From assembly GCA_010030205.1 (NCBI GenBank), contig RGQD01000012.1:1-34911 (forward strand): DNA of 34,911 bases, given 5' to 3'. The notes beneath the pieces were generated by a model. The model was not told where the DNA came from. It did not search any database and saw nothing but the letters and a program-made list of their open reading frames with translations. Positions 1 through 34,911 of this stretch are shown piece after piece (positions within the stretch are counted from its first letter, which is position 1; every line of letters begins with the position of its first letter). This DNA comes from Betaproteobacteria bacterium (GTDB lineage: Bacteria; Pseudomonadota; Gammaproteobacteria; Burkholderiales; Burkholderiaceae_C). Made by a program: the position numbers and the translations under genes.

Positions 1-90
1 ATCGGGCTTTGTGCGGCCGTGATCGCGCTGACATTCCGTCCGGTACGCGAGGCCGTATCCTTGCAGCCCCACCAGATGCAGCCCGCCTGA
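1..90 (+). CDS. C-terminal end of a possible membrane transporter (gene starts upstream of window)
   Basis: Frame 1 is open from base 1 to TGA at 88-90: IGLCAAVIALTFRPVREAVSLQPHQMQPA; a hydrophobic helix followed by a basic tail, as at the end of MFS-type proteins. Too short for a firm call. Confidence 0.35.
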   Translation: MGLCAAVIALTFRPVREAVSLQPHQMQPA

Positions 91-229
91 GGCCTCATCG
101 CGCGGTGGTGCTGCCGATGTCGATGGACGCCAGGCCAACACCAGTCGATCTACCGTACATCGGTTTTTTGCAAGCTCAGCCGTGGTGACACATCGGCTCG
201 TTGACAGACATTGACTTCAAGGACAGTTC

Positions 230-523
230 ATGATCATCGAAATCGCCCAACTGCAAGTACGACCAGGACGCGCTCAAGAATTCGAGCTTGCGTTTCACTT
301 GGCTCAAAAAATCATTTCGTCGATGCCGGGCTATATTGGACATGAGTTGCAAAGATGTATCGAGCAAGATCACCACTACATGCTCTTGGTTCGCTGGGAA
401 ACCGTAGAGCATCATGAGATTGGTTTTCGCAAGTCCGCGGGTTATCAAGAGTGGCGCCAGTTGCTACACCACTTCTATGATCCTTTCCCGACGGTCCTGC
501 ACTATTCAAAAGTTGCTGGCTAA
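230..523 (+). CDS. Antibiotic biosynthesis monooxygenase (ABM)-family small protein
   Basis: 97 aa, MIIEIAQLQVRPGRAQEFELAF...GYIGHELQRCIEQDHHYMLLVRWETVEHHEIGFRKSAGYQEWR; ABM dimeric alpha/beta-barrel pattern. Confidence 0.8.
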   Translation: MIIEIAQLQVRPGRAQEFELAFHLAQKIISSMPGYIGHELQRCIEQDHHYMLLVRWETVEHHEIGFRKSAGYQEWRQLLHHFYDPFPTVLHYSKVAG

Positions 524-594
524 ACGTTTTTTTAAGCGGTTCAAGCCCAAAAGAGTTGAGTCTGTCTTGGCCTGGCTGAGAATTTCAGGCCCAG

Positions 595-768
595 TACGGA
601 TACCGCTGTTGGCTGCTCGAGAGCTTTGCGGACAGCGAGAACTTCATCGACACTTGCTACAAGGCAGCAAACTGGCTGGCCATCGGACAGCGTCAGGGCC
701 GAGGCCGCCGGGACCGCCAACATCTGTGCGCCAAGGGCCTAGCGCACTGGCGTGCGGCACATGCTTGA
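595..768 (+). pseudogene. Remnant of a DUF4338 (DruA-like / IS-associated) protein
   Basis: Frame from 595: YGYRCWLLESFADSENFIDTCYKAANWLAIGQRQGRGRRDRQHLCAKGLAHWRAAHA*, resembling the YGYRPxLLETFVDxxRFxGTCYxAANWxxVGxTxGRGRxDR core of DUF4338. No start or N-terminal domain present. Confidence 0.6.
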
Positions 769-790
769 CCCGCCACTCAAGGCCACCGAC

Positions 791-1519
791 ATGCCAGACA
801 GCACAGACACCCCCTTCTCTTCGATGCACAGCTTGCGCGAGGGCTATTCGGCCTTGGTGCTGGGCGCCAGCGGCGCCATCGGCCAGGCCTTTGTGACAAG
901 ACTGCAGTCCGATCCGCGCTGCGCCGGCGTGACTGCGCTGTCGCGCCAGAGCGAGCCTGCCTTTGACCTCATGGACCCGTTCAGCATAGAGCGTCTGGCG
1001 CTGGTCATGGCCGCGCAACACCCGTTCCAGCTGGTGCTCGACGCCACCGGCGCGCTGACCCTCCACGGGCGCAGCCCGGAAAAACGCTTGGGCGACCTGA
1101 ACGCCCAAGCGTTGCTCGACGCCATGGCTGTCAACGCGATCGGACCTTTGCTGCTGCTCAAACAGTTGCTGCCCCGGCTCGCCAGCGGCGAGCGCGTGAT
1201 TTGGGCCAAGCTGTCGGCGAGGGTCGGCAGCATCGAGGACAACCGCAAGGGCGGCTGGTACGGCTACCGCGCGTCCAAGGCTGCGCTCAACATGCTGCTG
1301 CAGACCGCCGCGATCGAGATCGCACGCCGGCGCCCGCTGGCTGTGATTGCGGCGCTGCAGCCCGGCACGGTGCGCTCCGCGTTGAGCCAACCCTTCGTCG
1401 GCGAGCAGGCGCTTGAGCCCTTCGATTCAGCCGGCCGGCTGCTGCGCGTGCTCGATGCACTGGAGCCGAGCGGACGGGCGCAGTTCGTCGACCACGTCGG
1501 GCAAGCCATCCCTTGGTGA
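791..1519 (+). CDS. Short-chain dehydrogenase/reductase (SDR), C-factor-like
   Basis: ALVLGASGAIGQAFVTRL nucleotide-binding motif, YGYRASKAALNM catalytic YxxxK. ORF opens at 752; MPDSTDTPF at 791 is a likely start. Confidence 0.85.
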   Translation: MPDSTDTPFSSMHSLREGYSALVLGASGAIGQAFVTRLQSDPRCAGVTALSRQSEPAFDLMDPFSIERLALVMAAQHPFQLVLDATGALTLHGRSPEKRLGDLNAQALLDAMAVNAIGPLLLLKQLLPRLASGERVIWAKLSARVGSIEDNRKGGWYGYRASKAALNMLLQTAAIEIARRRPLAVIAALQPGTVRSALSQPFVGEQALEPFDSAGRLLRVLDALEPSGRAQFVDHVGQAIPW

Positions 1520-1641
1520 ATGACGGGGCAGGTCCCTAGAAATCGACAGAGCAGGCTTTGGCTGCGCTCCGCCGTTTCTTGTGGAATTTGACTTCCCAGA
1601 GGGTGCGTGGTGACGCCTGCGGCCAAGCGCGCAATGCGGGG

Positions 1642-3765
1642 CTACTGCGTGATGCCGACCTGCTGCATCATCCAGGCCATCTCGAACGCCTTGTCTTTCA
1701 AGGCGTCGTAGCGCCCAGACGCGCCCCCATGCCCGGCGGGATCCATCTTGCACTTGAGCAACAGCGCGTTGCGGTCGGTCTTGAGCGTTCGCAGTTTGGC
1801 GACGTACTTGGTGGGCTCCCAATACATCACCTGGCTGTCGTTGTAGCTCGTGGTCACCAGGATGGCCGGGTAGGCTTGCTTGCGCAGGTTGTCGTAGGGG
1901 CTGTACGCGCGCATGTAGTCGAAGGCCGGTTTCTCGTTGGGGTTGCCCCACTCGAGGTACTCGCCCACTGTCAAGGGCAGGCTGGCGTCCATCATCGTGT
2001 TCATCACATCCACGAACGGCACCGCCGCGTGAACAGCCTTGAAGAGCTCGGGGCGCAGGTTGGTGACGACACCCATCAGCAGACCCCCCGCGCTGCCACC
2101 CTCGATCACCAGACCGGCCGCTGACGTCCAGTTCGACCGGATCAGGTGGTCTGCCGTGTCGATGAAATCGGTGAAGGTATTCATTTTTTTCATCAGCTTG
2201 CCGTCGTCATGCCAAGCTTCGCCCATCTCATCGCCGCCACGGACATGAGCGATGGCGAAAGCAAAGCCGCGGTCCAGCAGGCTCAGGCGCCAACTGCCGA
2301 AACTGGCCTGTGAGCCGTAGCCGTAAGCGCCGTAGCCAGACAGCCAGAGTGGCGCCTGGCCGTCACGTGCGCGGTCCTTGCGGTAGGCGATGGACACCGG
2401 CACCTTCACGCCGTCTCTGGCCGTGATCCACAAACGTTCGGAGCTGTACTTCGACGCGTCGTAGCCGCCCAGAACCGCTTGCTGCTTGAGCAAGCTGGAC
2501 TTGCCGCTGCTCATGTCGAAGTCGAACACCGACGACGGCGTGACCAAGCTCTGGAAAGCGTAGCGAAACGCCGAGCTGTTGTATTCCGGCGTGTTCATCG
2601 GGGACGCGGCGTACGTGGTTTCGTTGAACGGCAATTCGAGCCAGCGGCCCTGGCGGAAGTCGTGGATCCGGAAACGTGACAAGCCAGCCTGCTTTTCCGC
2701 GACGACCAGATAGTCCTGGAACATCTCGACGCCTTGAATCAGCACGCCGTGACGGTGCGCGACGAACGGGGTCCACCTCGAGGGCTGGTCCATCGGCGCG
2801 GTGACGATACGAAAGTCCTTGGCCTCGCGGTTGGTTCGGATGTAGAGCAGGCCGTCGCGGTGTTCGACCTCGTACTTGTGACCTTTCTCGCGTGGCAGGA
2901 CCCGCTTGAAACTGCCATCGGGCTTGCTGGCGTCCAACATGCTTGATTCCCAGGTATCGGCGGAGGCGACTTCCAGCACCAGGTACTTGAGATCCTTGCT
3001 GCGCCCGAGATCGACCCGGAACAACTCGTCCTTCTCCTCGTGAATCAACTCTGGCTTGGCGCCGGACTTGAGCCGCCACAAGCTGTCCGACCGTTTGGAG
3101 ATCGGATGCTCGGTCGTGAAGAAGACCGTCGCGTTGTCGGTCGCCCATTGCGCACGGGTCACACGCTCGGCCAATGGTCCTTCGACTTTGCCGCTGGCCA
3201 GTGACTTGCGGTAGAGCTTGTACTGTCGGTAGCCGGTCTCGTCGATGGCGTAGACAAGCCAGGCGCCGTCGTCGGACACTTGCATGAAGCCCAGGCTTAT
3301 GAAAGCCCGGCCCTGGGCCATCTCGTTGAGGTCCAGCAACACCTGCTCTGGCGCCCGCTCGTCATAGCTCATGGCTGTCGAGGCTGGGCGGCGGCAGCGG
3401 ATCGGGTACTGCTGCCCCTCGACCGTCCGGCTGTAATAGAACCATGCCCCGCGTCGCACCGGCACATCCATATCGGTCTGCTGGTATCGGCCCAGCATTT
3501 CCTGGTAGAGCGTGTCGGTGAAAGGCGCCAGGCCTTCGGTCATGGATCGGGTGTAGGCGTTCTCGGCCTGAAGGTAGTCCAGCACGGGCGGACTGTCCTT
3601 GTCACGCAACCAGTACCAAGGGTCCTGCACAGGCTCGCCGTGCCAGGCAAAGGCATGCTCGTGCTGGGGCGCCGTCGGAGCTTGGGGATCTTGGTGCATT
3701 GATTGGGCCAGACTGATGTTGCACAGGATGAACATGGCGATGTAGCCAGTCAGAACAGATTTCAT
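1642..3765 (-). CDS. S9 prolyl oligopeptidase family (oligopeptidase B-like), with N-terminal signal peptide
   Basis: 707 aa; DPYxWLRD-type start (QDPWYWLRDKDSPPVLDYLQAENAYT), WLSGYGAYGYGSQASF, IEGGSAGGLLMGVVTNLRPELF catalytic Ser motif, DPAGHGGASGRYD catalytic His; N-term MKSVLTGYIAMFILCNISLAQS. Confidence 0.93.
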   Translation of the reverse strand: MKSVLTGYIAMFILCNISLAQSMHQDPQAPTAPQHEHAFAWHGEPVQDPWYWLRDKDSPPVLDYLQAENAYTRSMTEGLAPFTDTLYQEMLGRYQQTDMDVPVRRGAWFYYSRTVEGQQYPIRCRRPASTAMSYDERAPEQVLLDLNEMAQGRAFISLGFMQVSDDGAWLVYAIDETGYRQYKLYRKSLASGKVEGPLAERVTRAQWATDNATVFFTTEHPISKRSDSLWRLKSGAKPELIHEEKDELFRVDLGRSKDLKYLVLEVASADTWESSMLDASKPDGSFKRVLPREKGHKYEVEHRDGLLYIRTNREAKDFRIVTAPMDQPSRWTPFVAHRHGVLIQGVEMFQDYLVVAEKQAGLSRFRIHDFRQGRWLELPFNETTYAASPMNTPEYNSSAFRYAFQSLVTPSSVFDFDMSSGKSSLLKQQAVLGGYDASKYSSERLWITARDGVKVPVSIAYRKDRARDGQAPLWLSGYGAYGYGSQASFGSWRLSLLDRGFAFAIAHVRGGDEMGEAWHDDGKLMKKMNTFTDFIDTADHLIRSNWTSAAGLVIEGGSAGGLLMGVVTNLRPELFKAVHAAVPFVDVMNTMMDASLPLTVGEYLEWGNPNEKPAFDYMRAYSPYDNLRKQAYPAILVTTSYNDSQVMYWEPTKYVAKLRTLKTDRNALLLKCKMDPAGHGGASGRYDALKDKAFEMAWMMQQVGITQ

Positions 3766-3948
3766 CGGTTTTCATCGGACAAATTCGTTCGGTAGCATGC
3801 CACAATCGATGTGGGAGCGGACAGCCCAGCGCAGGTTCCCTGGGGAGTCGTCCCTGGCGCCACCGCGAAGCGCCCGCCGCGCCTGATCGCCGTCGCTCAA
3901 CCAAGCCGATCCGTCACTCGGAGCGCCTTGGTAGTTCTTGTGCCCGGC

Positions 3949-4008
3949 TTGCCAGCCTCTTTGCCAGCCTTTTTGCCAGCCTGTTTGCAAGCCTCTTTGC
4001 CTGCTCCT
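3949..4008. repeat. Imperfect 12-bp tandem repeat, about 5 units
   Basis: TTGCCAGCCTCT / TTGCCAGCCTTT / TTGCCAGCCTGT / TTGCAAGCCTCT / TTGCCTGCTCCT read directly at 3949-4008. Confidence 0.9.
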
Positions 4009-4202
4009 CGCCGCGATCGCCGCTGTACGTCGTCCCCCTCCACCGCAGCCGCAGGTCGGATTTGAAGTGGGTCAGGATCGCCCCAAAATTGCCGATTGAA
4101 CCCGCTGCTGTCATCGCGATACCATGTGCAGGCTTGGCGCAGCAACGCCTTGCCTGCGCCCGAGGCTGAGGTTCAGCCATCCATCAAACACAGGAGACCG
4201 AA

Positions 4203-4553
4203 ATGCGATTGACCATTACCGAAGGCCATTTCACGACCAAGGAGCAAGCCCTGGCGGAGATCACCAAGCTCGGATGGCATGCGATCGAAAAGACCTTCTC
4301 AGCAGAGAATGATTTGCATTGGCATGACTTCGATGCCGTGGCCTATGTGCTCGAGGGAACTGCCAGCGCGGAGCTCGAAGACGGCACGGTAGAGCATGCG
4401 GCCGTGGGTTGTCGCGTCGCTGCGCCCGCGGGTCTCGTGCATCGCAATGTCGGCCCGGACTGGCACGGGATCGTCGCGTTCAGCGTGCACCCCTCTCTGT
4501 TCACCCAGCCGCTGAACAAACCATTGGCCAACCGGCTTTCGGTGCACCGCTGA
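4203..4553 (+). CDS. Cupin-domain protein
   Basis: 116 aa; LHWHDFDAVAYVLEGTASAELEDGTVEHAAVGCRVAAPAGLVHRNV has the cupin metal-site pattern; AGGAGA SD upstream. Confidence 0.8.
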   Translation: MRLTITEGHFTTKEQALAEITKLGWHAIEKTFSAENDLHWHDFDAVAYVLEGTASAELEDGTVEHAAVGCRVAAPAGLVHRNVGPDWHGIVAFSVHPSLFTQPLNKPLANRLSVHR

Positions 4554-4976
4554 TAGTGGCCGGTGCGCAGCAAGCCGATGGCATCGCTGCACAAGACCAG
4601 GCGCCAGGCTCTAGATCAGGTCATCGCCTGGGTGCGTGTTGCTGCTGGTTTAGCTTGCGCGCGCCCAACTGACAGCGAAAATTCGCGGCTGGCATTCTGG
4701 ATGCTACGCGGCGATATCGAGGGCTGGCGCTGGTTTACATAGGCCTAAATCAATGGGTGAGCGTACTTACGCAGTATCTTGATGTCAGGCTGACGGGTCG
4801 TCATCATGACGCCCTTGAGAAGCCCGCCGGACCTGCTTCGCCGGCCAGTGGGCCTGAAGTTGCCGGCGCCGAGCGGGCCGATGCCTATCAATCGGCCGCC
4901 ACCTGAGTCGGAACTTTTTTCGAATTCGCAGCCAGAGTCAAGCTTCCCTGACAGCCTGTCTGAGCCATTGGGGCCG

Positions 4977-5450
4977 TCAGTAGCCGGGCGACACGCTTTT
5001 GTTGCCAGCAGCTTTGTAGCGGGCAATCGCTTTCTTGAGGTTGGTGTACTCGCTGCAAGGTAAGGCGCAGATCTTGTCGAGCGCGGCCAGGCGCTTTTCG
5101 GCCATCGCCAAGTCTCCCTTCATCAAGTACAACTCACCCGAGTACTCGAGCGTTCCACGGTGGCGAGGGTCGATACGCAATGCGTCGTCGTAAAACTTCT
5201 CCGATGCGTCGAGGTCTGGGGTCTTGGCCTTGCGCAGGCTGTAGCCCATCAGGTTGTTCCATTCGGCGCTGCCGGTGTCATTGACACGTTTGAGCTCTTC
5301 GATCGCACGGTCCCACTGTTTGGCTTCGATTTGGGCGCGTACTGCATCCAGCTTGTCTTGCGGTTCGGGCGTAGACGGAGCCGCGAAGGCGCTGGTCATG
5401 CAAAGGGCTAAAAGGCTGGTACGAAGGATGCGACTCAGGTCGTGGTTCAT
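4977..5450 (-). CDS. Secreted tetratricopeptide-repeat protein
   Basis: Signal peptide MNHDLSRILRTSLLALCMTSAFAAP; repeats such as WNNLMGYSLRKAKTPDLDASEKFYDDALRIDPRHRGTLEYSGELYLMKGDLAMAEKRL. Confidence 0.85.
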   Translation of the reverse strand: MNHDLSRILRTSLLALCMTSAFAAPSTPEPQDKLDAVRAQIEAKQWDRAIEELKRVNDTGSAEWNNLMGYSLRKAKTPDLDASEKFYDDALRIDPRHRGTLEYSGELYLMKGDLAMAEKRLAALDKICALPCSEYTNLKKAIARYKAAGNKSVSPGY

Positions 5451-5477
5451 GGTGCTTGCTTTCTGCTGGTGCGGACT

Positions 5478-5652
5478 TCAGAAATTCTGACGCGAGGTGG
5501 CGTTCTTGCAGATGATGTCGAGCACTTCCTCGTCAATCTTCTTCTTGACAATGACACCGTTGAAGCTGTCGCTCGGGCGCCTGCCCTGGGCAGGCGATGA
5601 CGGAATCACTGGGTTCACGGCTGCACAACCCAGTGCTAGGGTGAAGTCCGCC
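5478..5652 (-). pseudogene. Possible 5'-truncated small (lipo)protein
   Basis: Open reading to TGA at 5478: TLALGCAAVNPVIPSSPAQGRRPSDSFNGVIVKKKIDEEVLDIICKNATSRQNF; lies directly after the CaiB stop with no convincing start or full signal sequence. Confidence 0.35.
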
Positions 5653-5655
5653 TGC

Positions 5656-6864
5656 CTATCGCTGCTCCACCACGCGGTCGCGCAGCAGCGCCCCGAGCTC
5701 CTTTTCTGCAAACCCGGCGTCGCGAAGCACAGCCTCAGTGTGCTCGCCAATGCGCGGCGACGCTGCCACCGGCCGGCGCATCGCATGCACTGGGATGCCG
5801 GCGAATGCCACGGCGCCGACACCCGGCTGCTCTAGCGTCTGGAACGTGCCGAGGTGGCGCGCCTGGGGATGGTCGATGCACTGCGAGTAGCTGCGCACCG
5901 GCGCATGCAGCAGGTCGTGCGCCTTGAACTTCACGACCCAGTGCGCCACCGGCATCCGGCGAATGACATCGGCCACCATCCCGTTGATCAGGTGCCTGTG
6001 ATCGAGTCGGCTTGCCGCGTCAGCGAAGCGTGGATCCTGCGCCCAGGCGGGCTCGCCCAAGGCCAGGCAGATGCGGCCGAACTGCTCGTTGTTCAGTGTG
6101 ACCAAGTTCACCGCTCCGTCGGCCGCCTCGTAGGTGCCGTTGGGGGCTGACGGCGGGACCACGGGCTTGCGCTCGTTGTCCGGTGCCATCGAGTATTCGA
6201 CGAAGTTGCACACCAGCGTGGCCGCGCAGGTCTCCATCAGATTGACCTCGATGTGCTCGCCCTGGCCGTCCGTGGCGCGGCGGTAGAGCGCTGCGGCCAC
6301 CGCCTGTGCCGCGTAGAGGCCAGAATTCATGTCGGCCAGGTACAGCCCGATCTTGCGCGGCGCCTCGCCGCCCCGGTTGGCGAACATCAGGCCGGCGTCG
6401 GCCTGCACCACCGAATCCGTGGCGGGCGCACCCGCATACGGCCCGTGGTCGCCGTATCCGGAGATCGATACAAAAACGAGTTCGGGCCGGGTCCTGCGCA
6501 TCGCGACCGGGTCCAGGCCCAACCGCGCAGCCACGCCTGGGCGAAAATTTTCGACGATCACATCGGCCTGCGCTGCCAGCTTTGCGAGCACCGCGCGGCC
6601 TTCGGGTCGGCTGGCATCGACGCAGATGTCGCGCTTGCCGCCATTGAAGGCCACCGACAGCGAACTGGCGCCCTCGCGCAGCACACCCATGCCGCGCGCC
6701 CAGTCGCCTGCGGGCGGCTCTACCTTGATGACATCCGCACCCTGCTGCCACAGCACGTGCGCGCAGTACGGGCCGGAGATCCCCTGGCTCACGTCCAGCA
6801 CGCGCAGGCCAGCGAAGGGAAGGGCGCGGACCGGCGCGCCGGCGGATGAGGGACTGGGTTGCAT
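5656..6864 (-). CDS. CaiB/BaiF (family III) CoA-transferase
   Basis: 402 aa; LPFAGLRVLDVSQGISGPYCAHVLWQQGADVIKVEPPAGDWAR, DVIVENFRPGVAARLGLD, IGLYLADMNSGLYAAQ (catalytic Asp region). Confidence 0.93.
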   Translation of the reverse strand: MQPSPSSAGAPVRALPFAGLRVLDVSQGISGPYCAHVLWQQGADVIKVEPPAGDWARGMGVLREGASSLSVAFNGGKRDICVDASRPEGRAVLAKLAAQADVIVENFRPGVAARLGLDPVAMRRTRPELVFVSISGYGDHGPYAGAPATDSVVQADAGLMFANRGGEAPRKIGLYLADMNSGLYAAQAVAAALYRRATDGQGEHIEVNLMETCAATLVCNFVEYSMAPDNERKPVVPPSAPNGTYEAADGAVNLVTLNNEQFGRICLALGEPAWAQDPRFADAASRLDHRHLINGMVADVIRRMPVAHWVVKFKAHDLLHAPVRSYSQCIDHPQARHLGTFQTLEQPGVGAVAFAGIPVHAMRRPVAASPRIGEHTEAVLRDAGFAEKELGALLRDRVVEQR

Positions 6865-7062
6865 GGCGCTCTCGTCGACAAGTGGAATGGCGACGTGGGT
6901 AACGCAGCCGAGGCCCGAAGTGTACGGTTACCATTGCTGACGAAACAGAATCATGATCGGCGCTCTAAATTGCGCCGCAGACGATTTTCATTCGCGCTCG
7001 GATGCTCTTGCGCCCGAATACCCGCGGCAGTTGTGAATCACCCCGAAGAGTCGAGACCGCAC

Positions 7063-7824
7063 ATGAGCGACAAGATACTGGTCGAAAAAAACGGTCCAGT
7101 CACCACGTTGATCATCAACCGCCCGCAAGCGCGTAACGCGCTGGACCGTGAGGCGTCGCTGCTGCTGGCTGATGCCATCCGCGCCTTCGAGGCCGACCCG
7201 CTGGCCCGGGTGGCGGTGCTCACCGGCGCGCAGGGAAACTTCTGCGCCGGCGCCGACCTCAAGGAACTGGCGTCGGGCGTCGACTATGTGCCCTGGGCGG
7301 GCAGCGCGCAGGGCCCACTGCACCGTGCCGCAAGCAAACCGGTGATCGCAGCGGTGGCAGGTCATGCCTGCGCGGGCGGTCTGGGTGTGGCCTTGTGGTG
7401 TGACCTGCGGGTGGCCGAAAAGAGCGCGTCGTTCGCGGTGCTCTCGCGCCGCTGGGGCGTGCCAATGAGCGACGGGACCACGGTGAGGCTGCCGCGCATC
7501 ATCGGCCAGGGCCGGGCGCTTGACATGCTGCTGACAGCGCGCAGCATCGGCGGCGAGGAAGCCGAGCGCATCGGCCTGGCCAATCTCGTGGTGGCTGATG
7601 GCACGGCACTCGCCGAGGCGCAGGCGCTGGCGCTGCGGATCGCGCAGTTCCCGGAGCTTGCGATGCGCACCGACCGGCAGTCGGCCTACGAGCAGGCCGA
7701 CCTGCCGATCGGCGAGGCGATCGCGCGCGAACTGGAACTGGCCACCGAGGCGCGCCAGGCTCAGGCCGTGTCGGGCGCCGCGCGCTTTGCCTCCGGCGCC
7801 GGCCGTCACGGCAAGGTGGGCTGA
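7063..7824 (+). CDS. Enoyl-CoA hydratase/isomerase (crotonase family)
   Basis: MSDKILVEKNGPVTTLIINRPQARNALDREAS..., GAQGNFCAGADLKEL oxyanion-hole motif, AVAGHACAGGLGVALWCDLRVAEKSASFAVLSRRWGVP. Confidence 0.93.
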   Translation: MSDKILVEKNGPVTTLIINRPQARNALDREASLLLADAIRAFEADPLARVAVLTGAQGNFCAGADLKELASGVDYVPWAGSAQGPLHRAASKPVIAAVAGHACAGGLGVALWCDLRVAEKSASFAVLSRRWGVPMSDGTTVRLPRIIGQGRALDMLLTARSIGGEEAERIGLANLVVADGTALAEAQALALRIAQFPELAMRTDRQSAYEQADLPIGEAIARELELATEARQAQAVSGAARFASGAGRHGKVG

Positions 7825-7887
7825 TGCGCGCGGGCACCTGCCGCGAGTTCGGCTGATGCGCGCGGTGGTCTGCCGAGAGTTCGGCGA
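7824..7887 (+). repeat. Imperfect 32-bp tandem duplication spanning the oxidoreductase start; first copy is a 10-codon ORF
   Basis: ATGCGCGCGGGCACCTGCCGCGAGTTCGGCTG (7824-7855) versus ATGCGCGCGGTGGTCTGCCGAGAGTTCGGCGA (7856-7887). First copy encodes MRAGTCREFG* (7824-7856); second starts MRAVVCREFGDP. Confidence 0.9.
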
Positions 7888-8893
7888 TCCGGCTTCGGTC
7901 CGGGTCGAGAATCTTCCCGAACCGGTCGCCGATGGTGAGCGCGTGCGCATCGCGGTCTGCGCCAGCGGGCTGAGCTTCGCCAATCTGCTGGCACTGCAAG
8001 GCCGACACCAGAACCGCGCCGAACTCCCTTTTACGCCGGGCACTGACGTGAGCGGTGTGGTCGTCGAGTGCGGCCCTGACGTCACGCGATTTCGCCCCGG
8101 TGACCGTGTGGCGGCGGCCCTGCGCCGGGACGGCTTCGCCGAGCAGGTGGTCGTCCCGCAGCGCACCGTATGGGTATTGCCCGACACGATAGACCACGAC
8201 GCTGCGGTCCAGTTCCCGGTGATGTACGGCACGGCCTACGCGGCGCTCGCCTGGCGGGCGCGTGTGCAGCCGGGCGAAACCGTTCTGGTGCACGGCGCGG
8301 CGGGCGGCAGTGGCATGGCTGCGGTTCAGGTGGCCCGGTGCCTGGGTGCGCGCGTGGTGGCCATCGTCGGCTCAGCGGACAAAGCACAGGCCTGCTCGAA
8401 GCTTGGCGCCGATCTCGTGGTCAACCACCGCGAGACATCATTTCGCGACGCTGTGCTGGCGTTCACCGACGGGCGCGGCGCAGACGTGGTGTTCGACCCC
8501 GTGGGCGGCGACACGTTCATGGAGTCCACCCGTTGCATTGCGCCGGATGGGCGTCTGGTGGTGGTGGGCTTCGCCGGCGGAACCATCGCGCAGTTGGCGA
8601 CCAACATCGCGCTGGTCAAGAATTTCGACGTGATCGGTCTCTACTGGGGCCAATACCTGAACTGGGGCCGGGTCCCTTCGCATCCGCACGACGAGACGCG
8701 AGTACGTGAAGCGATGAACACGATGTTCGGATGGCATGCGCAGGGACGGCTACAGCCGTGGCTTCATGCTCGCCACCGGCTGGATGACTTCGCCGCGGCG
8801 CTGGCAGCGCTGGCCGCGCGTGAGGCCGTCGGTCGCGTGGTGCTCAACCCCTTCACCGAGGCCAACATCCGGCGACATTGGAATCTTCTGTGA
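7856..8893 (+). CDS. Zinc-independent MDR family NADPH:quinone oxidoreductase
   Basis: MRAVVCREFGDPASVRVENLPEPVADGERVRI..., GETVLVHGAAGGSGMAAVQVARCLGARVVAIVGSADK NADP-binding motif, GRGADVVFDPVGGD. Confidence 0.92.
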   Translation: MRAVVCREFGDPASVRVENLPEPVADGERVRIAVCASGLSFANLLALQGRHQNRAELPFTPGTDVSGVVVECGPDVTRFRPGDRVAAALRRDGFAEQVVVPQRTVWVLPDTIDHDAAVQFPVMYGTAYAALAWRARVQPGETVLVHGAAGGSGMAAVQVARCLGARVVAIVGSADKAQACSKLGADLVVNHRETSFRDAVLAFTDGRGADVVFDPVGGDTFMESTRCIAPDGRLVVVGFAGGTIAQLATNIALVKNFDVIGLYWGQYLNWGRVPSHPHDETRVREAMNTMFGWHAQGRLQPWLHARHRLDDFAAALAALAAREAVGRVVLNPFTEANIRRHWNLL

Positions 8894-8939
8894 CACGGTG
8901 GTGCGCGATCCACACGGACGCAACAAATTAGGGGGCGCG

Positions 8940-10040
8940 ATGAAGACGCAAGACGCAGTGAACGCAGGAAACGCAGAAAACGCGGGAAACGCGATAAACA
9001 GGACAAACGCGACAAACGCGACCGGCGCGCCAAGCGGCATGAATTCAGCGGTTGGGACGGGGGCGAGAATTCAAAGACGGCGCGTCACGTTCGCGCTGGC
9101 CGGCACGGCACTGGCCGGCATCCTCGGTCCTGGCAGTGCCCGGGCCGAGTACCCCGAACAGGCGATCAAGCTGGTGATTCCGTATCCGCCGGGCACCGGC
9201 ACCGACGTGCTGGCGCGATTCATCGGCCGGAAGCTGGAAGAGCGTCTGGGCAAACCGGTGGTACCCGAGCAGCGCGTGGGCAGCAGCGGCATGATCGCGG
9301 CGCAGGCTGTGATCGGTGCGCCAGCCGACGGCCATACGCTGTTCTTCGTGGCCAACGCGCCGGTGGCCACCAACGTGGCGCTGTTCCAGAAGCTTGCGTA
9401 CGACCCGGTGAAGGATCTGGCCCCAGTGGCTCGTCTGGCGCTGGGCTCATTCGGTCTGCTGGTGCCCGCAGCGTCGAAGTACAGGACCGCGCAGGAACTG
9501 ATGGCAGCCGCCGCAGCCAACCCGGGCAAACTGAGTTACGGCGCCGGCAGCGCGACCTACCAGATCGCCACCGAGTGGCTGCTGTCGCTGGCGTCGGCAC
9601 GCGCCAACCACGTGCCGTACAAGGGCGCTGCACCGGTGCTCACGGACCTGGCCGGGGGGCATATCGACTTCGCGCTGGCCGAGTACGGCGGCGCGCAAGC
9701 CTTCATCCGCGCGGGCAAGCTGCGGCTGCTCGCCGTCACGGCCGACCGCAGGCTGGCCGCCGAGCCGAACGTGCCGACGATGATCGAGAGCGGATACCCG
9801 GATTACGCGCCGGTGGCCTGGTGGGCGGTTTTCGTCGCGGCGCGTGTGCCCCAGCCCGTCATCGACAGGCTCGAGCGCACGCTGCTCGACATCATGGCCA
9901 CCGACGAAGCGCAGCAGTTCCTCGCGCGCAACAATCTGGTCGCGTTTCCGGCCGACGCGAAGACCTTGCGCCGTTATCAACTGGACGACATCGAGCGCGA
10001 AACCCGGGTGATCGAGGCGGCCAAGATACCAAGGCAGTAA
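8940..10040 (+). CDS. Bug/TctC-family tripartite tricarboxylate transporter substrate-binding protein
   Basis: ATG at 8940 preceded by AGGGGG SD (8930-8935); RRRVTFALAGTALAGILGPGSARA signal, YPEQAIKLVIPYPPGTGTDVLARFIGRKLEERLGKPVVPEQRVGSSGMIAA, NHVPYKGAAPVLTDLAGGHIDF. Confidence 0.93.
   Translation: MKTQDAVNAGNAENAGNAINRTNATNATGAPSGMNSAVGTGARIQRRRVTFALAGTALAGILGPGSARAEYPEQAIKLVIPYPPGTGTDVLARFIGRKLEERLGKPVVPEQRVGSSGMIAAQAVIGAPADGHTLFFVANAPVATNVALFQKLAYDPVKDLAPVARLALGSFGLLVPAASKYRTAQELMAAAAANPGKLSYGAGSATYQIATEWLLSLASARANHVPYKGAAPVLTDLAGGHIDFALAEYGGAQAFIRAGKLRLLAVTADRRLAAEPNVPTMIESGYPDYAPVAWWAVFVAARVPQPVIDRLERTLLDIMATDEAQQFLARNNLVAFPADAKTLRRYQLDDIERETRVIEAAKIPRQ
8961..9023 (+). repeat. 7 x 9-bp degenerate tandem repeat AAC-GCR-NNN encoding Asn-Ala-X units
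   Basis: aacgcagga|aacgcagaa|aacgcggga|aacgcgata|aacaggaca|aacgcgaca|aacgcgacc translating NAG NAE NAG NAI NRT NAT NAT. Confidence 0.92.
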
Positions 10041-10205
10041 TCAATTGTCGGCGGCGAATCCGCAGGCCTTCACGACCGGTCCGCTGCGCTGGAGATGGTC
10101 ACGCAGCCTGGCTTCAAACTTCTAGGAGGTGGTCGTCAACGGGCGCATCGAGTAGCCGGCCGTTCTATGGCGCTTGAAATTCCTATTTCCCGGGCGGTGA
10201 GGGTC

Positions 10206-11819
10206 TCAAGCCAGGCGCTCGCGTTTGAACACGATGCCGGCAGTCTCGCGATCCCAGGTGTCGGGCGTGACACCCTCGGACCGAAGCAGGTGCTTCTGCA
10301 CCTTCTCGGTCGGCGTGCGTGGCAGGTCGGGGATGCTGCGGAAGTAGCGCGGCACCATGAAGTGGGCGAGTCGAGGTCTCAGGAACTCGACCAGCGCCGG
10401 CAGGTCTATGGTTTGACCCGCGACCGGACTGAGGATCGCCATCACCTCGTCCTCACCGAATTCGCTGGGCACTGCCACCACGGCGGCGTCTCGCACGCTG
10501 TCGAAGGCGACAATTTCTTTCTCGACCTCGAATGACGAGATGTTCTCGCCACGCCTGCGTATCGCGTCCTTGATCCGATCGACGAAAAAGAAGTTGCCAT
10601 CAGCATCGCGTCGGAACGCATCGCCGGTATGGAACCAGCCGTTGCGCCAGGCCTTGGCGGTGGCTTCGGCGTTCTTGTGATAACCGTGGTTCAGTGCGTA
10701 GGGCATGTCGCTTCGAATCATCAGTTCGCCGACGACGTCTGGCGCCACCTCGCAGTCGTTGTCGTCGACGATCCTGACCTGCACGCCGTCTCGCGGCCGC
10801 CCGCAGGTGCCGCGTATCGCCGGGTTGGGTCCGATGAACAGCGGCGATGAGGTCTCGGTCATGTTGAAGCTGGTGAAGACCTCGACACCGAATCGTTCCG
10901 AGAACTCCCTGCTCTGGTCGCTCAGCGGGATCATCGACACCCGCTGGAGCGGATGCTGGCGATCCTGATCCGATGGCGGTTCCTTGAGCAAGAAAGGCGT
11001 CATCGCGCCCAGCAAGATCGTGTGGCTGACCTCGAAACGGCGAATCGTGTTCCAGAATTCTCCAGTGCGAAAAGATTCGATCAGCGCGAATGACCCTGCG
11101 CGCATCAGCGTCGCCCAGATCGGACCGGCGCCGCCGACATGGAACATCGGCAGCGTGACGAGCGTGCGGTCTTCGTGACGCATCGTCTGATTGGGAATGA
11201 AGGTCGAGTACATCTGCAGCGCCGAGATCAACACGCCCTTGGACGGTCCGGTGGTGCCCGAGGTGTAGATGATCGACAGCGTGTCCCAGGGTTCGATCTG
11301 GCGCGCTGGCGACTTCAGCCGGCTGCCTTCGCCGGCCAGCGCGTTGGCGGCGACCATCGACAAGCCCGAGACGGGCTGCGACGTCTCGGCGCCCAGCACG
11401 ACGACCTCGCGCAAGGCTGAATGGGCGATGCCTTCGAGTCGTTCGACCAGAGGCGCTTGCGCGACCATGAGCCGCGCGCCCGAGTTGTCGATCACATGCT
11501 CGAGCAGGCCGCCGCGGTAGCCGGTGTTGATCGGCACATAGACCGCACCCAGGTAGTTCAGCGCCAGCATCACCCGCAGGCAAGCCTCGCCGTTGGGCAG
11601 CCAGACCAATACCGGGTCGCCTTGTGCGACCCCCAGCGCCTGCAAGCCCTGCGCGCAGTCGCGAACCTGGTCGCGCAGCTGCCGGTATGTCCATGCCGAG
11701 CCATCGGAGAAGACCGCGAACGCAGCGCCGGCGTGGTGCTGGGCATGCCGGTCGATCAACTCGCCGATCACGCATTGCTCGCGCGGTGGCATCCGTTTGT
11801 CCTGCATCTTCCCCCCCAA
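10206..11819 (-). CDS. AMP-dependent acyl-CoA synthetase/ligase, CaiC-like
   Basis: IIYTSGTTGPSKGVLIS P-loop, WRNGWFHTGDAFRRDADGNFFFVDRIKDAIRRRGENISSFEVEKEI, PRTPTEKVQKHLLRSEGVTPDTWDRETAGIVFKRE. Confidence 0.93.
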   Translation of the reverse strand: MGGKMQDKRMPPREQCVIGELIDRHAQHHAGAAFAVFSDGSAWTYRQLRDQVRDCAQGLQALGVAQGDPVLVWLPNGEACLRVMLALNYLGAVYVPINTGYRGGLLEHVIDNSGARLMVAQAPLVERLEGIAHSALREVVVLGAETSQPVSGLSMVAANALAGEGSRLKSPARQIEPWDTLSIIYTSGTTGPSKGVLISALQMYSTFIPNQTMRHEDRTLVTLPMFHVGGAGPIWATLMRAGSFALIESFRTGEFWNTIRRFEVSHTILLGAMTPFLLKEPPSDQDRQHPLQRVSMIPLSDQSREFSERFGVEVFTSFNMTETSSPLFIGPNPAIRGTCGRPRDGVQVRIVDDNDCEVAPDVVGELMIRSDMPYALNHGYHKNAEATAKAWRNGWFHTGDAFRRDADGNFFFVDRIKDAIRRRGENISSFEVEKEIVAFDSVRDAAVVAVPSEFGEDEVMAILSPVAGQTIDLPALVEFLRPRLAHFMVPRYFRSIPDLPRTPTEKVQKHLLRSEGVTPDTWDRETAGIVFKRERLA

Positions 11820-11845
11820 TGGCTGGCCTGTTGATTCTGGAACCG

Positions 11846-13429
11846 CTATTTACCGTTGGCGGCCATCTGCTCGAAGCGTGGCCGGCCAAGCAAGTTGGGT
11901 TCGAAGCCGGTGAACCTCTTGTTCATCGCAATCACACTGACGTCGAACAGCAAAGGCACGAACACCGCTTCTTCGATTGCAATTCGCTGCACCTTGGACA
12001 GCGCGAGCTTGCGCTCTGCCTGTGTCGTGCCGCTGCGTGAGGCGGTCAGTGCGGCCTCCATCCCGGCGATCTCCAGGTGGCCGCCGTTGTACGGCGAGGT
12101 CTTGCCGAACAGCGTGCCTGGCACCATCGACGGATCGGGCCTGGGCGTGATCGCTGCCAGGAACACATCGACCTGGCGTTGGAAGAAAAACGCGTCTGAC
12201 GCCGCAGCCACTGCGCCCGACCGCATCTTGGCCGTGAATCCCACCTTGCGCCACATTTCGAGCAACACCTCGACTCGCTGGGTGGCCGCCTGGTCGGCAT
12301 AGGCAATGCCGGTGAAGCTGATCTCGGGCGTGCCGGCTTGCTTGAGCAGTGCGCGGGCCTTGTCGGGGTCGTAGGCCAGAATCCCGGTCAGCGACGGGTC
12401 GTGTGGCCAATAGCTCTTCGGATAGAGCGTGGTGGCCGGCTCGCCCAGTCCGGCCATCGTTGCCTTGTTGTAGGCCACCCGGTCGATCGCCAGATTGAAC
12501 GCGCGCCGCACCCGTACATCGTTGAACGGTGGCCTGGAGTAGTCCAGGTAGATCATGTGCAGGTAGAGCGAAGGGGTGGCGAAGACCTTGATCTTGCCGC
12601 TGCGTTCGAGCGATAATTTTTGCACTGGCGGCACCGCCACGACCAGGTCGTTCTCGCCGGCCAGTACTGAGCGAACGCCCGAACTGGTGTCGGTGATCAC
12701 GCGCATTTCAAGCCGATCGGTCTTTGGCAGGCCTTTGTTCCAGTGATTGGCAAAAGCCTCATAGCCGACAATAGAGCCGTCTTCCCATTTGATGAACTTC
12801 CAAGGTCCCGCGCCCACTGGCGCGCGGTCTATGCTGCCGCCGCCCGCCTTGATCGCGGTGGGCGATGCCATCATGCCGGCGCGGTCGGAGAAGATCTGCG
12901 GCAGCGAACGGTCTGGCGTCTTGAGCTTGATCGTCACGGTCAGCGCGCCGCTGGCCTCGACAGACTCCAGTGTCGACAGGTCGACCTTGATGTTGGACTT
13001 CGGATCCAGCCGTGCCCGGTCAAGGTTGAATTTGACCGCCTCGGCGTCGCAGGGCGTGCCGTCGTGGAAGATCACGCTCGGCCGCAGCACCAGCACCAGC
13101 GTGTTGTCGTCTTTGTAGGTCCACGACAGCGCCAGACCGGGTTGGGGCTCTAGCGTCCTGGGGTTCCACTGCACCAGGGTGTCGTACAGCGGGTAGAGAA
13201 ACTGGTGATCGCCGCCGCTGCGCCCGGTGATCGGGTCGAGCGTCGACGGGTTCAGATTGATCGCCACTCGCAGCACGCCAGGCTGCTGCGCTTGAGCCTG
13301 GCCAGATGCGGCCAGGTCGAACACCAGGCTGCCCACGCCGGCCAGGCTTGCACCCATCAGTTGGCGACGTCGGTACGAAGGTCTTGCTGTGTCGGCCAGG
13401 CTGGCGGCCGCTTCATCGCCATGGGTCAT
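11846..13429 (-). CDS. ABC transporter substrate-binding protein, family 5 (SBP_bac_5)
   Basis: YRRRQLMGASLAG TAT-like N-terminus; LRVAINLNPSTLDPITGRSGGDHQFLYPLYDTLVQWNPRTLEPQPGLALSW, FHDGTPCDAEAVKFNLDRA, NDVRVRRAFNLAIDRVAYNKATMAG. Confidence 0.92.
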   Translation of the reverse strand: MTHGDEAAASLADTARPSYRRRQLMGASLAGVGSLVFDLAASGQAQAQQPGVLRVAINLNPSTLDPITGRSGGDHQFLYPLYDTLVQWNPRTLEPQPGLALSWTYKDDNTLVLVLRPSVIFHDGTPCDAEAVKFNLDRARLDPKSNIKVDLSTLESVEASGALTVTIKLKTPDRSLPQIFSDRAGMMASPTAIKAGGGSIDRAPVGAGPWKFIKWEDGSIVGYEAFANHWNKGLPKTDRLEMRVITDTSSGVRSVLAGENDLVVAVPPVQKLSLERSGKIKVFATPSLYLHMIYLDYSRPPFNDVRVRRAFNLAIDRVAYNKATMAGLGEPATTLYPKSYWPHDPSLTGILAYDPDKARALLKQAGTPEISFTGIAYADQAATQRVEVLLEMWRKVGFTAKMRSGAVAAASDAFFFQRQVDVFLAAITPRPDPSMVPGTLFGKTSPYNGGHLEIAGMEAALTASRSGTTQAERKLALSKVQRIAIEEAVFVPLLFDVSVIAMNKRFTGFEPNLLGRPRFEQMAANGK

Positions 13430-13909
13430 CTAGGGGCTCCTTCGGCAGGTTGGTCTGTCATTGGATCAAAGCTGAAGTTTGCGCACAACAGGGGTGAACC
13501 CGATTGCCACGCCCAGACAGCTGGGGTGCTGAGATGCCGGTCCGGCGGCACGACCTCCGGCCAGCTGAGCCGTGGCGGCCATTGAAGACAGCTTGCGCCG
13601 CGGGCCACTGCCAATCGTCAAGCGTGACAAGCGCGCCGCCGTGGTGTTGTCAGCAGACGAATGCGTCCGTCTTGTCAATGGCCACCAATAGGCGAGCCGG
13701 GACAACTCACAGGGATTCGAGCTTGATTCCGACTGAGCTTGAGTTGTGCCACAAACGTCAGGACAGGCTGGCTGCAGCAGCGATGCCGATGGATCAATCG
13801 AGCTGCTGTCCAAGCTTACGACCTGAGCATGAATGAAAAATGGAACCGTGACGACCGCTGCCGGTCTTGGACTTTTCGGGCCGCGGAGATGCCGACTGCA
13901 TTGCGCCCA

Positions 13910-14899
13910 TCACTCGGCCCGTATGTTTGCAGCTTTGATAATTTCTCGATAGTTCTTTCGATTTTCCTCCATGGTCCTCGTGAGCCCTGCAGCATCCTGA
14001 AAAGCCGGCACCATGCCGTTGTCAAGGAGCTTCTTGCTCACGGCCGGATCTTCGACGGCCGCCTTGACGGCCTCCTCCCAGCGCTTGATGACGGCAGGCC
14101 GCATTCCTTTTGGCCCGCACAAGCCAAACCATGCGTAGGTCTCGAAACCGGGGACTGTCTCTGAGATCATCGGCGCTTCAGGAAAAAATTGCCGTCCCAG
14201 CGGATCACCTAGCGCAATCAAGCGCAACTGCCCTTGGCGGACATGGTTGATCACATCGCCGAGATTGGTGAGCGAAAATCCCGTCCGACCGGAGACGAGA
14301 TCGGGTAGCGCCGCTTGAGAGCCGCGATAGGGCACGTGGATCATTTTGAGGCCAGCCTTCTGGCTCAATAGCTCGCTCGAAAGATGCTGAACAGAGCCGA
14401 CGCCTGGGCTGGCGTAGCTGATTTTTCCAGGGTTTGCGCGCGCGTCATTGATCAGATCCTGGGTCGTGCGCCATGGACTGTTTTTGCTGACAACCAGGCC
14501 AAACGTCGAACGCAGAAGTTGGCTCAAGGCAATCAACTCTGTGGCCGGATTCACTGGGAGCTGCGTGCCGGGCAATTCGGTGATGATCGTCATGTTGCCA
14601 GTAGTACAGAACAGCACGTTGTGTCCATCGGCTGGGCTGTGGGCAATCGACTCCGCCGCAATCATGCCGTTGGCTCCGGTTCGATTCTCGACGACCACTT
14701 GCTGGCCAAGCACCTTTGTTGCCACATCGGCAAGAAGTCGCGCTGCGATATCACCCGAGCCGCCAGCGGCGAAGCCGTAACCCATCCGAATGGGACGGTC
14801 CGGGAACGCGGGCTGTTGCGCTTGGGCTGGTTGGACTGCGAAGCATCCGAGTGCAAGGCTCACGACAATCGTTGCCAACGACAGGGATCTCGTTTTCAT
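13910..14899 (-). CDS. Bug/TctC-family substrate-binding protein
   Basis: Signal peptide MKTRSLSLATIVVSLALGCFAVQPAQA; FPDRPIRMGYGFAAGGSGDIAARLLADVATKVLGQQVVVENRTGANGMIAAESIA; IHVPYRGSQAALPDLVSGR. Confidence 0.93.
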   Translation of the reverse strand: MKTRSLSLATIVVSLALGCFAVQPAQAQQPAFPDRPIRMGYGFAAGGSGDIAARLLADVATKVLGQQVVVENRTGANGMIAAESIAHSPADGHNVLFCTTGNMTIITELPGTQLPVNPATELIALSQLLRSTFGLVVSKNSPWRTTQDLINDARANPGKISYASPGVGSVQHLSSELLSQKAGLKMIHVPYRGSQAALPDLVSGRTGFSLTNLGDVINHVRQGQLRLIALGDPLGRQFFPEAPMISETVPGFETYAWFGLCGPKGMRPAVIKRWEEAVKAAVEDPAVSKKLLDNGMVPAFQDAAGLTRTMEENRKNYREIIKAANIRAE

Positions 14900-15507
14900 G
14901 GTGTTTGCTTTCTTGCGATTTTTGGTTGGCGGTGTGGGCGAGACCTGGGATCCTTGCCAGCATCGTCATTTGCCGAGCAATTCTCATGGTCTCAGTCTGA
15001 CTTCCTCTTTGTCATCTTGGACAGACAAGTCGAACAAGCACCAAGCCAAGCCGCGTGCCGCCATACATGCCAGTGGACCACAATTTCAAGGTCATGTTGC
15101 CACTTTGCTTGCCACATCGACACAGGATAAACCCAGGTATTTTTCGACCAGCGTCCCATGTTGTGCGACCGACGGGCCATCGGGACGCCAATTTCACCAG
15201 CAGGCCCGTCTCGTCTTCCGCCGTGAAAACGCAGCAGATGGTGGCAGCCGTTCAGCAACTTGATTGCTTGGCCCCGGCGCCAGCCCGGGGCATTTTCCCG
15301 CGTCTTCCGGCGAGACATTGACAGAACGAGTTGAGACGCCGCTACCCGTGCGCATCGTCTGGACATCGCCTCAAACATTCTTCGGGCCACGCGCGGCATT
15401 CGGATCCCCGTGATGCGGTGCTTGGTCTCGTCACCAGGCTGTAGCAGAAGCGATGCCCGAGCCTTGCGCGGCGCACCGCCGAAAGCACCCGTCTGGGTTC
15501 AAACACA

Positions 15508-15516
15508 TGTTAGACT
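15508..15516 (+). promoter_or_regulatory. Candidate extended -10 promoter element
   Basis: TGTTAGACT (TGn + TAGACT) immediately upstream of the 15517-15540 palindrome and about 62 nt before the ligase ATG; no good -35 seen. Confidence 0.3.
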
Positions 15517-15540
15517 AAATTTGAACACACATTCAAATTT
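15517..15540. promoter_or_regulatory. Perfect inverted repeat (9-bp arms, 6-nt spacer), candidate TetR operator
   Basis: AAATTTGAA-CACACA-TTCAAATTT; arms are exact reverse complements, 37 nt upstream of ATG 15578 of a ligase-tetR pair. Confidence 0.7.
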
Positions 15541-15577
15541 TGGTGCTGACACGCCGGCACAGCCAAGGGGTCGAGAC

Positions 15578-17185
15578 ATGCCTAAGAGTTGGCACGACGA
15601 GCGAGTGGTCGCGCCGGAAGACTGCGTGCTGCGCCCGATGCTCGAGAAATTCGCCGCGTCGCAGCCCGACAAGGTGTTTGCGCGTTTCGCTGACTGCAGT
15701 GAGTGGACATATGCCCAAACTTTGCAGATCGTTCGGCGCACAGCGGCCGGTTTGCAAGCGCTGGGTGTGCAGCAAGGTGAGACCGTGCACACCTGGCTAC
15801 CAAATGGTCCGGACGCGATCCGCACTTGGCTCGCGCTGAATTATCTTGGTGCAGTTTATGTGCCGTTGAATGTCTCGTATCGCGGTCGAATTCTCGAACA
15901 TGCGATCAGCCTGAGCGGTGCAAGGCTGATCATTGCGCATGCGGCGTTGACTGATCGGCTTGTTGGCATCGCTCGTTCTAAGCTGACGGACATCATCGTG
16001 ATCGACGGGGAGGGTGTGCCAGTGCCGGGGCTTGCCAGGCATGCGGCAAATGTGCTCGACCCGGAGGCGTTCGAGCTGCGGCCGCTTGAGCGCGAGATCA
16101 TGCCCTGGGACCTGCAATCTGTCATCTACACCTCCGGCACCACCGGGCCGTCCAAAGGGGTGATGTCTTCGTATCTACAACTGTATTCGGGTGGCAATGC
16201 GGCAAACTTGACCGATTCCAACGACCGCCAACTGATCAACCTGCCGCTGTTTCACATGGGCGGCACGGGCGGGGTCTACACGATGCTGTCCCGCGGTGCA
16301 TCAGTGGTGATCGTCGACGCGTTCCAGATTGGTCAGTTCTGGGGCGTCGTGGATGCTCACGCAGTCACCTATGTTGTATTGCTGGGCGGCATGGCAACCT
16401 TGCTGGTCAAGAAGCCAACAGCAGAATCCGACAGTCAACATTCCTTGCGTAAAGTGCTGATGGTGCCGCTACTGGAAGATGCGCCCGCGTTCTCGAAGCG
16501 GTTCAAGGTCGATGTGTACACGACTTTCAACATGACCGAAACCTCGTGGCCTATTGTCTCCGGCCTCAATCCAACGCCGCTGGGAACCTGCGGCAAGGTG
16601 CGCGCGGGCATCGAAGCCCGTGTTGTTGACGAGAACGACTGCGAGCTAGCGCCAGGCGAAATCGGTGAGTTGATGATTCGCGCCGATCGACCATGGGCCA
16701 TGAATAGCGGCTACTTTGGCAACCCAGAAGCGACCGCGCGGGCGTGGCGTAACGGATGGTTTCACACGGGCGACGCGTTCCGCCGAGATGGCGATGGGAA
16801 TTTCTTCTTTGTCGATCGAATGAAGGACGCTATTCGCCGCCGCGGCGAGAACATCTCGTCCTTCGAAGTCGAAGCCGAAGTCGGTTCGCATCCATCGGTG
16901 CAGGAATGCGCGGTGGTGGCGGTACCGAGCGAACTGGGCGAGGATGAGGTGCTGGTCGCGCTGGTCACACAGCCGGGTGTCGAGATCGATCCCAAGCAGT
17001 TGATCGAGTACTTGATTCCCCGGATGGCCCATTTCATGGTGCCGCGCTACGTACGAATCGTTTTGCAGCTTCCAAAGACACCAACGCAGAAAGTGCAAAA
17101 GCATCTGATCCGTGGCGAGGGCGTGACTGCTGACACCTGGGATCGCGAGAAGGCCGGCATCGTGATTCGTCGGCAGAAAATCTGA
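15578..17185 (+). CDS. AMP-dependent acyl-CoA synthetase/ligase, CaiC-like
   Basis: MPKSWHDERVVAPEDCVLRPMLEKF...; VIYTSGTTGPSKGVMSS; GWFHTGDAFRRDGDGNFFFVDRMKDAIRRRGENISSFEVE; PKTPTQKVQKHLIRGEGVTADTWDREKAGIVIRR. ORF opens at 15410 but 15578 aligns with the family start. Confidence 0.92.
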   Translation: MPKSWHDERVVAPEDCVLRPMLEKFAASQPDKVFARFADCSEWTYAQTLQIVRRTAAGLQALGVQQGETVHTWLPNGPDAIRTWLALNYLGAVYVPLNVSYRGRILEHAISLSGARLIIAHAALTDRLVGIARSKLTDIIVIDGEGVPVPGLARHAANVLDPEAFELRPLEREIMPWDLQSVIYTSGTTGPSKGVMSSYLQLYSGGNAANLTDSNDRQLINLPLFHMGGTGGVYTMLSRGASVVIVDAFQIGQFWGVVDAHAVTYVVLLGGMATLLVKKPTAESDSQHSLRKVLMVPLLEDAPAFSKRFKVDVYTTFNMTETSWPIVSGLNPTPLGTCGKVRAGIEARVVDENDCELAPGEIGELMIRADRPWAMNSGYFGNPEATARAWRNGWFHTGDAFRRDGDGNFFFVDRMKDAIRRRGENISSFEVEAEVGSHPSVQECAVVAVPSELGEDEVLVALVTQPGVEIDPKQLIEYLIPRMAHFMVPRYVRIVLQLPKTPTQKVQKHLIRGEGVTADTWDREKAGIVIRRQKI

Positions 17186-17818
17186 ATGAGCCGCGTGGCA
17201 GTGACCCGCCGTTGGTCTGACGACGAGCAGCGGGCCGAGGTGCGTGATGTCCGTCGGCGACAAATCTTGCGCGAGGCAGGAACCTTGTTTAGCGAGGTTG
17301 GGTTCCACAATGCGTCTATGGGGCAGATTGCCGCGCGCCTTGGACTGACCAAGACAGCCTTGTATTACTACTTCTCAGACAAAGGCGAGATACTGATGTG
17401 CTGCTTCGCATTGGGGCGCCAGGTCGCCGATGATGCGCTGGCGAAGGCACTCGCTCTGGACGCAAGCGGTCTTGATCGAATCGCTAAGTTTGTCCAGTTT
17501 TATGTGGTGGGCATCACATCAGAGTTGGGGGCCTGCGCGACAACCTTGGAGTTGCGCTCCGCGCCGCCCGCAGAGATGACCGCGCTGCTGAGTAGGATGC
17601 GCAAGATGGACCGCCAACTGCGTGAATTGGTGGCCGCTGGCGTGAATGACGGGAGTTGTGCGCATGTCGAATTGTCCTTGGCTGTCAACTGGATCATGGG
17701 CGCGATGACTTTGCTGCCAAGATGGTACCGTCCAGGAAGTCGACTCAGCGCCGATGCGATCGCACAGGAGTACTCGCAGTACGTGCGCCGCATGTTTACC
17801 CCAGAGTCAAAGCGGTGA
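17186..17818 (+). CDS. TetR/AcrR-family transcriptional regulator
   Basis: RRRQILREAGTLFSEVGFHNASMGQIAARLGLTKTALYYYFSDKGEILMCCF HTH; ATG directly follows the ligase TGA. Confidence 0.92.
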   Translation: MSRVAVTRRWSDDEQRAEVRDVRRRQILREAGTLFSEVGFHNASMGQIAARLGLTKTALYYYFSDKGEILMCCFALGRQVADDALAKALALDASGLDRIAKFVQFYVVGITSELGACATTLELRSAPPAEMTALLSRMRKMDRQLRELVAAGVNDGSCAHVELSLAVNWIMGAMTLLPRWYRPGSRLSADAIAQEYSQYVRRMFTPESKR

Positions 17819-17948
17819 TTTTTTTTGAGACAAACAAGACATGGTCAGCATGCTGAAAATTGCAAGCCGGTCCGCGATTTTTTTCCATTGCGCACTTCTA
17901 ATTTGACTCTGACATCAAAAGTTTTTTAATGAATCGGGTCGAACTTGA

Positions 17949-19160
17949 AAGTTCGCTTCGACTTCGTATTTTTCAGGCGTCATTCGAAAAATATCTGGTC
18001 TGGGCGATGTCGCCAAGTACAGTGGCAGCAGCTTCGTACCGGCTGTTCATAGCGGCCTCAAGATTGTCGAGTTCGCAGGCCTGGGTCCTGCGCCGTTCTG
18101 CGCTGGCTTGCTCGCCAATCTCGGTGCTGAGGTGATCCGCATCGATCGCACACTCAACGCAGGGCAGGCGCCAGAGCGGCTGACCCGGGGGCGTCGCTCT
18201 GTCGCGTTGGACTTGAAGCAGCCCGCTTCGATCGAGGTGGCCCTTGCACTGATCAGCAAGGCTGATGCATTGATTGAGGGATTTCGACCCGGCGTGATGG
18301 AGCGTTTGGGCATCGGGCCGGGGCCGGCACTCGCAGGCAATCCCAAGCTCGTCTACGCCCGGATGACCGGTTGGGGGCAGACCGGTCCCATGGCGCACAG
18401 TGCGGGCCACGATATCAACTACATTTCGCTCAGTGGTGCGCTGCACTCGGTTGGCACAGCCGAGCGGCCGGTTGCGCCGTTGAACCTGGTCGGTGATTTC
18501 GGTGGCGGTGCGTTGTACCTAGGACTCGGTCTTTTGGCGGCTGTTATGCACGCCCAACGAAGTGGGCAAGGGCAGGTGGTGGACTGCTCAATGGTCGAGG
18601 GATCGGCCTCGTTGATGGGGGCGTTCTACGAGTCGCACGCCGCCGGGATGCTGGGGCCGCGGGGCAGCAATGTTCTCGACGGCGGGTCGCCTTTTTACAA
18701 CCCTTACCGATGTGCCGACGGCAAGTGGGTCAGTGTTGGCGCGATCGAACCGCAGTTTTATGCCTTGTTGATCGAAAAATTAGGTCTTTCTGACGAAGTG
18801 GAACTGAGTGCGCAGAACAACCGAAAATTATGGCCTGGGCTCAAGCTTCGCCTTGAGGAAGTCTTCGCGACGCGAAGTCGAGACGAATGGTGCGAATTGC
18901 TAGAAGGCAGTGATGCCTGCTTCGCGCCGGTGCTTGATTTGGATGAAGCTATGCGTCACCCCCACAATGTGGCGCGAGGCAGTTTCATCGAGGTCGACGG
19001 ACATCTGCAACCGGGTTCAGCGCCACGCTTTTCTTTGACGCCAGGCCGACTCGGGCAGAAGCCGCGAGCGATCGGTGAAGACACTGACGCCGTGCTGGCC
19101 GAGTGGGGGGTCGCTCGCGACGCGATGGCTGCGCTCGGCCGCGGATCGCGTGTTGGTTGA
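17949..19160 (+). CDS. Alpha-methylacyl-CoA racemase-like CaiB/BaiF protein; 5' end unresolved (possible frameshift or non-canonical start)
   Basis: Frame open from the codon after TGA 17946-17948; [34 protein letters not shown] is the family N-terminus, then [14 protein letters not shown] and [17 protein letters not shown] (AMACR His/Asp catalytic motifs). ORF track starts at TTG 18108, inside the conserved domain. Confidence 0.85.
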
Positions 19161-19402
19161 AGACGAAATGGTGGCTTCTGCCAAGAAGATCACGAGTGGT
19201 GCAATGAACGACGCAACGCCATTTTGGCGTCGATGGACAAGTTTGATGGCATCGAGCCTTGGCGATCTAAAGACAGTTCAGCGGCTGGTCGTCGGCGAAA
19301 CACTCAGCCGGCCGCTAGACAAGAGTGATGACGCTTCGTACGGGAAGACCAGTTCATGACTGATAAAAAGAGCCGTTTTTTTGCATCGATGAGTCGACAG
19401 CG

Positions 19403-22400
19403 GTGAAAGAAAAATTACTCATTGCCAATCGTGGTGAGATCGCGCTGCGGGTTGCGCTCGCTGCGCAGGAGTTGGGACTGCAGACGGTCTCCATCTACTC
19501 CTTGGACGACGAGAACTCGCCGCATCGCTTCGCGGCGGATGAGTCGATTGCGCTGAAGGTGGCTGGTGTGCCGGCATACCTTGACATCGACGCCATCTTG
19601 CGCGCAGCAACGCAAGCAGGCTGCACGCTGATCCATCCCGGGTATGGTTTTTTGAGTGAGAACGCTGCTTTTGCTGCTAGCTGTGCGCAGCACGGATTGA
19701 CTTTTGTGGGTCCGCGGACCGAAGTGCTGGCGTTGTTTGGTGACAAGGTGCGGGCCCGAACTTTTGCCCTTGAGCAGGGTGTCCCGCTTGCCCCAGGCAG
19801 CAATGAGGCGACTTCTCTCGAGAGGATGCGTGACTTTTTCGTGTCACTGCCGCTCGGCAGCAAGGTGATCATCAAGGCGGTGGCAGGCGGTGGTGGTCGG
19901 GGTATGCGTGAGGTCGAGACTCTGACCCAATTGGATTCAGCGTTCGTGCGCTGCCGTTCAGAGGCGGCGATGGCCTTCGGCAACGACACCCTCTACGTAG
20001 AACAGTATGTTGACAATGCACGTCATATCGAGGTGCAGGTGGTGGGCGATGGCCGAGATGTCTGCCATCTGGGTGACCGTGACTGCAGCGTGCAGCAGCG
20101 CCACCAGAAGTTGGTGGAAATCGCGCCCGCGCCTGGGCTGGCACCACGGCTGCGTGAAAAACTGCGGGAAGTGTCTCTTCGCATGGCCCGTGCCTGCGGC
20201 TTGCAGGGTTTGTGTACCTTCGAATACTTGGTGGCGCCAGAACTGAGCGAGGGCTTCGTTTTCATCGAGGCCAATCCGAGACTGCAGGTAGAGCACACCG
20301 TGACGGAAGAGGTCTATGGCGTCGATCTTGTGCGCGCGCAGATTGATCTGGCGATGGGCGGTACGCTTCAATCGGTCGGGCTTGCACAAGCAGACATCGG
20401 CGCTCCCAAGGGTTATGCGATCCAATACCGCTTGAGCATGAACGCGGCAGGGCCTGCTTTGGCGAACGAGACGATCACACGTTTCGAGGTGCCGACGGGC
20501 CAAGGCATCCGAATTGAGACTTTTGTTCGCGAAGGCGCAACACCAAGTCGTAGCTTCGATCCACTGCTGGCCAAACTGGTCGTGCATTGCCATGCACCTG
20601 ACTATGCGATGGCTGTGGACAAGGGCCAGCGCGCGCTGCGACAGTTCATATTGGGCGGGGTTCACACCAACTTGGGCATGCTCGAGGCCATTGCCGGCGA
20701 CCCGTGCTTTCGTGCAGGCCGAGTCACGACGCGGTTTGTTGAATTGAATTTTGGGGCATTGGGCGCAATCGCTCAGCAGCGGACGATGGAACGGGCCGCC
20801 GCCTTGGCGGAAGTGTCGCGCGATGTCTCCTTGACGACGATTGCGTCGTTCGATTTGGGTGACGACCCTTCCTTGTTACGCGCACCTACGCTTGGCACAG
20901 TGCTGGAACTCAGCGCCGCTGAAGGTTCAAGCATACGCCGAGGTGACACGCTGTGCGTTCTTGAGGCCATGAAGATGGAACACGTGGTCGAGGCACCCTT
21001 TAGCGGATTTGTCACGAGCGTTCGGATCGCGAGTGGCGAGTTGGTCAACGCTGGCCAAATCATGTTCGTGATCGAAGCTGGCGATGTCGAGGAGGCGATC
21101 GAAGGCTTGACATTGCAGACGTCCGTGGGCCCGCGCCGGGACCTGCAGGAAGCGTTGGAACTGCATCGGCTACAGGCCGATGAAGGTCGACCGGATGCGG
21201 TCGCACGTCGCCACGCCATGGGCATGCGTACTGCGCGCGAGAATATTTCCGACCTGTGCGATCCACTTTCATTTCTGGAGTACGGCGGTTTCGCGGTGGG
21301 CGCGCGGCATGGTGTGACGCCGCTGGCCGAGTTGCGCAAATCGAGTCCTGCTGATGGCTTTATCTATGGCCTGGCCAGTATCAACGGTGACCTGTTTGAC
21401 CGTGAGCGCAGTCGCTGTGTGGTCGCGTCTTACGACTACACGGTGCACGCCGGCACGCAAGGGTTCTTCGGCCACAAGAAGCACGACCGCATGTTTCAAC
21501 TGGCGGAGGCGTCACGCCGGCCGGTCGTGATTTTTACCGAAGGCGGCGGTGGCCGACCGACGGAGCCGAACAACGTCAGCGGTGCAAATCTTGCGACCGC
21601 TACTTTCTTTTCCTTTGCCAGTTTGAGCGGACTCGTGCCACTGGTGGGCATCGTGGCTGGACGCTGTTTTGCTGGCAATGCGGCGCTTCTGGGCTGTTGT
21701 GATGTGGTGATCGCGACCCGGGATGCAACAGTGGGCATGGGTGGACCGGTGATGATCGAAGGTGCAGGTCTGGGTGTTTACAAGCCTGAAGAGGTTGGCC
21801 CGGCGACCATGCATGCCAAGCACGGTGTGGTCGATATTTTGGTGGAGGACGAGGCGCACGCGGTGCGTACCGCCAAGATGTACCTGGCCTATTTTCAAGG
21901 GCCAATAGGGCAGTGGAAGATTGCCGACCAGGAGACTTTGCGAGAACTTATCCCCGACCGCCGAACCCGTGCCTACGACATTCGAAAGCTGATCGCCACG
22001 GTGTTCGATGAAGGCTCGGTGTTGGAATTGCGGCCGGAATTTGCTGTGGGTGCGATCACAGCGCTGGTTCGCATCGAAGGGCGGCCCGTTGGTCTGATCG
22101 CCAACAACCCGGTGTACAACGCTGGTGCCGTCTGCGCACCCGAAGCGGACAAGTTCACCCGATTTATCAAGCTGTGTGACGCGCACGGACTGCCTATTGT
22201 CTCGCTGTGCGACACGCCCGGGATCATGGTCGGACCAGACGCGGAGAAGACCGCGATCGTGCGCCATAGCTCCCGCTTGATGATTGCTGCGGCCAACATC
22301 ACCGTGCCGTACTTCACTGTTGTCTTGCGCAAGGCCTACGGACTGGGCGCCATGGCGATGGCCGGTGGCAGCTTCCACCATGGCTCGTATTTCACCGTCG

Positions 22401-22693
22401 CCTGGCCGACTGCCGAGTTCGGCGGCATGGGCTTGGAAGGTCAGGTCAGACTGGGAAGCCGGCGCGAACTCGAGGCCATCCAGGATCCACAACAGCGCGC
22501 CGCTCGCTTCCAAGAACTCGTGGACAAGCTCTATCAACATGGCAAGGCAACCAACTTCGCGCCCTTCCTCAACATTGACGACGTGATCGACCCCGCCGAC
22601 ACGCGTCGCTGGCTGCTGGCAGGACTGGATTCAGCCCGGCCACGGCGCGAGCGTTCGCCGCACAAGCACCAGCCAGGTGTCGACGCCTGGTGA
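19403..22693 (+). CDS. Single-chain biotin-dependent acyl-CoA carboxylase (BC-BCCP-CT), long-chain acyl-CoA carboxylase-like
   Basis: 1096 aa, GTG start; BC: LLIANRGEIALRVALAAQELG, IIKAVAGGGGRGMREVE, CSVQQRHQKLVEIAPAPG, FIEANPRLQVEHTVTE; BCCP: VLEAMKMEHVVEAPFSG (biotin Lys codon 20972-20974); CT: VASYDYTVHAGTQGFFGHKKHDRMFQLAEASRRPVVIFTEGGGGRPTEPNN, SLCDTPGIMVGPDAEKT, LRKAYGLGAMAMAGGSF. Confidence 0.95.
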   Translation: MKEKLLIANRGEIALRVALAAQELGLQTVSIYSLDDENSPHRFAADESIALKVAGVPAYLDIDAILRAATQAGCTLIHPGYGFLSENAAFAASCAQHGLTFVGPRTEVLALFGDKVRARTFALEQGVPLAPGSNEATSLERMRDFFVSLPLGSKVIIKAVAGGGGRGMREVETLTQLDSAFVRCRSEAAMAFGNDTLYVEQYVDNARHIEVQVVGDGRDVCHLGDRDCSVQQRHQKLVEIAPAPGLAPRLREKLREVSLRMARACGLQGLCTFEYLVAPELSEGFVFIEANPRLQVEHTVTEEVYGVDLVRAQIDLAMGGTLQSVGLAQADIGAPKGYAIQYRLSMNAAGPALANETITRFEVPTGQGIRIETFVREGATPSRSFDPLLAKLVVHCHAPDYAMAVDKGQRALRQFILGGVHTNLGMLEAIAGDPCFRAGRVTTRFVELNFGALGAIAQQRTMERAAALAEVSRDVSLTTIASFDLGDDPSLLRAPTLGTVLELSAAEGSSIRRGDTLCVLEAMKMEHVVEAPFSGFVTSVRIASGELVNAGQIMFVIEAGDVEEAIEGLTLQTSVGPRRDLQEALELHRLQADEGRPDAVARRHAMGMRTARENISDLCDPLSFLEYGGFAVGARHGVTPLAELRKSSPADGFIYGLASINGDLFDRERSRCVVASYDYTVHAGTQGFFGHKKHDRMFQLAEASRRPVVIFTEGGGGRPTEPNNVSGANLATATFFSFASLSGLVPLVGIVAGRCFAGNAALLGCCDVVIATRDATVGMGGPVMIEGAGLGVYKPEEVGPATMHAKHGVVDILVEDEAHAVRTAKMYLAYFQGPIGQWKIADQETLRELIPDRRTRAYDIRKLIATVFDEGSVLELRPEFAVGAITALVRIEGRPVGLIANNPVYNAGAVCAPEADKFTRFIKLCDAHGLPIVSLCDTPGIMVGPDAEKTAIVRHSSRLMIAAANITVPYFTVVLRKAYGLGAMAMAGGSFHHGSYFTVAWPTAEFGGMGLEGQVRLGSRRELEAIQDPQQRAARFQELVDKLYQHGKATNFAPFLNIDDVIDPADTRRWLLAGLDSARPRRERSPHKHQPGVDAW

Positions 22694-22733
22694 GTATCGT
22701 GACCCCTGCCCACTTCATAGAGACGAGCTAAGC

Positions 22734-23981
22734 ATGAATCAGGAAGAATTTCCCGAATACACACCACGCCAGCCGGGTGCGCCAATGGCTCTTGAGGGCG
22801 TGCGCGTGGTCGAGTTCGCGCACTTCATTGCCGGGCCCTTCGCGGCTACCCTCTTGGCCAACTTTGGCGCTGATGTGATCAAGGTGGAAGTACCTGGGCG
22901 CGGTGACGAATTTCGCTATTACCCGCCGGCCCGCCCAGAGATGCCTGATCAGGGTGCGCCCTACATCTGGGCCAATCGCAACAAGCGCAGCATCACGCTG
23001 GACCTCAAAAGCGAGGAGGGGCTGTCCGTTGCGCGCGACCTCGTCAAGAGCGCCGATGTGGTGATCGAAAATTTCTCGGGTGATGTGATGCAGCGCTTTG
23101 GGCTGGACTATGCGTCGTGCAAAGCCATCAAGCACGACATCATCTACTGCTCAGTCTCGGCATACGGCAAAGACGGAGTATTTGCCAAGCGACTCGGCTT
23201 CGATACCGTGGCGCAGGCCGAGAGTGGCTTCTTCTCGCTCAATGGGTATGCTGATCGGCCAGGCGTTCGCGCTGGGTCCCCTGTGGTGGACATCACCACC
23301 GCACTGATGGCCAGCAACGGTATCCTGGCAGCGCTCAACTATCGCGCCCGCACTGGGCAGGGCCAGCAACTGCAGATTGCGCTGTATGAAAGCGCCACAC
23401 TGCTGGCTGGCTATGCGTCGATGCAAAACCTGCTGTGCGGCTTCGAGCCGCAACGCAACGGCAATGACAGTCCGGATACTGCGCCTACGGCGGCATTCAT
23501 GTCGGCGGACCGGCCTTTTTACGTCAATTGCGGAAATTCCAAGATATACCAGCGGCTGTGCATCGACGTGCTGGAACGGCCTGATCTGGCGAATGACCCG
23601 ACACTGGCCGACCGTGACGGCCGAATGGCAAGGCGGCAGGAGTTGTTCGACACTCTGCAGGAAATTTTCAAAACCAAGCCATGGGCGCACTGGCAGGCGC
23701 GCTTGGCAAAGGCCAGCGTTCCAAGTGCGGAGATCCGCACGCTGCCCGATGCGCTGCGTTCACCTGAGGCGCGCAGCCTGGAACTTGTCACTCGCATTGC
23801 GCACCCTGTGTTGGGCTGGATTCCGCATGTCCGGCTGCCGCTACGAATGGGCGAAACACCTGCTGCTGACCCGCGGCCTGCGCCATCGGTCGGTCAGGAC
23901 ACCGATGATGTTTTGGCCAGCACGCTAGGTTACGGCTCTGACCGAATCGCGCAGTTGCGCAAGGACGGTGCTTTGGGATGA
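22734..23981 (+). CDS. CaiB/BaiF (family III) CoA-transferase
   Basis: LEGVRVVEFAHFIAGPFAATLLANFGADVIKVEVPGRGDEFRYYPP, DVVIENFSGDVMQRFGLDY, AGSPVVDITTALMASNGILAAL. Confidence 0.93.
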   Translation: MNQEEFPEYTPRQPGAPMALEGVRVVEFAHFIAGPFAATLLANFGADVIKVEVPGRGDEFRYYPPARPEMPDQGAPYIWANRNKRSITLDLKSEEGLSVARDLVKSADVVIENFSGDVMQRFGLDYASCKAIKHDIIYCSVSAYGKDGVFAKRLGFDTVAQAESGFFSLNGYADRPGVRAGSPVVDITTALMASNGILAALNYRARTGQGQQLQIALYESATLLAGYASMQNLLCGFEPQRNGNDSPDTAPTAAFMSADRPFYVNCGNSKIYQRLCIDVLERPDLANDPTLADRDGRMARRQELFDTLQEIFKTKPWAHWQARLAKASVPSAEIRTLPDALRSPEARSLELVTRIAHPVLGWIPHVRLPLRMGETPAADPRPAPSVGQDTDDVLASTLGYGSDRIAQLRKDGALG

Positions 23982-24103
23982 CGCAACCCGGCTCATTCAA
24001 AAAGATTTTCATCGCCAACCGCGGTGAGGTGGCGGTACGAATCGCGCGCGCCGCCGCGATGCTGGGGATCCGCTCGGTCGCAGCATTTTCTCGCGACGAT
24101 TAA
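23978..24103 (+). pseudogene. Truncated biotin carboxylase N-terminus (41 codons)
   Basis: ATG overlapping the CoA-transferase stop (ATGA): MTQPGSFKKIFIANRGEVAVRIARAAAMLGIRSVAAFSRDD* = canonical BC N-terminus (KxxIANRGEIAxRI), then TAA 24101-24103. Confidence 0.88.
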
Positions 24104-24137
24104 GTTGTTGCATCCGGCTTTGTTCGACGTCGGTTCA

Positions 24138-25988
24138 ATGACGCCAAATGCTGACGCACCGTTAGTTGATAAGGCAGTGGTGGGACCAGAGGGTGCCGTT
24201 GTCGTTGTCGCGCCCATGGGTGGCCGATTGGTGAGGTGGGCGGTCGAAGCGGGCGAAGCTGTCCGGATCGGCCAGGTCATGGCAGTGATCGAATCGATGA
24301 AGATGGAGCATCAGGTCCTTGCGCTAGAGTCCGGTCGAGTGATTGAATTGCTCGTCGACAGCGGTGATGCTGTCGTGGCGGGACAGGCCTTGCTTTTTTT
24401 GCAGCCCGGAGAGTTTGGCGAGATGACCGGCGATGTCTTTGCCGTCTCTGATGGCCTTGCGAACAACCAAGAACCAGATGAACTGCGCGAGCGCAAGGCC
24501 GCCTTGCTGGATGCGCAACGTCCTGAGGCATTCGCGCGCCAGCGCTCACGTGCTGCACTCACGGCAGGTGAGCGTATCGCCCGGCTCTGCGATGTGGGGA
24601 GCTTTGTCGAACTCGGCGGGTTGGTGCAAACGGAGAATGCAGCGTTCGCTCCGGCCGACGGACTGGTGATGGGTTCGGCGCGAATCGACGGCCGGCCTGT
24701 GATGGTACTGTCGCAGGACTTCACAGTGTTCGGCGGCAGTTCGGGGCCGATTGGCAAGGCCAAGATGTTGCTCGCACTCGGGCGCTGCCGCACCAACGGC
24801 ATACCCTTGGTGATGATGCTCGATGGTGGTGGGCACCGGATTCAGGATGGCCAAAACTCACGCTACTACGCTTGGGCCAACCCGGTGTTTCAGGAGTTCG
24901 CGCGACTGTCTGGTTGGGTGCCGGTGGTCGCGGCAGTGCTGGGAATGGGCTATGCGGCCAACACCAATTTTTGCGCGATGGCCGACCACGTGACCATGGT
25001 GCGAGGTCTGTCGGAGATGGGCCTGGCCGGTCCAGCCTTGGTCAAGGCTGGCACCGGCGAACAGATCACGGGCCAGCGGCTAGGGGGCGCCGATATCCAG
25101 GTGGACAGGTATGGGATGGCCGACCTGGGCGTTGGCTCGGAGGATGAAGCCTTCGCCGCGATCTGCCGCTTTCTGTCATTCCTGCCATCCAACGCTGGAC
25201 TGCCTACGCCGCGCACGAACTTCGAGGCTGGCGATACCGAAGTGCTGAACCGGTTGGTGCCTTCAAGTTCGCGTCAGACCTATGACACGCGACGGGTGAT
25301 TGAGCACATCGCTGATGCCGGCAGCCTGTTTGAGATCAAACCCACCTACGGCGCGAACTTGGTCACTTGCCTGGCTCGCATGGGTGGCCAGTCGGTAGGT
25401 TTCATTGCAAACCAGCCACTGGTCAAAGCCGGCATGATCGACAGTGCTGCTTCGGAGAAGGGTGCGCATTTCATCGCCTTGTGCGATGCCTACGGCTTGC
25501 CACTCATCTACCTGATCGATGTCCCCGGCGTCTCGATCGGCTCTGAGGCCGAGCGCACTGTGCTCGGGCGACGCAGTGCCAAGTTGCTGTTTGAACTGGG
25601 GCACGCCACCGTGCCGCGCATGTCGGTCGTCATCCGCAAGGGCTATGGTCTGGGCTACGTTGCCATGTGTGGCGGCAGAGGCTTCGAGCCGGATGCCTGC
25701 GTGGCATGGCCCACGGCGGAAATCTGTGCGATGTCGATTGAGGGCTCGGTGGATGTGGCCTACCGCAAAAAGTTCCAAGATGCCCCGCATCCGGCGGCTC
25801 GGCGCCAGGAAATCATCGATGAAATCCGTTCTCGGGTCAGTGCGCTCCAGGCTGCCGAAGGCTTCGGCATCGATGATGTCATTGAGCCCTCGCAGACGCG
25901 CGCCTACCTGCTCAATGTGCTGGCCCAAGCACCACCTCGCAGGCAATCCAGCATGCCCGCGAAGTGGCGATCCATCTCGCCCATCTGA
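24138..25988 (+). CDS. BCCP-carboxyltransferase fusion (acyl-CoA carboxylase lacking its BC domain)
   Basis: ATG at 24138 in frame with ORF 24024-25988; VVVVAPMGGRLVRWAVEAGEAVRIGQVMAVIESMKMEHQVLALESGRV biotinyl domain (Lys codon 24300-24302); CT: MVLSQDFTVFGGSSGPIGKAKMLLALGRCRTNGIPLVMMLDGGGHRIQDGQ, LIDVPGVSIGSEAE, IRKGYGLGYVAMCGG. Confidence 0.9.
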   Translation: MTPNADAPLVDKAVVGPEGAVVVVAPMGGRLVRWAVEAGEAVRIGQVMAVIESMKMEHQVLALESGRVIELLVDSGDAVVAGQALLFLQPGEFGEMTGDVFAVSDGLANNQEPDELRERKAALLDAQRPEAFARQRSRAALTAGERIARLCDVGSFVELGGLVQTENAAFAPADGLVMGSARIDGRPVMVLSQDFTVFGGSSGPIGKAKMLLALGRCRTNGIPLVMMLDGGGHRIQDGQNSRYYAWANPVFQEFARLSGWVPVVAAVLGMGYAANTNFCAMADHVTMVRGLSEMGLAGPALVKAGTGEQITGQRLGGADIQVDRYGMADLGVGSEDEAFAAICRFLSFLPSNAGLPTPRTNFEAGDTEVLNRLVPSSSRQTYDTRRVIEHIADAGSLFEIKPTYGANLVTCLARMGGQSVGFIANQPLVKAGMIDSAASEKGAHFIALCDAYGLPLIYLIDVPGVSIGSEAERTVLGRRSAKLLFELGHATVPRMSVVIRKGYGLGYVAMCGGRGFEPDACVAWPTAEICAMSIEGSVDVAYRKKFQDAPHPAARRQEIIDEIRSRVSALQAAEGFGIDDVIEPSQTRAYLLNVLAQAPPRRQSSMPAKWRSISPI

Positions 25989-26215
25989 AAATATCATGAA
26001 CACGACGACGAGCAAGCTGACGACTTTTCAGCACGGTTTTTTCGAGCTATGTCGATCCAGTCCACCCGGACAAGCCACTCGAATCGATCGCATCGTGATT
26101 GCTGATGTGTTCGTGAGGTGATGAAGTCACTGCAGTGATGCAGCATTACAAGTTCGAAAAGGTGAGTGGTACTGCTGCCAGCCTGCCGGATGAACCCTGT
26201 TCTAACCTGGAGACA

Positions 26216-27196
26216 ATGATGTACAAGCTGTTAAAGACCATCTCGCTTTTGATGGCTTCGGCCTTGGTCGCTGTTGCGACTTCAGCGCTCGCTGACGACT
26301 ACCCCTCGAAACCGATCCGTATGTTCGTGCCAGGCCCTGCGGGCGGGCCGACGGACATGATGGCGCGCGACCTTGCCGCCAAGCTTTCGGAGTTTCTTCC
26401 GCAACCCATCGTCATCTTCAACCAGGCCGGGGCTGGTGGCATGATTGCCGCAGGCTCAGTCGCCAAGTCGGCCCCAGACGGCTACACCGTGCTTTTTGGA
26501 AATCAAGGTCCGCTGGCCGCGAACTTTGCGTTGTACGACAAGGTGCCATACAACGTCCAGACGGACTTCGCACCGGTATCGCGCTGGGCGATCATTCCGA
26601 ACGTCCTGCTGGTCAACAACAAGGTGCCTGCCAACACAGTGCAGGAGTTGATCGCGTTGGTCAAGAAAGGTGGCCAGAACTGGAACTTCGCTTCAGGCGG
26701 CAACGGTACCAGTACGCACATTGCGGGCGCGGTATTCGCAAAGCGCGCCGGATTGCAGTTGACGCACGTGCCATACAAGGGCGCCCCGCCGTCGCTCATG
26801 GATCTCATTGGCGGTCAGATCCCGATCGCCATGTCAGGCACTGTGGATTCGCTGTCCCATATCAAGGCTGGCAGTATGAAGGCGCTGGCCGTGACTTCAT
26901 TGCAGCGCGTCCCGGCCCTGCCTAACGTGCCGACGATCGCCGAGGCGGGAATACCTGCTTACTCCGTGGCGCCTTGGTTCGGTGTGGTTGCTGCTGCGGG
27001 CACACCTCCGGATGTGATCGAGAAGCTCAACGCTGCGATCGCCAAGGCGGGACGATCTCCTGAATTGGTCAAGAAAATCAATGACCTCGGTGGCTCAATC
27101 GCGACCGGAACAGCTGCTGAGTTTGCTGATTTCATGAAGAAAGATGTCGATCACTGGGCTACCCTGATCAAGGAATCCGGCGCCAAGGTCGATTGA
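26216..27196 (+). CDS. Bug/TctC-family substrate-binding protein
   Basis: MMYKLLKTISLLMASALVAVATSALADDYPSKPIRMFVPGPAGGPTDMMARDLAAKLSEFLPQPIVIFNQAGAGGMIAAGSVAKSAPDGYTVLFGN; THVPYKGAPPSLMDLIGGQIPIAMSG. Confidence 0.93.
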   Translation: MMYKLLKTISLLMASALVAVATSALADDYPSKPIRMFVPGPAGGPTDMMARDLAAKLSEFLPQPIVIFNQAGAGGMIAAGSVAKSAPDGYTVLFGNQGPLAANFALYDKVPYNVQTDFAPVSRWAIIPNVLLVNNKVPANTVQELIALVKKGGQNWNFASGGNGTSTHIAGAVFAKRAGLQLTHVPYKGAPPSLMDLIGGQIPIAMSGTVDSLSHIKAGSMKALAVTSLQRVPALPNVPTIAEAGIPAYSVAPWFGVVAAAGTPPDVIEKLNAAIAKAGRSPELVKKINDLGGSIATGTAAEFADFMKKDVDHWATLIKESGAKVD

Positions 27197-27429
27197 TGGG
27201 CCGCCATTGGCTGTTCAACTATTTTTCACGCCGAGCGTGGGCCGAGCGTGGACTGAGTTCGCGAAGGACTGCCGCCATCATCTGCTGCTGATTCGCAGCG
27301 TGGTGGGTCGTTGCAAGCAGGGCCGCTCGTTGTTTCGTGACACCTTCCTTGCTCTACGGGCCCATGCGCCATGCCGGCGGCACCCTGCCGGTGGTGGCCT
27401 CGCTCACACGCGGCGGTACGGCCGCTGTC

Positions 27430-27615
27430 GCCGGCGAGTTCTCGCCCGAGAGTTGCTGATCAAAGGGTTTGAGTCCGACGTCGTCAATGATGAGCCGCAG
27501 CACGCGCGCCAGCGCGGCAAGTTTGCGGTCGTAGGCGTCGGTCGCACGGGTCTCGCTCTGAGAGAGGGTCAGGATGAGGGCATGCAAGCCGGAGCGCCGC
27601 GTCATTGCCGCGAAA
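27430..27615 (-). pseudogene. Possible degraded IstB-like (IS21-family) ATPase fragment
   Basis: Within minus ORF 27354-27695: SETRATDAYDRKLAALARVLRLIIDDVGLKPFDQQLSGE resembles the Walker B region of IstB (LxxLARxDLLIIDDxGLxPL). Rest of the gene absent. Confidence 0.45.
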
Positions 27616-28291
27616 GTGTTTCGGGTGCCGGCGGCTGTTGCAAAAGCCCGCATACCGTATCCACCAGGTTGTCCAGGTCGAAGGCTGCGCCCCACAGGCG
27701 CGGCGACTTTCCTATTTCCTTGCCCTCCAGCGCGGCTTCGCGCGAGGACAGCGTCGCGCCCAGGTACAGCGCCATCAGGCGCAGTCGTTGCTCAACAATG
27801 GCAGGCGCCATCGGAGCTAAGGCGCGTCGGAAGTGATCCAGGCAGCGCATGTAGCCGGAGTTCCAGCGGTTCTGCAACGCCGCGATGAACAACTTGCGGT
27901 GGGTCAGTTGCAGCACCGTGATGAAACGCAGGTAGCCCTCGCGATCCTGCATTTCGCTGGCTGTCTTTGGAAACGAGCTCTCGACCAGGATCTTCACGAT
28001 CTCGCGCAGGCTCGGCGCGCGGCCCGATGACTCCGCCGCGTCGAGCATCCCGTTGCGCCGCTGGTTGATCAACTTGGCGCCTTCGGCCACCAGTTCCTGG
28101 ATCAGGGCCTCCTTGGTGCCGAAGTAGTAGTGAATCGAGGCGCCGTTGCGCGCGCCCGCCGCCGCCACGATGTCGCGTACCGACACGCCGTCCACGCCGA
28201 ACTTCGAAAAAAGTTGCCGCGCAGCCACCATCAGGCGCTGGCGCGTGGTGTCGGACTTCGTCTCGGTGGCGGCTTGGACTTTTTGATTCAT
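27602..28291 (-). CDS. TetR/AcrR-family transcriptional regulator
   Basis: TRQRLMVAARQLFSKFGVDGVSVRDIVAAAGARNGASIHYYFGTKEALIQELV HTH; divergent from the ligase at 28400. Confidence 0.92.
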   Translation of the reverse strand: MNQKVQAATETKSDTTRQRLMVAARQLFSKFGVDGVSVRDIVAAAGARNGASIHYYFGTKEALIQELVAEGAKLINQRRNGMLDAAESSGRAPSLREIVKILVESSFPKTASEMQDREGYLRFITVLQLTHRKLFIAALQNRWNSGYMRCLDHFRRALAPMAPAIVEQRLRLMALYLGATLSSREAALEGKEIGKSPRLWGAAFDLDNLVDTVCGLLQQPPAPETLSRQ

Positions 28292-28326
28292 GTGTGAGCT
28301 GCGCTTTCGGCTGCGGCAAACCCGTC

Positions 28327-28356
28327 TTGACAGGCTGCGGTCAGATGGAATAGTAT
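28327..28356 (+). promoter_or_regulatory. Candidate sigma70 promoter for the acyl-CoA ligase/carboxylase operon
   Basis: TTGACA (28327-28332) - 18 nt - TAGTAT (28351-28356), 43 nt upstream of ATG 28400, within the divergent tetR/ligase intergenic region. Confidence 0.55.
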
Positions 28357-28399
28357 TTTAAGTCAAATGTTTTAGACACTTGGCTTGAATCCCCACTCA

Positions 28400-30046
28400 A
28401 TGACTTTGCCCTCTGCCAGCGCGCACCATCCTCGCCTTCCATCCGCTGGTGACTGTGTGCTGCGCCTGTGTCTGGCGAGGCTGGCAATCAGCCATCCGGA
28501 TCGTGTGTTCGCGGTATTCGCCTCGGGCGAGTGCTGGAGCTATGCGCAGTTGCATGAGCGCGTGCGTGCGGTCGCGGCCAATCTGCAGACGATCGGTGTA
28601 CGCCCGGGGTGCTGCGTGCAATGCTGGCTGCCGAACGGCCCGCAGGCGCTGCTGCTGCTGTTCGCGGTGAACTACCTGGGCGCCGTGTTTGCGCCGATGA
28701 GCGTGGAATACAAGGGCATCCTGCTGGACAACGCCATGCGGGCGTCCGGCGCAAGCATCCTTGTTGCGCATGCCACATTGCTGGCGCGCCTGGACGCGCA
28801 GGCGTTGCAGGCCTTCGAGCGCGTCGTGGTGGTGGCAGCGCCGTCTCCGCCGGCAGGGCAGGGCCGCTTGATGGCTTGGGAGGAGTTGGCCGCGGACGGG
28901 CCGCCCTTGCAGGAGGCGCTCTTACCGCACCCGCAGCCCTGGGACGTCCACGCGTTGGTCGCAACCTCGGGCACGACGGGAGCTTCCAAGTTTGTGCCCA
29001 TCACCTACGCGCAGACCTGGGCCACCAGCGGCGGCTTCATCGCGCTGACCGGGGACGACCGTGCGCTGCTGAACATTCCCATCTCGCACGTGGGCGGCAT
29101 CGGCGTCGCGTTTCGCGCGCTTTACCGGGGCGGCTCGGTCGGTTTGGTCGAATCGTTCAGCGCGGCGTCGTTCTGGAGTACTGTGTGCGCGCTGGAGATC
29201 ACCACGCTCACGCTGTTGGGCGCAATGACCGACTTTCTGCTCGCCGAACCCGCGCGCGAATCTGACCGGCAGCATCCCCTGCGTCACGCCATCATGGTGC
29301 CGATCACCCACAACGCGACGGCGTTCTCGCAGCGTTTCGGCGTGGACATCTACACCGTTTTCAACATGACAGAAGTTTCCTGTCCCATCGTCTCGGACAA
29401 AAACCCTAAGCAGCCCGGCTCCTGCGGGCGGGCGCGCGAAGGCTACGAACTGCGGCTGGCAGACGGCAACGATTGCGAAGTGGCGCGCGGCGACGTGGGT
29501 GAATTGCTGGTGCGCTCAGACATGCCCTGGGCCATCGCCAGTGAATACCGCGGCGATCCGCAAGCCACGGCCAACGCATGGCGCAACGGCTGGTTCCACA
29601 CCGGCGACCGTTTTCGCCAGGACGACGAAGGTTGCTGCTACTTCGTGGACCGCCTCAAGGACGCGATACGCCGGCGCGGCGAGAACATTTCGGCGGTGGA
29701 GGTGGAGGCCGCGCTGGCCGCTTTCCCCGCCGTGCGCGAGGCGGCGGTGATTGGCGTGCCCAGCGAGCGCGGTGAAGACGAGGTGCTGGCCGTCCTCTCG
29801 CAGTTGCCGGGCAGCGATATCGACCGGATCGCGCTGGTCCAGTTTCTTGCCGAGCGACTGCCGCATTTCATGGTGCCGCGCTACCTGCGCATCGTCGACG
29901 AATTGCCAAAGACCGCATCACTCAAAGTCCTCAAGGCGCAGCTACGCGATGAAGGCATCACCGCCGACACCTGGGACCGCGAGCGCGAGGGTCTGCGCCT
30001 TCGCCGCACACGCTTCGATAGCCATACAAGCAGGCGCGCAGCATGA
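28400..30046 (+). CDS. AMP-dependent acyl-CoA synthetase/ligase, CaiC-like
   Basis: MTLPSASAHHPRLPSAGDCVLRLCLARLAISHPDRVFAVFASGE...; ALVATSGTTGASKFVPIT; GWFHTGDRFRQDDEGCCYFVDRLKDAIRRRGENISAVEVE; DEGITADTWDREREGLRLRR. Confidence 0.92.
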   Translation: MTLPSASAHHPRLPSAGDCVLRLCLARLAISHPDRVFAVFASGECWSYAQLHERVRAVAANLQTIGVRPGCCVQCWLPNGPQALLLLFAVNYLGAVFAPMSVEYKGILLDNAMRASGASILVAHATLLARLDAQALQAFERVVVVAAPSPPAGQGRLMAWEELAADGPPLQEALLPHPQPWDVHALVATSGTTGASKFVPITYAQTWATSGGFIALTGDDRALLNIPISHVGGIGVAFRALYRGGSVGLVESFSAASFWSTVCALEITTLTLLGAMTDFLLAEPARESDRQHPLRHAIMVPITHNATAFSQRFGVDIYTVFNMTEVSCPIVSDKNPKQPGSCGRAREGYELRLADGNDCEVARGDVGELLVRSDMPWAIASEYRGDPQATANAWRNGWFHTGDRFRQDDEGCCYFVDRLKDAIRRRGENISAVEVEAALAAFPAVREAAVIGVPSERGEDEVLAVLSQLPGSDIDRIALVQFLAERLPHFMVPRYLRIVDELPKTASLKVLKAQLRDEGITADTWDREREGLRLRRTRFDSHTSRRAA

Positions 30047-31587
30047 GTGCCGACCAAGACAACAGCGACGCCCAAGACAAGGGCAGCGCGCCGCAAGCCA
30101 GCCTCGCGCAACTGCGAGCGCGCAGGCACGCGCTCAGCGACGAAGCCCGTTCCGAAGCTGTGCGCCGCACGCACGCGCAGGGCCGCTGGACCGCGCGCGA
30201 AGCGATTGCGGCGCTGTGCGACGCAGGCAGCTTTATTGAGTTCGGCGGCTTCGTCGCCTCGCCGGATGCGCAGATGCAGGCACCCGCTGATGGCCTCATC
30301 ACCGGCAGCGCGAGGCAGGGGGGCCATCCACTTGCGGTCTTCGCCTACGACTACAGCGTGCATGCTGGCAGCCAGAGCGCGATGAACCACCGCAAGCTGG
30401 CCCGTGTGATCGCGCAGGCCGCCAAACAGCGCATCCCGCTGGTCGGCTGGCTGGAAGGCGCGGGCGCGCGGCCGCACGACATGCTGGTCTATGCGCGCGG
30501 ACCGAGCACGAGCCTGGCCGCATTCGCGCGGCTGTCGGGCTGGGTGCCGACGGTGGGCATCGTTCCGGCATTGGCTTTCGCCGGCCACGCCAACCTGGCA
30601 GGCATGTGCGACCTGCTGATCGCGGTGCGCGGCGCTGCCATGGGCCTGGCCGGTCCGCCGCTGGTGGAGACGGCAATCGGCGAGAAGCTGACCCCGCAGC
30701 AGATCGGCGCGCTGGCAATTCACGTGGCGGCGGGTGTGGTCGATCTGGTCGCCGATGACCCGGCGCAGGCGGTGCAGCTTGCACACCAATACCTCTCGTA
30801 TTTCCGCGGCACGCAGGCCGCGGGCGACGCGCCCCCCGCCGAGGCGCTGCGTGATGCGGTTCCGGAAAACCCGCGCCAAGCCTACGACGTGCGCGAGGTG
30901 GCGCGCGGCCTGTGCGACATCGGCTCCACGCTGGAACTCAAAGCGGATTGGGGCGGCTCGGTGGTGACGATGCTGGGACGGATCGAGGGATGTCCCATCG
31001 GCATCGTCGCCAACCAGCCGATGACGCTGGCCGGTGCGATCGATGCCGATTCGGCGGCCAAATCGGTGCGATTCGTGCAGACCTGCGATGCCTACGACAT
31101 TCCGCTGCTGATGCTGTGCGATACGCCCGGCCTGCACGTGGGCCCCGCCGCGGAAGCCACCGGCCTGGTGCGCCACAGCGCGCGTTTGCTGGTGGCACTG
31201 GCCAACGCCACCACGCCCGTCATGACCGTGGTGCTGCGCAAGGGCTATGGCCTGGGCCACTACATCATGGGATCGCAGGCGCTGGAGCCCATGGTGCTGG
31301 TGGCTTGGCCGACGGCAGAGTTCGGCGGCATGGGCTTGGAAGGAGCGGTGAGCATCATCCACCGGCGCAGGCTCGACGCTATCGCTGACGCGCAGGAGCG
31401 CGCGGCGCTGCATGCGCAGCTCACCTCGGAATTGCGCGAAGCCAACACCGCATACGACATGGCGCGCCGCTTCCTGATCGACGATGTCATCGACCCGGCC
31501 GATACGCGCATGTTGCTGGCGCAGGCGCTCGCCACCTGGAAGCCGCCCGTGCGTGCCACCCGCAAGCGCGTTATCGATTCGTTCTGA
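30043..31587 (+). CDS. Acyl-CoA carboxylase carboxyltransferase (beta) subunit
   Basis: 514 aa; FAYDYSVHAGSQSAMNHRKLARVIAQAAKQRIPLVGWLEGAGARPHDM, MLCDTPGLHVGPAAEATG, VLRKGYGLGHYIMGSQ, AWPTAEFGGMGLEGAV; start overlaps ligase stop (ATGA). Confidence 0.93.
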   Translation: MSADQDNSDAQDKGSAPQASLAQLRARRHALSDEARSEAVRRTHAQGRWTAREAIAALCDAGSFIEFGGFVASPDAQMQAPADGLITGSARQGGHPLAVFAYDYSVHAGSQSAMNHRKLARVIAQAAKQRIPLVGWLEGAGARPHDMLVYARGPSTSLAAFARLSGWVPTVGIVPALAFAGHANLAGMCDLLIAVRGAAMGLAGPPLVETAIGEKLTPQQIGALAIHVAAGVVDLVADDPAQAVQLAHQYLSYFRGTQAAGDAPPAEALRDAVPENPRQAYDVREVARGLCDIGSTLELKADWGGSVVTMLGRIEGCPIGIVANQPMTLAGAIDADSAAKSVRFVQTCDAYDIPLLMLCDTPGLHVGPAAEATGLVRHSARLLVALANATTPVMTVVLRKGYGLGHYIMGSQALEPMVLVAWPTAEFGGMGLEGAVSIIHRRRLDAIADAQERAALHAQLTSELREANTAYDMARRFLIDDVIDPADTRMLLAQALATWKPPVRATRKRVIDSF

Positions 31588-31622
31588 GATTCAAGATTCG
31601 CCCACACTTGCAGGAGACAGCC

Positions 31623-32585
31623 ATGAAATACCTCTCACGATGGAGCCGCCGCGTCGGCCTGTTCGCGCTCGCGCTTTACTGCGCAGGCGCCGCTGCGCAG
31701 TGGGCGCCGACCAAGCCGATTCGGCTGCTGGTGCCTTACGCAACCGGGGGCTCCGGCGACATCGGCCTGCGCATCATTTCGGAAAAGTTGTCGGCCGCCA
31801 TCGGCCAGCCGCTGGTCATCGACAACAAGGGCGGCGCGGGAGGCGTGATCGGCACGGAGTTGGGGGCGCGCACCCTCCCGGACGGCTACACCTGGATACT
31901 GGGTTCGGACGCGCCTTTCACCATCATTCCCCACCTGCGCAAGGTGCCCTATGACCCGCTGGCGGATTTCGAGCCGGTGGGCCTGATCGCCTCGCTGCCG
32001 CTGGTGGTGGTGATCAACCCCTCCCTGCCGGTCAAGAACATGGCGGAGTTGGTGGCGCTGGCCAAAACGCGCAAGCTGAGCCTGAGCTCCAACGGCAACG
32101 GCTCCTCAGCGCACCTCACGGCTGAGCTGATCAAGCGCGAGGCAGGTATCGATCTGCTGCACGTGCCCTACACCGGCATCGCGCAGGCGGTGACCGATGT
32201 CATCGGCGGCCAAGTGGACATGACGATCAGCTCGGTGGGCACGGTGCTGCAGCACATCAAGAGCGGACGGCTGCGCGCGATCGCGCTGACCATGCCGGTC
32301 AAGCTGGCCAGCCTGCCCGACGTTCCCTCCTTGATCGAAGCTGGCTACAACATCGACGTGAGCGTTTGGATTGGCCTGCTGGTGCCCGCCAAGACGCCCA
32401 AAGAGGTCACGCAGCGCGTCAGCGCCGAATTGACCAAGGTGCTGGAGACGCCCGAAATCCGCGAACGCTTTGCCAACCTGGGCTACGTGCCCGGCGGCGG
32501 CGCGCCATCCGTGCTGGGCCGCCGGATCGAAGGCGACTACGCCAAGTTCGGAAAAGTGATTCGTGACGCCAACATCAAGGAATGA
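31623..32585 (+). CDS. Bug/TctC-family substrate-binding protein
   Basis: Signal MKYLSRWSRRVGLFALALYCAGAAAQ; PTKPIRLLVPYATGGSGDIGLRIISEKLSAAIGQPLVIDNKGGAGGVIGTELGA; LHVPYTGIAQAVTDVIGGQVDMTISS. Confidence 0.93.
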   Translation: MKYLSRWSRRVGLFALALYCAGAAAQWAPTKPIRLLVPYATGGSGDIGLRIISEKLSAAIGQPLVIDNKGGAGGVIGTELGARTLPDGYTWILGSDAPFTIIPHLRKVPYDPLADFEPVGLIASLPLVVVINPSLPVKNMAELVALAKTRKLSLSSNGNGSSAHLTAELIKREAGIDLLHVPYTGIAQAVTDVIGGQVDMTISSVGTVLQHIKSGRLRAIALTMPVKLASLPDVPSLIEAGYNIDVSVWIGLLVPAKTPKEVTQRVSAELTKVLETPEIRERFANLGYVPGGGAPSVLGRRIEGDYAKFGKVIRDANIKE

Positions 32586-34563
32586 GGCAGTGCCGGCCAC
32601 GCCCTTCAGCCGCATCCTTGTTGCCAACCGCGGTGAGGTCGCGCTGCGCATCATGCGCACCGCGCGCGCGATGGGCTACGGCACCGTGGCCGTGCACTCC
32701 ACGGTCGATGCGGGCGCGCGCCACGTGCGTGGAGCAGATATGGCGACCTGTATCGGTGCAGCCTCGCTCCAAGCCTCTTACCTGAACAGCGCCGCGATGA
32801 TCGATGCGGCGTTGCGCTGCGGCGCGGACGCGGTGCATCCCGGCTGGGGCTTTCTCTCGGAGAACGGGGCATTTGCCCAGGCGTGTCTCGATGCGGGCCT
32901 GATCTTCATCGGGCCGCGCCCTGAAACGATCGCGCTGATGGGCGACAAGGCGCTGGCCAAGGCGCGTATGGCGCAGGCCGGCCTGCCCTGCATTCCCGGC
33001 TATGACGGGCTGGAGCAGGACGAGGCGCGGCTGCTGCCGGAGGCACGGCGCATCGGCTTCCCGGTGATGGTGAAGGCTCGTGCCGGCGGCGGAGGGCGCG
33101 GCATGCGCATTGCCGCCCATGAGGACGAGTTCGCGGCGATGCTGCGTCTGGCGCGATCCGAAGCACAGCATGCGTTTGGCGATGATTCTGTCTTGCTCGA
33201 ACGTGCCCTTGCTTCGCCACGTCACGTGGAAATTCAGGTCGTCGCCGACCGCCACGGCAATGCGATCCACCTGGGCGAGCGCGACTGCTCGGTGCAGCGG
33301 CGCCACCAGAAGCTGATCGAGGAATCGCCTTCGCCGGCGGTGCCGGCTGCTCTGCGTGAACGCATGGGCAGCTTCGCGGTGCAAGCGGCCAGGGCGGTGG
33401 GCTACGAAGGCGTGGGCACGCTGGAGTTCCTGCTCGATGCGCAAGGCGGCTTCTGGTTCATGGAGATGAATACGCGGCTGCAGGTGGAGCACTGCGTGAC
33501 CGAAGCGGTCACCGGGCTGGACCTGGTTGAGCTTCAATTGCGTATCGCGGCCGGGGAGCCGCTGCCTCTGGCTCAAGACGCGGTGCGCAGCAGCGGACAT
33601 GCGGTACAGGCGCGGCTGTGCACCGAAGACCCCGAAGACGGCTTCGTGCCGCGCAGTGGCAAGGTGCTGCTGTGGCGCGCACCGCCTGCCTGCCGGGTGG
33701 AGACGGCGCTGGAAACGGGCGGCGAGATCGCGCCGGACTACGACTCGCTGGCCGCCAAGCTGGTGGCGCACGCAGCCACGCGCGAAGAGGCTTTGCGCAA
33801 GCTTGCTTTTGCGCTCGACGAGACCGTGCTGCTTGGCGTTGCGGCGAACACGGCGTTCCTTGCGAGCTGCATCCGGCATCCGGTGTTCGCACGCGGAGGC
33901 GCCACGACCTCGTTCATCGAGGACCACAAGGCTGATCTGTTGCGAGAGGAGGGCGGGCTGCGGCTACAGGCGGTGGCCGCGCTGCTGATGCTGGCGTTGC
34001 CATCCAGCAGCTTCACCGGCAAGCAGGGTATGCTGGCGCGGCTTTCGCACCGGCCCTGTGTGTTAGCCCTTGAAATGAATGGTGTAGAGAAGCGCGTGGT
34101 GATCGAAGTCATCGATGCCTCGGATGCGCGGGTGACGCTGGACGGCCGCGAAGCCGTGCTCACACTGCGTCAGTTGTGCGAAGACACAGTGCGCGTCATA
34201 TGCGGCGGCATCGAAGAGACCGTGGTTTGGGCGCGCGATGCGCAATCCCTGTGGCTGCATCTGCGCGGTCGCACGCTGCACGCGGCCACCGCGCGGCGGG
34301 GCGCGGCCTTCCGCAGTACAGGCGCGCAGATTCATAATGGCCTCGTGGCTGCCGGCATGAACGGCCGTATCGCGCAGTTGCTGGTGCGCAGTGGCGATAC
34401 CGTGCAGGCGGGCCAGCCACTGTTTTCTATTGAGGCCATGAAGATGGAACATGCCTACAGCGCCACCGTGGCGGGTCGGGTTTCGGCGCTGCACGCCGAG
34501 CCAGGCCAACTGGTGCGGGCGGGCGAACTCATCGCAGAGATTGAACAGGAAAAAATCTCATGA
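32563..34563 (+). CDS. Biotin carboxylase-BCCP (alpha) subunit of an acyl-CoA carboxylase
   Basis: 666 aa; FSRILVANRGEVALRIMRTARAMG, MVKARAGGGGRGMRIA, CSVQRRHQKLIEESPSPAVP, FMEMNTRLQVEHCVTE, SIEAMKMEHAYSATVAGRV (biotin Lys codon 34441-34443). GTG starts at 32563 and 32590 are both possible. Confidence 0.94.
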   Translation: MTPTSRNEAVPATPFSRILVANRGEVALRIMRTARAMGYGTVAVHSTVDAGARHVRGADMATCIGAASLQASYLNSAAMIDAALRCGADAVHPGWGFLSENGAFAQACLDAGLIFIGPRPETIALMGDKALAKARMAQAGLPCIPGYDGLEQDEARLLPEARRIGFPVMVKARAGGGGRGMRIAAHEDEFAAMLRLARSEAQHAFGDDSVLLERALASPRHVEIQVVADRHGNAIHLGERDCSVQRRHQKLIEESPSPAVPAALRERMGSFAVQAARAVGYEGVGTLEFLLDAQGGFWFMEMNTRLQVEHCVTEAVTGLDLVELQLRIAAGEPLPLAQDAVRSSGHAVQARLCTEDPEDGFVPRSGKVLLWRAPPACRVETALETGGEIAPDYDSLAAKLVAHAATREEALRKLAFALDETVLLGVAANTAFLASCIRHPVFARGGATTSFIEDHKADLLREEGGLRLQAVAALLMLALPSSSFTGKQGMLARLSHRPCVLALEMNGVEKRVVIEVIDASDARVTLDGREAVLTLRQLCEDTVRVICGGIEETVVWARDAQSLWLHLRGRTLHAATARRGAAFRSTGAQIHNGLVAAGMNGRIAQLLVRSGDTVQAGQPLFSIEAMKMEHAYSATVAGRVSALHAEPGQLVRAGELIAEIEQEKIS

Positions 34564-34803
34564 ATTGCCGCGGAGCCCGAAGGCGAATCGGTACCTGACC
34601 GCAGCTGCCTGCAAGGGCTGCACTGGCATGACGCCCGAATTTCCCAGGGCATCTTTCACTGCGATGCGACCGACACCGATCCGTACCGGCAACGCTGCTT
34701 GAAGGGCCAACTGTGATCGAAGCCGCAAGCGCTGGTGTCTGGCAGGCCTGGCAGCGCTGGCGCTGTGCGGCGCAACGCGCGGCACTGCCCTGGCGCTTAC
34801 TGC

Positions 34804-34911
34804 ACAGGCCAATTGCGGCACCACGACCGCGCTGCCGCCAGTGAAGCCGGCGAGTTGAAGGTCTACGCCTTCTTCAGCAAAAAATCCCAGCGCCTTGCCG
34901 TAAAGCAGGTC
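34804..34911 (-). pseudogene. Fragment of an NMT1/THI5-like ABC substrate-binding protein (continues beyond window edge)
   Basis: Minus strand from 34911: DLLYGKALGFFAEEGVDLQLAGFTGGSAVVVPQLA, typical of SsuA/TauA/THI5-like proteins; after PQLA the frame degenerates to CAVSARAVPRVAPHSASAARPARHQR. Confidence 0.5.

What the first reader, a model, noticed from the sequence alone, without database searches (positions are those of the whole stretch)
7824..7887. Tandem duplication of a gene start creates a 10-codon minigene with TGATG coupling on both sides
Seen: enoyl-CoA hydratase stop overlaps ATG of MRAGTCREFG* (cTGATGcgcgcg, 7822-), whose own TGA overlaps the ATG of the oxidoreductase MRAVVCREFGDP (gcTGATGcgcgcg, 7854-). 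The two 32-bp units differ at only 5 of the first 30 bases. The duplication is out of frame (32 = 3n+2), so the first copy became a leader minigene relaying termination-reinitiation. This could tune translation of the oxidoreductase or be a very recent replication-slippage event.
Basis: seen in the sequence. Interest (0 to 1): 0.6.

Follow-up and report, generated by a model that had tools for sequence, protein, structure and literature searches.

The report
Duplicated gene start makes relay minigene
A 32-base copy of the start of one metabolic gene lies just in front of it and forms a 10-codon mini-gene that probably hands ribosomes from the upstream gene to the downstream one; it is real and shared by two related bacteria, but it uses well-known translation mechanics.

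Summary
ECH (7063-7824) ends in TGATG with a 10-codon ORF (MRAGTCREFG*, 7824-7856), which itself ends in TGATG with an MDR oxidoreductase (7856-8893). The two 32-bp units match at 25 of 30 bases and are the strongest tandem repeat in the window. A different genome of the same genus (L002, dS about 0.1) carries the same structure, so it is not an assembly error and not very recent. In 12 related ECH-MDR pairs without the duplication, stop and start overlap in 11 (6 TGATG, 5 ATGA) and lie 2 nt apart in one. The first ATG sits near the usual junction position; the duplication left the true MDR start 31 nt beyond the ECH stop and without its ribosome-binding site. Published reporter work shows that gaps of about 20 nt nearly abolish coupling, while very short upstream ORFs suffice. 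The likeliest reading is a relay minigene that keeps MDR coupled to ECH: a passive by-product of a 3n+2 duplication of a TGATG start. No evidence of tuning or selection was found: the predicted hairpin has a z-score near 0, and the peptide differs between the two genomes. The closest known analogue is MIRU insertion in mycobacteria. Modest interest.

The parts
7063..7824 (+). Enoyl-CoA hydratase/isomerase (ECH), 253 aa, ending GRHGKVG*
   Evidence: Pfam PF00378 E=5.5e-41; orthologues share the GRHG tail
7813..7818 (+). Shine-Dalgarno-like AAGGTG inside the ECH 3' end, spaced for the ATG at 7824
   Evidence: anti-SD duplex -8.3 kcal/mol, beyond the strongest 5% of local 20-mers
7819..7885 (+). 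Imperfect tandem duplication, period 32 bp, 2.1 copies, with GGC at each unit boundary
   Evidence: Tandem Repeats Finder score 99; shuffles
7824..7856 (+). 10-codon minigene MRAGTCREFG*, copy 1 of the duplicated MDR start; TGATG overlaps at both ends
   Evidence: sequence; repeat; present in L002 as MRAGTCCEFG*
7856..8893 (+). MDR-family (zinc-type alcohol dehydrogenase/quinone oxidoreductase-like) protein, 345 aa; copy 2 is its true N-terminus (MRAVVCREFG)
   Evidence: Pfam PF00107 and PF08240; M[RK]AVVC-type N-terminus in orthologues

Best explanation
A 32-bp stretch from the ECH/MDR overlap into codon 10 of MDR was copied in tandem. The true MDR start was thereby separated from the ECH stop and from its ribosome-binding site. 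Because the unit is 3n+2 bases long and ends in TG just before an ATG, copy 1 automatically forms a short ORF whose stop (TGA) overlaps the MDR ATG. Ribosomes that finish ECH most likely reinitiate at 7824, translate 10 codons, terminate at 7854-7856 and reinitiate at 7856, so MDR stays coupled to ECH through a relay minigene. The arrangement was probably kept because it is nearly neutral for MDR expression, not because the peptide has a function. Shown: the sequence, the duplication, its presence in two genomes, and the overlapping junctions of orthologues. Inferred: the relay itself and its near-neutrality.
For: Overlap geometry at both ends. Same structure in L002, with the 32-bp length, both ATGs and both TGAs kept. 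Of 12 orthologous ECH-MDR junctions without the duplication, 6 are TGATG, 5 are ATGA and 1 is +2 nt. In four orthologues (L038, L041, L042, L044) the MDR ATG lies 8 nt after the ECH GRHG codons; copy 1 lies 11 nt after them and copy 2 43 nt after them. The ribosome-binding sequence now serves copy 1 (-8.3 kcal/mol); copy 2 has almost none (-2.5, weaker than the local median of -3.7). Published reporter work: gaps of about 20 nt almost abolish coupling, and the last 15 nt of the upstream gene are enough for reinitiation in E. coli (PMC10666635).
Against: No expression data. Reinitiation without a good Shine-Dalgarno sequence is often much reduced: in E. coli, SD removal reduced or abolished it in 4 of 5 tested pairs (PMC6728339), so MDR expression may have dropped. 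In the 15-nt experiment the short piece was fused to a long translated reporter, so it does not prove that a 10-codon ORF suffices. The peptide differs (R versus C) between the two genomes. The sister sequence L003 and L051-L054 have 11-residue ECH tails and a 35-nt GRHG-to-ATG distance, so the history may be more complex than a single tandem duplication.
Confidence: 0.66

Rival explanations
1. Inert scar: the duplication is real but the minigene is barely used; MDR is translated by independent initiation at 7856 or at reduced level.
For: Only one codon differs between the two minigenes and it is nonsynonymous; structures are no more stable than shuffles. Tandem repeats of similar size occur elsewhere in the sampled genome.
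Against: Both overlaps and the 3n+2 length are kept in two genomes at dS about 0.1, although one changed base in 32 is little evidence; the 7856 start has almost no Shine-Dalgarno sequence.
Confidence: 0.23
2. Regulatory minigene: translation of the 10 codons, or a hairpin in which CACCT of copy 1 pairs with the AGGTG ribosome-binding sequence, sets the ECH:MDR ratio.
For: The four adjacent bases that distinguish copy 1 from copy 2 create CACCT, complementary to AGGTG; predicted unpaired probability around that site is 0.12-0.27 in both genomes.
Against: Folding z-scores are -0.01 and +0.32, no better than shuffles. Site accessibility in orthologues overlaps this range.
Confidence: 0.08
3. Assembly error or chance similarity.
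For: The source genome is a fragmented assembly: 906 contigs, 6.9% contamination.
Against: A separately deposited, clearly different genome has the same structure; shuffles never reach the similarity.
Confidence: 0.02

Closest known systems
Termination-reinitiation coupling at TGATG/ATGA gene overlaps (PMC6728339, PMC10666635)
   Same: Stop and start codons share bases; downstream translation is expected to depend on upstream termination at the same place.
   Different: Here one ordinary overlap has become two in series, with a 10-codon ORF between.
MIRU insertion at start codons in mycobacteria (described in PMC12548453)
   Same: A short inserted ORF overlaps the downstream start, so insertion is thought to have little effect on the downstream gene.
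   Different: MIRUs are dispersed, apparently mobile repeats with -4 nt spacing; here the inserted ORF is a copy of the downstream gene's own start, with -1 spacing, at a single locus.
Synthetic leader-ORF designs (PMC13255528; also mentioned in PMC12548453)
   Same: A short nonsense ORF delivers ribosomes to the next start.
   Different: Those leader ORFs carry a strong ribosome-binding site next to their stop; copy 1 does not.
axe-txe two-codon minigene (PMC8708949)
   Same: A natural minigene affecting translation of the next cistron in cis.
   Different: Two codons, not made by duplication; proposed to act through mRNA stability.

Membership tests
Termination-reinitiation coupled gene pair | Stop and start overlap by -1 or -4 nt | tested here: met
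   TGATG at 7822-7826 and 7854-7858
Termination-reinitiation coupled gene pair | Overlap conserved between orthologues | tested here: met
   11 of 12 orthologous ECH-MDR junctions overlap, the other is +2 nt
Termination-reinitiation coupled gene pair | Shine-Dalgarno motif in the upstream gene's 3' region | tested here: inconclusive
   Present before 7824 (-8.3 kcal/mol), nearly absent before 7856 (-2.5)
Termination-reinitiation coupled gene pair | Downstream translation lost when the upstream ORF is stopped early | not testable with these tools
   needs a two-reporter experiment
MIRU-like mobile start-codon insertion | Same element at several loci in the genome | tested here: not met
   DNA search of own genome found one place only; the repeat pattern occurs once in G000 and in none of the other sampled genomes of the order
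Short-homology tandem duplication (replication slippage) | Short direct repeat at the unit boundaries | tested here: inconclusive
   GGC at 7819, 7851 and 7883, but a 3-bp match is weak evidence and the ECH tail length of relatives leaves the event unresolved

The most novel reading that the evidence does not exclude
Duplication of a TGATG gene start by 3n+2 bases is a general self-buffering mutation: in one of three lengths it builds its own relay ORF, so such duplications can persist in coupled operons and become natural leader cistrons that change the ratio of two enzymes.
Probability: 0.2. Interest if true: 0.45.

Novelty: new variant of a known kind. Interest (0 to 1): 0.24.

Why it matters
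It is a natural example of how a coupled gene pair may tolerate an insertion: the inserted piece brings its own start and stop and relays ribosomes. With orthologues that lack the duplication available, it gives a clean pair for testing how far reinitiation can be chained and whether a relay lowers downstream expression.

Tried and rejected
Decayed copy of the same duplication in L003: its tail aligns to copy 1 no better than shuffles (p=0.85), so a shared origin is not supported. Chance repeat: rejected. Special RNA hairpin: z-scores near 0. Other TGATG-minigene-TGATG places: three more mechanical ones in 333 kb, none a repeat; the one in the window at 26121 lies beyond the end of the 24024-25988 ORF and is not a gene junction. 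Further carriers: a pattern search of 399 genomes of the order found only this genome; a protein search of 369 genomes of the class added no orthologue at E<=1e-100. The plasmid search gave only 60-80% partial matches. Copy 1's GGGCACCTG block has no other source in the window. One script ended by time limit because of a loop error and was rerun.

Full report
What is there. ECH (7063-7824) ends GRHGKVG* and its TGA shares the A of an ATG at 7824. That ATG opens a 10-codon ORF, MRAGTCREFG*, whose TGA (7854-7856) shares its A with the ATG of an MDR-type oxidoreductase (7856-8893, MRAVVCREFG...). Pfam identifies ECH_1 and the ADH_N/ADH_zinc_N domains. Tandem Repeats Finder reports 7819-7885, period 32, 2.1 copies, score 99, the highest in the window. 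The general repeat finder did not list it at the settings used. Identity is 25 of 30, and 20,000 shuffles reached at most 21. The five differences are four adjacent bases plus one synonymous base. In L002 copy 2 has CGC at that synonymous position, as copy 1 of the window does, so this difference probably arose in the window lineage after the split, and the older divergence is the four-base block.

Is it real and how old. A scan of one genome per species found L002 (98% protein identity), a different genome of the same genus (G001), with the same structure: 32 bp, both TGATG overlaps, peptide MRAGTCCEFG*. Window and L002 differ at 20 of 762 bases in ECH, 41 of 1038 in MDR and 1 of 32 in the unit; dS is 0.083 and 0.126. 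Two separate assemblies with this divergence make an assembly error very unlikely and make the event older than the split of these two lineages, so it is not very recent. In the genus sample (21 genomes) only these two have a close MDR orthologue. No other genome of the order sample has the duplicated pattern.

What the junction looks like without the duplication. The ECH-MDR pair is conserved in other genomes of the same order and in the family of L003. Of 12 pairs without the duplication, six are TGATG (L003, L051-L055), five ATGA (L038, L041, L042, L044, L058) and one has the start 2 nt after the stop (L057). In L038, L041, L042 and L044 the MDR ATG is 8 nt after the GRHG codons. Copy 1 of the window is 11 nt after GRHG, copy 2 is 43 nt after it. 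L055 has GRHGKVGGS* and then TGATGCGCGCGGTCGTCTGCCACGAG, close to what the window would look like with one copy. Nearly all these proteins begin M[RK]AVVC, so copy 2 is the real N-terminus and copy 1 is the free one. The MDR tree places L003 as sister of window+L002 (100/99), then L040 and L051-L054.

An unresolved point of history. L003 and L051-L054 have 11-residue tails after GRHG and 35 nt to the ATG. By parsimony the ancestor of this group may have had the long tail too, in which case the window lineage either lost about 24 nt before gaining 32, or replaced the tail with the copy in one event. The L003 tail does not resemble copy 1 beyond chance (p=0.85). The block of four adjacent differences would also fit an imprecise copying event. 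The GGC triplets at 7819, 7851 and 7883 would fit slippage, but three bases are weak evidence.

How it most likely works. The ribosome-binding sequence at the ECH end (AAGGTG, 7813-7818) pairs with the anti-Shine-Dalgarno at -8.3 kcal/mol and is well spaced for 7824. Upstream of 7856 the best pairing is -2.5, weaker than the local median of -3.7. Without the minigene, ribosomes leaving ECH would face a 31-nt gap to the MDR start. In reporter tests on six native pairs of E. coli and Haloferax, gaps of about 20 nt nearly abolished coupling, and the last 15 nt of the upstream gene sufficed for reinitiation in E. coli (PMC10666635). SD removal reduced or abolished reinitiation in four of five E. 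coli pairs (PMC6728339). So the double overlap should preserve coupling, possibly with lower efficiency at the second step. A simple arithmetic point (inference): when a start of the form TG-ATG is duplicated, only unit lengths of 3n+2 put the second TGA in frame with the first ATG; 3n would give an N-terminal extension and 3n+1 a run-through. The relay therefore arises by itself in about one third of such duplications.

What is not supported. There is no evidence of selection on the peptide: its only change between the genomes alters an amino acid. A hairpin pairing AGGTG with CACCT of copy 1 is predicted in both genomes, but z-scores are -0.01 and +0.32 and site accessibility is within the range of orthologues without the duplication. 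Regulation therefore remains a possibility only.

How unusual. In 733 kb of this genome and two relatives, no other start duplication with its own short ORF was found, apart from a 14-bp TTG match. Tandem repeats of 20-60 bp at 80% identity occur at about half a dozen places in 333 kb, so duplication itself is ordinary and the position is what is rare.

Comparison. It works like ordinary termination-reinitiation coupling, doubled. The closest natural parallel is the MIRU of mycobacteria, which inserts at start codons so that its internal ORF couples to the gene (PMC12548453). It is not a MIRU: it is single-copy in its genome and derives from the downstream gene itself. The idea that a short ORF delivers ribosomes to the next gene is already described in that review and exploited synthetically (PMC13255528).

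Noticed in passing
window 8940-9022 (start of the TctC-type receptor gene, 8940-10040): AACGC-type 9/18-bp tandem repeats at the N-terminus of the receptor; the window is 45 bp (15 codons, in frame) longer here than L002, so there is a second repeat-length change at a gene start in the same neighbourhood.
   Followed up: partly
L051, L052, L054 from position 1501 (oriented): In these orthologues the MDR ORF is 683 aa; Pfam on L051 and L054 shows an alpha/beta hydrolase domain fused behind the MDR domains, while L053 has a stand-alone MDR of 340 aa.
   Followed up: partly
window 7063-8893 and genus search: The ECH-MDR pair is patchy: close orthologues in 2 of 21 genomes of the genus but also in other families, which suggests horizontal transfer or repeated loss.
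   Followed up: no
L002 record title: The MAG with the same duplication is named Bordetella parapertussis in its public title, while the window's own kin are unnamed; the label may be a loose automatic assignment.
   Followed up: no
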